A stretch of 48,004 bases of DNA from Longimicrobiales bacterium (GTDB taxonomy: Bacteria; Gemmatimonadota; Gemmatimonadetes; Longimicrobiales; Gaopeijiaceae): the NCBI GenBank assembly GCA_028278645.1, contig JANQDZ010000075.1, positions 1 through 48,004 on the forward strand, written 5' to 3'. The position numbers were made by a program, and so were the translations under genes. Shown here piece by piece: positions 1-48,004 of this stretch. Within the stretch, counting starts at the first letter, position 1; the number at the start of each line of letters is the position of its first letter. The notes under the pieces were generated by a model that worked only from the letters and a program-made list of their open reading frames with translations, was not told the origin of the DNA and searched no databases.

Positions 1-1
1 C

Positions 2-208
2 ACCGAGGGTCATCATGTGGTCCACTGGGCCGACGGCGGAGAAACATCTCTGGCCAACACGCTCCTGCTCTGCCGGCATCACCATCGGCTGGTCCACGAA
101 AGCGGCTGGACCATCAACCTGGAAGACAACGGCCGTGCGGTCTTCCTTAGACCCGAGACACAGCGCTGCCCGGACGGCCAAACCGGGGTGCGAAGTCTAA
201 ACGTGTGA
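2..208 (+). CDS. HNH endonuclease, C-terminal fragment (cut by window edge)
   Basis: The frame is open from the window edge to a TGA at 206-208, so only the last 68 residues are visible. They start TEGHHVVHWADGGETSLAN and continue to LCRHHHRLVHE. This is the typical HNH core of the DUF222/13E12-type nucleases: an EGHH motif that binds metal, a WADGG turn, an Asn, and a final HHH motif. Such proteins cut or nick DNA and are scattered in many genomes, often in several copies. The N-terminal DUF222 part would lie upstream of the window. The internal GTG at 17 is not a likely start because the HNH motif begins before it. Family assignment is firm, biological role unknown. Confidence 0.8.
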   Translation, partial: TEGHHVVHWADGGETSLANTLLLCRHHHRLVHESGWTINLEDNGRAVFLRPETQRCPDGQTGVRSLNV

Positions 209-333
209 CCGCGACCTGCGGCGGGCGGGAAGTCCAGGGCCGCGTCCAGGGCGGGTCCGGTAAGAATCGGGAAAAGGACCTGAGCCAGCAGGAAACCACC
301 GGTTCTCAACCCTCTGAAAAAAGGCCGTCTACG

Positions 334-1506
334 TCACCCTTGGGCGTGCCAGGCGGCCAAAACCTCAGCCTCCCGCTCGGCGGACAAGAGCCTTCCCCCG
401 GGGCGCTCATCCTCCGAGGCGGCTTCATACCAGGCAACGATATCCCGGGCAGTCTCCCCCATGTGTCTTATGCTCAGTCCGGCTCCAATGGCCTTATCAA
501 CGTTGTACTGGTTGTAACCTTCGAGCCCCGGCACACGGACGGCGATGCTGAAGAGTCCGTTGATCTGCCTGAGCACCTCCTGCTCGTTCAGGAAGTCTTC
601 CGGCACCCAGGTGAAGGTGGCCTCAGTTCCCAAACCGTCTCGAACATCTTCGAGCATTCGACCCATGGGATAGGCTGGTGCCGAGGTGTTGAAGATTCCC
701 GGCACTGACCGTTCGCAGAGGCTAATGGTGAATTCTGCCAAGTCCCGGGCATCGATGATCTGAATGGGATCGGCGTACTCCCCGGGCAGCAACACTTCTC
801 CGCCCCGGCTGATCCGGACCGGCCAGTACGGAAACCTCATGGTGGGATCGCCTGGGCCGGTGATGATGCTGGGACGGATTACGGTCGTCCGCCCGGGGAA
901 GGCCTCTTCCGCAGCTCGCTCACAGAGGACCTTCTGCCCACCATAGCCTGAGCCGGTAACCGCCTCTCCTGCCTCCTCGTCGTACTCTGCCACCACGCCG
1001 TATTCGTCCTGGTCCACCACTCCGTCGTCAGCAAAGACCGAGAGCGTCGAGATGAACACGTACTGCTGGACCGCATCCTTCAGGACACTCGCCGAGAGGC
1101 GGACCCATGCTGGATCCGTGGTTGGGTTGTCGATGACCACATCCCACTCTCGGCCCCTAAGGGCTTCGAGGTTGTCGTTCCGGTCCCCCACCAGCTTCTC
1201 CACGTCAGGGAATAGGTGGGGATTGGTCATCCCTCGGTTGAACAGGGTGACGGTGTGTCCCTGGTTCAAAGCGTACTCAACCTGATGCGGCCCAATGAAC
1301 CCGGTTCCCCCCAAGATGAGGATTCGAAGGGGATCCGGACCGAGTAGTTCCTGATCGCCGGTACAGCCCCCCAGCCCCAGGTACAGTCCTCCCCCCGCGA
1401 TGAGAGAGGCCTGGATGAACTCTCTTCTAGTCGTGTTCAGGTGCTTTGATTCAGCCATGCTTGGGCGCTCTGATTCAGCCATGCTCGGGTGCTTTGACTC
1501 GGCCAT
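334..1506 (-). CDS. Tat-exported NAD-dependent epimerase/dehydratase
   Basis: The 390-residue protein is an extended short-chain dehydrogenase. A Rossmann motif GGTGFIG lies at residues 66-72, a serine-rich FISTLS strand near 151-156, and the catalytic YxxxK pair at Y188 and K192. Before it sits a twin-arginine signal (TTRREF, Arg27-Arg28) with a hydrophobic stretch ending LGLGGC, so the protein is probably exported folded and may be lipidated at Cys48. Substrate is unknown; sugar-nucleotide epimerases and isoflavone-reductase-like enzymes share this fold. The first 24 residues are three copies of an 8-residue MAES repeat, giving three possible ATG starts (1506, 1482, 1458). The first has an AGAGGAG ribosome-binding site. 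It lies 12 bases after the M28 peptidase gene and is probably cotranscribed with it. Confidence 0.85.
   Translation of the reverse strand: MAESKHPSMAESERPSMAESKHLNTTRREFIQASLIAGGGLYLGLGGCTGDQELLGPDPLRILILGGTGFIGPHQVEYALNQGHTVTLFNRGMTNPHLFPDVEKLVGDRNDNLEALRGREWDVVIDNPTTDPAWVRLSASVLKDAVQQYVFISTLSVFADDGVVDQDEYGVVAEYDEEAGEAVTGSGYGGQKVLCERAAEEAFPGRTTVIRPSIITGPGDPTMRFPYWPVRISRGGEVLLPGEYADPIQIIDARDLAEFTISLCERSVPGIFNTSAPAYPMGRMLEDVRDGLGTEATFTWVPEDFLNEQEVLRQINGLFSIAVRVPGLEGYNQYNVDKAIGAGLSIRHMGETARDIVAWYEAASEDERPGGRLLSAEREAEVLAAWHAQG
1435..1506 (-). repeat. Three imperfect 24-bp tandem repeats at the epimerase start
   Basis: Read on the minus strand, copies at 1506-1483, 1482-1459 and 1458-1435 each begin ATGGCYGARTCA and encode MAESKHPS, MAESERPS and MAESKHLN. 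The 5' flank CCCGAGC of the first ATG also recurs before the second ATG. Every copy carries an in-frame ATG, so copy-number change would add or remove start codons without breaking the Tat signal that follows. Confidence 0.9.
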
Positions 1507-1518
1507 GCTCGGGCTCCT

Positions 1519-2907
1519 CTAGTTCCCAGGGAAAACCACGGGACTCTCATTCCCATCCTTCGACACCGCTGAAACACCGAAGAGGTAGTTGTCGATAATG
1601 ACATTCTCCAGCGTGTAGGTATCCACCATGCCCGCCCACCGGTGGTGCTCCCATTGAGGAGCCGTCGTATCCCGCCAATAGACCTTGTAACCGGCGATAT
1701 TCGGGTCGTCCACCAAGTCCCATGAAAGGACCGCTGACGGTCGGTTCGAACCTCCGATCCGCACGTTGACCGGAGCAGGTGGACCCCACGCCATGGAGGC
1801 CATGACAGCCGCGTTCAAAGCCGTCATCTTCGCCGCATAGTCGAAGTCCACCCACTCCACCACGTCCCCGTACTCTATTCCGCCCTCCACCCGTATGTCC
1901 TGGTGCTGTCGGTTGTAGTTCTCGTGCGTCTCCATGATTCGAACGCCGGGGAAGCCGGCATCGTTAAAAGGCCGATGGTGGCCCCCTCTACCGAACCGGT
2001 CCAGCCGGTAGATCATCTTGGCATCGAGGTTGGGGAAATACAGGTCCGCGATTCGGTCCACGTAGCGGGCGATCTGGCGCGAGGGGCCATCCACCTCCCC
2101 ACCACGGGTACGGCGGCGCTGGTGGTCAGCCAGTTCGTCGGTGGCCGGGACCGGTTGGGAGAAGACCCGGAAGGTCGTGTTGTCCTTGATGCCGTCTATT
2201 CCCTCCGTATTCCCGATCATGTCGTTATTCAGGACCGCAGCGATTTCCCAGCCGTCCTCGACGGCCTTTTCGGCCATGATTCGGCCCCCCAGGAGACCCT
2301 GTTCTTCACCAGAGAGGCCCACGTAGATGATGCTGGTCGGGAAGGTGTACTTGGAAAGGAGGCGGGCCGCTTCCATGGCACCGGCCATCCCGGTGGCGTT
2401 GTCGTTTGCGCCCGGCGCATCGACCTCGGTGTCATAGTTCCCGGAGGCCCGAGAGTCGATGTCTCCGGACATGATCACGTACCGGTTCGGGTGCACCGTC
2501 CCACGCTGAATCGCCAGGACATTAACGATCCGGGTTTCCTCGGGTACTCGGCGGGACGCGGGAACCATCCCGCTTTGAAAGAACACCTCGAGGCACCCCC
2601 CGCAGGCAGCAGAGATCTTGTCGAACTCTTCTTTGATCCACCTTCGGGCGGCCCCGATGCCCCGTGTCGCGGAGAGGGTGTCAGAGAAGGTGTTCCGGGT
2701 TCCAAACCCGGCCAACACCCGGACGTCGGCCTCGACCCTCTCAGGAGATGCCGACGAGATGATGTCGTAGATCCGGGGATCGATCTGAGGCGGGACGGTA
2801 GCCTCTTGGGCTGAACCGGTGGCTTCCTGGGCTCGGAGGTCGGCTGGCCCCATCAGGAAGAACGGGAGGAGAAAAGCTAGGCCGAAAAGAACAACGATGC
2901 GACGCAC
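1519..2907 (-). CDS. Secreted M28-family metallopeptidase with C-terminal Fn3-like domain
   Basis: The chosen start is a GTG at 2907 with GGAGG five bases upstream, which puts a signal peptide (RRIVVLFGLAFLLPFFL) at the N-terminus; an in-frame ATG further up (2994) would run into the preceding gene. The 462-residue protein has the M28 core at about 140-330: DAPGANDNATG with the bridging Asp169, the catalytic GLSGEEQG (Glu201-Glu202), NNDMIG (Asp229) and a C-terminal ETHENYNRQHQD segment. The first metal ligand is odd: the usual His of the GHxDS motif is Asp149 (SGDIDS). Residues after about 395 look like a fibronectin-III-type beta domain. M28 enzymes are zinc aminopeptidases; this one is probably periplasmic or extracellular and scavenges peptides. 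First of a two-gene unit with the epimerase. Confidence 0.85.
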   Translation of the reverse strand: MRRIVVLFGLAFLLPFFLMGPADLRAQEATGSAQEATVPPQIDPRIYDIISSASPERVEADVRVLAGFGTRNTFSDTLSATRGIGAARRWIKEEFDKISAACGGCLEVFFQSGMVPASRRVPEETRIVNVLAIQRGTVHPNRYVIMSGDIDSRASGNYDTEVDAPGANDNATGMAGAMEAARLLSKYTFPTSIIYVGLSGEEQGLLGGRIMAEKAVEDGWEIAAVLNNDMIGNTEGIDGIKDNTTFRVFSQPVPATDELADHQRRRTRGGEVDGPSRQIARYVDRIADLYFPNLDAKMIYRLDRFGRGGHHRPFNDAGFPGVRIMETHENYNRQHQDIRVEGGIEYGDVVEWVDFDYAAKMTALNAAVMASMAWGPPAPVNVRIGGSNRPSAVLSWDLVDDPNIAGYKVYWRDTTAPQWEHHRWAGMVDTYTLENVIIDNYLFGVSAVSKDGNESPVVFPGN

Positions 2908-2984
2908 AGGTGCCTCCTTGGAGGATTGATTCAGGATCGAGGAAGGTGCGCCCGCACAGGTACCTTTACAAGGGGCGGCGGGCC

Positions 2985-3977
2985 CTAATCCCAAACCAGC
3001 AGGAGCTTCCCGAAATTCCGGTTTTCGGCCATGGCCGTATGGGCCTCGGCAACGGCCTCCGGCCTGTAGAAGCTGTCCACAATGGGTCTGACTTTCCTGG
3101 CCGCAAAAAGTGGGCAGACCCTATGCTCGAACTCCCGAGCCAAGCTGATCTTCTCCTCCAGCGGTCTGGCCCGCAGGACAGTCCCTTTGATGAGCGCTCT
3201 TCTTTTCATCAGATACCGGAGGTCGATCTCCCCGCGGGTGCCCGACGGCACCCCCACGACGATCTGCCGGGCCTCGCTGGCCATGACTTTGAGGTTCCCC
3301 TCCAGGTACGCTCCCCCGACCAGGTCCAGGATCACGTCCACTCCCTCACCCCCGCTGGCTTCCAGGACCCGATCCGGCCAGCTCTCGTCGCCCACGACAC
3401 CCACGTCCAACCCAAGCTCCAAAGCCCGGTCAACCTTCTCTGGGGTGCGGGATGTACCAATGGCCCGGACTCCCGCTGCTTGGGTGAGCTGGACTGCCGC
3501 GGTCCCGACGCCACTTCCCACCGCATGGATGAGGACAGACTCACCCTCGGAGAGGTTCATCTGTCGAAAAAGGGCGTCGAAGGCGGTCATGAAGACCTCC
3601 GGAATGGCACCCGCCTCCACCGACTCCAAACCCGCCGGGACCTTCACGGCCGTTCGTTCGTGGACCACAACGAACTCGGAGTACCCTCCGCCGCCCAAGA
3701 TTCCCATGACACGGTCGCCTTCTTCCCAAAGAGCGACTTTTTCACCTACCTCCTCGACAAAGCCCGAATACTCCAGGCCAGGGATGTCCTGTGGCGAGCC
3801 CGGGGGGGCCGGGTAGTTTCCCATCCGCTGGATGAGGTCGGCCCGATTCAGGCCCGACGAGCTCACCCGGACCAGGATTTCCCGGGGACCAGGAGTCGGC
3901 CGGTCCACCGTCTGGACCTGGAGGACTTCCGGACCTCCGAACTCGGTGATCACCACCGCCTTCATAGAATCGGCCAT
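2985..3977 (-). CDS. NAD(P)H:quinone oxidoreductase, zinc-type alcohol dehydrogenase superfamily
   Basis: This 330-residue cytoplasmic protein has the GroES-like N-terminal domain (NRADLIQRMGNYPAPPG, then DIPGLEYSGFVEEVG near 65-80) and a Rossmann domain with GSGVGTAA near 155. These are features of the PIG3/QOR branch of medium-chain dehydrogenases, which lack catalytic zinc and use NADPH to reduce quinones or other activated double bonds. The start at 3977 has GGAGAGG five bases upstream. The stop is about 77 bases before the M28 start, so cotranscription is possible but not certain. It is divergent from the exonuclease gene. Confidence 0.88.
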   Translation of the reverse strand: MADSMKAVVITEFGGPEVLQVQTVDRPTPGPREILVRVSSSGLNRADLIQRMGNYPAPPGSPQDIPGLEYSGFVEEVGEKVALWEEGDRVMGILGGGGYSEFVVVHERTAVKVPAGLESVEAGAIPEVFMTAFDALFRQMNLSEGESVLIHAVGSGVGTAAVQLTQAAGVRAIGTSRTPEKVDRALELGLDVGVVGDESWPDRVLEASGGEGVDVILDLVGGAYLEGNLKVMASEARQIVVGVPSGTRGEIDLRYLMKRRALIKGTVLRARPLEEKISLAREFEHRVCPLFAARKVRPIVDSFYRPEAVAEAHTAMAENRNFGKLLLVWD

Positions 3978-4155
3978 GCCAGCCTCTCCGGGATCGTTCC
4001 CTCTGGTGCGAGGGTACAGATGATGATTCCCTTAACCATGGTATCCGAACCGTGCTCTTTCAACTTGTTTCTACGCTGGCCGGCCGAAGCAGTGTCACTC
4101 CTCCATCGAGCCACGGGTACGGCACCGGAAAATTGACCTACTGGGAGAGCGGAAA

Positions 4156-4929
4156 ATGATCCTCCCGTTCGAACTGGATCGCCCTCTGGCATTCATGGAC
4201 CTGGAAACCACAGGGCTGAGCACGGTCTCCGACCGAATCATCGAGCTGGCCCTCATTCGGGTGTCTCCGCAAGGGGACGTCCTGGAACGGGTTCGTCGGT
4301 TCAACCCGGGGATGCCCATTCCCCCCGAGGCGACGGCGGTTCACGGTATCACCGACGAGGACGTGGCCGATGAGCCACCATTCTCGGCCCGGGCGAAGGC
4401 TTTGGCGGAGCTTCTGGATCCCTGTGACCTCGCTGGTTTTAACATCAGGAGGTTCGATCTACCCCTTCTGCTGGCGGAATTCAAAAGGTCCGGAGTACCC
4501 TTCGCCGTCCAGGACCGACGCCTCATCGACGCCCAGTTGATCTTCCACCGTGAAGAGCCCCGAGACCTGTCGGCCGCAGCCCGGTTTTATCTGGACCGGG
4601 AGCACCAGGAAGCCCACACGGCTTTGGGAGATATCCGAACCACGGCCGCGGTACTGAGCGCCCAGCTCCAGAAATACCCCCACGTCCCGCAGGACCTGGG
4701 CGGACTCCACGGGTACTGTGACGAGGTCAGTCCGTTCCAAACCGAGATGGACCGCTGGTTCCAGCGTCGAGACGGCGAGTTGATCTTCAGACGAGGCAAA
4801 CACAGGGGAGATCCCCTGGCGAAGGTGGCCGCCACCTCGCCGGACTACCTCCAATGGATGCTGGGCGCCGGCGACATGGACGAGGAGGTCCTCCGAGCGG
4901 TCCGTGACGCCCTGGAGGGCCCTTTCTGA
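4156..4929 (+). CDS. DnaQ-like DEDDh 3'-5' exonuclease
   Basis: The 257-residue protein contains all DEDDh motifs: ExoI DLETTG (Asp15, Glu17), ExoII GFNIRRFD (Asp101), and ExoIII HTALGD (His154, Asp159). It resembles the epsilon proofreading subunit of DNA polymerase III and stand-alone exonucleases of the DnaQ/RNase T group. No polymerase-binding extension can be recognised in its C-terminal 80 residues, which are a short conserved-looking tail (HRGDPLAKVAATSPDYLQWM) seen in some stand-alone exonucleases of this group. The start has GGGAG nine bases upstream. It stands alone on this strand. Confidence 0.9.
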   Translation: MILPFELDRPLAFMDLETTGLSTVSDRIIELALIRVSPQGDVLERVRRFNPGMPIPPEATAVHGITDEDVADEPPFSARAKALAELLDPCDLAGFNIRRFDLPLLLAEFKRSGVPFAVQDRRLIDAQLIFHREEPRDLSAAARFYLDREHQEAHTALGDIRTTAAVLSAQLQKYPHVPQDLGGLHGYCDEVSPFQTEMDRWFQRRDGELIFRRGKHRGDPLAKVAATSPDYLQWMLGAGDMDEEVLRAVRDALEGPF

Positions 4930-5079
4930 GATCCGACTCATTCCTCCACCTCCCTGTCCCCATCCCCTCTGGTAGAACCCAGCCAGAACAACCATCTTGC
5001 CGATGAAGGGCTGTCCTTTGGACGACCCTCCGCGGTACCTCTGCCGATCTGTAGCCGAGAAAACAGGATCATAAAGACC

Positions 5080-8000
5080 ATGTCCACAAGAACCCTTACC
5101 CGCCTCCCCGGGGTCAGCGTCCTTGCCGTCCTTTTTTTCGCCTCCACTTTGGGAGCACAGGAATCGCCGCCCATCACGGAGGCCGACCTCCAGGCACTGC
5201 AACCGAGGGTCATCGGACCGGCAGTCACCGGCGGTCGGATCCATGACGTGGAAGCCCTCCCCGAAGACCCGTCTACGATTTTTGTGGCGACCGCATCGGG
5301 TGGCCTCTGGAAGACGACCAATCGGGGGACTACTTGGCGGAACGTCTTCGACACCGTGGCCGTGAGCACTTTCGGTGATGTAGCCATCGCGCCTTCGGAT
5401 CCACGGATCATCTATGCCGGAACGGGGGAACAGAACAACCGTCAGAGCACCTCCTGGGGGAACGGGGTTTATCGCTCCGACGACGGAGGTGAGAGTTGGC
5501 GGCACATGGGCCTCACCGAGACCAGGCATATCGGTAAAGTGGAGGTGCACCCATCGGACCCCGACGTGGTCTATGTCGCTGCTTTAGGAAATCTCTGGGC
5601 CCCCAGTGCGGTCCGGGGCGTGTTCAAGAGCATCGACGGCGGACGCACTTGGGTGAAGGTCTTCTACGTGGACCGCCAAACCGGAGCGGTGGACCTGGTC
5701 ATGGATCCATCCAACCCGGATGTTCTCTACGTGGCGGCTTACCAGCGCCTTCGGCGGGCCTGGGGCTTCAACGGCGGAGGGCCCGGAAGTGGGATCTTCA
5801 AGACCACAAATGGAGGAGGCAGTTGGGACGAATTGACGACCGGTATTCCTGAGGGGGACAAGGGGAGGATCGGGTTGGCCATCTCCGCGTCGAATCCGTC
5901 GGTCCTGAACGCGTTGATCGAACACGCCGATCCGGAGCAGCAAGGCACCTATAGGACCGAGGATGGTGGCTCGAGCTGGGAGAGAGTGAACGAGCTGGAC
6001 ATCCGTCCGATGTACTACTCGCATATCTTCATCGACCCGAACAACGAGAACACGGTCTATGCGTTGGCCACCTCTTCAAACAAAAGTGAGGACGGGGGCC
6101 GAACTTTCGAAGAGATCGCCGTCCGGCCCACCTATGACGTAGGGGTCCACGCTGACCACCATGCTCTCTGGATCGACCCCAACGACTCCAACCACCTCTA
6201 TCTCGTCGGTGACGCCGGGCTTCATGAGAGCTACGACAAGGGCGTTACCTTCCGGAAAATCAACAACTTCCCCATCGCCCAGTTTTACGCCATCGGTGTG
6301 GACATGCAGGACCCTTACTGGGTATTCGGAGGACTCCAGGACAACCACTCCTTCGCCGGGCCATCCCGCACCAGGCGCTGGATCGGGATCGTGAATGACG
6401 ACTGGAAACAGGTGGGCTACGGAGACGGGATGTACTGGCAGCCTGATCCCACTACCACCGATTATGCCTACGGGACCTCCAACGGCGGAACCTACTTCCG
6501 CCTCAACTCCAAAACGGGTGACATGCTGGACATCGCTCCCGAGGCACCGGTGGGCGAAGATGAATACAGATTCGATTGGACCTCCCCCATCATCATCTCC
6601 CAACACAACCCGGCCACCCTTTTCGCCGGCGGGAACCGACTCTTCATCTCCACCGATCGAGGCGAGACATGGGCCCGCACGGAGGACCTTTCCAAGCAGA
6701 TCGACCGGGACACGGTGCCCCTCATGGGCGTCCTCGGAGCGGACATCTCCATCTCTCGAAATGACGGAACGAGCAGCTTCGGAGAAACCGTGACCATCGG
6801 AGAATCCCCGGTTGATCCTCGGGTGCTTTGGGTCGGGATGGACGACGGGAACCTCCAGGTCTCCCGTGATGGTGGACTCACCTGGAGCGAAGTCAGCGGC
6901 AATGTGCCGGGGATCGCCCCCGGCACCTATGTTAGCCGGATCACCCCGTCGGCCACCGCGCCAGGAGCCGCATTGGCCGCTTTCGACGGCCACAGGGACG
7001 GGGACTTCTCACCCTATCTGTACAGAACGGAAGACTACGGCCGAACCTGGCAGCCCCTCATGGAGGGCCTTCCCAGCGGGACGGTCAACGACGTAATCGA
7101 GCATCCTGACAACCCGGCGGTGCTGTTCGTCGGGACCGAGCACCACCTCTTCGTAACCGTTGACGCTGGCGCCACCTGGACGAAATGGCCGGGCCTGCCC
7201 ACGACCCACGTCGACGACCTCGTGATCCACCCCAGGGAGAAGGACCTGGTCATCGGAACCCACGGGCAGAGCATCTGGGTCATGGACGACACAAGGCCAT
7301 TGGCCGAGTGGACCCCGGACGCGACCTCGGCCGACGCGCATCTCTTTTCCGTACGGCCCGCCACCATCTTCACCTACTGGAAAGACACCTCTTATCGAGG
7401 GCAAGCCGAGTTCGCGGGTGAGAACCCGGTGGACGGCGCCATCATCACGTACAGGCTCGGAGCCGGAGTCGGAGAGGCGCATCTCACCATCGCCAGGGAA
7501 AGCGGCCAGGTAGTCCGGGAGTACCTGGTCCCTGCGGAGGAGGGCCTTCATAGGGTGAATTGGGACCTCCGCCATCCCCGCAACTCAGAGGCCGAGTTGG
7601 AGCTATGGGAGCCCTTTAAGGACGACCAGCTGCCTCGGAGCGTAGAACCCCGTGGGCACTTCGTCTCCCCCGGGACGTACACCGTGACCTTGGCCGCCCG
7701 GGGGTCCACCGTATCCACAACGCTGGAGGTCCGGGGAGATCCTGAGATGCCCCTGACTCAACTCCAGTACCAGGACCGAGAGACCTTCCTGAGCGGGATC
7801 CAAGCGTTACAGGCCGATTTTACCGAGGCTCTGGGTCCGGCCCCCGAGTTCGGGCGTGGGGGAGGCGGACGGCAACCTATGGAGGCGATGACGGAAGCGG
7901 AGCGGTCCCTTTCCCAACACCGGCGTGCAATCTCATCCGTCTATCAAGCCTTAAACGGGGGTGGGGTGCGTCAGGGTTCTCTTTACCCACCCACCCAGGC

Positions 8001-8109
8001 TCAGCGGGAAAGGGTCCGGGCTGCCCGGAGGGCGCTGGAGGAGTATCGGGGGGGTCAGGACCGACGGCGGAGGCCCGAGGCTCAGAGTAGCGCCGCAGCC
8101 TCGGAGTAG
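5080..8109 (+). CDS. Secreted sortilin/VPS10-type beta-propeller protein (glycosyl-hydrolase-like)
   Basis: A signal peptide (LPGVSVLAVLFFASTLGAQ) precedes a large propeller, residues about 40-720, built from repeated Asp-box/BNR motifs such as SDDGGESW, TNGGGSWDE, TEDGGSSWERV, SRDGGLTWSEV and TVDAGATWTKW. A beta-sandwich and a Pro/Gly-rich, basic C-terminal segment follow. Proteins of this type are common in Gemmatimonadota and Bacteroidota and are usually annotated as VPS10-domain or WD40/YVTN/BNR-like repeat glycosyl hydrolases. No catalytic pair can be assigned from sequence, so hydrolase activity is unproven; a binding or scaffold role is equally possible. No strong ribosome-binding site precedes the ATG. 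The stop codon lies in a 19-bp duplication (8085-8121). Confidence 0.82.
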   Translation: MSTRTLTRLPGVSVLAVLFFASTLGAQESPPITEADLQALQPRVIGPAVTGGRIHDVEALPEDPSTIFVATASGGLWKTTNRGTTWRNVFDTVAVSTFGDVAIAPSDPRIIYAGTGEQNNRQSTSWGNGVYRSDDGGESWRHMGLTETRHIGKVEVHPSDPDVVYVAALGNLWAPSAVRGVFKSIDGGRTWVKVFYVDRQTGAVDLVMDPSNPDVLYVAAYQRLRRAWGFNGGGPGSGIFKTTNGGGSWDELTTGIPEGDKGRIGLAISASNPSVLNALIEHADPEQQGTYRTEDGGSSWERVNELDIRPMYYSHIFIDPNNENTVYALATSSNKSEDGGRTFEEIAVRPTYDVGVHADHHALWIDPNDSNHLYLVGDAGLHESYDKGVTFRKINNFPIAQFYAIGVDMQDPYWVFGGLQDNHSFAGPSRTRRWIGIVNDDWKQVGYGDGMYWQPDPTTTDYAYGTSNGGTYFRLNSKTGDMLDIAPEAPVGEDEYRFDWTSPIIISQHNPATLFAGGNRLFISTDRGETWARTEDLSKQIDRDTVPLMGVLGADISISRNDGTSSFGETVTIGESPVDPRVLWVGMDDGNLQVSRDGGLTWSEVSGNVPGIAPGTYVSRITPSATAPGAALAAFDGHRDGDFSPYLYRTEDYGRTWQPLMEGLPSGTVNDVIEHPDNPAVLFVGTEHHLFVTVDAGATWTKWPGLPTTHVDDLVIHPREKDLVIGTHGQSIWVMDDTRPLAEWTPDATSADAHLFSVRPATIFTYWKDTSYRGQAEFAGENPVDGAIITYRLGAGVGEAHLTIARESGQVVREYLVPAEEGLHRVNWDLRHPRNSEAELELWEPFKDDQLPRSVEPRGHFVSPGTYTVTLAARGSTVSTTLEVRGDPEMPLTQLQYQDRETFLSGIQALQADFTEALGPAPEFGRGGGGRQPMEAMTEAERSLSQHRRAISSVYQALNGGGVRQGSLYPPTQAQRERVRAARRALEEYRGGQDRRRRPEAQSSAAASE

Positions 8110-8121
8110 CGCCGCAGCCTC
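8085..8121 (+). repeat. 19-bp-period tandem duplication spanning a stop codon
   Basis: The 18-base word GAGTAGCGCCGCAGCCTC occurs at 8085-8102 and again at 8104-8121. In the reading frame of the propeller gene the first copy is read as Ser-Ser-Ala-Ala-Ala-Ser-Glu; the second copy supplies the TAG stop at 8107-8109. Because 19 is not a multiple of three, gain or loss of a copy changes the frame and the end of the protein. Confidence 0.9.
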
Positions 8122-8148
8122 ATGGAAACGCCTCAGCCAAGGTTGGGG

Positions 8149-8640
8149 TCAACCGCCTCCGATCTTGAGCGGGATCTTGAAGAGGATAAAAGCTTCGGGA
8201 TCTGGCCCGCCGCCTTCACCGTCTTCCGAGCTGCCCCCCAGAGATTTTCCGGCCAGGAGCGCCCCAGCCATGGCGGCGGCTGCACCCAGGGTGAACCCTG
8301 CCGTCTTCAAACCGTCCAACTCCCGCAGTTCTAATCTCGCCACATGGTGGGGTTCCAACCGGACGGTGTCATTCATGGTGGTCGGGGGGAACCCTTCCCG
8401 GCGGACGGTCACCTCCGTAAGCACCTTCACACCCTGGCCCCCCGTATAGAGGAAGGGGCCCGCCACAGACGTTACGTCCGGGCCAAAAACGGGCCTCATT
8501 GCCTCAATCCCGTCTCCCGTGAGGACAGCTTTGATATTCGATCCCGGAGGGATCGCAGCCGGTTCGGTTGGCACATACCGGTAGCAAGCTCCGGCGGCGA
8601 GGACGGTCATAAGAACGAAGATTTTTTTGAGGGATCGCAT
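8149..8640 (-). CDS. Predicted lipoprotein, function unknown
   Basis: The likely start at 8640 (MRSLKKIFVLM) gives a 163-residue protein with a lipobox AAGAC and lipidated Cys19; the frame also has an upstream start at 8709 that would bury this signal. The mature part is short, beta-rich, and has a small hydrophobic segment AGFTLGAAAAMAGALLAG near 120 that could sit in or on a membrane. I do not recognise a named family. It converges with the propeller gene (39 bases apart) and is divergent from SusC, about 265 bases away. No clear Shine-Dalgarno is visible. Confidence 0.65.
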   Translation of the reverse strand: MRSLKKIFVLMTVLAAGACYRYVPTEPAAIPPGSNIKAVLTGDGIEAMRPVFGPDVTSVAGPFLYTGGQGVKVLTEVTVRREGFPPTTMNDTVRLEPHHVARLELRELDGLKTAGFTLGAAAAMAGALLAGKSLGGSSEDGEGGGPDPEAFILFKIPLKIGGG

Positions 8641-8759
8641 GGCTGTCGACTCGGTCTGAAAAGCGGGTTGCGCGTAAGTAACAAAATTGTGTGGGGAATC
8701 CATTCGCACAACCGCAGGAACCCTTTAATTTACTGACATTTTCAAGCTTTTAGGGTCCA

Positions 8760-8786
8760 TTGTATTTCCCATAAAACCCCTATATT
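8760..8786 (+). promoter_or_regulatory. Weak candidate promoter upstream of susC
   Basis: The 265-base region between the divergent lipoprotein and SusC genes contains an AT-rich patch at 8725-8790 in otherwise GC-rich DNA. Within it, TTGTAT (8760-8765) and TATATT (8781-8786) are 15 bases apart, a short spacing for sigma-70. The TATATT is the better half. Low confidence without transcript mapping. Confidence 0.3.
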
Positions 8787-8905
8787 CTGTCCACCGAAGG
8801 AATCGGTTGATCAGCGGCGGGCTCTTTGATCTGAAAGGGACTTCCGGCCAAAGAGTTTCGTGGCTCTGGGTCATTGCATCCTTTCACCCGAACCGGAGTG
8901 TTGCC

Positions 8906-11767
8906 ATGAGATCCCGTACCACAGTTCGAAACGGGATTGGGGCGCTGGCAAGCGTCCTACTCCTCTTCCTTTTCACCTTCCCATTGATGGCGCAGAGCAC
9001 CGGCCAGGTTTCCGGTCGCATCATCAACGGGGCAACCGGTGAGCCCCTCGGGGGCGCCCAGGTGGTGATCCAGGGGACCAGTATTGGTACCATGGCGAAC
9101 CCCCAGGGCCGCTATCTGATTCTCAACGTCCCGGTGGGGACCCACACCGTCGAAGTCACCCGCCTCGGGTACGGCTATCAATCCCTGGAGATCACCGTGG
9201 GTGCCGGGGAGACGGCCGTCGCAGACTTCGAGCTCCGGACGGAGGCCATCGCCCTTGACGAGGTGGTGGTCACAGGAACGGCCGGAAGTGCTCGGAGGCG
9301 GGAAATCGGGAACACTATCGGTGTCATCAACGCCGATGACATCCAAGCCACCCCCATCACCTCGGCCACCGACGTCCTTCAGGGCCGAACGGCAGGTCTG
9401 ACCGTCCGTCCCATCAGTGGGACGCCCGGTGCCGGATCCGAGATCATGCTGCGTGGGGTAAACACGCTGGGAGGCCCCGGCGGCAACCGGCCCCTTATCT
9501 ATGTGGACGGTGTGCGCCTTGAGAACGGGCTCCACCAGAACCCTGACGAAGCCAATACTCGAACCACCATCTTCGACGATCTCGACCCCGCCAGCATCGA
9601 GCGAATCGAGGTCATCAAGGGCGCAGCGGCCACCACCCTCTACGGTACCGAGGCGGCCGGTGGCGTGATCCAGGTCTTCACCAAGGGCGGCGGTGGTGGT
9701 GCTCCCCAGTGGACGGCCACCATCAACCAGGGAATCTCCCATATTGGCCACATCGGGCCCAAGGCGGATTCCACCGGCCTAAACATGAATGACTGCTCCG
9801 CGGATGCAGGCTGCCCCGCCAGTGGATCCTGGCTGAAGAACGGCCACATCCAGGAGTACGAGCTGTCGGTCCAGGGGGGCACCAACGTTCCCTGGTACGT
9901 CTCAGGCTCACTGTCCTCCCAGGACGGGAACCTGGATCCCCAAAACGCCCTGAACACCAGCCTCCGGGCCAACTTCAGGTTTGAGCCCCTGGACAACCTC
10001 AATATCCGCATGAGCAACATGTTCACGCGCCGGGACATCCTCTTTGTCCCGCAGGGGAACAACGCCGAAGGATTGATGCTCAACGTCATGCGTGGTCCCA
10101 AGGACTACACCCCCAATGACGTGGGCGACGCGGCCGTTTTGGAGATGGACCTCAGGCAGCAGATCGACCACTTCATCACCGGTCTGAACATCACCTGGAC
10201 GCCCACGGCCAGCCTCTCTCAACGTCTGAACGTCGGGATGGACTACTCGACCTCCGAGTACACGGAGGAGCGTCCCTGGGGATTCTACTCCAAGCCAGTG
10301 GGTAACCGGGAGAACGACCTGGCCCTGGACCGGAACATCACCGTCGACTACGCCGGAACGTATGACACGACCCTGCCCTTCTTGAACCTGGCTTCCACCA
10401 CGTCCTGGGGGGCCCAGTACTACGACGAGTTTAGCTGGGGCCTGAACGCCTTCGGCGAAACCTTCTCCGGACCGGGCGACAAGCTGATCACCTCGGCCGT
10501 GGACCTGGACGTATTCGGCGAAGGCTGGCTCCGGGTAGCCAGCGGCGGGTTCTTCCTCCAGGAGCAGTTCGGCTGGAACGATCGATTCTTCCTGACCCTG
10601 GGCGCCCGCTGGGACGGCTTCTCCACTTTCGGTGAGGGCTTTGGATTGGCCTTCTACCCGAAAGTCTCCGGCGCCTACACCATCTCCGACCATAACTTCT
10701 GGCCGAGCTGGTGGGAAACCATGAAACTTCGGTTCGCGGTGGGTGAGTCCGGACGGGCTCCCGGCCCCTTCGCCTCCAAACGGACCTGGGGTTCCACCTC
10801 CGGGGACACGAGGCAGGCAGCGGTCATCCTCTCCGAGCTGGGTAATGAAGAAATCGGACCCGAGCGCACGCTGGAGATCGAGGGAGGATTCGAGGCCTCC
10901 ATGTTAGAGGGCCGATTCAGCATCGACTTCACTTACTTCGACCAGAGCACCACGGACGCTCTGCTTCGCCTTGACCGGCCGGCCTCCATCGGTACGGAGG
11001 AAGCCATCCTCACGAACCTGGGTGAGGTCGTGAACTCCGGCCTCGAGTTCTCGGCAAACGCCAGCGTGTATACGAGTTCGGCTTTCTCCTGGGACGTTGG
11101 CGGAAACTACTATCACGGGGAAAACAAGATCGTATCCCTGGGGCCGGTCACCGACGAGCGACTCCAGGACCGTCCGGTGGACGCCATCTTCCGTGACCGT
11201 ATCACAAATCCCGACGAGATGGGCGCGAAGCCGACGTTCGAGAACGATTACTTTGGCCCGGCCCGGCCCACCACCACATGGGGAATCAATACCAGGATGA
11301 CGTTCTTCCGTCGCCTGACCCTGGAAGGCCTGGGCGAGTTCCAGGGCGGCCACGTTCGGGAAGCCGGTGGCGTACGGCAGAACGTCCGCCGGGAGCAGTG
11401 GGTCCCCTGTCAAGGAGTCATGGACGCGGTGAATGCCGGCGATTACTCCATGTATACCGCGAATGACCTGGCCACGTGCAGCCACAAGCACGCCAACTAC
11501 GGTAACTGGACCGATTTTGCCGACTTCTTCCGACTCCGCTCCGTGTCCCTCAGCTACCGGGTGCCGGAAAACTGGCTCCCGGGGAACCTCACCGGCATGA
11601 CCCTTCGGGCCCAGGGGCGGAACCTCTGGCACACGACTGACTGGCCGGGGATCGATCCGGAAGGGAACGCCTACGGTGCCGGGGCCGGATGGTCCTGGAG
11701 TGCACGGGAGTATTACAACCTGCCCATCCCACAGGTGTTCATGTTGAGCGCCACCGTGAACTTCTAA
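8906..11767 (+). CDS. SusC/RagA-family TonB-dependent outer-membrane receptor
   Basis: The start at 8906 has GGAG eight bases upstream and gives a 953-residue protein with a signal peptide ending LMAQ. An N-terminal carboxypeptidase-regulatory-like domain (SGRIINGATGEPLGGAQV, about 35-110) is followed by the TonB-box-like DEVVVTGTAG, a plug domain (about 125-240, with VIKGAAATTLYGTEAAGGVI) and a beta-barrel ending in a hydrophobic aromatic strand (VFMLSATVNF). Such receptors take up oligosaccharides, peptides or siderophores with energy from TonB. It forms a classic pair with the SusD gene 16 bases downstream. The substrate cannot be read from sequence; no glycan-degrading genes are adjacent. 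Confidence 0.95.
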   Translation: MRSRTTVRNGIGALASVLLLFLFTFPLMAQSTGQVSGRIINGATGEPLGGAQVVIQGTSIGTMANPQGRYLILNVPVGTHTVEVTRLGYGYQSLEITVGAGETAVADFELRTEAIALDEVVVTGTAGSARRREIGNTIGVINADDIQATPITSATDVLQGRTAGLTVRPISGTPGAGSEIMLRGVNTLGGPGGNRPLIYVDGVRLENGLHQNPDEANTRTTIFDDLDPASIERIEVIKGAAATTLYGTEAAGGVIQVFTKGGGGGAPQWTATINQGISHIGHIGPKADSTGLNMNDCSADAGCPASGSWLKNGHIQEYELSVQGGTNVPWYVSGSLSSQDGNLDPQNALNTSLRANFRFEPLDNLNIRMSNMFTRRDILFVPQGNNAEGLMLNVMRGPKDYTPNDVGDAAVLEMDLRQQIDHFITGLNITWTPTASLSQRLNVGMDYSTSEYTEERPWGFYSKPVGNRENDLALDRNITVDYAGTYDTTLPFLNLASTTSWGAQYYDEFSWGLNAFGETFSGPGDKLITSAVDLDVFGEGWLRVASGGFFLQEQFGWNDRFFLTLGARWDGFSTFGEGFGLAFYPKVSGAYTISDHNFWPSWWETMKLRFAVGESGRAPGPFASKRTWGSTSGDTRQAAVILSELGNEEIGPERTLEIEGGFEASMLEGRFSIDFTYFDQSTTDALLRLDRPASIGTEEAILTNLGEVVNSGLEFSANASVYTSSAFSWDVGGNYYHGENKIVSLGPVTDERLQDRPVDAIFRDRITNPDEMGAKPTFENDYFGPARPTTTWGINTRMTFFRRLTLEGLGEFQGGHVREAGGVRQNVRREQWVPCQGVMDAVNAGDYSMYTANDLATCSHKHANYGNWTDFADFFRLRSVSLSYRVPENWLPGNLTGMTLRAQGRNLWHTTDWPGIDPEGNAYGAGAGWSWSAREYYNLPIPQVFMLSATVNF

Positions 11768-11783
11768 CCCCGCGAACGGAGAT

Positions 11784-13091
11784 ATGATGATGAAAATCGC
11801 ATGCATGATCCGCCGCGGGATTTGGGTGCCCCTGACGGTACTCTTCTTTCTCACGGCAGGATGCGGAGACCTGTTCGACATCGAGAACCCGGGTGAGATC
11901 CTGGACTCGGACCTGAACGACGCCGAACTGATTCCGGTGCTCATTACCGGACTTTCTTCCGACGTTTCGGACTTCGTCGACGACTACGCCTTTAACGTGG
12001 CCCGCATCGGCGACGAGCTTGCCGGATCCGGGAGCTATGGGAGCACCGGTTACTTCCGTACCGGAATCGCCGAGCAGGACAATGTGAACGGCACGTGGGA
12101 ACAATCCCACGAGGCTCGCTGGATGGCCGAGCTCCACATCGCCCGTATCGAGACCCTCCTTGAGGGGGGGGCGTTCCAGAACAGCGACTATGTCAGCCGG
12201 GCTTATCTCTTGATGGGCCTTGCCCATATGTCCCTGGGCGAAAACTACTGTTTTGTGGTCTACTCCGAGCCGGATAACTACGGCGGCTTGCAGCCCAAGA
12301 CGGTAGCCTTCGATCGAGCGGTGGCAGCGTACACCAACGCTCTGGCCTACGGCACCGGCGAGTTCCATACCGCTGCCCGCGCGGGGCTGGCTGCTGCTTA
12401 CGCGGCCCTGGGGGACTGGAGCCAAGCGGTAACAAACGCGAAGCTCGTCCCGGACGACTTCGTCATGCACACTTACTACGACGTGGTCGATGATGAGAAC
12501 GTAGTCTGGGTTGAGACCCACGAGCGTCCTGAAATGTCGGCCATCAATACCTATGCAGGCACCTTTGATCCGCCCGATCCCCGGGCGCCGTTCAACAAAT
12601 GCGACGTCACGGGAAGCTGCTCCCATGACACCGGCGCAGACGGTGTGACGGTCCACTGGCGACAGGACAAGTACGTTGATGACGGTGACGACATCGTGTC
12701 CTGGTCAGGGAAGGAAGCACGCCTCATCGAGGCCGAGGCAGCCCTGGTGGGCGGAAACCTCGGAGAGTTTACAACCCAGATCAACGCGGTGCGGGCCCTT
12801 TATGACCTGCCGCCCATTACTCAACCCGCAACCGCCGGGTCCCTGGAATTCCCCAATGCATACGACGACGGATGGTCCATCCTCGACGGGGAACGCCAAC
12901 TGACCTTGTGGGTTGAGGGCCGGAGGCTCTGGGACCTGCACCGGTGGGACCACCCGTTCCTGAACGGTGGAACCATCGTATGGCCCGGCGAAACCCGACG
13001 GGATTCCTGTATGCCGGTCCCGGACGGGGAGTGCGCTGTCAATCCGAACTTCACCTGTGCAGAAGCGGCTGCAGGCACCAACAGCGGCTGA
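11784..13091 (+). CDS. SusD/RagB-family surface lipoprotein
   Basis: The 435-residue protein has a lipoprotein signal with lipobox LTAGC (Cys27), then the FDIENPGEILD opening that is characteristic of SusD-like proteins in this group, helical TPR-like segments, and a late ERQLTLWVEGRRLWDLHRW motif typical of the SusD C-terminal domain. It caps the SusC barrel and binds substrate. Three consecutive ATG codons (11784, 11787, 11790) follow GGAG at 11778-11781; spacing favours the second or third. The gene is followed by a strong terminator, so the transcription unit is SusC-SusD. Confidence 0.93.
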   Translation: MMMKIACMIRRGIWVPLTVLFFLTAGCGDLFDIENPGEILDSDLNDAELIPVLITGLSSDVSDFVDDYAFNVARIGDELAGSGSYGSTGYFRTGIAEQDNVNGTWEQSHEARWMAELHIARIETLLEGGAFQNSDYVSRAYLLMGLAHMSLGENYCFVVYSEPDNYGGLQPKTVAFDRAVAAYTNALAYGTGEFHTAARAGLAAAYAALGDWSQAVTNAKLVPDDFVMHTYYDVVDDENVVWVETHERPEMSAINTYAGTFDPPDPRAPFNKCDVTGSCSHDTGADGVTVHWRQDKYVDDGDDIVSWSGKEARLIEAEAALVGGNLGEFTTQINAVRALYDLPPITQPATAGSLEFPNAYDDGWSILDGERQLTLWVEGRRLWDLHRWDHPFLNGGTIVWPGETRRDSCMPVPDGECAVNPNFTCAEAAAGTNSG

Positions 13092-13122
13092 TTTCGGCCA
13101 GCTCGAAAATTCAACATGCCTC

Positions 13123-13159
13123 GCCCCCACCGCATGTTGCGGTGGGGGCAGCAGTTTTT
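13123..13159 (+). terminator. Rho-independent terminator after SusCD
   Basis: A 12-bp perfect stem (GCCCCCACCGCA at 13123-13134 with its complement at 13138-13149), loop TGT, then a run of five T at 13155-13159 after a five-base gap. It lies 31 bases after the SusD stop. Confidence 0.85.
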
Positions 13160-13309
13160 CCGCCAGAGCCTCCGTCAGGTCCAAAACGGAGCGTCCTCAA
13201 CTGGATGCCAGGCAGGTTCCCGCCCGATCCCGGGCGCGCGACTTTCTGATTGATGAGCATACGAGCAGATGGTAACTTGGGCCCCATGCCAGCCAGACTT
13301 GGAGCTACC

Positions 13310-13690
13310 ATGAAAAAGTCCATAGCGCTTCTGCCCCTGACGTTGTTTCTCCTAGGATGCGCCGCCGGGGGCGGGGGGTCCGGACCCAGCCGGTCCTCGA
13401 ACACTCTCCTGGCAGAAGAAATCGCGGAGTTTCCTTCGGTCACAGCCTACGAGGCCGTCGAACAGGCCCGTCCACGTTGGCTGCACATTCGGTCGGCACC
13501 CACCACCGGCAGCCCAATGCCCACACCCCCTGTGGTTTACCTGGACGGCCTGAGGGTGGGTGACCTGATGGAGCTGCGGCGGATACGAGCGAACGTGGTA
13601 GAGAAGATGCAGTTTTTGAGCGCCTCGGACGCCACAAACCGGTTCGGGACGAACCACGCCGGGGGAGCCATCCTAGTCACTACCCGGTGA
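13310..13690 (+). CDS. Small lipoprotein resembling an isolated TonB-receptor plug segment
   Basis: The start at 13310 (MKKSIALL) has TTGGAG six bases upstream. The 126-residue product has a lipobox LLGC (Cys17), a Gly/Ser linker, and a C-terminal half reading VVYLDGLRVGDLMELRRI, then EKMQFLSASDATNRFG and GGAILVTTR. That order (Val-Asp-Gly, an Ile/Val-Glu strand, a Ser-Ala-x-x-x-x-x-Gly turn, Gly-Gly-x-Ile-x-Val-Thr-Thr) matches the distal plug motif of SusC-type receptors, as in VIKGAAATTLYG of the neighbouring SusC. No barrel is present. Function unknown; it might interact with TonB systems or represent a repurposed plug. It lies after the SusCD terminator and is probably transcribed separately. 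Confidence 0.75.
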   Translation: MKKSIALLPLTLFLLGCAAGGGGSGPSRSSNTLLAEEIAEFPSVTAYEAVEQARPRWLHIRSAPTTGSPMPTPPVVYLDGLRVGDLMELRRIRANVVEKMQFLSASDATNRFGTNHAGGAILVTTR

Positions 13691-13696
13691 CCTAGG

Positions 13697-16324
13697 TCAG
13701 TCTCTCCGACTCTCGTAGCGGGTGATGGCGTTGATCCAGTTCTGTTCCAAAGGATCGACGGCTAGAGCCCGGTTGTACTCTTCGATGGCCCGGTCCCGTT
13801 CTCCCAGGACCAGATAGACATCTCCGTCTAGGCTGTGGCTGACGGCATCGTATCGCCTCTCCATGGCGTCCCGAACGTAGGCCATGTCCTCCTCGCTATC
13901 GGCCAGGTTCACGAGCCACGGAAGCACGCTCTCACGGGCTTCTTTAAAGTCCAGAACGTTCCGCAGCCGATACATGTCGGCCACGAAGTAGGCCATAGCA
14001 GGAGAAAACTCCAGATACGGGTTGTTGTCGGTGTTGTCGTCTATGTTCCCCACGTACTCCGCCAACGTCTCCTCCCCCATCAGGAACCCACTCAGGAAGG
14101 CCAATGGGTCAGGAACATTCACATAAGTCAGTTCTTCTCTGATTCTCTCGTCCCGGAACTTCTCCCTAACAGCTTGGAAGTCGATCTCCAATTCCTCCAT
14201 GGTGCCAATCAACACCGCGTTTTGTCTGAGGGGTGAGAACCAAAGGGTAGAGTGGGGGAAGGCCGTCATGAACGTCTTCGCCGTCATCTTCACCTCGAGA
14301 TCGGAAAGGAGGTGATGGGGGATCCACTGCACCACGATCCCGTCCTCGGAGACCCTCTCCTTCAGGAGTTCATAGAAGTCCAAGGCGTACAGGCTCCCGT
14401 TCCCCGCCATCTTAGGCGACGTGGCGTCGATGGAGATGACGTCGTACTCCTTATCCGTGATAAGGGCGTAGTTCCTCCCGTCGTTCAGGATCAGGTTGTA
14501 TTTGGGTTGATCCAAAACCCCGTGGTTGACCTCCGGGAACCAGTGGGCTGCTTTGGGGACAGCCGGGACCAGCTCGATGCAGTCCACGAACTCCACCTCG
14601 TGTTGAAGTACGCCCCACGAGGTTCCGCCGGCTCCGAAGCCGATAATGGCCACCCTCGGGTTCTCGGCTCGGCTCAGGAGTAAGGGGAAATGCGCCAGAG
14701 CCTTCTGGGCGTCCTGGTACTCGGGCGGTTCTCCTGCAACCGGGAACCCATTGATGCTGATGAGACGATCTCCGTATATGTCCCTGTAGACCTTTACCGT
14801 GGCCCCGATGCCCTCGTCGTAATAAAGGACCTCATCGGTCTCGAGACCCTCGTAGTACGAGGTGAGGGTCATTCCTCCGCCAAGAAGAACGGGGGATCCA
14901 ACGGCCAGGAAAGCCAGTGACCCCGCAGCGGCCAAACCCGTCCTGGTGCCTGCCTTCATTCCGGGCTCGGCGAGTACGAGGGCCACACCGATGGCCGCGT
15001 TGATGGCGGCCACGAGCAGGATCCCCTTCTGCAGCCCGACGGTAGGGATCAGGACGAACCCAGCCAGCAGAGATCCAAAAACACCTCCAATGGTGTTGAT
15101 GGCGTATACGTTCCCGAGGCTCGTCCCGACCTTGGCCACTTCCCGTGTATAGATCTTGGCAGCCAGGGGAAAGGCCATACCCATGAGGACGGTGGGGATG
15201 AGCATGACGCTGAGGCTGTTCAGAAACCGCACGCCCATCCACTTCCAGTTCAGCATGGAGTCCAAGGACACGTCTGACAGGCGTTCAAAAACCGGGGTGG
15301 AGTTGTTGATGATGGGTATGGCGAGGATGGCCGAAACGGCGATGAGCACTTCGATGATCCCCAACCACCCCAGCAACCGCTTCCCTCTATCGATGAAGCG
15401 GGCAATGAGGATGCTTCCGATCCCTATTCCCAAAAGAAAAGCAGTGAGGATCGTCGTAAAAGCATGGGTCGAGTTGTCGAGATAAAAAACCAGGGCCCGC
15501 GTCCAAAAGACCTCGAATGCCAGAGCGCAGAACCCAGATATGCCGATTGCCCACAGAGCCAGCCGTAGGACCCTGGGCGAGAGGACCGACTCCGGGACGG
15601 CGTCCGGGCCTAGGTCAGCCCGGCTTTCAGCTTGGCCCATCGCCTGGTCTTCCCCGCGGTATTCAGAACCGCGCACCGAACTCCGCGCCAACAGAAAAAC
15701 CACCAGGGCAATCAGCAAGTTCACGAAACCCGCCGCGTAAGCAGCCTCCCTCACCCCCAAAATCAGGATCAGGAAGAACCCGGCGGAAAGGGTGCCCACA
15801 ACCGCCCCAAGGGTGTTCAGCGCATACAGCTGCCCGACATGCCAGCCAAGCCTCTCCTTCTTGGTCGCAAAGAACTTGACGATGACGGGGAGGGTGCCGC
15901 CCATGAGGGTGGCGGGTAAGACCAACACCACGAAGGCCAACGCGAACCGGACGATGCTGATGCCGTAGAAGCCGACATCGAACTGCTGGGAGATACCCAC
16001 ATAGGCCCAGGTGACGATTCCGAAAAGGACCGGCATGAGGAAGGCGAAGGCGCTGATCCCGGCCTCAAGAAGGGCGTAAACTCGAAGGGGGGGCTTCCCC
16101 TTGTCGATTACCCTGCCAAAAACAAACCCGCCTAATGCCAGACCGGTGAAGAACGAAGCCAGGATGGTGCTGGTGGCGAATGCGGTGGCCCCGAAGACCA
16201 GGGTGAGCATTCGCATCCAAACGACCTCGTATACCAAGGCACAGCCGCCGGACAGAAAAAAGAGGACAAGGACGGTCAGCCGCACGAGCTTCTCGGGGAA
16301 TGGAGCCTTGTTGTCTTCAGACAT
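13697..16324 (-). CDS. Membrane-fused spermidine/spermine synthase-like protein with C-terminal TPR
   Basis: This 875-residue protein has two parts. Residues about 1-490 are hydrophobic with at least a dozen predicted membrane helices arranged like an MFS-type transporter repeat (VYEVVWMRMLTLVFG near the start is typical). Residues about 550-760 form a polyamine-synthase-like Rossmann domain: GFGAGGTSWG near 560, CIELVP, NDGRNYAL near 614 and ISIDATSP near 632. The canonical catalytic Asp of aminopropyltransferases is in the DATSP position. A single TPR-like unit closes the protein. Membrane SpeE-like proteins of this type are widespread and mostly uncharacterised; true polyamine synthesis is not established. 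It converges with the plug-like lipoprotein, six bases apart. Confidence 0.85.
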   Translation of the reverse strand: MSEDNKAPFPEKLVRLTVLVLFFLSGGCALVYEVVWMRMLTLVFGATAFATSTILASFFTGLALGGFVFGRVIDKGKPPLRVYALLEAGISAFAFLMPVLFGIVTWAYVGISQQFDVGFYGISIVRFALAFVVLVLPATLMGGTLPVIVKFFATKKERLGWHVGQLYALNTLGAVVGTLSAGFFLILILGVREAAYAAGFVNLLIALVVFLLARSSVRGSEYRGEDQAMGQAESRADLGPDAVPESVLSPRVLRLALWAIGISGFCALAFEVFWTRALVFYLDNSTHAFTTILTAFLLGIGIGSILIARFIDRGKRLLGWLGIIEVLIAVSAILAIPIINNSTPVFERLSDVSLDSMLNWKWMGVRFLNSLSVMLIPTVLMGMAFPLAAKIYTREVAKVGTSLGNVYAINTIGGVFGSLLAGFVLIPTVGLQKGILLVAAINAAIGVALVLAEPGMKAGTRTGLAAAGSLAFLAVGSPVLLGGGMTLTSYYEGLETDEVLYYDEGIGATVKVYRDIYGDRLISINGFPVAGEPPEYQDAQKALAHFPLLLSRAENPRVAIIGFGAGGTSWGVLQHEVEFVDCIELVPAVPKAAHWFPEVNHGVLDQPKYNLILNDGRNYALITDKEYDVISIDATSPKMAGNGSLYALDFYELLKERVSEDGIVVQWIPHHLLSDLEVKMTAKTFMTAFPHSTLWFSPLRQNAVLIGTMEELEIDFQAVREKFRDERIREELTYVNVPDPLAFLSGFLMGEETLAEYVGNIDDNTDNNPYLEFSPAMAYFVADMYRLRNVLDFKEARESVLPWLVNLADSEEDMAYVRDAMERRYDAVSHSLDGDVYLVLGERDRAIEEYNRALAVDPLEQNWINAITRYESRRD

Positions 16325-16511
16325 TCACTCAGGTCCAGGTTCTGGGCCGGGCAAGCCGGAACGCCTCGGCCTCATTCGGAACAGCGATCGTGTCTCCGCC
16401 TGATTCTGGGGGAGGTGGAGTTGAGTGGTCAACAGTGCGGTTGCGGGAAAAACGGAAAAGGAGAACCTTCCTTTTCGAATCCAGATCATCTGAGGGACTG
16501 GCCCTGGCACC

Positions 16512-16901
16512 ATGTACTCACTCCACTCCTGGCTCCGTTACCCGGTATTCCTCATCGGACTGCTCGCCCTGGGTTATGCCCTCTGGGGACAACTGGGACG
16601 ACACGACTACAAAAAGCGGATGTGGGACCTGGCGAGCGCCTTCACGCTCACCATCTATCTCCAGGTCGTGATCGGCTTCTTTCTGATATTCGGGACCACA
16701 AACCGATCCTTCGACAAAACCCTGGGACTCCATATGGTCCTGAGCATGGTGGCTGGTGCCGTCGCGCAGCTCACGTACTCGGTGAACCGACGCAGGCCCC
16801 GAGAAGAACGAAGCTACACCGTCCACACCTGGGGCGTAGGCCTCGCCCTGGCCCTCGTGGTAGCCGGAATCCTGGTGATCGGAAGCTCGATCGTCGGCTG
16901 A
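16512..16901 (+). CDS. Four-helix membrane protein of unknown function
   Basis: A 129-residue protein with four predicted transmembrane helices: about 8-26, 42-62, 72-90 and 105-127. Histidines sit at the membrane ends of helix 1 (LHSWLRY, His5), helix 3 (GLHMVLSM, His74) and helix 4 (VHTWG). That layout resembles small four-helix heme proteins such as cytochrome b561-like or CtaA half-modules, but no heme family signature is decisive. No good Shine-Dalgarno is visible before the ATG. Divergent from the spermidine-synthase-like gene (187 bases). Confidence 0.65.
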   Translation: MYSLHSWLRYPVFLIGLLALGYALWGQLGRHDYKKRMWDLASAFTLTIYLQVVIGFFLIFGTTNRSFDKTLGLHMVLSMVAGAVAQLTYSVNRRRPREERSYTVHTWGVGLALALVVAGILVIGSSIVG

Positions 16902-17126
16902 GCCTTTCCCCGGCTCGCATCCTCTCTCCGCATCCGGGCTCCCTTTCCGATCGGATCGGATCACCGTCACCCACCACCCTATGCGCAAACCCATCCCTGG
17001 ATTATCCGGCCTGACACCCCCACTTTGCCTGACCGGATTCTCCGGCCATGACCGGCAATCCTTGGACAGCGGATGAACGAGCAGGCAAACCCGGCCCACC
17101 GGGAATATCAAACAGCGGAGGCTTCC

Positions 17127-19757
17127 ATGATCCATCGAGACCTTCACGGCCAGTTCTCTCGGAGTATCCTCGTGGCCCTCGTCCTTACCTTCCTTTGGGT
17201 GTTCCCCCGGGGCGAGGTGCAAGGCCAGAGCTACGATCCGGACTCCATCCTGAAAGCTGAAGGGTACATCACGCCCCCAGACGAGGTCCTTTCGGCGGTC
17301 CTGGCACCGCGCTGGAACAATCTCAGCTTTTCAAACCCCAACGCCGACGGATCGTGGTATCTACAATCCCTGAGCGACGGGCTTCCTCATATCGCTGAAT
17401 TCTCGAAGCCCTACCATGAACTCGGCGGCACGTTTATCGATTTCGCCGCCAACCGGAGTCGGAACCTGACCACAAGGGGAAATGTGGGCTTCCGCCTTCA
17501 CTCTACCGACGGTCAGACAAGGGATATCCAGGTCCCTGAGGGAGCACGGGTCTCGAACCCCAGCTGGTCTCCAGACGGCCAAAAGCTCGCTTTTTTCGCC
17601 CACACCCCCGCGAAAACGCATATCTACGTGGCCGATGTGTCGAATGGGCGGTCCCGGAGCATCACCAGGAATCGGCCTGTGCTGGCGACGGCGGTAACCG
17701 GATTCAGCTGGACGGAAGACAGTCGGTACATCATGACGGTCCTGGTGCCGAACAATCGACCGCCCATGCCGACTCGTGGTCCCGTGTGGACAGGTCCTGA
17801 AATCAAGGTGAGCGAGGACGGGGAGAACATGGTCCGGACCTACCCCAGCCTCATGGGCACTCCGTTTGAGAAAGACCTCTTGGAATGGCACCTGACAGGA
17901 CAGCTGGCCCGTATCGAGGTAGAGAACCGTCGGGTCACGGAGATCGGCGAACCCACCATGATCCGGAGCGTCAACGCTTCCCATGACGGGGAGCACTTCC
18001 GTGTGACGCAAACCGTGCGGCCCTTCTCCTATACCGTCCCGGCAAGCAGCGCGGGCCGAGTGGAGGAGCTCTGGGATATCGACGCCAACGTCCTCGACAC
18101 CTTGAACGACACCCCCCTCAATACGGGAATCCGGGACGACGACGACGACGATGACGAGGATGAGGAGGAGGACCGGCGCCGAAGCATGACCTGGGCTCCC
18201 GACGGGAATGGACTCATCTATCTGGAACGAGACCCGCCTCCCGACAGCACCGAGGCCGATTCGGCCGCAGCTGCCGAGGAAGAGGAGGAAGAAGATGAGG
18301 AGCGGCAACGCCGGATGGACCGGGTTATGCGCTGGGTGCCACCGTTCGGCGAGGACGATACCGAGGTGATCTACGAGACCTCCACCCAGATGACCTCGGC
18401 CCGCTTTTCCGAGGACATGAGCATTCTCTTCGGGACCGAGCGGCGGGGTCAAAGCACTCACACCTACGCAGTCTTCCTGGACGACCCCGAGGAGAAGCAC
18501 ACCATCACACGATTCAACTCGGAGGACTTCTATGAGAATCCGGGAAGCCTGGTCTCCGACGGTCTAAGCCTCGGTGGCGGCGGAGGCGGATTCCGCTTCG
18601 GCGGCGGCGGAGGGGGTTCGGGTACCGTCCGGGTTTCGGCTGACGGAGAACACGTCTTCCTCCGGGGCACCCAGTATGACGAAAACCCAGAGGACGTTGG
18701 CCCCTTCGTGTTTATAGACAAAGTGAACATTCGAGATGGCGAGAAGACCCGGATCTACGAGAGCGACAACGATGGCGTGTTCGAGTCTCCGGTCGTCGCC
18801 GTCGACTTGGAAGCCGGCCGTTTCATCGTGAACCGGGAAAGTCCCACCGAGGTCGACCAGAACTACCTCCGGGAAGGATCGAACCTGACCCAGATCACGG
18901 AAAACGTGGACTACACCCCTGACCTCACCAGAGCCGCCAAACACCGGTTCCGGGTTACGCGGCCCGATGGGTTCTCCTTCCCCGTGACGGTGACAGTTCC
19001 TGAGAGTTTCCGACCCGGCCATCCCATGCCGGCCATGTTCTGGTTCTACCCTCGGGAATTTACGGACCAGGAGAGCTATGACGAGCGGTTCAGGACCTTC
19101 AACAAGAACACTTTCACCGGATACGGCACCCGGTCCATGGCTTACCTGACCCGCCTTGGATACGTGGTGGTCGAGCCCGAATCGCCCATCGTCGGCGACC
19201 AGGGTGTAATGAACAACAACTACGTCCACGACCTCAGGAACAATCTCAGCGCGGTCATCGACACCGTCGTGAATCGAGGATGGGTCGATCGCGGCCGCCT
19301 GGGTCTCGGCGGGCATAGCTACGGAGCTTTCTCCACCGCCAACGCCATGGTCCATACCCCGTTCTTTAAAGCCGGGATCGCGGGAGACGGAAACTACAAC
19401 CGGACGCTTACGCCACTGGCCTTCCAGAGCGAGCGCCGACTCCTTTGGGAAGCCCCCCAAGTCTATCTGGGAATGTCTCCCTTCCTACATGCGAACAACA
19501 TGACCGGCGCCCTCCTTCTGTACCACGGCATCAAGGACCAGAACGTGGGGACCTTCTTGATCCACTCTCCACGGATGTTCGAGGCTCTGAACGCCCTGGA
19601 TAAGGACGTGGCCATGTACCTCTACCCCGAGGAAGCCCACGGCCCGGCAACAGAGGAAACTACGCTGGACCTCTGGGCTCGGTGGGTGGCCTGGTTGGAT
19701 AAGTGGGTAAAGAACCCACCCCCGCCAGGCGGTGAAAAAGATGAGGGCGGTCTATAA
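17127..19757 (+). CDS. Secreted S9-family (prolyl oligopeptidase-like) serine peptidase
   Basis: The start at 17127 has GGAGG five bases upstream; an earlier in-frame ATG at 17073 has no such site. The 876-residue product has a signal peptide (FSRSILVALVLTFLWVFP), a beta-propeller region (about 60-610) and a C-terminal alpha/beta-hydrolase domain. The catalytic triad is visible: Ser731 in GGHSYGAF, Asp804 in HGIKDQN and His838 in EEAHGP. Its architecture matches glutamyl endopeptidase/S9C-type enzymes. Two acidic runs (about 352-364 and 400-412) and a Gly-rich FRFGGGGGGSG loop (near 490) interrupt the propeller. It probably degrades peptides outside the cytoplasm. A strong terminator follows. 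Confidence 0.9.
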   Translation: MIHRDLHGQFSRSILVALVLTFLWVFPRGEVQGQSYDPDSILKAEGYITPPDEVLSAVLAPRWNNLSFSNPNADGSWYLQSLSDGLPHIAEFSKPYHELGGTFIDFAANRSRNLTTRGNVGFRLHSTDGQTRDIQVPEGARVSNPSWSPDGQKLAFFAHTPAKTHIYVADVSNGRSRSITRNRPVLATAVTGFSWTEDSRYIMTVLVPNNRPPMPTRGPVWTGPEIKVSEDGENMVRTYPSLMGTPFEKDLLEWHLTGQLARIEVENRRVTEIGEPTMIRSVNASHDGEHFRVTQTVRPFSYTVPASSAGRVEELWDIDANVLDTLNDTPLNTGIRDDDDDDDEDEEEDRRRSMTWAPDGNGLIYLERDPPPDSTEADSAAAAEEEEEEDEERQRRMDRVMRWVPPFGEDDTEVIYETSTQMTSARFSEDMSILFGTERRGQSTHTYAVFLDDPEEKHTITRFNSEDFYENPGSLVSDGLSLGGGGGGFRFGGGGGGSGTVRVSADGEHVFLRGTQYDENPEDVGPFVFIDKVNIRDGEKTRIYESDNDGVFESPVVAVDLEAGRFIVNRESPTEVDQNYLREGSNLTQITENVDYTPDLTRAAKHRFRVTRPDGFSFPVTVTVPESFRPGHPMPAMFWFYPREFTDQESYDERFRTFNKNTFTGYGTRSMAYLTRLGYVVVEPESPIVGDQGVMNNNYVHDLRNNLSAVIDTVVNRGWVDRGRLGLGGHSYGAFSTANAMVHTPFFKAGIAGDGNYNRTLTPLAFQSERRLLWEAPQVYLGMSPFLHANNMTGALLLYHGIKDQNVGTFLIHSPRMFEALNALDKDVAMYLYPEEAHGPATEETTLDLWARWVAWLDKWVKNPPPPGGEKDEGGL

Positions 19758-19825
19758 GAAGTAGGCTTGTAGAACCGGGCCCAGCATCCGGACAATACCG
19801 AAACCCGCCCCAGTCCTGAACCAAG

Positions 19826-19856
19826 AGAGGCCCCGCCGATTGGCGGGGCCTCTTTT
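19826..19856 (+). terminator. Terminator between S9 peptidase and SET gene, probably bidirectional
   Basis: A 12-bp perfect stem (AGAGGCCCCGCC at 19826-19837 with 19842-19853), four-base loop GATT, then four T on the plus strand (19853-19856). On the minus strand the stem is followed by a weaker tract. It separates two convergent genes. Confidence 0.85.
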
Positions 19857-19910
19857 CGCTGGGAAACCTCCCTCAGCCAGGAAGCCTCTTTTCATCAGGG
19901 AGCCTTCTTC

Positions 19911-20411
19911 CTAAGAAGCCTTCTTCTCCCGCCTCAGGTGGTACTTCTTCCGGAGGTATGAGCTGATCTGACTGCCCAGGGCCATTCGCTGATCAGGCGT
20001 GAGGCCCGAAAAACCTCTCACAGTCCCGTAGCAGATCGCGGCCCCGCAATCACACTCGAACGGTTGGGCGAGGTGGTCTTCCGACGCACAGTAATTGATG
20101 GTGATCTCAGACCCACTCGGTATCGGAACGGCGGCGCGGATCACGGGCCGGGACAGGTCGGAAGAGTCCACGAAGGCGTTGGCCACACATGCGTGTTGGG
20201 TTTCCCCGTGGACCCGCCCGCTGAGGTCGCAGTGTTGGCTCTCACTTACCTGAATGGTGTACTTCGTTGGCCGTTCCAGGCGGGGGCCCCTCAAACGAAC
20301 GATAACGGCCCCACTCGGAATCGGTGCCGACGTCAACACCCGGATTCGCCCACCCAGAGATCTGAGCTCGAGGGCGTTCTCGAAGGAGACAGGCGTATTC
20401 TGCGAAGTCAT
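19911..20411 (-). CDS. SET-domain protein with post-SET cysteine motif
   Basis: The 166-residue protein follows the SET fold: an N-terminal strand pair (GRIRVLTSAPIPSGAVIVRL), a KYTIQV strand, QHACVAN (72-78) where SET enzymes have the NHSCxPN motif, SGSEITINY with the conserved Tyr107, and a post-SET FECDCGAAIC with Cys120, Cys122 and Cys127. SET proteins transfer methyl groups from S-adenosylmethionine to lysines or other amines. The key Asn of NHSC is Gln72 here, so activity is uncertain. The start is six bases downstream of the CapA-like gene stop, so the two are probably cotranscribed. Confidence 0.75.
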   Translation of the reverse strand: MTSQNTPVSFENALELRSLGGRIRVLTSAPIPSGAVIVRLRGPRLERPTKYTIQVSESQHCDLSGRVHGETQHACVANAFVDSSDLSRPVIRAAVPIPSGSEITINYCASEDHLAQPFECDCGAAICYGTVRGFSGLTPDQRMALGSQISSYLRKKYHLRREKKAS

Positions 20412-20417
20412 GGCGCC

Positions 20418-21815
20418 TTACCGAATCCTCACCACGCCGATTCCGTTCTCGAAGGCGATCTCCGTGCCCCACGGCTGGGAGTACTCCCGGGTCTCGTCAA
20501 TGATCTTCTTCGCCAGATCACCTGTCGCCAGAAGGGGGCGCCCCCTCTGTGGGCGGTCCAGACCGTGGCCAAGAGTAATGGGATGGAGTTCCACACCCGA
20601 CAACTCACCGTCCTGGAATCGGACCATGGCCACAAAAGCTTCCCAAACCTGCGGGCGGGAGGGGAAGCCGCCCGTCCTCTGCCGGGCGTCGAAGAAGTCC
20701 GGGGCCACCGCCTCGGGACCGAGTGCGTATCTCTCGTAGTTGTCGGCCGGCTGGCGCGGGACGGTCTCGTTCTGGAAGAGGAAGTCACCCAGCGAGTAGA
20801 AGATGGGCTTGCCCTTGTAGATCTCGACGCCTCTCAGCACATGGGGACCGTGGGCCAGGAAGATGTCGGCTCCGGCGTCGATCACTGCGTGGGCTACCTC
20901 GACGATGAAGTCAGCGGGATAGTTGTTCGTCCTCCCCGACTCGTGGGAGTGGCTGGAGAAGATCACGAAGTTCGCCTGCCGTTTCGCTTCTTCGACCGCC
21001 TGGACAATCTCTGCCAAATCACCCTCGTTCACCGTTGTCAACGATCGGTACTCATTCCCCACGGTGAACACTTCGCCAAACATGCTGACCCGATCCCCGG
21101 CGCCCCGGGGCCGGCCCATGCCCTCCCGGAAGTCCCTGAGGGCCTCCATTTGAGCTTCGGTGATCTCGTATGTCCTGTCGTAACGGAGAGGGCTCAAGCC
21201 TGGGCGACCCCGAACATCCTTTCTCTGGTGCCCCGCCCGGGACCCGTCGGGGAACGTGGAGGCCGCCGAGATGAGGGCTACTCGCCCGTCGGGCGTTTCC
21301 AGATACCCTGGCGCCCGGGCTTCCGCCAGATTCTCACCCGCTCCTGCGTGCATGAGGCCCGCCGCCTCCACCGCCCGAAGGGTATGGCGGAGCCCCCCAA
21401 CCCCGTAATCCCCTGTGTGGTTGTTGGCCGTGCTCACCATATCAAATCCCATCCAGACCAGTTCCTTGGCGATGGCTGGATCAGCTTGCATGTAGGTCCC
21501 GCCGCTGGCCGAAGCAGGTATGACGTCCTCTTCGAAATTGTGAAGGAGGATTTCCAGGTTCACAAAAGCCGCCGAGGCCCCTTGGATCAGGTCTCTGAGG
21601 GCCAGGAACTCGGGCTCATCAAAGACCGAGAGTTTCCTGGTGATGATGGCGTCACCTGTGAGGGCCAAGACCATCTCCCCCCCGGCATCGGCATGAGGCA
21701 GGCTGGATTGCCCCACAACGGCCGTGGGAAGGAGCATTCCAACCAAGAATCCCAGAGTGAGAAAGCGACCCGGGCCACGACGAGAGAGAATCCCCTCAGC
21801 TCGAGATCGAGGCAT
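20418..21815 (-). CDS. CapA-family (poly-gamma-glutamate-type) secreted phosphoesterase-like protein
   Basis: A signal peptide (RFLTLGFLVGMLLPTAVVGQ) precedes a CapA/PgsA-type domain in a 465-residue protein. Visible motifs: LTGDAIIT near 53, FVNLEILLHN near 85, STANNHTGDYG near 128, SSHSHESGRTNN near 330, and FLAHGPHVLRGVEIYKGKPIFYSLGD near 365. The Asp, Asn-Glu, Asn-His and His residues are those that would bind metal in this calcineurin-like fold. Members are linked to capsule and poly-gamma-glutamate export, but many are free-standing secreted enzymes with unknown substrates. No capBC partners are adjacent, which argues against capsule synthesis. Confidence 0.85.
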   Translation of the reverse strand: MPRSRAEGILSRRGPGRFLTLGFLVGMLLPTAVVGQSSLPHADAGGEMVLALTGDAIITRKLSVFDEPEFLALRDLIQGASAAFVNLEILLHNFEEDVIPASASGGTYMQADPAIAKELVWMGFDMVSTANNHTGDYGVGGLRHTLRAVEAAGLMHAGAGENLAEARAPGYLETPDGRVALISAASTFPDGSRAGHQRKDVRGRPGLSPLRYDRTYEITEAQMEALRDFREGMGRPRGAGDRVSMFGEVFTVGNEYRSLTTVNEGDLAEIVQAVEEAKRQANFVIFSSHSHESGRTNNYPADFIVEVAHAVIDAGADIFLAHGPHVLRGVEIYKGKPIFYSLGDFLFQNETVPRQPADNYERYALGPEAVAPDFFDARQRTGGFPSRPQVWEAFVAMVRFQDGELSGVELHPITLGHGLDRPQRGRPLLATGDLAKKIIDETREYSQPWGTEIAFENGIGVVRIR

Positions 21816-21830
21816 ACGACCCTCCGTGAC

Positions 21831-22289
21831 TTATGAGGAGTTGGGTGTTGATCCACCGAACCAATGAAAGGCCCATTTGCGAAGAGCGCCAGAGGAGAGG
21901 CTCGGCACAACCAAAAAGAGCACAGCTAGAATCCAGAAAGCGGTGGCGATCCAGCTCGAAAACAGGACGTCCCAATCCCCCCCGCTCAGCGCCAGTGATC
22001 TTCTGAGATTTTTCTCCATCAACGGTCCGAGGACGAAACCCAGAATGGCGGGCGGGAGGGGGATCGCCGCCTTGCGAAACACCAATCCCACAAACCCGAA
22101 CCCGACCATGAGGAATACGTCAAAAATGCTCTGGTTCAGCGCATGGACCGCAGTGACGCTGAGGACGGCCACCCCGGGCATGAGGGCCCACCGGGGAATC
22201 TGCAGGACGCGAGCAAAGAAACCCACCAGCAGCGCTATTACCAGCCGAAACCGGCGTACGAACGCCCGCCTGGAGCGGGAGGTGATCAA
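21831..22289 (-). pseudogene. C-terminal fragment of a TctA-type tricarboxylate transporter
   Basis: The 152-residue open frame matches only the last third of TctA, the large membrane subunit of tripartite tricarboxylate transporters (normally about 500 residues). It has membrane helices and LPPAILGFVLGPLMEKNLRR followed by LALSGGDW, which is the TctA C-terminal signature. The substrate-binding N-terminal two thirds are missing; the sequence upstream belongs to the DUF5916 gene. A TTG at 22289 with GGAG four bases before it could still allow translation, and the fragment shows no frameshift. Either a recent truncation or a retained short membrane protein. No tctB or tctC is seen. Confidence 0.7.
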
Positions 22290-22302
22290 ATGACTCCAGT
22301 AT

Positions 22303-24576
22303 TCAGAACGAGAAGAGCTTGGTCGCTTTTACAGTCACGGTCCGCTCCAAGACGCCACCCTGATCCGGGTTTTGGCGTTGGGAGTAGACGATAAAAAGAT
22401 CGCTGAGAGGAGAGTGGATGAAGTTGTACCTCAGGTTCAACACTCGGTCCTCTGAAGCGGTGTTGTACTGGAAGAATGCGCTGATGAAGGAACGGGTTGA
22501 TCCGGCTAGGTCGATTCGGGCCCCGAGGACATCAGCGGTAAAGGAGTCCTCAGGCAGGTCGATATCATTTCGCTCCAACCCCATCTCCACACCAAAGTGG
22601 GGGCTCGGCCTCCAGCCACCTGCCAGGGTGATCGACCTCCTGGTCCCATCGTAGAATCCACCCCCTGACACCCTGATTTCTCCCGAAACTTGCCGGGCAG
22701 CGTTGGATCGGTAACCCAACGACCCTTCTCGGAAGCTGTACCTTCCCTCGGAAATTGATCCCTGGCCAGCCACCGGGAATTCCTCATCGATGACCTCCAG
22801 GCGATCCGACCCGGAAAGGGTGAGCGTGCCACCATCGAGGAAGGCCACACCCAATCCCGCCGTTCCCTTCCTGGTCTCCAAAGCCGACTCCAGGTTGGTG
22901 ATATAGTCCAGCTCGAGATAGGGATTCAGCTCGTTCACGTGAGGGATATTGGGCCGAGGGTGGGCCCCGATCGTTGCATACGAATGCCGGATTCCTTTCC
23001 TGGCCACAAAGCCGATCCCTGGATCGAAGGCATCTCCAATCTCCCGAAACAGGGCCGAGATGTTCCAGAGTCGGTCGCGGAAAGCCGCCGAGACCCGAGC
23101 CGCCCGATTGTTGCCCTCCCGATCCGGATATTGTGAAGCTGCCAGGTAAGAATGGATCAGGAGCTTGTCCCGAATCCTGAGGTTGGCGTCGACACCGTAA
23201 CTCCGATTATAGTCCGACGTCCCGCTGCCCAACCCGTCCCGACTGGCCACCAATCCGCCCACCTGCAGCACCCCGCCAAAACTCCGTCTGATCCGCGCCA
23301 CGGAGAAAAGCTCTCTGGAAAGATCCGGCGTAGCCTCCGTTTGCATGTTCAGAAGGCCGACGTCCAACGAGCCGACCCGACCCGTCAAGCGACCGCCCCC
23401 GACGATGGGAACCGGGCGTCCCCGATGGAGCCCGATACGACGGGAGTGGAACAGGGTGAAGTCCCTGGGGGACGCCCCCAGGCGATAGTTCCTTTCCGAT
23501 ACGTCGCCAAAGGCGAAGATCCCGGCGTTCTCAACGAAGAAGTCTCTCTTCTCGGGGAAGAAAAGGGAGAACCGCGTGAGGTTCACCCTTTCCTGGTCCA
23601 CCTCCACCTGGGAGAAATCGGTTCGGTAGGTGAGATCCAGGGTAAGCCGAGAGGTGACACCGTACTTCAGGTCCATCCCTCCGTCCCACCCAGCGCCGGC
23701 AACGGCATCGGGCACCAGGTCCCCGCCGGAATGATCGGCCAAAACGAACGGTTTGACCGTCAGATTCCGCGGCCGTGGCAGCCCCGAAAGGCCCGTCAGG
23801 GTTCCTGCCAACGCCATGGTGTGGACTCGAGACCTTCGGTCCAGCGGCGCCCAATAGGAGTCCTCGTTGCGGCGCCGCAGTCTGCGAAGGAAGTTCACAC
23901 CCCAGGTTTGGTCCTCCACGCGGGGATCGAACCGGAGGGTCGTGAAGGGGATGGCCAGCTCAACCGTCCACCCCTCATCGTGGATCGTGGTCTCGAGTTG
24001 GATGACCCCTTCCCATGCCAGGTTGCTGGTGCGGGAATTATCGAAGGTCTGCCCGTCTTTCACCGCGCCCCTGGGGTTGATCAGGAACATGAACGAGTTC
24101 CTGCGATCCAGGAACGTGTCCAAGGTCACGGCGAAGACGTCGTCGTCGTGGGTTTCAAAGTCCTGGTCCAGAAACTGCGCCGTGATGCCCGAGGGATCGG
24201 AGTCGTACAGCAAAGCACCTACGTAAAGAAACCGATCGTCGTACAGCACCCTTACCACCGTCTCTTCCGAGGCTGGGGCGCCGGCGTCGGGCATGGCCTG
24301 GATGAACCGAGTGATGGGTTCGGCACCATTCCACGCCGCCTCGTCCAGTATCCCGTCTACTACGATGGGATCCGGTGTCCGGAAAGCTGCCGCTGTGGGT
24401 CTCGGGAAAGCCTCAGGATCCCGGGGGCCGCCGGCCTCCGATTCCTGCGTGGACTGGGTCCCCACCTGGGCCTGGAGGGTCTCGGGCTCGGCCAACAGCC
24501 CCAGGAACGCGGCTGAGGAAAAGACGAGGGTTGCGGGGAGAGAGGTAGCCCGAAGGACGGAGCAGAGGAGGGGCAT
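22303..24576 (-). CDS. Outer-membrane DUF5916 protein with N-terminal CBM9-like domain
   Basis: A 757-residue protein with a signal peptide (SLPATLVFSSAAFLGLLAEP). Residues about 65-260 are a carbohydrate-binding module family 9-like sandwich (IVVDGILDEAAWNGAE, YDDRFLYVGALLYDSDP, WTVELAIPFTTLRF). The rest is a DUF5916 region rich in amphipathic strands (LFFPEKRDFFVENAGIFAFG, then many alternating strands up to the last LRYNFIHSPLSDLFIVYSQR), consistent with an outer-membrane barrel. Ligand unknown; possibly a polysaccharide. It starts three bases after the ABC exporter stop, so the genes are cotranscribed. Confidence 0.85.
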   Translation of the reverse strand: MPLLCSVLRATSLPATLVFSSAAFLGLLAEPETLQAQVGTQSTQESEAGGPRDPEAFPRPTAAAFRTPDPIVVDGILDEAAWNGAEPITRFIQAMPDAGAPASEETVVRVLYDDRFLYVGALLYDSDPSGITAQFLDQDFETHDDDVFAVTLDTFLDRRNSFMFLINPRGAVKDGQTFDNSRTSNLAWEGVIQLETTIHDEGWTVELAIPFTTLRFDPRVEDQTWGVNFLRRLRRRNEDSYWAPLDRRSRVHTMALAGTLTGLSGLPRPRNLTVKPFVLADHSGGDLVPDAVAGAGWDGGMDLKYGVTSRLTLDLTYRTDFSQVEVDQERVNLTRFSLFFPEKRDFFVENAGIFAFGDVSERNYRLGASPRDFTLFHSRRIGLHRGRPVPIVGGGRLTGRVGSLDVGLLNMQTEATPDLSRELFSVARIRRSFGGVLQVGGLVASRDGLGSGTSDYNRSYGVDANLRIRDKLLIHSYLAASQYPDREGNNRAARVSAAFRDRLWNISALFREIGDAFDPGIGFVARKGIRHSYATIGAHPRPNIPHVNELNPYLELDYITNLESALETRKGTAGLGVAFLDGGTLTLSGSDRLEVIDEEFPVAGQGSISEGRYSFREGSLGYRSNAARQVSGEIRVSGGGFYDGTRRSITLAGGWRPSPHFGVEMGLERNDIDLPEDSFTADVLGARIDLAGSTRSFISAFFQYNTASEDRVLNLRYNFIHSPLSDLFIVYSQRQNPDQGGVLERTVTVKATKLFSF

Positions 24577-24579
24577 GGG

Positions 24580-26370
24580 TTAGTCCGTCAGCTCCTTGCT
24601 GGACGCGATTGCGTCGTCGAACTGACGGCTGTAGAGACGGTGATAGACGTCGCTTCGGTTTAGGAGTTCCGCGTGCTTCCCACTGTCCACGATGGTCCCT
24701 CCATCCAGGACCAGGATCTCATCGGCTCGGATCACTGTGGAAAGCCGATGGGCGATAACCACAGTGGTCCGCCCCGCCATTAGATGGTCGAGGGCATCTT
24801 GGACAAGGGCCTCGCTTTCGGCGTCCAGGCTCGAGGAAGCTTCATCCAGGATGAGCACCGCTGGCTTCTTCAGCATGACCCGGGCGATGGCGATCCGCTG
24901 CCTCTGCCCAGCGCTCAGAGTGATGCCCCGCTCCCCAACGATCTGATCGTACCCATCCGGGAAGCCCGTGATGAACTCGTGGGCGTGAGCCAGGCGGGCA
25001 GCCTCCCAGATATCGGGGTCGGTGGCACCTGGCCGACCGTATGCCAGGTTCTCTCGGATGGTCCCGGCGAACAGCATTGGTTCCTGCGGAACGATCCCGA
25101 TCTGGCTCCGAAGCTCCTGGAGGCCGAGGGTCCGGACGTCTAAGCCATCCAGGCACACCTCCCCCTCTTCCACGTCGTAGAACCGCGGGATCAGAGAGGC
25201 GAGGGTGCTTTTTCCGGCCCCCGAGCTTCCCACCAGAGCCACTCTCTCTCCCCGACCGATCTCCACATCGATGTTCTCCAGGACCAGGGGATGCTCGGCA
25301 CCATACCGGAACGAAACGCCCCTGTAGGTCACCTCACCGCGGACAGGCCGTTCCAGAGACACAGGGGAAGTCGGCGCCCGAAGGGAAACCGGGTGTTGAA
25401 TCAGATCAAAAATTCGCTCCGCGGCCCCGGCGGCTTCCTGTAGGTTGCCCCAGAATCCGGCCAAGGAGATCACGGCTCCAGCGATGGTCACGGCATAGAG
25501 GAGGAACGCCACCAGGTCCCCTGCGGTCAGGGCGCCCTCCAACACCAACCGCCCACCCACCCACAGAACCAGGACTATGGCTCCGAAGGCGGAGAAGGTC
25601 ACGGCCCCTGTTAGTCCAGCCCTGGCAACGGCCCGGCGGAGACCTTCGTCACGGACGTCCTCTACGTCCCCCCTGAACCTTCGCTCCTCCCACTCCTCCC
25701 GTGTAAAAGCCTGGACAATCTGTATCTGGGTGAAAACCTGCTCGGCTCTGGCAACGGCTTCAGCCAGCCGATCCTGGATGCTCGTGCTGAGACGTCGCAC
25801 ACGCCGCCCCAGGAGCCACCCTACGATGGCCGTGAACGGAATGGCCACCAGCGTCGCCAGCGTGAGCTGGGGATGGGTGATGGTCACCAGGAACAGAGCA
25901 CCGACAAGGAACACTCCCTGGCGAATCAGCTCGGGAATCCCGAATCGCAGGACACCCTGAACCAAACCAGTGTCCGATGAGATACGGGAGGTCAGCTCTC
26001 CGACCCTCCTGGTATCGAAGAAGCCCGGAGGTTGATAAACCAAAGCCTTGAAGAGGTCCTGCCTGAGAGCCGCCACCACCCGCTCCGAGGTGGAGGCTGT
26101 GAGATAAGACTGACCGAAGTTTATGAAGGCCTGAATGGCAAAAAGGCTGAGGAGACCCAGGGCGATCAGGTTGAGGAGCCTCGAGTCACCGGCCAGGAAT
26201 GCCGAGTCCAACAGCTCCCGCACCACCAGCGGGAAGGCCAGGCCGATGCCGGTGGCCATGAGCAGCAGAACCCCCGCCACGGCCAACGCTCCCTTGTAGG
26301 GCGCGATCCGAGGAATCAGGAGCTTCAAGAAGCCCCAAGTCTGGCGCGGGGTGTAGCGTTTCTTAGCCAT
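24580..26370 (-). CDS. MsbA-like ABC exporter half-transporter (permease-ATPase fusion)
   Basis: From the chosen ATG at 26370 (MAKKRYTPRQTW) the protein has 596 residues; an ATG at 26442 would extend it into the region of the divergent ctaA start. Six membrane helices (about 20-310) are followed by an ATPase: Walker A GSSGAGKSTLASLIP, signature ITLSAGQRQRIA (LSAGQ instead of LSGGQ), Walker B VLILDEASSSLD and the switch VVIAHRLST. It would work as a homodimer and export a lipid, peptide or drug. The following DUF5916 gene, three bases away, suggests an envelope role, but the substrate is unknown. Confidence 0.9.
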   Translation of the reverse strand: MAKKRYTPRQTWGFLKLLIPRIAPYKGALAVAGVLLLMATGIGLAFPLVVRELLDSAFLAGDSRLLNLIALGLLSLFAIQAFINFGQSYLTASTSERVVAALRQDLFKALVYQPPGFFDTRRVGELTSRISSDTGLVQGVLRFGIPELIRQGVFLVGALFLVTITHPQLTLATLVAIPFTAIVGWLLGRRVRRLSTSIQDRLAEAVARAEQVFTQIQIVQAFTREEWEERRFRGDVEDVRDEGLRRAVARAGLTGAVTFSAFGAIVLVLWVGGRLVLEGALTAGDLVAFLLYAVTIAGAVISLAGFWGNLQEAAGAAERIFDLIQHPVSLRAPTSPVSLERPVRGEVTYRGVSFRYGAEHPLVLENIDVEIGRGERVALVGSSGAGKSTLASLIPRFYDVEEGEVCLDGLDVRTLGLQELRSQIGIVPQEPMLFAGTIRENLAYGRPGATDPDIWEAARLAHAHEFITGFPDGYDQIVGERGITLSAGQRQRIAIARVMLKKPAVLILDEASSSLDAESEALVQDALDHLMAGRTTVVIAHRLSTVIRADEILVLDGGTIVDSGKHAELLNRSDVYHRLYSRQFDDAIASSKELTD

Positions 26371-26432
26371 GTCGCCGCAAGTTACTAGCCCGACGGGATC
26401 CATTCCACGGTAAGGAGGGTAACGGGCGCACC

Positions 26433-27332
26433 ATGACCACACCCCAACATCACCGCGCCTTCTTCATTACCACCATTTGGACCCTCGGCCTTCTGTTTCT
26501 GGGGAGCATCGTCCACGCCACCGATTCCAGCCTGGCGTGCCCCGACTGGCCGACTTGTTTCGGGACCATGGTCCCTGAAATGACCGGAGGCGTGTTCTGG
26601 GAGCACCTTCATCGGCTGGTGGCCGGAGGGCTTATCCTGTTCTTCTGCGGGGCCATCTACCTCACGTGGAAGGAAAAGCCGACCTACCCGTGGGTCATGA
26701 CCGCGGCCTGGGTTGGCCTGGGGCTGCTCCTGGTGCAGGCGGTGTTCGGCGGGGTCACCGTCCTGTTTCTTCTTCCCGATGCCATTTCCACCTCTCACCT
26801 GGGCCTGGCCTTCCTATTCCTGATCCTGGCTACGGTCTTGGCAGTAGTGACGTCACCCACATGGGAGGGGGGAGCCGGACCACCGGCCGAAACCGGCCCG
26901 ACTCTGCGGAAGGCCGCGCTGGCCGCCACGGCCCTCACGTTCACTCAATCACTGGTGGGAGCCGCCGTTCGGCACACCGACGCCGGGATGGCATGTCCCG
27001 ACGTACCACTCTGCCTGGGTGCATGGATCCCGCCCCTGACAAACCAATTCGTGGCCCTCCACTTCAGCCATCGCGTTCTTGGATTGGTGGTTCTCGGGAC
27101 GGTCCTCTGGGCGGGGCATGTGGCCTTCTGGCATGGCGGCAAAGCCAAGCTGAGGAAGCTCGGCCTGGCGGCGTCCTTCCTTGTGGTGGGACAAGTGCTC
27201 TTGGGATTCCTCTCCGTCTACTTCCGGTTGGCTCCGGTCCCGGTCTCGGTGCACACCCTTCTGGCGGCCACCCTCCTCACCGTCCTGGTCGTCCTCGCCA
27301 CCCTGACCTGGGCTCCGAAGGAACCGTCTTGA
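26433..27332 (+). CDS. ctaA: Heme A synthase (CtaA/Cox15 family)
   Basis: The 299-residue protein has eight predicted membrane helices and two homologous halves. Each half carries an exposed cysteine pair (LACPDWPTCFG and MACPDVPLCLG) and His residues in helices (IVHATDSS, WEHLHRLVAG, AAVRHTDAG, ALHFSHRVLG) that bind heme. Known members oxidise the C8 methyl of heme O to make heme A for cytochrome c oxidase. GGAGGG lies 13 bases before the ATG, a rather long spacing. It overlaps the DUF420 gene by the last three bases. Cytochrome oxidase subunits themselves are not in this window. Confidence 0.93.
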   Translation: MTTPQHHRAFFITTIWTLGLLFLGSIVHATDSSLACPDWPTCFGTMVPEMTGGVFWEHLHRLVAGGLILFFCGAIYLTWKEKPTYPWVMTAAWVGLGLLLVQAVFGGVTVLFLLPDAISTSHLGLAFLFLILATVLAVVTSPTWEGGAGPPAETGPTLRKAALAATALTFTQSLVGAAVRHTDAGMACPDVPLCLGAWIPPLTNQFVALHFSHRVLGLVVLGTVLWAGHVAFWHGGKAKLRKLGLAASFLVVGQVLLGFLSVYFRLAPVPVSVHTLLAATLLTVLVVLATLTWAPKEPS

Positions 27333-27766
27333 ACGCCGAGGCCTTTGGGAACCTGCTGGCACCCATCAACGCCGTCCTGAACCTCACCAGCACGGTTTGC
27401 CTGATTGCCGGATACCGGTACATCAAAAAGAAAAAGACCCGTGAACACAAACGGGCCATGGTGGGTGCCGTTACGGCGTCCGGGCTATTTTTGGTCTTCT
27501 ACCTGACCCGGTATTCTCTGACCGGGACCCACTCGTTTGCCGGCGAAGGATGGGCCAGGGGGTTCTACCTGACGATCCTCTTCACCCACATGATCCTGGC
27601 TGCCCTCCTCGTTCCCCTCGTTCCCCGTCTCTTATACCTCGCATGGAAATCCCGCTTCGAGTCCCACGCCCGGTTGGCTCGTCGGGTCTTCCCGGTCTGG
27701 CTCTACGTTTCCGTGACCGGACTCCTGGTGTACTTCCTGCTCTACCATATCTACGGGTACCTGTAA
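27329..27766 (+). CDS. DUF420 membrane protein, probable cytochrome oxidase assembly factor
   Basis: Read from the TTG at 27329, the 145-residue protein has four helices and the DUF420 pattern: NAVLNLTSTVCLIAGYRYI, KKKTREHKRAMVGA, YLTRYSLTGTHSF, and TILFTHMILAALLVPLV, with conserved His residues in helices 2-4. DUF420/CtaM proteins are reported to be needed for maturation of heme A-type oxidases, which fits the adjacent ctaA. The TTG overlaps the ctaA stop in TTGA, and AAGGA lies before it inside ctaA, so translation is likely coupled. The open frame continues upstream through ctaA, but that part is a shadow frame. Confidence 0.85.
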   Translation: MNAEAFGNLLAPINAVLNLTSTVCLIAGYRYIKKKKTREHKRAMVGAVTASGLFLVFYLTRYSLTGTHSFAGEGWARGFYLTILFTHMILAALLVPLVPRLLYLAWKSRFESHARLARRVFPVWLYVSVTGLLVYFLLYHIYGYL

Positions 27767-27815
27767 CCCCCGGTCAGCACTCCTTTTCCAGATCCCTTCC
27801 GTCCATCCACTCCCT

Positions 27816-28661
27816 TCAGCTTCCCAAGGGCAGTTGGACCTCCACCTCGGCACCTCCGTTTTCACCATTCCGCAAAAAGACCTCACCTCCCTGACTGTTC
27901 ACGGCCCGCTTGGCATGGGGGAGGCCCAGGCCGAGACCGCCGGGGGACGTGCTGTAGAACGGGTCCATGGCCTTAAGGAGAGCATCAGCGGAGAACCCGG
28001 GCCCTTTATCTCGAACCGTCAGAGTGGCTTTTCCCCCTGCCACCCCCAGGGTGAGCTCTACTGGTTGTTCGTCTCCGAATTCCGCAGCGTTGTGGAGGAT
28101 GAGGAAGATGGCATCCTTCAGAGGTTCGGGCTCGACCTTGATTCGTATGGGTTCCTGAGGTGCCTGGACCTTCACAAGGACCGAGGACTGGCTGGCAAAC
28201 TCCCTGGTCACCTCCTGGGCCAGCTGCGTGAGGTTCCTGGTCTCCGGCTCCCGAGAAGCCGGCGGATCCTCCAAGAAGAACTCCAGGTCCTCCACGGCGC
28301 CCAAAGCCTCATCAGCGTTTTCCCGCAGATCCTCTCCGCTCCCCTCCAAGCCAGCCAGAAGGGGAGACTCCACACGATGCCGAAGGAACTCAGCGATCCT
28401 CAGTAAGGCCTTTCGGGTTTCGTCCTCATCACCGGGCCGGCGGGGGGCCCATCCCTCTACCAAGGCCTTCCTCACCTCCCGGACCTCCGGGATGGCGGCC
28501 TCGGACAACCGTTCCGGATCAGGGAGATTACCGGCGCTGAGACCTCGGACCAACGAGTCCAACTCGCGTCGAAAAACCTGCGCGCCTTTACTCTTCCCCA
28601 CTACCCAAGCCACCGCGGCGCCTACCACGAGGCCTGCCAGAAACAACACTGCTTCGATCAT
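27816..28661 (-). CDS. Histidine-kinase-like ATPase protein with one membrane anchor
   Basis: The likely start at 28661 puts a membrane helix at residues 4-22 (AVLFLAGLVVGAAVAWVVG). The 281-residue product then has a helical segment with HRVESPL (His95), aligned with the H-box HExxxP but with Arg in place of the usual acidic residue after His. The ATPase follows: N-box LHNAAEFG, G1 DKGPGFS, F-box DPFYST and G2 GLGLGLPHAKRAV. No sensor domain and no adjacent response regulator are visible. It could be a minimal kinase or an ATPase-only regulator. Confidence 0.8.
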   Translation of the reverse strand: MIEAVLFLAGLVVGAAVAWVVGKSKGAQVFRRELDSLVRGLSAGNLPDPERLSEAAIPEVREVRKALVEGWAPRRPGDEDETRKALLRIAEFLRHRVESPLLAGLEGSGEDLRENADEALGAVEDLEFFLEDPPASREPETRNLTQLAQEVTREFASQSSVLVKVQAPQEPIRIKVEPEPLKDAIFLILHNAAEFGDEQPVELTLGVAGGKATLTVRDKGPGFSADALLKAMDPFYSTSPGGLGLGLPHAKRAVNSQGGEVFLRNGENGGAEVEVQLPLGS

Positions 28662-28890
28662 TACTCGTTCGAGTTGAGGTTGGGACACGGGCGGGAACCG
28701 GCCGAACTCAGGCGTACGGTGGACCACAACCAGGCCCGCCCTTCCAAGAGGGGATCTTGGCAGACGGCCCCTGCCAGGGCAATAGCTGACAGCGGTTGCC
28801 CCAGACCGCCTTCCTCAGGTACCGTGGAAAAGCCATGAAGCCCGCTCAGGGCCCATCGACGAGACACCCCAGCGATAAAGGATCTCCAGA

Positions 28891-29355
28891 ATGGACGGCC
28901 TTCACGAAATCCAAGCCCTCTTGGACGAGAGTGGTGACAGGGACAACCCGACTGCCGAAGAGATGAAGGGCATCATGGAGTCGGTCCGGACCATCGCGGT
29001 CGTCGGGATATCCGGAAACCCCGAAAAACACGCCCGCCGGGTGCCAGCATACCTCGCTTCCAGGGGCTACGAAATCATCCCCGTGAATCCCTTCCTGGAC
29101 GAGGTTCTAGGAAAGGTCGCGAAGGACAGTCTGAAGGAAGTCACCGAGCCGGTGGACATGGTCCTCGTTTTCCGCCCGTCGGAAGAGGCCGCACAGGTCG
29201 CCGAGTTGGCCATGACCAGGGACGAGCACCCGGTCATTTGGCTCCAGAAGGAGATTCGGGCCGATCAGATGGCAGCTATTGCAAGGGGTTTGGGTTTTAC
29301 GGTGGTCCAAGATCTCTGCGCCTACGAGGTCCACAAGGCGCTGCCCGCCGGTTAA
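28891..29355 (+). CDS. CoA-binding domain protein (YccU-like)
   Basis: A 154-residue cytoplasmic protein. Residues about 28-150 form a Rossmann-type CoA-binding fold as in succinyl-CoA synthetase alpha: IAVVGISGNPEKHARRVPAY, IIPVNPFLDEVLG, VDMVLVFRPSEEAAQV, VIWLQKEI and VVQDLCAYEVHK. Members of this YccU/CoA-binding-2 family bind CoA or related nucleotides; the exact role is unknown. AAAGGAT precedes the start. It stands between a divergent kinase-like gene and a convergent hypothetical. Confidence 0.88.
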   Translation: MDGLHEIQALLDESGDRDNPTAEEMKGIMESVRTIAVVGISGNPEKHARRVPAYLASRGYEIIPVNPFLDEVLGKVAKDSLKEVTEPVDMVLVFRPSEEAAQVAELAMTRDEHPVIWLQKEIRADQMAAIARGLGFTVVQDLCAYEVHKALPAG

Positions 29356-29388
29356 TTCGGTCTGTTCGGAGACTACCAGAGAGTCGGC

Positions 29389-30060
29389 TTACTCCGGCTC
29401 GGAGACCACCCAGCGGCAGAGGTCCTGTTTCCGTGCCTCGCAAGAGGTATGCGTCACCTCTACGGACCGCCGGAGGTTCAGACTGAGGACGGCCTGAGCC
29501 AACCCGGTGACCAAAGCGCAGGCATCCCCCCCCGGATCCAGATCCAGAAGGAAATGTCCTTTCGCTTCCATCGTGAAGGGTCCGTGGGCGAATCCGCCTA
29601 TGGACCGGCCGAAGAGGGTTTTGATCCGGCGCTTGGTTTGCCGCCGGGAGGTGGCAAATAGGGCCTTTTCGCGTGAAAGCCGCCTGAGACCACGGGGCGG
29701 TCGGATGTCACCGATCAGAAGCTCACCTGCATGGAGGAAGGCCTCCTCCGAGTCCGGGCGACGGAGTACGAGGTGGAAGAGATCCTGGGTCTGCCGATCG
29801 GTGATCTTTTCCCTTCTCCGGACCTGTTCCTTGAATAGCCGGATCTGCTGGTCAACAACCTCGCTCAGGCCCAAGCGTCTGGGCATGGTCTGGGTCGGGT
29901 CCTCGGCAGCAAGCACCTCAGTGGGCAGATCGAGAGCCCGGATCACCTCCAGGAGGGAAAGGCCTACGACGGACGATACCCGAGCTTTCCCACCGGGACG
30001 GATCCCGGTGCCCAACGCATCCGCAGAGGCGAGCGGGTCAGGGTTATCTCTGTCGGCCAC
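29389..30060 (-). CDS. Hypothetical protein with possible V4R-like C-terminal domain
   Basis: A 223-residue soluble protein starting at a GTG (30060), with AAGGA about 12 bases upstream. I do not recognise the N-terminal 130 residues. The C-terminal part (about 135-220) contains HGPFTMEAKGHFLLDLD, then VEVTHTSCEARKQDLCRWVVS, a Cys-x6-Cys-aromatic ending that resembles V4R-type small-molecule sensor domains. This assignment is tentative. It lies divergently 423 bases from an ECF sigma gene, so a regulatory relation is possible but unproven. Confidence 0.6.
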   Translation of the reverse strand: MADRDNPDPLASADALGTGIRPGGKARVSSVVGLSLLEVIRALDLPTEVLAAEDPTQTMPRRLGLSEVVDQQIRLFKEQVRRREKITDRQTQDLFHLVLRRPDSEEAFLHAGELLIGDIRPPRGLRRLSREKALFATSRRQTKRRIKTLFGRSIGGFAHGPFTMEAKGHFLLDLDPGGDACALVTGLAQAVLSLNLRRSVEVTHTSCEARKQDLCRWVVSEPE

Positions 30061-30483
30061 TATTTGTAGTCCTTTTCATCAGGAGTTGAAAAAACAATCT
30101 CGGAGAAGTGGAGGATCAAGGCAACGCGGGTTTGGGCAAAAAAGAAATTCGTACCGAAATGACAGTGACTCCCCGGAAGTTATTGGCAATCTTCTTCCCC
30201 GGACGGGAGGGCATACTCTCCCGATGAGTTTAGGACAGGCGGGGAGTGGTTCGACAACGTCTCGGTGGCCATGGGGGGGCTGGTTCGCGCCCCGAGAGCG
30301 TCGATCCTCCCCCCTTTCCTTTTCCCCCCAAAAACCTACCTACCTTTGTGACACTATTGTAGAAAACCACCCTTGCGATTCCATCAAAGCCTCGATATTT
30401 TAATTTCAAAATTCCCAACTCTTGAATAAGAGTTCGAGGAAAATGAAGCTTTCCTGGCCTCCCGAACCCCAAAGGGAACGTAA
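30061..30483. other. 423-base intergenic region with promoter and leader hairpin
   Basis: Between the divergent V4R-like and ECF sigma genes. The left part is GC-rich with no recognisable motif. The right part (30340-30440) is AT-rich and holds a good sigma-70-type promoter (30373-30401) and a 7-bp inverted repeat, AACTCTT at 30417-30423 and AAGAGTT at 30428-30434, in the presumed leader. No small ORF with a ribosome-binding site is convincing. Confidence 0.5.
30373..30401 (+). promoter_or_regulatory. Candidate sigma-70 promoter of the ECF sigma gene
   Basis: TTGCGA (30373-30378), a 17-base spacer and TATTTT (30396-30401) match the -35/-10 geometry and have four or five consensus bases each. 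Transcription would begin near 30408, leaving a leader of about 75 bases before the ATG at 30484. Confidence 0.5.
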
Positions 30484-31143
30484 ATGTCTGTCAAAGCGGT
30501 GATGGAGCAGGCACAGCAGGACCAGGCTCAGCGGCACGAGGCCCAACTGCGGGATCTTCGCCCTCTCACGGAGTTGACTGACGAGGAGCTCGTAACCGCA
30601 CACCTGGAGAACCGGACAGGGGCTTTCCAGCACCTTTATGACCGGTATCGGGACCGTTTAGTCCACTTCATCATCCGCAAAACGGGGGATGGGGACCGGG
30701 CTCAGGATCTCGTGCAGGAAGCCTTCATTCGAGTCACCCGGCATCTCCACCGTTTCGATACCACGAAAAAGTTCTCGACCTGGGTCTACACCATCGCCAG
30801 CAACCTTTCGAAGAACGAGCTCAGGAATCGGTCCAGAAGCCCTCTGGTTCTGTTCCAGAAGCTCGAAAACAGCTGGGACAACGACCACAGGCCCCTGCAG
30901 TTCGAGGACTCGAGGATGCGGCCTGACGACATGTACAGGAAGCGGTACCTCCGGCGTATTGTCGAAGAAACCGTCCAGGAGCTGCCGGAGCACCATAGGC
31001 TGGTCTTCCGACTCCGGGAGTTGGAAGGAAAAAGCTACGAAGAGATCGCCGAGATCACCGGCGTAAATTTAGGGACCGTGAAAAGCCGACTCCACCGGGC
31101 CCGGAACTCCTTCGCCCAGCGGATCGAGCCGCTCCTGAACTAG
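30484..31143 (+). CDS. ECF-type RNA polymerase sigma factor
   Basis: The 219-residue protein has a 30-residue Gln/His-rich extension, then region 2 (TGAFQHLYDRYRDRLVHFI, DRAQDLVQEAFIRV, FSTWVYTIASNLSKNELR) and region 4 (LPEHHRLVFRLRELEGKSYEE, then ITGVNLGTVKSRLHRAR, a helix-turn-helix). This is a group IV sigma factor that redirects RNA polymerase to a small regulon. No anti-sigma factor follows; a terminator ends the unit at once. AAGGGA precedes the ATG. The next genes (PspA-like, YeaQ-like) suggest, but do not prove, an envelope-stress regulon. Confidence 0.92.
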   Translation: MSVKAVMEQAQQDQAQRHEAQLRDLRPLTELTDEELVTAHLENRTGAFQHLYDRYRDRLVHFIIRKTGDGDRAQDLVQEAFIRVTRHLHRFDTTKKFSTWVYTIASNLSKNELRNRSRSPLVLFQKLENSWDNDHRPLQFEDSRMRPDDMYRKRYLRRIVEETVQELPEHHRLVFRLRELEGKSYEEIAEITGVNLGTVKSRLHRARNSFAQRIEPLLN

Positions 31144-31203
31144 AAAAGAAACGCCTCGACCGACGGTTCGTTGGGACCGTCCCGGGCGCATTCGATCGAG
31201 ATT

Positions 31204-31241
31204 GGACCCCGAACGCATAATCCGTTCGGGGTCCTTTTCTT
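31204..31241 (+). terminator. Rho-independent terminator after the ECF sigma gene
   Basis: A perfect 12-bp stem (GGACCCCGAACG at 31204-31215 with 31223-31234), a seven-base loop and TTTTCTTT. It isolates the sigma gene from the PspA-like gene downstream. Confidence 0.88.
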
Positions 31242-31332
31242 TGTGTCGGCCGGAACCGGTGCTACTTTCAGGAACCCTGGCTCCCGTTGAGAGTCCGAGG
31301 TAAGTGCCCCCAAACGACAGCCTGCGCGACCG

Positions 31333-31989
31333 ATGTTCGAGAATCTCCGAAACGCCTTCCGAGAAGCGATCGACAACTTCAATAAAGAACTGGGCCGAGA
31401 CGAGGTGCCAGACGTTGTGGACGGCCTCCTCAGGCAGATGCACGAGGAGGTGACCGACACCAAGGCTCAGCTATACACCTTGGAAGAGCAGATCAAAAAG
31501 GCCATCCAGCTCTCGGAGATGGAGGAGAAGGAAGCGGCGACTTGCCGCCGCCGTGAGGAAATGGCTCGGAAGATCGGTGACAACGAGACCGCCGATGTCG
31601 CGGCCGAATACGCCGAGAAGCACGAGCGCCGCCGGGAGATTCAGGCACGAAAGGCCCTCGCCCTCCGGGAAGAATTGGAGCACAAACGGAGCGAGGTCGA
31701 GGACATGATGGTCAAGCTCAAGGAGGCCAAAGCCAAGCGGGAGTCGTTGGCCGCCACCTCAGGGCGGGCCGAAGCAAGAAATGCCATCGGAGGCGCTGGA
31801 GAGCTGTTCGACGAGTTGGACCGGATGGCGGAGAAGATCGAGGGAATCAACCATCAGAGGGAGGCTGAGGAAGACCTCCTGGAGGAGTTCGGGGAGCTGG
31901 AGTCTACGACACCATCCCGGGGGCCAACCCCGGAAGAGCTGGCCGAAGCGCGGCTCAGGGAGTTGAAGAGGGCGATGGGAGAGGAGTAG
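31333..31989 (+). CDS. PspA/IM30-like coiled-coil protein
   Basis: The 218-residue protein is almost entirely helical and charged. It begins with an amphipathic segment (MFENLRNAFREAIDNFNKEL), then long heptad-rich helices at about 30-150, including ETADVAAEYAEKHERRREIQ, which resembles the A-x-x-A-L-x-x-K region of PspA, and ends in an acidic linker and a short basic helix. PspA/IM30/Vipp proteins bind and stabilise damaged membranes as ESCRT-III-like polymers. The match is by architecture rather than by strong sequence identity. No clear Shine-Dalgarno is visible. Its 3' end overlaps the convergent gene by 35 bases. Confidence 0.62.
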   Translation: MFENLRNAFREAIDNFNKELGRDEVPDVVDGLLRQMHEEVTDTKAQLYTLEEQIKKAIQLSEMEEKEAATCRRREEMARKIGDNETADVAAEYAEKHERRREIQARKALALREELEHKRSEVEDMMVKLKEAKAKRESLAATSGRAEARNAIGGAGELFDELDRMAEKIEGINHQREAEEDLLEEFGELESTTPSRGPTPEELAEARLRELKRAMGEE

Positions 31990-32461
31990 ACAACTCCCTG
32001 ATGAACAGCAGACCGGCACACTCGCCGGCCAGGAACAGGAGCGTTTCCCGCTCCTTCTCTCTGACAGGCACCTGCGACGACCTTCCGAGAACCTGAAGGA
32101 ACCACCGACGGTCTTCATGTTCCCCTAACAGGACGGTCAGTTCACCCTCCGTCCCCATGGCCAGGCACGGCCCATGCTCTCCCTCGAGCTTCCCCAGCGC
32201 GTCCCCCGAACCTTCCTTGCGAGCAGGCTCATCTCGAAGGTCCAGTGCGAACAGGGTGTCAGGCGTCGGGTCCGGATGGCCCTTCGGGACGGAGAGGACT
32301 CCACCCCAGTTCCCACCCAACAGGTTCAGAGCCCTCCATACCGGAAGTGCCAGTCTGGAGAGGTCCCCGGCCCCACCCCAAACCGCGAAGGTTCGGAGAT
32401 CCAGGGACGGATCGGAGGACCCCAAATACCCTCGGATATCAATCACGCGATCGTCTGTCAC
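31955..32461 (-). CDS. Hypothetical protein
   Basis: A 168-residue soluble protein beginning at a GTG (32461) with AAGGAGGAG directly upstream, which is the best argument that it is real. No family is recognised. Visible features: an N-terminal FAVWGGAGDLSRLALPVW segment, a Gly/Pro-rich middle, a strand pair ELTVLLGEHEDRRWFLQVLG, and a helix KERETLLFLAGECAGLLFI before a Pro/Ser tail. It overlaps the PspA-like gene tail-to-tail by 35 bases. Confidence 0.6.
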   Translation of the reverse strand: MTDDRVIDIRGYLGSSDPSLDLRTFAVWGGAGDLSRLALPVWRALNLLGGNWGGVLSVPKGHPDPTPDTLFALDLRDEPARKEGSGDALGKLEGEHGPCLAMGTEGELTVLLGEHEDRRWFLQVLGRSSQVPVREKERETLLFLAGECAGLLFIRELSTPLPSPSSTP

Positions 32462-32625
32462 GGCTCCTCCTTCCCCCTTAGGCTAGGCTCTTCCGAGCGT
32501 CACCGTCAATGCGGGAGCCCCTTGGCAAAGGCCGTTCCGCACCCCTATCCGGGCTGGTTCCCACGGTCCAAACCGGATAGATTTCCGGCCGTTCCCTGAC
32601 AGTGAACCCCACCAAACGGAATCCG

Positions 32626-32904
32626 ATGGAGAACTGGATCGGAGTAGGAATCTGGATGGTCATGGGCGGCCTCATCGGGTTGGTCATGAAGACCTTGGTC
32701 AAACGACCGGAAGCCACCTCTGGCCATACGACCCTTCTGGTCGTCTTGGGTGCCTTCGCCGCCGTGGTGGGTGGAATGCTCGGCGTCGGGATCTTCGCAT
32801 TCGAGGACCCCAAGTCCATTAGCATGGCGGGAATGGCCGGTGCAGCCTTCCTGGCCATCCTCTTCACGTATATCTACCGCTGGGGCGTGAAGGGTCTCAT
32901 CTGA
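32626..32904 (+). CDS. YeaQ/GlsB-like small membrane protein
   Basis: A 92-residue protein from the ATG at 32626 (an in-frame GTG at 32602 would add eight residues). Three hydrophobic helices contain Gly-rich motifs: MGGLIGLVMKTLV, LVVLGAFAAVVGGMLGVGIF and GMAGAAFLAILFTYIY. This is the general plan of the transglycosylase-associated/GlsB/YeaQ family, which is linked to general and envelope stress, though substrate and mechanism are unknown. It follows the PspA-like gene but on its own, and a hairpin with poly-A/T flanks comes after. Confidence 0.68.
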   Translation: MENWIGVGIWMVMGGLIGLVMKTLVKRPEATSGHTTLLVVLGAFAAVVGGMLGVGIFAFEDPKSISMAGMAGAAFLAILFTYIYRWGVKGLI

Positions 32905-33326
32905 ACAGCTGGTGACAAATAAAAAAAAGACGACGACCCTTTCGGGCCGCCGCCTTTTTTTCGTCCCCCCACGGAGGCACCCCGTGGAGATGGGGAAGGA
33001 GAGGTGACCAGCCCCTCCTGTTCGGATTACGCGCCGAACTCGCGGAACTACCAACTGAGTGAATTCCCAACCCCTCATCCCCGCGTCTTGCGTTCGCTCA
33101 CCCTGGTATGACGGTCGAAGAACCGAAATGGTTGCCTGCCGTCATCCGCGTCGCTTCGATGGAGCACCGCCTAAGGAGCCATCGTGCGACTCCTTTCCAT
33201 ACGCACGGTCCTGCGGAATGTTTCAAGTCGGTTTTTTTCGAAGCGCTTGAGGAGCTTGAGGACCTCCGGCTACATTGTCTTCCTGCCCCTTCATCCTATC
33301 AGCACACTCCTTTAGAGGACGATTCG
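32905..33326. other. 422-base gap: terminator and long leader of the M20 peptidase gene
   Basis: Apart from the hairpin at 32921-32961 and a small 6-bp inverted repeat (CCACGG 32969-32974, CCGTGG 32982-32987), I see no gene. The frame of the M20 gene is open back to an ATG at 33108, but the residues there are unlike any M20 protein and no ribosome-binding site precedes that ATG. No clear promoter is seen. Confidence 0.5.
32921..32961 (-). terminator. Hairpin terminator, geometry favouring the minus strand
   Basis: On the minus strand an 11-base arm GGCGGCGGCCC (32954-32944), a GAAA tetraloop and GGGTCGTCGTC (32939-32929) pair fully when three G-U pairs are allowed, followed by eight T (32928-32921). 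On the plus strand the same arms have three A-C mismatches, followed by seven T (32955-32961). The plus-strand YeaQ-like gene ends 17 bases before it. Confidence 0.65.
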
Positions 33327-34691
33327 ATGGCGGACGTGAGTGAGTACATCAACGAAGAGATGGCGAGATTCCATGACGAACTCTTCGATTTCCTGAGGAT
33401 TCCATCCGTCAGCGCCAGAAGTGAACACGCCGGCGACATCAAAGAAGCAGCAGGTTGGGTAGCCGATCGCATGCGAGATGCGGGGCTATCAGCATCGGTC
33501 ATCGAAACTCCCGGGCACCCGGTGGTGCTGGGTGAGTGGAAAGAGGCCGGGCCCGACGCACCGACGCTCCTGGTCTATGGCCACTACGACGTTCAACCGC
33601 CGGAGCCGCTGGACCTGTGGGAGTCCCCGGCTTTCGAGCCGACGGTGCGGGAGGGAAACCTGTTTGCCCGCGGCGCATCGGACGACAAAGGGCAACTCTT
33701 TCTCCACATCAAAGCTCTCGAAGCCCAGTTGAAGGGTTCAGGGGCCTTGCCGGTGAACGTGGTGATGGTGGCAGAAGGGGAGGAAGAGGTGGGTTCGCCG
33801 AACCTCGTCCCCTTTGTGGAGGCCCATCGGGATCGGCTCGCATGTGACGCTGTGGTCATCTCCGACTCGTCCATGTTCGCTCAGGGGATCCCTTCCCTGC
33901 TCTTCTCTCTCCGGGGCCTGGCCTATTTCGAGATTCACGTCCAGGGACCGGCTGGCGACCTCCACTCCGGATCTTACGGCGGGGCTGTCGTGAATCCCGG
34001 CAATGTTCTGGCGGGGCTCCTGGACTCCCTGAAAAACGCCGACGGAAGCATCGCCATTCCGGGATTCTACGACGATGTGATGGACTGGGATGAAAAGACC
34101 CGGGAAGCCATCAAAGGCCTTCCGTTCGATCAGTCGGAGTTCGAAAGCGAGGTTGGCGCCCCTGGGCTGAATGGGGAAGCCGGATTCAGTCTTCTGGAGC
34201 GTCTTTGGATTCGGCCCACCTGTGACGTAAACGGCATCCTCTGCGGATACACGGGCGAGGGAGCAAAGACGGTCCTCCCGGCCAAGGCCATGGCCAAGGT
34301 GAGCTTCCGGCTGGTCCCGAACCAGGATCCCGGCCGTGTGGGCGAACTGCTAAAGGCCCACCTCGCAGACATGGTCCCGCCAGAGGTGGAGGTTACGGTG
34401 GAGGAGCTCCACGGCGGGCGGCCGTGGAAGGCGGAGCTGGAGGGTCAGTTCTTCGAAGCCGCCCAGAACGCCCTGGGCAAAGCCTTCGGGACTGCTCCGG
34501 TTCTCACAGGCGAAGGTGGTTCGATCCCCATCGTGGTGGACTTTCAGGAGATCCTGGAGGCGCCGGTCCTGCTCATGGGATTCGCCCCCCCAGGGGCGAA
34601 TATGCACGCTCCTAACGAGTGGATCCCACTGGAGAACTTCGAGAACGGGATCAGGGCTGTGGCCCAGTTCTACGCCGAGCTCGGGGGCTAG
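33327..34691 (+). CDS. M20-family metallodipeptidase
   Basis: The start at 33327 has AGAGGA about seven bases upstream and begins at the usual N-terminal helix of the family (INEEMARFHDELFDFLRIPS). The 454-residue protein has zinc ligands in VYGHYDVQPPEPLDLW, GASDDKGQLFLHIKA, the catalytic VAEGEEEVGSPNL, and a late ANMHAPNEW. A dimerisation domain lies at about 200-330. Family members are cytoplasmic dipeptidases of the carnosinase/CPG2 group that act on small peptides or acylated amino acids. It fits with the other peptidases in the window as part of peptide use. Confidence 0.92.
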   Translation: MADVSEYINEEMARFHDELFDFLRIPSVSARSEHAGDIKEAAGWVADRMRDAGLSASVIETPGHPVVLGEWKEAGPDAPTLLVYGHYDVQPPEPLDLWESPAFEPTVREGNLFARGASDDKGQLFLHIKALEAQLKGSGALPVNVVMVAEGEEEVGSPNLVPFVEAHRDRLACDAVVISDSSMFAQGIPSLLFSLRGLAYFEIHVQGPAGDLHSGSYGGAVVNPGNVLAGLLDSLKNADGSIAIPGFYDDVMDWDEKTREAIKGLPFDQSEFESEVGAPGLNGEAGFSLLERLWIRPTCDVNGILCGYTGEGAKTVLPAKAMAKVSFRLVPNQDPGRVGELLKAHLADMVPPEVEVTVEELHGGRPWKAELEGQFFEAAQNALGKAFGTAPVLTGEGGSIPIVVDFQEILEAPVLLMGFAPPGANMHAPNEWIPLENFENGIRAVAQFYAELGG

Positions 34692-34754
34692 CGGCCACCG
34701 GCCGAGAGTCCGTAGCTACCACGAGAAAGACAGCGGCCGCCGGCCGACGCCAGA

Positions 34755-36254
34755 TCAGCCCTCCTCCGGGACCATGGAACCCGCCCGGAGGAGGGCTCGT
34801 GCTTTGTTCAGGGTTTCCTCGTACTCCCGCTCTGGATCGGAATCGGCGACGATTCCCGCACCCGCTTGTACAAAAGCCTGGTCATCGGTGATCAGCACGG
34901 TCCGGATGGTAATGGCCGTATCCATGTTCATCCCCCCGAAGCTGAAATAGCCCACCGCCCCGGCATAGGGCCCCCGCTTCACCGGTTCGAGCTCGTCAAT
35001 GATCTCCAGGGCTCTGATCTTGGGCGCCCCCGAAACGGTCCCGGCGGGAAACGACGCCTTGAACACGTCCATGGCCGAGAGCCCCTCCCGGAGGTCACCC
35101 TCCACCTGACTCACTATGTGCATGACGTGGGAGTACTTCTCCACCACCATGAGGTCGGGGACACGAACCGAGCCGAACTCAGCCACCCGGCCCACGTCGT
35201 TCCTGCCCAGGTCCACCAACATTCGGTGCTCAGCCAGCTCCTTTTCGTCGGACAGCATATCCTCCGCCAGCAGCCGGTCTTCTTCCGGGGTCCCGCCCCT
35301 GGGCCGAGTGCCGGCAATGGGTCTTACCGTGACCGTTCCGTCCTCCACCCGGACCAAAACTTCCGGAGAAGTCCCTACCAGGTTCATCCCGTCCAACTCG
35401 AGGAAGTAGAGATAGGGCGAGGGGTTCACGGTCCTCAGGACCCTGTATAGGTCGAACGGTCTACCGCTGAAGGACATCCCCAACCGTTGGCTCAAAACCA
35501 CCTGGAACGCGTCCCCGGCATGGATGAGCTCCCGAATCCTCTCGACGCCATCCTGGAAATTCTCTTTCGAGACACTGCTGGAGAAGGGCGGATCGTCCTC
35601 CGGTTCCGGCTTCAGCTCCAGGGCCGGCAGTCTGGGCCCGGCCTCCAACCGTCGGACCAACTCCTCCGCCCGGCGGCCACCCTCCTCGTACCTGGCCCGG
35701 AGCTCGGCGTCCGAGAGACCCTCCTCCACGTCTACCGCAGCCACAGCCATCCCTCTCCCGAGGAGATTGTCGATGACCAAGACCACCGAAGTGAAGAGGA
35801 ACAGGCCGTCCGGCAAATTCAGATCGTCAGCCGGCACGTCGGGAAGGGTTTCGATATGCCGAACGACGTCAAACCCGAAAAAACCCACGGCCCCACCCCA
35901 GAATCGCGGGAGCCCGGAGACCCGGGCGGGTTTCCGTTCCTGTAGGCGGCGATCGAGGTCCCCAAGGGGGTCGTCCGTTTCCACATCCTCCCACCCCCGC
36001 TCAGGCCGCCAAACGCTTATCTTCCCATCCTTCAGGCGCCAAGCCTCCCTGGGCTGGCTTCCCAAGAAGGAGTATCGGGCCCATTGTTCTCCCCCGACCA
36101 CCGACTCCAGGAGGAAGCCGAAGGGCGAGCGGTACAGCTTTTCGTAGGCCGTGACGGCGGTATCGGTGTCGAAGAGGAATTCGCGCCAGACGGGAACCAC
36201 CCCGGCGTCGCGAGCCAGGTTCAGAAACTCTGGGAAGGACGGAAACAGTCGCAT
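34755..36254 (-). CDS. trpE: Anthranilate synthase component I
   Basis: From the ATG at 36254 (MRLFPSFPEFLNLARD) the protein has 499 residues, the usual length. The N-terminal domain carries the LLES tryptophan-binding element (FGFLLESVVGGEQWARYSFLG). The chorismate-binding domain has PSPYLYFLE, RPIAGTRPRGGTPEED, DLGRNDVGRV, FPAGTVSGAPKIRALEII and MDTAITIRTV. It makes anthranilate from chorismate with ammonia from a TrpG subunit, the first step to tryptophan. The LLES motif suggests feedback inhibition by tryptophan. PabB is the main alternative, but LLES and MDTAI favour TrpE. No trpG or other trp genes are adjacent. Divergent from hyuA. Confidence 0.9.
   Translation of the reverse strand: MRLFPSFPEFLNLARDAGVVPVWREFLFDTDTAVTAYEKLYRSPFGFLLESVVGGEQWARYSFLGSQPREAWRLKDGKISVWRPERGWEDVETDDPLGDLDRRLQERKPARVSGLPRFWGGAVGFFGFDVVRHIETLPDVPADDLNLPDGLFLFTSVVLVIDNLLGRGMAVAAVDVEEGLSDAELRARYEEGGRRAEELVRRLEAGPRLPALELKPEPEDDPPFSSSVSKENFQDGVERIRELIHAGDAFQVVLSQRLGMSFSGRPFDLYRVLRTVNPSPYLYFLELDGMNLVGTSPEVLVRVEDGTVTVRPIAGTRPRGGTPEEDRLLAEDMLSDEKELAEHRMLVDLGRNDVGRVAEFGSVRVPDLMVVEKYSHVMHIVSQVEGDLREGLSAMDVFKASFPAGTVSGAPKIRALEIIDELEPVKRGPYAGAVGYFSFGGMNMDTAITIRTVLITDDQAFVQAGAGIVADSDPEREYEETLNKARALLRAGSMVPEEG
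34757..34797. repeat. 14-bp perfect inverted repeat at the trpE 3' end
   Basis: AGCCCTCCTCCGGG (34757-34770) and its exact complement (34784-34797) are separated by 13 bases. The left arm includes the last codons of trpE and ends two bases from its stop codon (34755-34757 region). No T-run follows on either strand, so it is not a standard terminator; it could slow 3' exonucleases. Confidence 0.75.
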
Positions 36255-36324
36255 GAATCGGATGGTAGCGGGGTACGCTCTGCGTCTATTCAAAGGGGAA
36301 GAGTCCCGAATGGAGCGAGACTGA

Positions 36325-38310
36325 ATGTCCTCGGGCACCGATCATCCGTCAACTGCAATCCTGGCCGTGGACACCGGAGGGACTTTTACGGACCTCCTCC
36401 TCCTGGCATCAGGCGTCCTCACTACGCTAAAAGTCCCATCCACGCCCAAAGACCCTGCAGACGCCGTCCTGGCGGGTTCCGCCCAACTCCTGAAGGGGGA
36501 AACCGGGCACCGGTTGTTACACGGTTCCACCGTGGCGACCAACGGCCTCCTAGAGCGCAACGGCGCGCGAGTGCTCCTCGTAACCAACCGGGGTTTCGAA
36601 GACGTCCTGGAGATCGGGCGCCAGAACCGGCCTCAGCTGTACGCGTTGGTGGGACACCGCCCCCCTCCCCTGGTTGCTCGGGAGGACCGTGTCGGCATCG
36701 GAGGCCGATTGGGTCCCGAGGGGCAGGAGATCCAGCCACTGGACGCAGAGGAGCTCCTTGGACTCACGGCGCGAGTCAGCGATGCGGACTCTCTGGCGGT
36801 GGTCCTCCTCCACTCCTACGCCAACCCAAAACACGAAGAGGCGGTGGCGAAAGCTCTCCAGGAGCTGGGACTACCTCTGTCGGTCTCCTCTCGGCTCCTC
36901 CCCGAGTACCGTGAGTACGAGCGGACCTCCACCACCGCTGTGAACGCCTACGTTTCCCCCATCATGTCCCGATACCTGGGAAGACTCGACCAGGAGAGCG
37001 GTGCCGAGCCGGTCCATATCATGGCCTCCAACGGCGGGGCCGTGCCGGTGGAGCGGGCCATCCGGGAACCGGTCCATACGGTCCTATCCGGCCCGGCGGG
37101 AGGGGTCGTGGGAGCCCTGGACTGGGCTCGGAGGGCCGGGTTCGACCAGATCGTCACATTCGACATGGGGGGCACGTCCACCGACGTGTCCCTTTGCCCA
37201 GGGCGACCCCTCCACACCCGGGAGTTTGAGATCGCCGGTCAGCCAGTGGCTGTCCCGGTCATCGACATCCATACGGTGGGCGCCGGTGGTGGATCCCTGG
37301 CGAGAGTGGACGCAGGTGGAGCCCTCCGAGTGGGTCCCGAGAGCGCCGGCGCGGATCCCGGACCGATCGCCTACGGGCAGGGAGGCCGGGAGCTCACCGT
37401 CACCGACGCACACGTCTGGCTCAGGCGCTTACCCACCGAGGCGTTCCTGGGTGGAGAAGGTGAGCTGGATCGGTCCATTATTTCTGGGCCGCTTGAGGAC
37501 TTGGCCGGGAAGTTGTCCAAAACCCCCGAAGACGCCGCGGAAGGAATCCTCTCGGTAGCGAATACGGCCATGGAGAGAGCCTTGCGGGTCACCTCCGTGG
37601 AGCGGGGGTTTGATCCCGCGGACTTTGTCATAGTGGCTTTCGGGGGCGCAGGAGCCCTACACGTTGCGGAGTTGGCCGATCGGCTGGGGGCACCCAGGGC
37701 CTTGGTACCACCGGACCCCGGTCTCCTTTCCGCCTACGGAATGCTGGCCGCCCCACCCACCAGAGAGGTCTCCCGGACCCTTTTGATCTCGTCCTCGGAG
37801 CCGGAGCAGGAATCCAGGTTGGCGGAAGCCTTCGAGGCCCTGGAGTCCCAGGCCGTCGAGGAGATGGTGAGCGAAGGCAACGACCCGGAGAGCCTCGCCG
37901 TTCGGCATTGGCTGGACGCTCGCTACCAAGGCCAGAGCTTCGAGCTCCGGGTAACGTGGGAGGGATGGGTAGAGGCGTTCCACCTGGCTCACGAGGAACG
38001 GTACGGCTATTCCAGGCCTGAAGCACCGGTTGAAGCGGTGACCCTCAGGGCCGTCGCCGAAGCACCGCCACTTCCACTCTCCCCCTCTCCCCTACAGAAA
38101 GCGGAAGGCAACCCTCCCGTGGAGAAGAGCACCGCATACTTCGACGGGAACGAGATCGAAGTGGGGAGAGTATGGCGCAAAGACCTGATGCACGGCCATA
38201 CCATCGCGGGCCCCGCTATCGTCTTGGAATACTCGTCCACCACCTGGCTACCTCCGGGCTGGCTGTTGGAAGTAGACGCGTGGGGAAGCCTCCTGCTCAC
38301 GAAGGAGTAA
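36325..38310 (+). CDS. Hydantoinase/oxoprolinase subunit A (HyuA family)
   Basis: A 661-residue protein with the actin-like ATPase fold of HyuA: DTGGTFTDLLLL near 17, GSTVATNGLLERNGARV, LVTNRGFEDVLEIGRQNRP, PEYREYERTSTTAVNAYV, SNGGAVPVERA, VLSGPAGGVVGAL, TFDMGGTSTDVSL, VGAGGGSLARVDAGGALRVG and VAFGGAGALHVAELA. Members work with a HyuB subunit to open hydantoin, oxoproline or acetone-type substrates with ATP. No hyuB is visible on either side. GGAG precedes the ATG by nine bases. The stop is three bases before the next gene, so they are cotranscribed. Confidence 0.92.
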   Translation: MSSGTDHPSTAILAVDTGGTFTDLLLLASGVLTTLKVPSTPKDPADAVLAGSAQLLKGETGHRLLHGSTVATNGLLERNGARVLLVTNRGFEDVLEIGRQNRPQLYALVGHRPPPLVAREDRVGIGGRLGPEGQEIQPLDAEELLGLTARVSDADSLAVVLLHSYANPKHEEAVAKALQELGLPLSVSSRLLPEYREYERTSTTAVNAYVSPIMSRYLGRLDQESGAEPVHIMASNGGAVPVERAIREPVHTVLSGPAGGVVGALDWARRAGFDQIVTFDMGGTSTDVSLCPGRPLHTREFEIAGQPVAVPVIDIHTVGAGGGSLARVDAGGALRVGPESAGADPGPIAYGQGGRELTVTDAHVWLRRLPTEAFLGGEGELDRSIISGPLEDLAGKLSKTPEDAAEGILSVANTAMERALRVTSVERGFDPADFVIVAFGGAGALHVAELADRLGAPRALVPPDPGLLSAYGMLAAPPTREVSRTLLISSSEPEQESRLAEAFEALESQAVEEMVSEGNDPESLAVRHWLDARYQGQSFELRVTWEGWVEAFHLAHEERYGYSRPEAPVEAVTLRAVAEAPPLPLSPSPLQKAEGNPPVEKSTAYFDGNEIEVGRVWRKDLMHGHTIAGPAIVLEYSSTTWLPPGWLLEVDAWGSLLLTKE

Positions 38311-38313
38311 AGA

Positions 38314-40656
38314 ATGGCGGAGACCACCGCCGACCTCGGCGATCAGAGTGCAGTGAAACCACCCTACCTGTGGGCTCTGGCAGCTACCGGTATGGTTGCC
38401 CTCCTCTACATCGTCACACTGGCTCCCACCACGGCATTCTGGGATACCAGCGAGTACATCGCCACAGCCCACCTGTTGGGGATTCCTCATCCCCCAGGCA
38501 ACCCGCTCTTCGTCGTTCTGGCACGGGCCTGGGACATCCTCCTGGCTCCCCTGGGTCTTTCGGTAGCGGTGAAGATCAACCTGTTCTCCACCACCATGAG
38601 CGCCCTGGCCCACGGGTTCTGGTTCCTGGTCATCCACCACGTCCTCCGGTACTTCACGGACGATCGGCGCTTCCAGTTGGCGGGAGCTTTTGTCGCCGTT
38701 GTGGTCAGCGCCACCGCCTTCACCGTCTGGAACCAGTCGAACGTCAACGAGAAGGTCTACACCGTATCGCTCTTCACCATCGCCCTTCTCACATGGCTGG
38801 CCTTCCACTGGAGGGAAAACCTCGGGAAGGGGAAGGATGACAACCTTCTCATCCTCATGGTGTTCATCCTGGCCCTGTCGGTGGGAAACCATCTGATGGC
38901 GTTTTTGGCGGCGCCCGCCCTGGGGATCTTCATCCTGCTGGTTCACCCAAAAACGCTGCTGAACTGGAAGCTCTACCTCGCCGCGGTGATAGCCACATTC
39001 CTGGGGTTGTCCATCCACCTTTATCTGCCCCTCAGGGCTGCCCTGGATCCGGTGATCAACGAGGCGTCACCCACGTGTGAATCCCTCACGGGGGCCCTTG
39101 TTAGCCTGCTCACCTTCGGCTTGGAGCAGAAGGTCGCTGGCCTCAACGGATGTGAGAACCTGTCCGACGCACTGAGCCGAAAACAGTACGTGAAGCCTCC
39201 CCTGGTCCCCCGGCTGGCCCCGCTCCACCTTCAGATCACGAACTACATCCAGTATTTCGACTGGCAGTGGGCCAGAGCCCTTCAGGGAACCCAGGTCCTG
39301 TTTTCCTTCGCCCGCCTTCCGTTCACGCTTCTCTTCACCGGCCTGGGCGTCTACGGGGCGCTGGAACACTTCCGAAAGGACCGTTTCAGCTGGTGGTACA
39401 TCCTGACGCTGTTCGGAACCCTCTCTTTGGCGTTGATCTTCTACCTGAACTTCAAGTACGGGTATTCCATTCAGGACCCTCTGGGTGACCTCTCAGCACA
39501 CGAGGTGAGGGAGCGGGACTACTTCTTCATCGTCAGCTTTTCGCTCTGGGGGCTTTGGGCCGGGGTCGGCATCGTGGCTCTCTGGCGACGCTTGGGTAAG
39601 GGAGTCGCCGATGGGATGCGAAAGGCTCGTCCCGTTCTCCTGATCGCGGCCATACCCCTGGTGTTGAACTGGCCGTGGGCCAGCCGTACCGGGGATTATT
39701 CTGCCAGAGACTGGGCCTACAACCTCCTCATGAGCGTCGAGCCTTACGGCGTGCTTTTCACGAACGGAGACAATGACACCTTCCCCCTGTGGTACCTACA
39801 GGAGGTGGAGGGAATCCGGCAGGACGTGACGGTCATCGTCACATCGTATCTGAACATCGACTGGTACGCTTTCCAGCTGAGGGGGCTCACCAGCCCGTGT
39901 CAGGAAGGCGTGGATCCTGCGGACGATCCCACCAGGATCATCTGCCAGAGACCCTATTCTCCCGAGGGCTCTCCAGGAGCCGAGTACGTAGGGCCCCAGG
40001 GAGCTGACGCGGTCCAGACAGCCGGAAAGGTGCCGTTGGTCATGGAGGGACCGGTTCGGATCCCGACCCGATCCATCCTCCAGCTGGACGACGTCACCAT
40101 TCAACAGACGTCCCAAACCCTCTTGCCCGTGATGGAAGATCAGACCGTCCAACTGGGACCTGGCCTGGCGGCCCGTATCCCCGGAGGCTCGTACGTCGAG
40201 CCATGGCAACGGTTCGCTCTCGCCATCATTAGCGCTTCTCTCGGTGACCGGCCGGTGTACTTCGCGTCGAGTGGGAACGCCGCGAGCTATCTGGGCCTCA
40301 CGCCGTACCTCATTCGGCAGGGGCTGGCTTATAAGCTCCATGACACCCTGCCCGATGCGACCAGCATGGAGAACGTCACGGAGCTTCCGCTCACCGCCTT
40401 CAGCGGCGTGACAGGAACCTACGTGGACCACCACCGGACGGACCTGCTCTCGACCGAGGTGTTCATGCACCGAAGCGGCCTTCCCGACGAGTGGCCCCGG
40501 TGGCCGTGGAGAGCCGTCATGGGGATCCCGAGTTATTACGCGTGGGTGCACTACGCGCTCTACGAGTGGGCGCTGTTGGAGGGTAATCAGGAAAAGGCCG
40601 ACTTCGAGCTCGATAGAGCTGAAGAGTGGGGGCGGCTGAGATTACCTGACTCTTAG
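38314..40656 (+). CDS. DUF2723 polytopic membrane protein (possible glycosyltransferase)
   Basis: A 780-residue protein with about ten or more membrane helices in the first 450 residues and a C-terminal extracytoplasmic domain. The N-terminal FWDTSEYIATAHLLGIPHPPGNPLF is the hallmark of DUF2723: an acidic loop after helix 1 as in GT-C glycosyltransferases of the protein-O-mannosyltransferase type. The C-terminal domain has VLFTNGDNDTFPLWYLQEVE. A role in transferring sugars to proteins or lipids outside the membrane is inferred. It starts three bases after HyuA and overlaps the convergent SbcDC-like gene by 15 bases. Confidence 0.85.
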   Translation: MAETTADLGDQSAVKPPYLWALAATGMVALLYIVTLAPTTAFWDTSEYIATAHLLGIPHPPGNPLFVVLARAWDILLAPLGLSVAVKINLFSTTMSALAHGFWFLVIHHVLRYFTDDRRFQLAGAFVAVVVSATAFTVWNQSNVNEKVYTVSLFTIALLTWLAFHWRENLGKGKDDNLLILMVFILALSVGNHLMAFLAAPALGIFILLVHPKTLLNWKLYLAAVIATFLGLSIHLYLPLRAALDPVINEASPTCESLTGALVSLLTFGLEQKVAGLNGCENLSDALSRKQYVKPPLVPRLAPLHLQITNYIQYFDWQWARALQGTQVLFSFARLPFTLLFTGLGVYGALEHFRKDRFSWWYILTLFGTLSLALIFYLNFKYGYSIQDPLGDLSAHEVRERDYFFIVSFSLWGLWAGVGIVALWRRLGKGVADGMRKARPVLLIAAIPLVLNWPWASRTGDYSARDWAYNLLMSVEPYGVLFTNGDNDTFPLWYLQEVEGIRQDVTVIVTSYLNIDWYAFQLRGLTSPCQEGVDPADDPTRIICQRPYSPEGSPGAEYVGPQGADAVQTAGKVPLVMEGPVRIPTRSILQLDDVTIQQTSQTLLPVMEDQTVQLGPGLAARIPGGSYVEPWQRFALAIISASLGDRPVYFASSGNAASYLGLTPYLIRQGLAYKLHDTLPDATSMENVTELPLTAFSGVTGTYVDHHRTDLLSTEVFMHRSGLPDEWPRWPWRAVMGIPSYYAWVHYALYEWALLEGNQEKADFELDRAEEWGRLRLPDS

Positions 40657-43428
40657 GAGTCCCACACCGGCCGGAAGGGATTTCAGGAAGGCCCGACCTT
40701 TCTCCGGGTGCCCGCGGAAGTCGTAGAGACCGTCGAAGAACTCCGGGGCCCGTTCAACCACGGGCCCCCTGGTCAGGAGAAGAACCTGCGGGATCCGGGA
40801 AAGCACCCTTCGCAACAAGCTCAGGGCCCGGAGCTGATCCTCCCCACCCATCCGGTCAAAGGGGTCTCCCAAGACAAAAGACCCGATGGGGTTCCAGTCC
40901 TCCGCCAGGAGCTCCACCAGCGCCATCCGTAGCGCGACCACGGCCGCGGCCCGATCCTCGTCGGCCTCTACCCCCGCCGAACCACCCCCGTCCACCAAAC
41001 CCACCGATCGGTCCTCGTTCTCCCCACCCAGCCCGAGTATCCGTCCACCCGTGAGGCGGTTCAGTCGCCGGCCGGCCCGGTTCAGAAGGCGGGTTCGGCA
41101 CTCCGACCCGATCTCTCCTCGGAGGTTCCGAGCCAGGTCGAACAAGTGCCGGGCCAGGGGCGGGGTTTCCGGGATCTCCGCCGGATCGTCTTTGAACGCC
41201 GCCAGCTCCTCTTCCGTCGCCCCCGACGCGTTCGCTTCCTGAAGGAGGAGCTCCAACCGGTCCTGGACCTCCCTCTCACGATCCCTCAGCTCGTCCAGCT
41301 CCCTGAGAGAAGACCGGGCCCGTTCCAGACGTTCGGCGCAATCTTCGAACTGGGCATTGAAGAGATGGGACTGGCCCTCCAGGTCGATAAGACTTTGAGG
41401 TTTCTCTTCGAGCTGTTCCCATCGTCGGCGCCACCACTGGCCGTCCTGGACCAGAGCCTCCCACTCGTCTCGGAGCTCTTCCAACACCTCCTGAAAGTGT
41501 TCCGCCAGGTGCCGCCCGCAGGTCGGACACGGGCTGTCTGGCCCCAGCTCTTCGAGCTTCCTGATCCGATCCCGAAGCTCTCGCCCCCGATCTCGGTAGG
41601 CTTGAAGGTGGGTTTCCGCATCTTGACGCTCCCGATGCCACTCCATGGTTTCGGCACCCAGGTCGCCTCCGGTCTCGGCGATGTCGGCTCGGAGGTTCAT
41701 CAGCTCGGCCTCGAGGTCCGAAACCAGAGTCGGCACGTCTTCCAGCGCCCGTAGTTGAGCTTTTAAGTCGGCCAGCTCCGACTCCAGCATCAGGCGCCCG
41801 TAGTCCCTGGCCGACAGGTCACCCAGGTCCCGATCCCGCTTCAACCCTGGATACCGCTCCGAGAGGGATTCCAGGAGATCCGTCAGCTCTTCCACTCCCC
41901 GTGCCGCAGCGAGGAGGGTTTCCCCTCCGTCCAGGACGGACTCCGGAGAGTCCCCGCCGATACCACACCAAGCCAACGCCATGCCCTTGGCTGGCAGCCC
42001 CCATTGCTGCGAGGAGTCTGCCCGGCCATGCACCCGGGCGTCCCGCTCGGCCAGGCCACTCCTTCGCCAGAAGCTCGCTTCCCTGATTCCTCCGAGGCGA
42101 AGGGCGATGGCGGCTTTGTCCTCTTCGTCACCTTCGGCGCCGCCGGGAAGGTCGGGAGTGATCCCCACCCCCCACAGGAGAGTGTTGGCGAACGCCTGGA
42201 GAGTCCTGCCGTCCCCACCCATCCATGCCAGGAGCCCCTCTTTAGCCTCCATGCTGACCTCACCCAGGAAGGGAAGCTCCGACCCGTGGAACTCCTGGAT
42301 AAGGAGTTCCTCCTCCAATCCACCGGGATCCGTGGAATGGGTGGACTCTTTGGTGAACTCTTCCAGCGTGGCCCCCAAGCCCTGCACTTCCACCCCCATC
42401 TCCTTCACCCGGTCTCGAAGAACTCTGAGCGCGAAGCCACGGTCCCTGGTGACGAGGGGAAGCGGGTTGTTGTCGGCGAGGTTCTGGAAATCATCCACCT
42501 CGATGGCCAGATGCAGGGCCTGGTCCCGCAGCTCAGCGAAGAGCCCCTTGTCTTCTCTCTTCACCTCCTCCGGAGACAATCCCTCGATGCGCAAGCGAAC
42601 GATCTTACCGTCAATTCCTCCGGGCACCTCCCCCAGGACCTCTCGGACTTTCCCGGGCAGCTTCTCCGATTCCCCCTGTGGGACCCGGATCGGAGCCAGG
42701 GCCACTACAGCCCGCCCGGGGATGGGGTGGAATCGGGATGTGCCCGACTCCAGATCGAAGGAAAGAAACCCCTTCTCCTGGGCTGCCTCTCGCCACGGCT
42801 CCGGGCCCACCCGCTCCAAGGAGCCGGGATAGAACACCCTCGGCGCCACCTGCTGGTGTTGGTGGAGATAGCCCAGGGCCACGTAATCCCACGGCTGGGG
42901 ATCCAGCGATAAGCCCGGCCCCGCACCGGTGGCCACCCCGGCGTAAGCCAGTAGGAGATTCCACTTCGCCTCAGGATGGGTCCGAAGCTCGGGGTAGGGT
43001 CGCCGCACCACCGCACTGTGTGGTACGAGGAAGAGGTGGGTTTGGAGGTCCCGGAGGAACACGGACCGGGCTCGGCCCGTCACCGCCTCCACGTTCGGAA
43101 AGGGATCCAGAGCCGCCAACGCCCCCGGATCGGTCATGGGCCTGGGGGTATCCCGAGCTCCTGCGACCATGAAGATCTGCGTCGACGGTATGGCACTTCG
43201 GAGGGTTTCCAGGCCCTGAGCCAAAGCCACCAAGGCGCCGGGAGACGGATCGGGCCGATCAAAAATGTCACCCACCAAGAGAACCAGGTCCGGCCTCAGC
43301 TGGACGACCTCATGAACCGCCCTCTGGAAGGCCTCCGATACGTCCCTCTCCCGAACGTTCTTCCCACGCTCCGCCCTCTCATAGGCCCGATGGCCGAGGT
43401 GCAGATCGGAGAAGTGGACGAGAAGCAT
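40642..43428 (-). CDS. SbcD-SbcC-like single-chain fusion with degenerate active sites
   Basis: The start at 43428 (MLLVHFSDLHLGHR) follows a GAGGGG and lies four bases after the previous gene's stop. Residues 1-350 match Mre11/SbcD/YhaO phosphoesterases: SDLHLG (Asp8, His10) and VGDIFD (Asp54) are intact, but GNHD is GARD (90-93), the next His is Tyr162 and GHxH is GYLH (186-189). Residues 375-470 align with the N-terminal lobe of YhaN/SbcC ATPases, yet the P-loop is MGGDGRTL (403-410) without the usual Lys position. Long coiled coils (515-740) flank a zinc hook CPTCGRH (Cys634, Cys637). The C-terminal lobe has VEADEDRAAAVVALRMAL (820-837) in place of the LSGGE signature and FVLGDPFD (851-858) in place of Walker B. 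Looks like an intact but catalytically reduced Mre11-Rad50-type protein. Confidence 0.82.
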   Translation of the reverse strand: MLLVHFSDLHLGHRAYERAERGKNVRERDVSEAFQRAVHEVVQLRPDLVLLVGDIFDRPDPSPGALVALAQGLETLRSAIPSTQIFMVAGARDTPRPMTDPGALAALDPFPNVEAVTGRARSVFLRDLQTHLFLVPHSAVVRRPYPELRTHPEAKWNLLLAYAGVATGAGPGLSLDPQPWDYVALGYLHQHQQVAPRVFYPGSLERVGPEPWREAAQEKGFLSFDLESGTSRFHPIPGRAVVALAPIRVPQGESEKLPGKVREVLGEVPGGIDGKIVRLRIEGLSPEEVKREDKGLFAELRDQALHLAIEVDDFQNLADNNPLPLVTRDRGFALRVLRDRVKEMGVEVQGLGATLEEFTKESTHSTDPGGLEEELLIQEFHGSELPFLGEVSMEAKEGLLAWMGGDGRTLQAFANTLLWGVGITPDLPGGAEGDEEDKAAIALRLGGIREASFWRRSGLAERDARVHGRADSSQQWGLPAKGMALAWCGIGGDSPESVLDGGETLLAAARGVEELTDLLESLSERYPGLKRDRDLGDLSARDYGRLMLESELADLKAQLRALEDVPTLVSDLEAELMNLRADIAETGGDLGAETMEWHRERQDAETHLQAYRDRGRELRDRIRKLEELGPDSPCPTCGRHLAEHFQEVLEELRDEWEALVQDGQWWRRRWEQLEEKPQSLIDLEGQSHLFNAQFEDCAERLERARSSLRELDELRDREREVQDRLELLLQEANASGATEEELAAFKDDPAEIPETPPLARHLFDLARNLRGEIGSECRTRLLNRAGRRLNRLTGGRILGLGGENEDRSVGLVDGGGSAGVEADEDRAAAVVALRMALVELLAEDWNPIGSFVLGDPFDRMGGEDQLRALSLLRRVLSRIPQVLLLTRGPVVERAPEFFDGLYDFRGHPEKGRAFLKSLPAGVGLLRVR

Positions 43429-43432
43429 GGGC

Positions 43433-44791
43433 TCACGCCCCTCCCCTCGGAACGAGAGAATACCCCCCAAAAGTGGAAGGCCAGGCCGGAGTCTCGTCCG
43501 CAGAGAGGAGGATCAGGAACCGGGAGCTCTCGCTCACACCCTGGAGAAGCTCCGTATCGGTTTCCCCCCGGCCCTTTCGAAAAACGGACACACCCGCGAA
43601 CCACTCTCTCGCCTGGATCGCGAGATGCTCCACGGCATCCCGGGTTCCGACCTCTGGGTCCCCTCCATTATACCCGAGTCCTCCAAGGATCAGCACCGCC
43701 CCCGGCGCCAGCGTCTCCTTCAAGGCCCGCCACTCCATGTCCCCGAGGGCCGGCATTCCAGCCAGAGCCGGGAGAACTCCGCAGTCGACCACGACGACGG
43801 AGAATCCCTCGGGATCTTCCCGGACCGCTTCCAGAGGAGGTCTGATTTGAAGGTCGAGCTGGTCCCAGCCATCCCACTGATGGAAGTGGGTTCGGGCCAG
43901 AGTAATCAGCTCCTCTCTCCTCTCCACCACCCTGATCCCGGCGTGGGGGAACCGCTGAGAGAAGAGCCGGGCCAACGTCCCGCTCCCTCCCCCCAGATAA
44001 AGGATCGACTCCGGTTGGATCCCAACCCGAGCCAGCCCCTCCAAGAGGGCCGCCTCCCACGCTCTCCCAGCCTCCCCCCCAGATCCTTCGGCACCCCGAA
44101 CGATGTCCCCGGCAAATAGGAGATTCATCTCCGTTCTGGGGCTCCCCACCATCCGCCTCTCCACCCGAAGAGTCACGCCTCCGGCCACCACGGTGCCGAG
44201 GGGATCCACCGTCACGCGGGCGTCCAAGACCCAACCCTGCAGAAGAGCCCCTCCCGAGAGGATCACCAAACAAAAGAGGTACAGGGTGTGGGGCGCGCCG
44301 TTGGGCAGGAGCACCGTTCCCGCCATGAGGAATCCCAAGGCTGCCCCCAAAACGGCCGTAGGACCCACCGACGTCGATGGGACCCGGCCAAGATCATCCG
44401 GACGGCCCATCGCACCCAAGAGAGTCCCCAGCGAGAAGAGAGGCAGGGCGCCAAGAAACCCCAGGCCGATCCCCTGGCCCAGGGCAGTCCCTTGGAGGTT
44501 CTCGGAGAAGTTCAGGGTGGCCCCAAAGGCCGACGCCAATGCGAAGGTCACAAGGGAGAACATCCACCGCCGCCGGATCTGTTCCACTGCCCCGCCCCCC
44601 ACCGGGAGTGGAGCGCTCATCAACCCCAAGCCGAGAGCTCCGACTTCGATGGTCAAGATCAGAGTCAGTGCCGGAAGCAGGCCCTCATCGGTATATAGGA
44701 GGAGCCCCGTGGAAACCTCCAGCGCCACAGCCGCCGCCAAACCTGCCAGGAGTGGAGGCACAGCCACAAGCCAGCGGCGGGAGCCGTTCAT
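43433..44791 (-). CDS. Membrane-anchored spermidine-synthase/methyltransferase-like protein
   Basis: The 452-residue protein has six or seven hydrophobic helices in residues 1-200, then a Rossmann-type domain: ILYLGGGSGTLARLFSQRF near 265, VVERREELITLAR, VVVVDCGVLPALAG and APGAVLILGGLGYNGG. This is the SAM- or decarboxy-SAM-binding fold of polyamine synthases and methyltransferases; the catalytic GGExG/Asp pattern of true spermidine synthases is not clear. It is a shorter cousin of the protein at 13697-16324. The ATG overlaps the flavin reductase stop (ATGA) and its own stop lies four bases before the SbcDC-like gene. Confidence 0.75.
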   Translation of the reverse strand: MNGSRRWLVAVPPLLAGLAAAVALEVSTGLLLYTDEGLLPALTLILTIEVGALGLGLMSAPLPVGGGAVEQIRRRWMFSLVTFALASAFGATLNFSENLQGTALGQGIGLGFLGALPLFSLGTLLGAMGRPDDLGRVPSTSVGPTAVLGAALGFLMAGTVLLPNGAPHTLYLFCLVILSGGALLQGWVLDARVTVDPLGTVVAGGVTLRVERRMVGSPRTEMNLLFAGDIVRGAEGSGGEAGRAWEAALLEGLARVGIQPESILYLGGGSGTLARLFSQRFPHAGIRVVERREELITLARTHFHQWDGWDQLDLQIRPPLEAVREDPEGFSVVVVDCGVLPALAGMPALGDMEWRALKETLAPGAVLILGGLGYNGGDPEVGTRDAVEHLAIQAREWFAGVSVFRKGRGETDTELLQGVSESSRFLILLSADETPAWPSTFGGYSLVPRGGA

Positions 44792-45264
44792 GAACCGATC
44801 CCGGACAGGTTCCCGCGGAAAAAGATCAGAGGATCCCCGTCCCTGGCTTCACAAGTCTCGACCTCTCCCACCACAATGGAGTGATCTCCCCCGGGATGAA
44901 CGTCCACGATCTTGCACTCCATCCAACCCAGAGCGCCTTCCAGGAGGGGACTGCCCAGAGAACCATCCTTTACCTGCAACCCCGGGAACCGGTCGTGGGG
45001 ATCCGCCTGGGAGAAGGTGAGAGCCAGGTCCTCTTGAGGTTCCGCCAGAAAGCTCACCCCGAAGTGCCCTGCCTGGAGTATGGAATCGTGGCCGTCAGCA
45101 TTCTTGTGTAAGCAGACCAGAACCAAGGGTGGATCCAACGAAACGGAGGTGAAGGCATTCACCGTCAATCCGACGGGGTCGCCGTCGGGAGCTCGGGAGG
45201 CCACCACTGTCACCCCTGTGGCAAAATGGCCCATAACCCACCGGAATTTTTCTTCGCTGACCAT
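44788..45264 (-). CDS. Flavin reductase-like FMN-binding protein
   Basis: A 158-residue protein with the flavin-reductase split-barrel pattern: MGHFATGVTVVASRAPDGDPVGLTVNAF as the core motif region, then SLDPPLVLVCLHKNADGHDSI, FGVSFLAEPQEDLALTFS, LGWMECKIVDVHPGGDHSIVVGEVE and the last PLIFFRGNLSGI. Members supply reduced FMN or FAD to partner monooxygenases. No two-component monooxygenase is next to it. AGGAG lies before the ATG. It is the first gene of the three-gene operon that ends with the SbcDC-like fusion. Confidence 0.9.
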   Translation of the reverse strand: MVSEEKFRWVMGHFATGVTVVASRAPDGDPVGLTVNAFTSVSLDPPLVLVCLHKNADGHDSILQAGHFGVSFLAEPQEDLALTFSQADPHDRFPGLQVKDGSLGSPLLEGALGWMECKIVDVHPGGDHSIVVGEVETCEARDGDPLIFFRGNLSGIGS

Positions 45265-45313
45265 GAGTCTCCTGGGTTTTGCCTCCGCCCCGGCGGAGCC
45301 CTAGCTTTGAAAT

Positions 45314-46330
45314 ATGAAAAGGAGACTACCCCGCTGGTTTGGAATGGTTGGGATTGTAACCGCCGCTTTTGGCTGCGACAACGTGTCATTCGGCGGGATG
45401 AGCGTTAGCCTGGAGGGCCCACCCAGGGACAGCCTGAGTGCCGAAGGTGGGGTGGCGGGAGCCGGGCTCGATACCGGCCCAATGCGGTTTCGATATGGCC
45501 CCCTGCTTTATGCCGGGACTCGGCAGGGCGACTCCGTCACGGTTGTCCCGGTGGCCGAGCTAACGGACGGCGGCCTCGAGCCCCTCCCGGGAGGGGACGC
45601 AGGGTCCCGGCTGGCGGAGCAAATCCTGGAAGAGCGGTTGATGCCGGGCCAGAGGCTAACCTTGTTCCAGCAGGGGGGTCGGGTCGGGACACTCACCGTG
45701 TCTGCGTCCCAAGGGACCACGTCCGAGTACTGCTCCCCCAGGGCCCAAGCCGTCGGGTCCATCGAGCTGATCCCCAGCGCGGCCGCGTCGGACCGCTTCC
45801 TGGCCCTGGAGGAGGAATTAGGCCAGGAGCATCCCTATGGGGGTTTTCAGACCTTCTTAGTGGAGCGCCCGCATCGCACCGCGATTCAGAATCTCGGAGG
45901 GGAAGCCCTGAACGAGGTGGGCGGGCAGTGGCCCAACGTCGGACTCCAGAACATCCGGTTCGATTTGCAGGCATTTCAGCACTCATCGGCCGATCCGCCA
46001 TCCATCATCGGCACCTTCCTGTTCCAGGACCAGCTGGGCGTAGGCCCTGCACCAGATCCTTCCTACTCCTTATTGGTTCTGGGTGAGCCTCAAGGAAACC
46101 GGTTTAACCGGACGTACACCTGGTACCGCCGGGTGGGAGACGGAGGAAAAGGCGCACCCCGATACTTTTCCAAGATGGACTGGGACGGGGACGGGGAGGA
46201 GGAGCTCCTTCTCGAGATCTTCGGAGCCGAATCAAGATGGTGGGCGGCTCTCGAAAGAGCGGGTAGAAGCTGGGTCCTGGCTTTTCAGGATCCTTGCGGG
46301 GAACCGGGCGACGGCCCCGGCCCTTCCTGA
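45314..46330 (+). CDS. Predicted lipoprotein, function unknown
   Basis: A 338-residue protein with a signal of the lipoprotein type: basic MKRRLPRWF, a hydrophobic stretch and AFGC (Cys21). The mature protein is beta-rich with Gly/Pro loops. Near the C-terminus DWDGDGEEELLLEIFG looks like a calcium-binding FG-GAP/VCBS-type loop (D-x-D-G-D-G-x-x-E). No family is recognised for the rest. It has no visible Shine-Dalgarno and lies only 49 bases from the divergent flavin reductase. Its 3' end overlaps rsgA tail-to-tail by 46 bases. Confidence 0.75.
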   Translation: MKRRLPRWFGMVGIVTAAFGCDNVSFGGMSVSLEGPPRDSLSAEGGVAGAGLDTGPMRFRYGPLLYAGTRQGDSVTVVPVAELTDGGLEPLPGGDAGSRLAEQILEERLMPGQRLTLFQQGGRVGTLTVSASQGTTSEYCSPRAQAVGSIELIPSAAASDRFLALEEELGQEHPYGGFQTFLVERPHRTAIQNLGGEALNEVGGQWPNVGLQNIRFDLQAFQHSSADPPSIIGTFLFQDQLGVGPAPDPSYSLLVLGEPQGNRFNRTYTWYRRVGDGGKGAPRYFSKMDWDGDGEEELLLEIFGAESRWWAALERAGRSWVLAFQDPCGEPGDGPGPS

Positions 46331-47247
46331 ACCATACCCCGGTAACTTTCGAACCGAGCTCCGTCGACCTCGGATCTGTTCAGAGCCGCCTGGACCCCGC
46401 AGTTCGGTTCATGCAGGTGCGTACAGCCTCGGAATTGGCACTCACCCCTGAAGGGATGGAAGTCGGGGAAACAGCCTTCCAACTCCCGTTGATCCACGCC
46501 CCAGACGCCGACGTCGGAGAATCCAGGAGTGTCGGCCACGAGCCCCCCACAATCCAAGGGAATCATACGGGCGGATACGGTGGTATGCCGACCACGTCCC
46601 TTTTTGTGGCTCAACTCGCCCGTCTTCAGCCCCAGACCCGGTTGGACGGCATTCAGCAGAGTTGACTTCCCAACACCCGACGGACCGATCAGAGCAGACG
46701 TTCCAGAGCAAAGAACCGACTCCAGCTCCGGCATTCCATCCCCTGTGAGGGCGCTGGTTTCGTACACGGAGTATCCGATCCCGCGATACAGGCGGATTAG
46801 CCGCGAGTGGACCGCCTCCTCCCCTTCCTGTTCCGGGCACGGGGCCGAAGGAGGGGTTTCCACCAAATCGATTTTGTTCATGACCAGGACCGGGTCCAGG
46901 TCGTCTGCTTCGCCAATCACCAGGAGGCGATCCAAGAGGGTCTGCCGCGGCTCGGGCCGGGTTGCCGATGCCACCACCACGAGTCGATCCACATTGGCCG
47001 CAACAACCTTTGGCCGTCGCCCCCCCAGTCCCTTCCTGACGATCTGGGACCGGCGAGAGTCCACGGCTTCGATGGTGGCGGTGCCGTCCCTACGGGTCGC
47101 GATTTCCACTCGGTCCCCGATCACCACTCTGTCCCCCGTCCTGGCCTCCTGTTTCAGCCGACCGCGGAGAGAGGCATCCATGACTTCACCGGAGTCGAGG
47201 TGGATGGAATAAACCCCGCCCTGGGTCCCGAAGACCGTGCCCTTCAT
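46285..47247 (-). CDS. rsgA: Ribosome small subunit-dependent GTPase RsgA
   Basis: A 320-residue protein with the family order: OB-fold (about 1-75), circularly permuted GTPase with G4 NKID (124-127), G5 ETSALTG, G1 GPSGVGKST (188-196) and G3 DTPG (239-242), then a zinc finger with Cys270, Cys275, His277 and Cys283 in exact C-x4-C-x-H-x5-C spacing. RsgA checks late 30S subunit maturation and releases assembly factors. The length is normal for the family. Three 18-bp tandem repeats lie just upstream of the start. Convergent overlap with the lipoprotein gene. Confidence 0.97.
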   Translation of the reverse strand: MKGTVFGTQGGVYSIHLDSGEVMDASLRGRLKQEARTGDRVVIGDRVEIATRRDGTATIEAVDSRRSQIVRKGLGGRRPKVVAANVDRLVVVASATRPEPRQTLLDRLLVIGEADDLDPVLVMNKIDLVETPPSAPCPEQEGEEAVHSRLIRLYRGIGYSVYETSALTGDGMPELESVLCSGTSALIGPSGVGKSTLLNAVQPGLGLKTGELSHKKGRGRHTTVSARMIPLDCGGLVADTPGFSDVGVWGVDQRELEGCFPDFHPFRGECQFRGCTHLHEPNCGVQAALNRSEVDGARFESYRGMVQEGPGPSPGSPQGS

Positions 47248-47264
47248 AGGCCGGGTTCCCGCCG

Positions 47265-47318
47265 ACCGGCGGACTTCCGATTACCGGCGGACTTCCGATT
47301 ACCGGCGGACTTCCGATG
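47265..47318 (-). repeat. Three 18-bp tandem repeats upstream of rsgA
   Basis: The word ACCGGCGGACTTCCGATT (plus strand) occurs at 47265-47282, 47283-47300 and, with a final G, at 47301-47318, without spacers. The block lies 18 bases before the rsgA start and 18 bases after the terminator region of the sigma gene upstream, so it makes up most of the rsgA leader. Confidence 0.93.
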
Positions 47319-47335
47319 ACGAAGGAGACACCGAT

Positions 47336-47388
47336 AAAAAAAACCGCCTTCCGGCGACCCCGGTCTGTTGGGGTTCCAGAAGGCGGTT
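47336..47388 (-). terminator. Rho-independent terminator after the sigma factor gene
   Basis: On the minus strand, AACCGCCTTC (47388-47379) pairs with GAAGGCGGTT (47351-47342), with an inner five-base pairing of GGGGT/ACCCC, followed by eight T (47343-47336). It lies about 38 bases after the sigma stop. Confidence 0.88.
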
Positions 47389-47425
47389 GAACTCAGCCAC
47401 CCCTCGGGCGGCGAGGTGGGGCGCA

Positions 47426-48004
47426 TCAGGCGGCGAAAGACTCCAGGGCCGCCCCTTTGTTCCCCTCCCGCAAACGGCGCAGGGCACGGTCCCGAAGCTG
47501 ACGAATCCGCTCCCGGGTCACGCCAAGCATGTTGCCGATCTCCTCCAGGGTATGCTCCCGCTCTCCTTCGAGACCGAAGTAGAGGCGAAGTACCTTGGCG
47601 TCCCGGGGCTCCAGAATCTCCAGAGCCTCGCTGATCGCCTCACCCAGAAGGCGGCTTTCCACTTCCAGCTCAGGCTCCGAGGCCTCCTCGGTGATGAACC
47701 GCTCCACCAGTTGAGAGTCCTCGCTGTCGCCGATGGGCGCATCCAGCCGAATCTCGGCCGCGTTGAGGGTCTGGAGGGACTCCACCAGCTCGGGGGTCAG
47801 ATCGGTGGCGACGCTCAACTCCTCGGCCGTGGGCTCCCGGCGGAGCTCCTGCTTGAGCCGCTCCTTTTCCCGGAAGATCCTCGCCAGATCCGAGGCCCGG
47901 TTCAGCGGCACACGAACCGCCCGTCCGTGGTTGGCCAACGACGCCAGAATGGCCTGTCGGATCCACCAGACGGCATAGCTGATGAACTTCACGCCCTGTT
48001 CGGG
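47426..48004 (-). CDS. Sigma-70 family RNA polymerase sigma factor, C-terminal part (cut by window edge)
   Basis: The frame continues past the window end; the visible 192 codons begin PEQGVKFISYAVWWIRQAIL, the end of region 2 in RpoD/SigA-type factors. Region 3 (RVPLNRASDLARIFREKERL, PTAEELSVATDLTPELVESL) and region 4 (LEPRDAKVLRLYFGLEGERE, LEEIGNMLGVTRERIRQLRDRALRRLR, a helix-turn-helix) follow. All are typical of group 1/2 sigma factors, which recognise housekeeping promoters. The short tail (EGNKGAALESFAA) and the compact regions recall the small primary sigma factors of Bacteroidota-like lineages. The apparent GTG start at 47992 is an internal Val. A terminator follows. Confidence 0.93.
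   Translation of the reverse strand, partial: PEQGVKFISYAVWWIRQAILASLANHGRAVRVPLNRASDLARIFREKERLKQELRREPTAEELSVATDLTPELVESLQTLNAAEIRLDAPIGDSEDSQLVERFITEEASEPELEVESRLLGEAISEALEILEPRDAKVLRLYFGLEGEREHTLEEIGNMLGVTRERIRQLRDRALRRLREGNKGAALESFAA

Follow-up and report, generated by a model that had tools for sequence, protein, structure and literature searches.

A conserved family of predicted lipoproteins with a barrel-less TonB-receptor plug, associated with SusCD loci in Gemmatimonadota

Plugs are known as the inner part of TonB-dependent channels, and in BtuB the hatch is linked covalently to a barrel of 22 strands. SusD, the surface glycan-binding proteins and BtuG are surface-facing lids and binders. 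Plugs have reportedly also been handled apart from their barrels: the FhuA 'in vivo reconstitution' (Braun et al. 2003) is said to have used a plug produced as a polypeptide of its own, and Letoffe et al. 2005 are said to have dealt with isolated HasR plug and barrel. Here we describe a gene for a predicted lipoprotein that has the plug and no barrel.

The window (i.e., the whole stretch of DNA that was analyzed) is one entire contig of 48,004 bp from a genome of 4.9 Mb that is 95.6% complete. A plug-like lipoprotein gene had been noticed in its first-pass annotation, and this observation was confirmed: the gene is a genuine open reading frame with an ATG start that comes after the genes for SusC and SusD, both of which scored above the Pfam cut-off (Table 1). 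The plug domain ends in GGAILVTTR, with the stop codon straight after it. Among the 76 distinct domain sequences of the family profile, which were retained from 103 full-length profile matches, the lipobox column holds Cys in 65 rows, a gap in 10 and Ser in 1. By sequence, the protein thus carries the signal peptide II and lipobox of a bacterial lipoprotein, and Cys17 is probably lipidated. The earlier description of an isolated plug with no barrel was borne out, as was the lipobox at Cys17, by the position of the stop codon, the LLGC17 motif and the profile alignment by hhalign.

Table 1. Coordinates of the plug lipoprotein gene, its parts and its SusCD neighbors in the window.
Feature	Position	Strand	Basis and remarks
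TonB-dependent receptor of SusC type, plug and barrel both present, TonB-box-like stretch LDEVVVTG	8807-11767	+	Pfam/NCBIfam; start codon putative
SusD-type lipoprotein	11784-13091	+	Pfam match above cut-off
Terminator-like hairpin in the gap between the SusD and plug genes	13123-13149	+	12 pairs and T run; folding z -4.8
Barrel-less plug lipoprotein gene	13310-13690	+	126 aa; homology, profile comparison, model
Signal peptide and lipobox LLGC, predicted lipidated Cys17 (codon 13358-13360)	13310-13360	+	Sequence
Gly/Ser/Arg-rich linker with no acidic residues or TonB box	13361-13399	+	Sequence
Predicted compact plug domain, residues 31-126	13400-13687	+	hhalign, model, VIA alignment

Pfam and NCBIfam returned nothing above cut-off for the plug lipoprotein, so a protein of this kind is easily missed by annotation. 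PF07715 gave no match at E-values up to 1 (gathering score 23.9 bits), and a paralogue (L002) scored 14 bits, below the gathering score. The NCBIfam matches were weak ones to SusC models, the best of which covered residues 59-126 at an E-value of 0.0022, far under the curated cut-off. A Pfam match to DUF6457 (E 0.027) was discarded, as it sits on the signal peptide and linker.

To compare the family with receptors, its profile was aligned by hhalign to a set of 28 receptor plugs, mostly of SusC type, in which the window SusC is present twice (29 rows). The two profiles matched over residues 9-126 with a probability of 98.9% and an E-value of 2.5e-16, compared to probabilities of 0.1-0.4% for ten column-shuffled control profiles. 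The plug homology of the lipoprotein is therefore beyond chance. When a 9-sequence profile was searched against the PDB with hmmsearch, the BtuB hatch was the top match (E 0.011) and collinear, with residues 30-125 on BtuB 26-131; RagA followed at an E-value of 0.9, and two non-plug UTP20 chains (E 0.32) fell between BtuB and RagA.

An AlphaFold2 model built from four sequences had a pTM of 0.66 and pLDDT values of 85-95 by block from residue 31, with residues 61-70 at 49; the mean pLDDT of the five models was 77, 76, 66, 44 and 39, such that two were poor. Of the best 50 of 84 Foldseek matches (E up to 10), 49 were TonB-dependent receptors, at modest E-values (best 2.6e-3 for RagA, none below 0.001). 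Upon re-examination of Foldseek's own matches by VIA, all 50 of those listed were TonB-dependent receptors, and the best match was a SusC with a Z score of 7.7 (below 8) and an rmsd of 2.8 over 91 aligned residues. Structure prediction, the check suggested with the first-pass annotation, thus returned a plug and not an unrelated fold in the model, Foldseek and VIA. That annotation had placed the plug similarity in the last 60 residues; the motifs it quoted are present, but the similarity extends further, as the alignment covers residues 9-126 and the structural matches begin at about residue 29. Taken together, the lipoprotein is, as far as sequence comparison and modeling indicate, one compact TonB-receptor plug over approximately residues 29-126 that is homologous across the domain. 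Set against the window SusC in the hhalign alignment, it has two segments missing: one of about 14 residues around the RG motif, the other of about 12 residues that would follow the YLDG strand. These absent segments may be ligand-facing turns; in FhuA, the ligand contacts apical turns of the plug according to a passage of PMC11658791.

Orthologues of the plug lipoprotein were found in three Gemmatimonadetes metagenome-assembled genomes at 62, 60 and 55% identity. The order SusC, SusD, lipoprotein and convergent spermine-synthase-like gene is conserved in L018 and L020, and the SusD-lipoprotein order is kept in L019, the contig of which begins within SusD. The dN/dS ratio (Nei-Gojobori) was 0.25-0.33 in five of six pairs; in the remaining pair, synonymous sites were saturated. 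This comparison revealed apparent purifying selection on the lipoprotein gene, with its function kept. Paralogues in the same genome match the lipoprotein at E-values of 5e-15 to 1e-7, whereas the plug of the adjoining SusC reaches just 0.16. A C-terminal beta barrel was detected neither in the lipoprotein nor in any homologue frame that was read. Thus, homologues that all carry a barrel, a case raised with the first-pass annotation, were not what was found, and the dN/dS ratios, kept lipobox and orthologues argue that the lone plug is not a truncated gene or pseudogene. Downstream in the window, at 13697-16324 on the minus strand, lies a gene whose 875-aa product matched spermine-synthase, MFS-like and TPR models in Pfam; this spermine-synthase-like gene and the plug gene converge in the window and likewise in L018 and L020.

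The spread of the family was surveyed in 298 Gemmatimonadota genomes from a larger group, with at most 14 candidates scored per genome. A match at an E-value up to 1e-3 was detected in 253 of the 298 genomes and a strong match (best E < 1e-9) in 213, by hand count, all in the class of the window; the stricter threshold was used for this count because receptor-sized frames reach about 4e-7. Nine family members with E-values below 1e-10 were found in the source genome itself. In ten near-complete genomes, 38 of 85 matches, with E-values no higher than 6e-10, were retained; these include one truncated duplicate, and the 47 dropped had E-values above 1e-7, many of them partial and in receptor-sized frames. 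Separately, a broken plug lipoprotein duplicate was observed next to an intact copy at L099:7801-8082, in surroundings with apparent repeated small lipoprotein genes (by eye).

At least 17 of the 38 members were within 5 kb of SusC or SusD, among the SusC/SusD matches listed for the ten genomes. By contrast, random placement with true contig sizes gave a mean of 1.6 and a maximum of 9, with 17 never reached in 20000 draws (an earlier placement with rounded contig sizes gave a mean of 1.7). All 17 linked members were located 3' of SusC, 11 on the same strand. In the source genome, five of seven linked members were instead 5' of SusC: that of C103 and one of C94 were 3', and the other C94 member, the C34 pair and the C25 pair were 5', such that the C94 SusCD pair is flanked by family members on both sides. 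The protein 3' of SusC in C25 (L017) is weakly plug-like (E 0.012, no Pfam match), and no family member was found at the SusCD loci of C73 and C79 in this genome. The remaining 21 of 38 members were away from SusC and SusD, among the matches listed, and, together with the non-Sus neighborhood of their own that several unlinked members share, this indicates that SusC is not the sole partner. By eye, the SusCD-unlinked members of L100, L102, L104, L105 and L106 adjoin an M20-type peptidase-like gene, and those of L100, L104 and L105 fall in one clade of a quick tree.

This tree, built from 36 members of which 26 were linked, 8 unlinked and 2 unlabeled, had just 5 of 33 inner branches well supported; it required four changes of the linkage label compared to 7.3 when the labels were shuffled. 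Distances between SusC proteins correlated with those between lipoproteins at 21 of 23 loci (r 0.73, p 1e-4), two loci lacking a family row that bore their name; when close SusC pairs were removed, the correlation was lower (r 0.26, p 0.009, 15 loci). Shared genome ancestry contributes part of this correlation. Overall, the free-standing plug domains form a conserved family, most members of which have a lipobox, that is old in Gemmatimonadota, is repeatedly coupled to SusCD loci and is tied to them beyond chance.

The gene had also been described as lying directly after a SusCD operon. Its position is as stated, but a terminator-like hairpin separates it from SusD, and co-transcription with SusCD is therefore doubtful. 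A scan for such hairpins found two overlapping sites compared to 0.9 (sd 1.0) in shuffled sequence, and the count is thus weak evidence alone. The GC-rich hairpin that separates the plug gene from SusD is kept in L018, L019 and L020, and its T run is present in the window, L019 and L020 and absent in L018. This arrangement suggests that the plug lipoprotein gene may be expressed separately from, or less than, SusCD.

With regard to sorting, no acidic residue is found next to Cys17 (CAAGGGGSGPSRSS). The ten positions from +2 to +11 hold a mean of 0.48 acidic residues in 65 plug lipoproteins, with none in 41 of the 65, compared to a mean of 2.4 in 12 SusD lipoproteins, these being the SusD proteins matched by a lipobox regular expression and including four orthologues. 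In Bacteroidota, acidic residues after the Cys direct lipoproteins to the surface, according to a section of PMC5080379. If this rule applies, SusD would be exported and the plug lipoprotein would stay inside. The plug lipoprotein probably faces the periplasm by this analogy, although the Bacteroidota rule may not hold in Gemmatimonadota.

Supply of a plug in trans to a plugless barrel was considered and is not supported. No plugless barrel was found among the 17 barrel frames detected by Pfam in the source genome: 16 were paired with a plug frame through their contig and the length of the frame, and the remaining one is interrupted by the end of its contig. This Pfam list is incomplete, as two SusC frames, of 1030 aa at C79 and of 1092 aa at C25, had no barrel match.

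We tentatively favor, with slightly less than even confidence, an outer membrane lipoprotein with a minimal plug, devoid of barrel and TonB box, that faces the periplasm and acts on its partner SusC. The lipoprotein would most likely remain at the outer membrane on its periplasmic side, where the lipid anchor and a flexible Gly/Ser linker would tether the plug. The plug surface may then dock on the periplasmic mouth of the partner SusC, or on the SusC plug, and could thereby tune how the SusCD channel is gated, assembled or kept from leaking. Physical contact with SusC and an effect on gating are what we infer from the plug homology, selection, SusCD linkage, 3' placement, distance correlation, sorting, synteny and the plugs that accompany the detected barrels, which support an action on SusC. 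Points against it are the 21 of 38 unlinked members, the 5' placement in the source genome, the empty C73 and C79 loci, the hairpin and the modest Foldseek and VIA scores. The isolated FepA plug also counts against it, as it behaves as unfolded according to a passage of PMC11658791, which makes the stability of a free plug worth testing.

The main rival, which we consider unlikely on balance, is that the plug fold is a general periplasmic module for interaction (binding) or sensing with varied partners, such that adjacency to SusCD would reflect co-regulation or relay of substrate status and not gating. The members away from the SusC/SusD matches listed are consistent with such a module, as are the plugs in other architectures. 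L090:4424-6172, from one genome, has a lipoprotein plug and TPR repeats in one frame (TPR by Pfam). L094 has a CarboxypepD_reg domain followed by two tandem family domains (tested), and L093 and L095 are similar by eye, which makes three further genomes. In L004 and L008 (G000:C25), which adjoin one another upstream of SusC and are divergent from it, a Gly-rich membrane-like N-terminus replaces the lipobox and is followed by the family plug domain; L004 has a weak Gly-zipper match. A C85 protein (L133, G000:C85:69595-69741) appears by eye to be an M56/BlaR1-type peptidase-like membrane protein with a C-terminal plug half. Against a general module stand the linkage to SusCD far beyond chance and the correlated distances of SusC and lipoprotein.

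Barrel-less plugs were also examined by use of PF07715, which detected 43 plugs in the source genome: 25 in frames of at least 712 aa, 16 of these with a barrel confirmed by Pfam, and 18 in frames of at most 444 aa, none of which is interrupted by the end of a contig. When the nine family members, or ten if the weak L017 is counted, are added to these 18, barrel-less plug frames number 27-28 compared to 25 of receptor size. By eye, the 18 short frames include four lipoprotein-like proteins with a full plug and one with a half plug, 11 with a carboxypeptidase-regulatory-like domain and a plug (Pfam-confirmed in the one tested), one M56-like membrane peptidase with a plug, and one half plug with a C-terminal extension. 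L129, L130, L132, L134 and L136-L138 are examples, and short plug frames are present in four other genomes too.

An assembly factor that folds or holds the SusC plug or barrel at insertion, outside the working transporter, is improbable. The plug-like shape, lipobox and SusCD neighbor would suit such a factor, and members with no SusCD neighbor could act in trans for other TonB-dependent receptors; presence at some SusCD loci only, with C79 and C73 devoid of a family member, argues against it.

Competition for TonB is less probable still. TonB grasps receptors through the TonB box, according to a passage of PMC11658791, and the first-pass annotation had suggested that a free plug could bind TonB, compete with receptors or serve as a periplasmic adaptor. 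The plug fold and probable periplasmic position would allow a free plug to bind TonB against the receptors, but no TonB box was seen by eye between Cys17 and the plug, whereas SusC proteins show one. A crude regular expression for the TonB box, run over unequal spans of about 28 aa in the family and 80 aa in receptors, matched 4 of 76 family rows, all within the first plug strand or helix. It also matched 23 of 28 receptors, with six of those matches falling on an earlier strand; in these six, and in the five receptors with no match, inspection by eye shows a TonB-box-like stretch. With neither a TonB box nor acidic residues after the Cys, binding of TonB is unlikely and binding by way of a TonB box is not supported; competition with receptors and an adaptor role are possible. 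Finally, a remnant of a truncated SusC or an artefact of annotation, for which the plug homology to SusC and the adjoining SusC gene might speak, can be set aside given the preserved signal peptide and lipobox, a dN/dS ratio of about 0.3, the existing orthologues, the strong family matches found in 213 of the 298 genomes surveyed, and a sequence far closer to its paralogues than to the neighboring SusC plug.

No description of a free plug lipoprotein family was found among the open-licence papers listed. A plasmid search with the plug lipoprotein returned 23 records, each with coverage below 80% of the query, and the best 10 of the 23 were unannotated or TonB-dependent receptors. When the full-plug lipoprotein paralogue L010 was used, the annotated records among the best 40 of 178 were nearly all receptors, with no named lone-plug relative. 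Our results suggest a third, periplasm-facing component at some SusCD loci outside Bacteroidota, and this small, defined family lends itself to genetics and pull-downs. It is a possible, if doubtful, extension that tethered free plugs are class-wide trans-acting parts that gate, tune or wire SusCD transporters and envelope sensors, the plug being a general periplasmic interaction module. If this were true, the plug would not be only a channel stopper, and cells would keep as many barrel-less as barrelled plugs.

Compared to known systems, the lipoprotein shares domain-wide homology, predicted fold and the C-terminal GGAI/GGVI strand with the SusC/RagA plug (PF07715; N-terminal part of TIGR04056). 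It differs in being a lipoprotein with a lipobox, with neither barrel nor TonB box, and with a shortened plug that falls under Pfam detection. The hatch of BtuB, the E. coli vitamin B12 receptor, is its best PDB sequence match, at an E-value of 0.011 only. SusD, surface glycan-binding proteins and BtuG are likewise lipoproteins encoded at TonB-dependent transporter loci, but the lipoprotein described here has a predicted plug fold and no acidic residues after the Cys. The separate plugs of FhuA and HasR were reportedly laboratory constructs, whereas conserved, lipid-anchored free plugs beside SusCD would provide a natural system for what a plug does alone.

Follow-up and report, generated by a model that had tools for sequence, protein, structure and literature searches.

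A probable Mre11–Rad50-derived pseudoenzyme with a conserved zinc hook in a family of Gemmatimonadota

The SbcCD complex (PDB 6s85, 7yzo) is a two-subunit, ATP-dependent endo/exonuclease that combines an Mre11 nuclease and capping fold with a Rad50 head. Inactive relatives of the nuclease fold are known: Vps29 and the B-subunits of eukaryotic DNA polymerases are calcineurin-like phosphoesterase scaffolds that have lost their metal ligands and kept the fold; unlike the protein described here, they are not known to be linked to a Rad50-type hook protein. The Rad50 zinc hook itself dimerises constitutively, and an SMC hinge can take its place (PMC6969161). RloC, a tRNase with an ABC ATPase and a zinc hook (PMC2610378), resembles the present protein as a bacterial zinc-hook protein outside canonical Mre11–Rad50 and differs from it in being catalytically active. 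In the Lamassu systems LmuB generally carries a Walker B Glu-to-Gln change and may have weak ATPase activity or none, and its putative ATP binding was needed wherever tested (PMC10586767). A literature search covering few subscription journals found no precedent for an inactive or fused Mre11–Rad50 or SbcCD, which is weak evidence of novelty.

The protein analysed here is encoded in a 48,004-nucleotide stretch of DNA (the window; contig JANQDZ010000075.1 of assembly GCA_028278645.1) from a Longimicrobiales bacterium, whose genome is a Gemmatimonadota MAG, 95.5% complete. Its frame, recognised in an earlier sequence-only reading that left the strand unstated, lies on the minus strand and is intact, running over 928 codons from an ATG at position 43428 to a TAA at 40642–40644. 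The motifs named in that reading are all present: D8, H10, D54, G90-A-R-D93, Y162, G186-Y-L-H189, M403-GGDGRTL and C634-P-T-C637. In the 928-residue protein Pfam places Metallophos above its cut-off and the Rad50 zinc hook below threshold, and the SbcD/Mre11 and Rad50 models of NCBIfam both match below their own cut-offs, the curated SbcD model TIGR00619 scoring 45.1 bits against a cut-off of 77.65. The matches to SbcD/Mre11 cover residues 1 to approximately 235, and those to the Rad50/SMC coiled coil with its zinc hook cover residues 512–750, approximately.

AlphaFold2 models built from alignments of relatives had a mean pLDDT of 83.7 for the whole chain and 84.9 for the Rad50 half (residues 331–928). 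Residues 1–315 of the model superimpose on MjMre11 (4tug) with a Z-score of 27.5 over 286 residues, many Mre11/SbcD chains align at Z > 20 with both the nuclease and the capping fold, and alignments to Mre11–Rad50 complexes extend to residue 365. Residues 375–919 match the two-lobed, coiled-coil ABC head of Rad50 (3qkt; Z-score 22.6, 301 residues), so the structural comparison upholds both domain assignments of the sequence-only reading. Compared with SbcCD, the nuclease and cap fold (Z ~24) and the head fold (Z ~19.8) are recovered in one chain that lacks Walker A, the signature and the metal-2 site. Both folds are thus predicted to be complete, whereas the active sites are not.

Table 1 Features of the pseudo-Mre11/pseudo-Rad50 locus, in window coordinates
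Feature	Position	Strand	Basis or conservation
Whole gene, pseudo-Mre11/pseudo-Rad50 single chain	40642..43428	minus	928 aa + TAA stop
Mre11-like nuclease-fold domain, residues 1–245	42694..43428	minus	sequence and structure match
D8-L-H10, retained presumed metal-1 ligands	43399..43407	minus	D8 in 70/71, H10 in 69/71 relatives
D54, presumed bridging metal ligand, retained	43267..43269	minus	68/71 relatives
GARD (residues 90–93), former GNHD; presumed metal-2 Asn and catalytic His gone	43150..43161	minus	His to Arg in 68/71
GYLH (residues 186–189), former GHxH	42862..42873	minus	presumed metal-2 His in 5/71; metal-1 His189 in 67/71
Mre11 capping domain, residues 246–314	42487..42693	minus	model and structure match
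Helices 332–361, at the place of the Rad50-binding helix-loop-helix of Mre11	42346..42435	minus	model and structure match
Rad50-head N-lobe remnant, residues 381–540	41809..42288	minus	model and structure match
Former P-loop position, WMGGDGRTL (402–410), without the Walker A Lys	42199..42225	minus	GxxxxGK[ST] in 0/71
Shortened antiparallel coiled coil, zinc hook at its apex, residues 541–756	41161..41808	minus	models
CPTC zinc hook, residues 634–637	41518..41529	minus	CxxC in 71/71 relatives
Rad50-head C-lobe, residues 757–928; signature, Walker B Asp and H-loop gone	40645..41160	minus	alignment and structure match
Upstream neighbour, membrane protein with weak methyltransferase-like C terminus	43433..44791	minus	conserved neighbour
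Flavin reductase-like protein	44788..45264	minus	conserved neighbour
Uncharacterised protein, no Pfam match	45314..46330	plus	conserved neighbour
TMEM260-like (DUF2723) membrane protein, convergent	38314..40656	plus	conserved neighbour

In calcineurin-like phosphoesterases metal 1 is bound by the counterparts of D8 and H10 together with the bridging Asp and the final His, and metal 2 by the Asn of GNHD, the His in the middle and the leading His of GHxH. Set against this seven-ligand, two-metal arrangement of Mre11/SbcD, 71 aligned sequences of the family retain the metal-1 set (67–70 of 71, depending on the residue) and have largely lost metal 2. Neither the Asn nor the catalytic His of GNHD occurs in any of the 71; the His is replaced by Arg in 68 and otherwise by Ser or Cys. 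The equivalent of His165, which is Tyr162 here, is still His in 35 of them. The ligand losses described from the sequence are therefore shared by relatives, with two refinements: the four of seven ligands reported as kept make up the whole metal-1 set, and the loss at Tyr162 is not family-wide. Close to the pocket, residue 57 (43258–43260) has changed almost throughout as well, the canonical His after GDxF (GDVFH) being Asp in 63 of 71 members (GDVFDRP). With one set kept and the other largely lost, the Mre11 core would hold one metal, in a metal-1 geometry presumed from conservation and from the wider phosphoesterase family.

The ATPase motifs have been lost too. The Walker A pattern GxxxxGK[ST] is found in 0 of 71 family sequences, the SGG signature in 2, a Walker B-like pattern in 1 and the TH of the H-loop in 0, compared with 15 of 15 canonical orthologues for each. 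Hooks were located in 68 family sequences, 50 of which read CPTC. Canonical proteins have about 404 residues between the beginning of the Rad50 part and the hook, whereas the family has about 180–255, so that its coil arms are much shorter. No intact P-loop or set of metal ligands was found elsewhere in the chain, and structure-based alignments place both Rad50 lobes and the Mre11 core as expected.

The family survey covered 96 genomes in 40 genera of the window's GTDB family. Matches at E ≤ 0.001 occurred in 84 genomes; once six weak matches of genus g12 were excluded (best E-values of about 1e-5 to 1e-3; those examined were SbcD), the protein was present in 78 of 96 genomes and 31 of 40 genera, at E ≤ 6e-33, leaving nine genera without it. 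Recurrence on this scale goes far past anything expected by chance. Some genera encode a single chain of approximately 700–935 residues, and others two adjacent, often overlapping genes for approximately 350–390 and 440–490 residues. Mapping the fused or split state onto a tree of the Mre11 domain requires at least 4–5 changes, so fusion (or fission) appears to have occurred more than once, an easy step because the ends of the split genes overlap or abut. The single chain emphasised by the sequence-only reading is thus real here and secondary in the family, having arisen several times, and split versions with identical catalytic losses are common. One assembly (G009; L071, L072) contains two copies of the pseudo-gene, one of them cut at a contig end, which may be strain variants or a duplication. 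In another (G245, contig C19; L202:1-1978), from a genus that normally carries the gene, the DUF2723 and membrane-protein genes lie adjacent, only ~130 bases apart, as a clean loss.

Between the window's protein and that of its congener G029 (91% identity), dN/dS was 0.034 along the whole gene; the Mre11 part gave 0.013, the hook 0.026, and the linker and N-lobe the highest value, 0.069. All values are approximate, as dS is near saturation. Mean pairwise column identity in the family is 0.56 for the Mre11 nuclease, 0.22 for the N-lobe, 0.61 for the hook and 0.33 for the C-lobe, compared with 0.64, 0.45 and 0.64 for the N-lobe, hook and C-lobe of canonical Rad50, and the hook flank (residues 597–690) is the best conserved part. 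Constraint has therefore been inverted, moving from the ATPase lobes to the hook. Purifying selection maintains the gene and acts most strongly on the Mre11 fold and the zinc hook. The shared losses, the low dN/dS and the lack of any alternative intact P-loop or metal site in the chain agree with the structural pseudoenzyme under selection that had been proposed from the sequence.

The conserved pocket also fits another kind of enzyme, in which the metal-1 site, Arg92 now standing where the catalytic His was, would act as a single-metal phosphoesterase or would bind DNA ends without ATP. The near-invariance of the metal-1 ligands (67–70 of 71) and of the His-to-Arg change (68 of 71) implies that the pocket is under selection, the Mre11-domain dN/dS of only 0.013 points the same way, and the retained site could still support some chemistry. 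However, none of the 71 sequences has the metal-2 Asn, and 66 lack the first His of GHxH. Mre11 and most calcineurin-like phosphoesterases catalyse with two metals, and we regard such an enzyme as unlikely; a further argument against it is that the strong constraint extends to the hook, for which an isolated enzyme would have no use.

The origin of the family is indicated by its relatives in the phylum. A search with the family profile gave matches in 248 of 297 Gemmatimonadota genomes, and in each of the other GTDB families examined (f2, f3, f4, f5, f6 and f9) the match was always a two-gene pair encoding canonical Mre11–Rad50. The canonical Mre11 has approximately 390 residues with GNHD and GHYH, and the canonical Rad50 approximately 810 residues with GPNGAGKS/T, a CPTC hook, ISGGEED, LDE and ITH. 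These pairs (L158, L163, L165, L171 and others) resemble the window's gene in domain order, in gene position among order-mates and in a recognisable hook motif (W-x-R-[ED]-RQDAE ... CPTC ... VQDG-x-W ... QL), and the GARDTPR of the window aligns with canonical GNHDTPR; they differ in being two genes, in having all metal ligands and ATPase motifs, and in their longer coil arms. Families f2 and f3, of the same order, share the window's gene order and directions: hypothetical protein, flavin reductase, membrane protein, Mre11–Rad50 and DUF2723 (L174, L175, L181). The membrane protein at 43433–44791, whose C-terminal half is weakly methyltransferase-like, thus also precedes the canonical genes there. 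In f4 and f5, and upstream of SbcCD in g12, genes resembling HerA-type ATPases by eye stand upstream of the complex (L163, L165, L170, L100); this assignment, plausible by sequence in f4/f5, was not confirmed by Pfam.

When SbcD and YhaO-like proteins are included in the tree, the family groups with the canonical Gemmatimonadota copies in a single clade (support 99/99). Within it the family forms, on a long branch, the sister group of the canonical copies as a whole and does not fall inside its order, a placement that may reflect long-branch attraction; support for monophyly of the family is modest (SH-aLRT 80; 74/5 in a careful tree). A canonical-Rad50 profile recovered a full-length copy in only one of the 96 family genomes (G037), the matches elsewhere being mainly the hook of the pseudo-protein (columns about 318–500) or weak SMC/SbcC. 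The copy in G037 (G037:C160:3835-6219; L184) accompanies a pseudo-copy on contig C87 and could represent horizontal gain, retention or contamination. Because the neighbourhood is shared with f2 and f3, the joint clade is well supported and full-length canonical Rad50 was found in 1 of 96 family genomes, the canonical complex appears to have been turned into, or replaced by, an inactive one in the same chromosomal place.

The neighbourhood also bears on the idea of a scaffold for a process other than repair, such as cell-envelope metabolism, tied to the membrane protein and flavin reductase encoded in the same direction. Their genes nearly touch that of the pseudo-Mre11/pseudo-Rad50 protein and are conserved beside it in many genera. 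The same neighbours, however, flank canonical Mre11–Rad50 in other families, so that the context predates the change and points to no new partner, and we consider this role improbable.

Within the window's genome, searches for canonical Mre11–Rad50, SbcCD and YhaNO found none, with no SbcD above cut-off and no Rad50, SbcC or YhaN; the best AAA_23 match is an SMC of 1200 residues (L087), the remaining matches being to shorter proteins or scoring far lower. In the congener G029, searches with SbcD and Rad50 profiles likewise found no SbcCD, YhaNO or canonical Mre11–Rad50. The 928-residue protein is the only Mre11–Rad50-type machine seen in this 95.5%-complete genome, and the suggestion that it modulates a true SbcCD does not fit here for that reason. 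A lone Mre11-like phosphoesterase of 379 residues (L088:4411-5550, G000:C59), with intact GNHE, HH and GHIH, lies between ABC-permease-like and surface-protein-like genes and has no Rad50 or YhaN gene beside it. Two PD-(D/E)XK domains of the AddB/RecB type are encoded elsewhere in the genome. Other genera of the family have SbcCD or YhaO–YhaN alongside the protein. The YhaO–YhaN-like pairs of the same GTDB family (L095, L096, L097, L099) resemble it in joining an Mre11-like phosphoesterase gene to one for a coiled-coil ABC ATPase, and differ in their intact motifs, separate clade and other chromosomal place. Compared by eye across genera, loss of the gene follows no clear rule with respect to SbcCD: g12 and g9 have SbcD without the gene, and the two occur together in g26, g23, g27 and others.

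A role in anti-phage or anti-plasmid defence, as a sensor or clamp comparable to Lamassu LmuB, is very unlikely. PADLOC gave weak matches to LmuB (best E 4e-8), whose Walker B is generally impaired (PMC10586767). Those matches are nevertheless confined to the coiled coil (residues 512–752); neither a match to the Lamassu head, by PADLOC on the protein, nor LmuA or LmuC, among the window's neighbours, was found, and Walker A is absent here. No effector or defence genes adjoin the locus, a chromosomal one that keeps its synteny across genera and occurs in most family genomes, and the new defence factor once suggested for this gene thus gains no positive support. That the gene is decaying and being lost, as the disappearance of all catalytic motifs, its absence from 9 of 40 genera and the clean gap in at least one genome (G245) from a genus that carries it might suggest, is ruled out for practical purposes by intact frames in dozens of genera, a dN/dS of ~0.03 and a hook and Mre11 fold conserved above the rest.

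The protein is very probably a selected pseudoenzyme derived from Mre11–Rad50. The reading we prefer, with a probability of roughly 0.6, is that it is the in-place descendant of the phylum's Mre11–Rad50 operon, now catalytically dead, ATP-independent, structural and here fused, and serving as a zinc-hook DNA clamp or tether; the clamping or tethering function, taken by itself, is slightly favoured. The catalytic features of active SbcCD that were tested all fail, and the working mode would be that of the structural half of Mre11–Rad50. In such a complex the Mre11-like domain would dimerise, held together by one structural metal, and the Rad50-like heads would no longer be engaged by ATP. The zinc hook would join two chains, or two dimers, through the shortened coiled coil, a step in keeping with the Rad50 hook as a constitutive dimerisation module (PMC6969161). 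The complex would hold DNA constitutively as a short clamp, bridge or tether and would not cut it. Fusion would then fix the 1:1 stoichiometry of a complex become purely architectural, with end processing left to other nucleases, for example the AddB/RecB-type PD-(D/E)XK proteins. That the entire family has exchanged its Mre11–Rad50 nuclease, in place, for an ATP-independent zinc-hook clamp that does not cut DNA, is built on a one-metal Mre11 core and has more than once become a single chain, we hold to be an even bet.

How far the function of Mre11–Rad50 lies in tethering and how far in cutting is a long-standing question, approached mainly through engineered mutants. Across dozens of genera, evolution appears to have removed both catalytic activities, sharpened the constraint on the hook and kept the Mre11 fold. 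If true, this would be a documented case of a core repair nuclease becoming a pseudoenzyme in its own place, and would offer a small, single-chain, apparently uncatalytic system for direct tests of DNA clamping by the hook and the Mre11 dimer. It would amount to a natural separation-of-function experiment, in which the architectural role is selectable without nuclease or ATPase.
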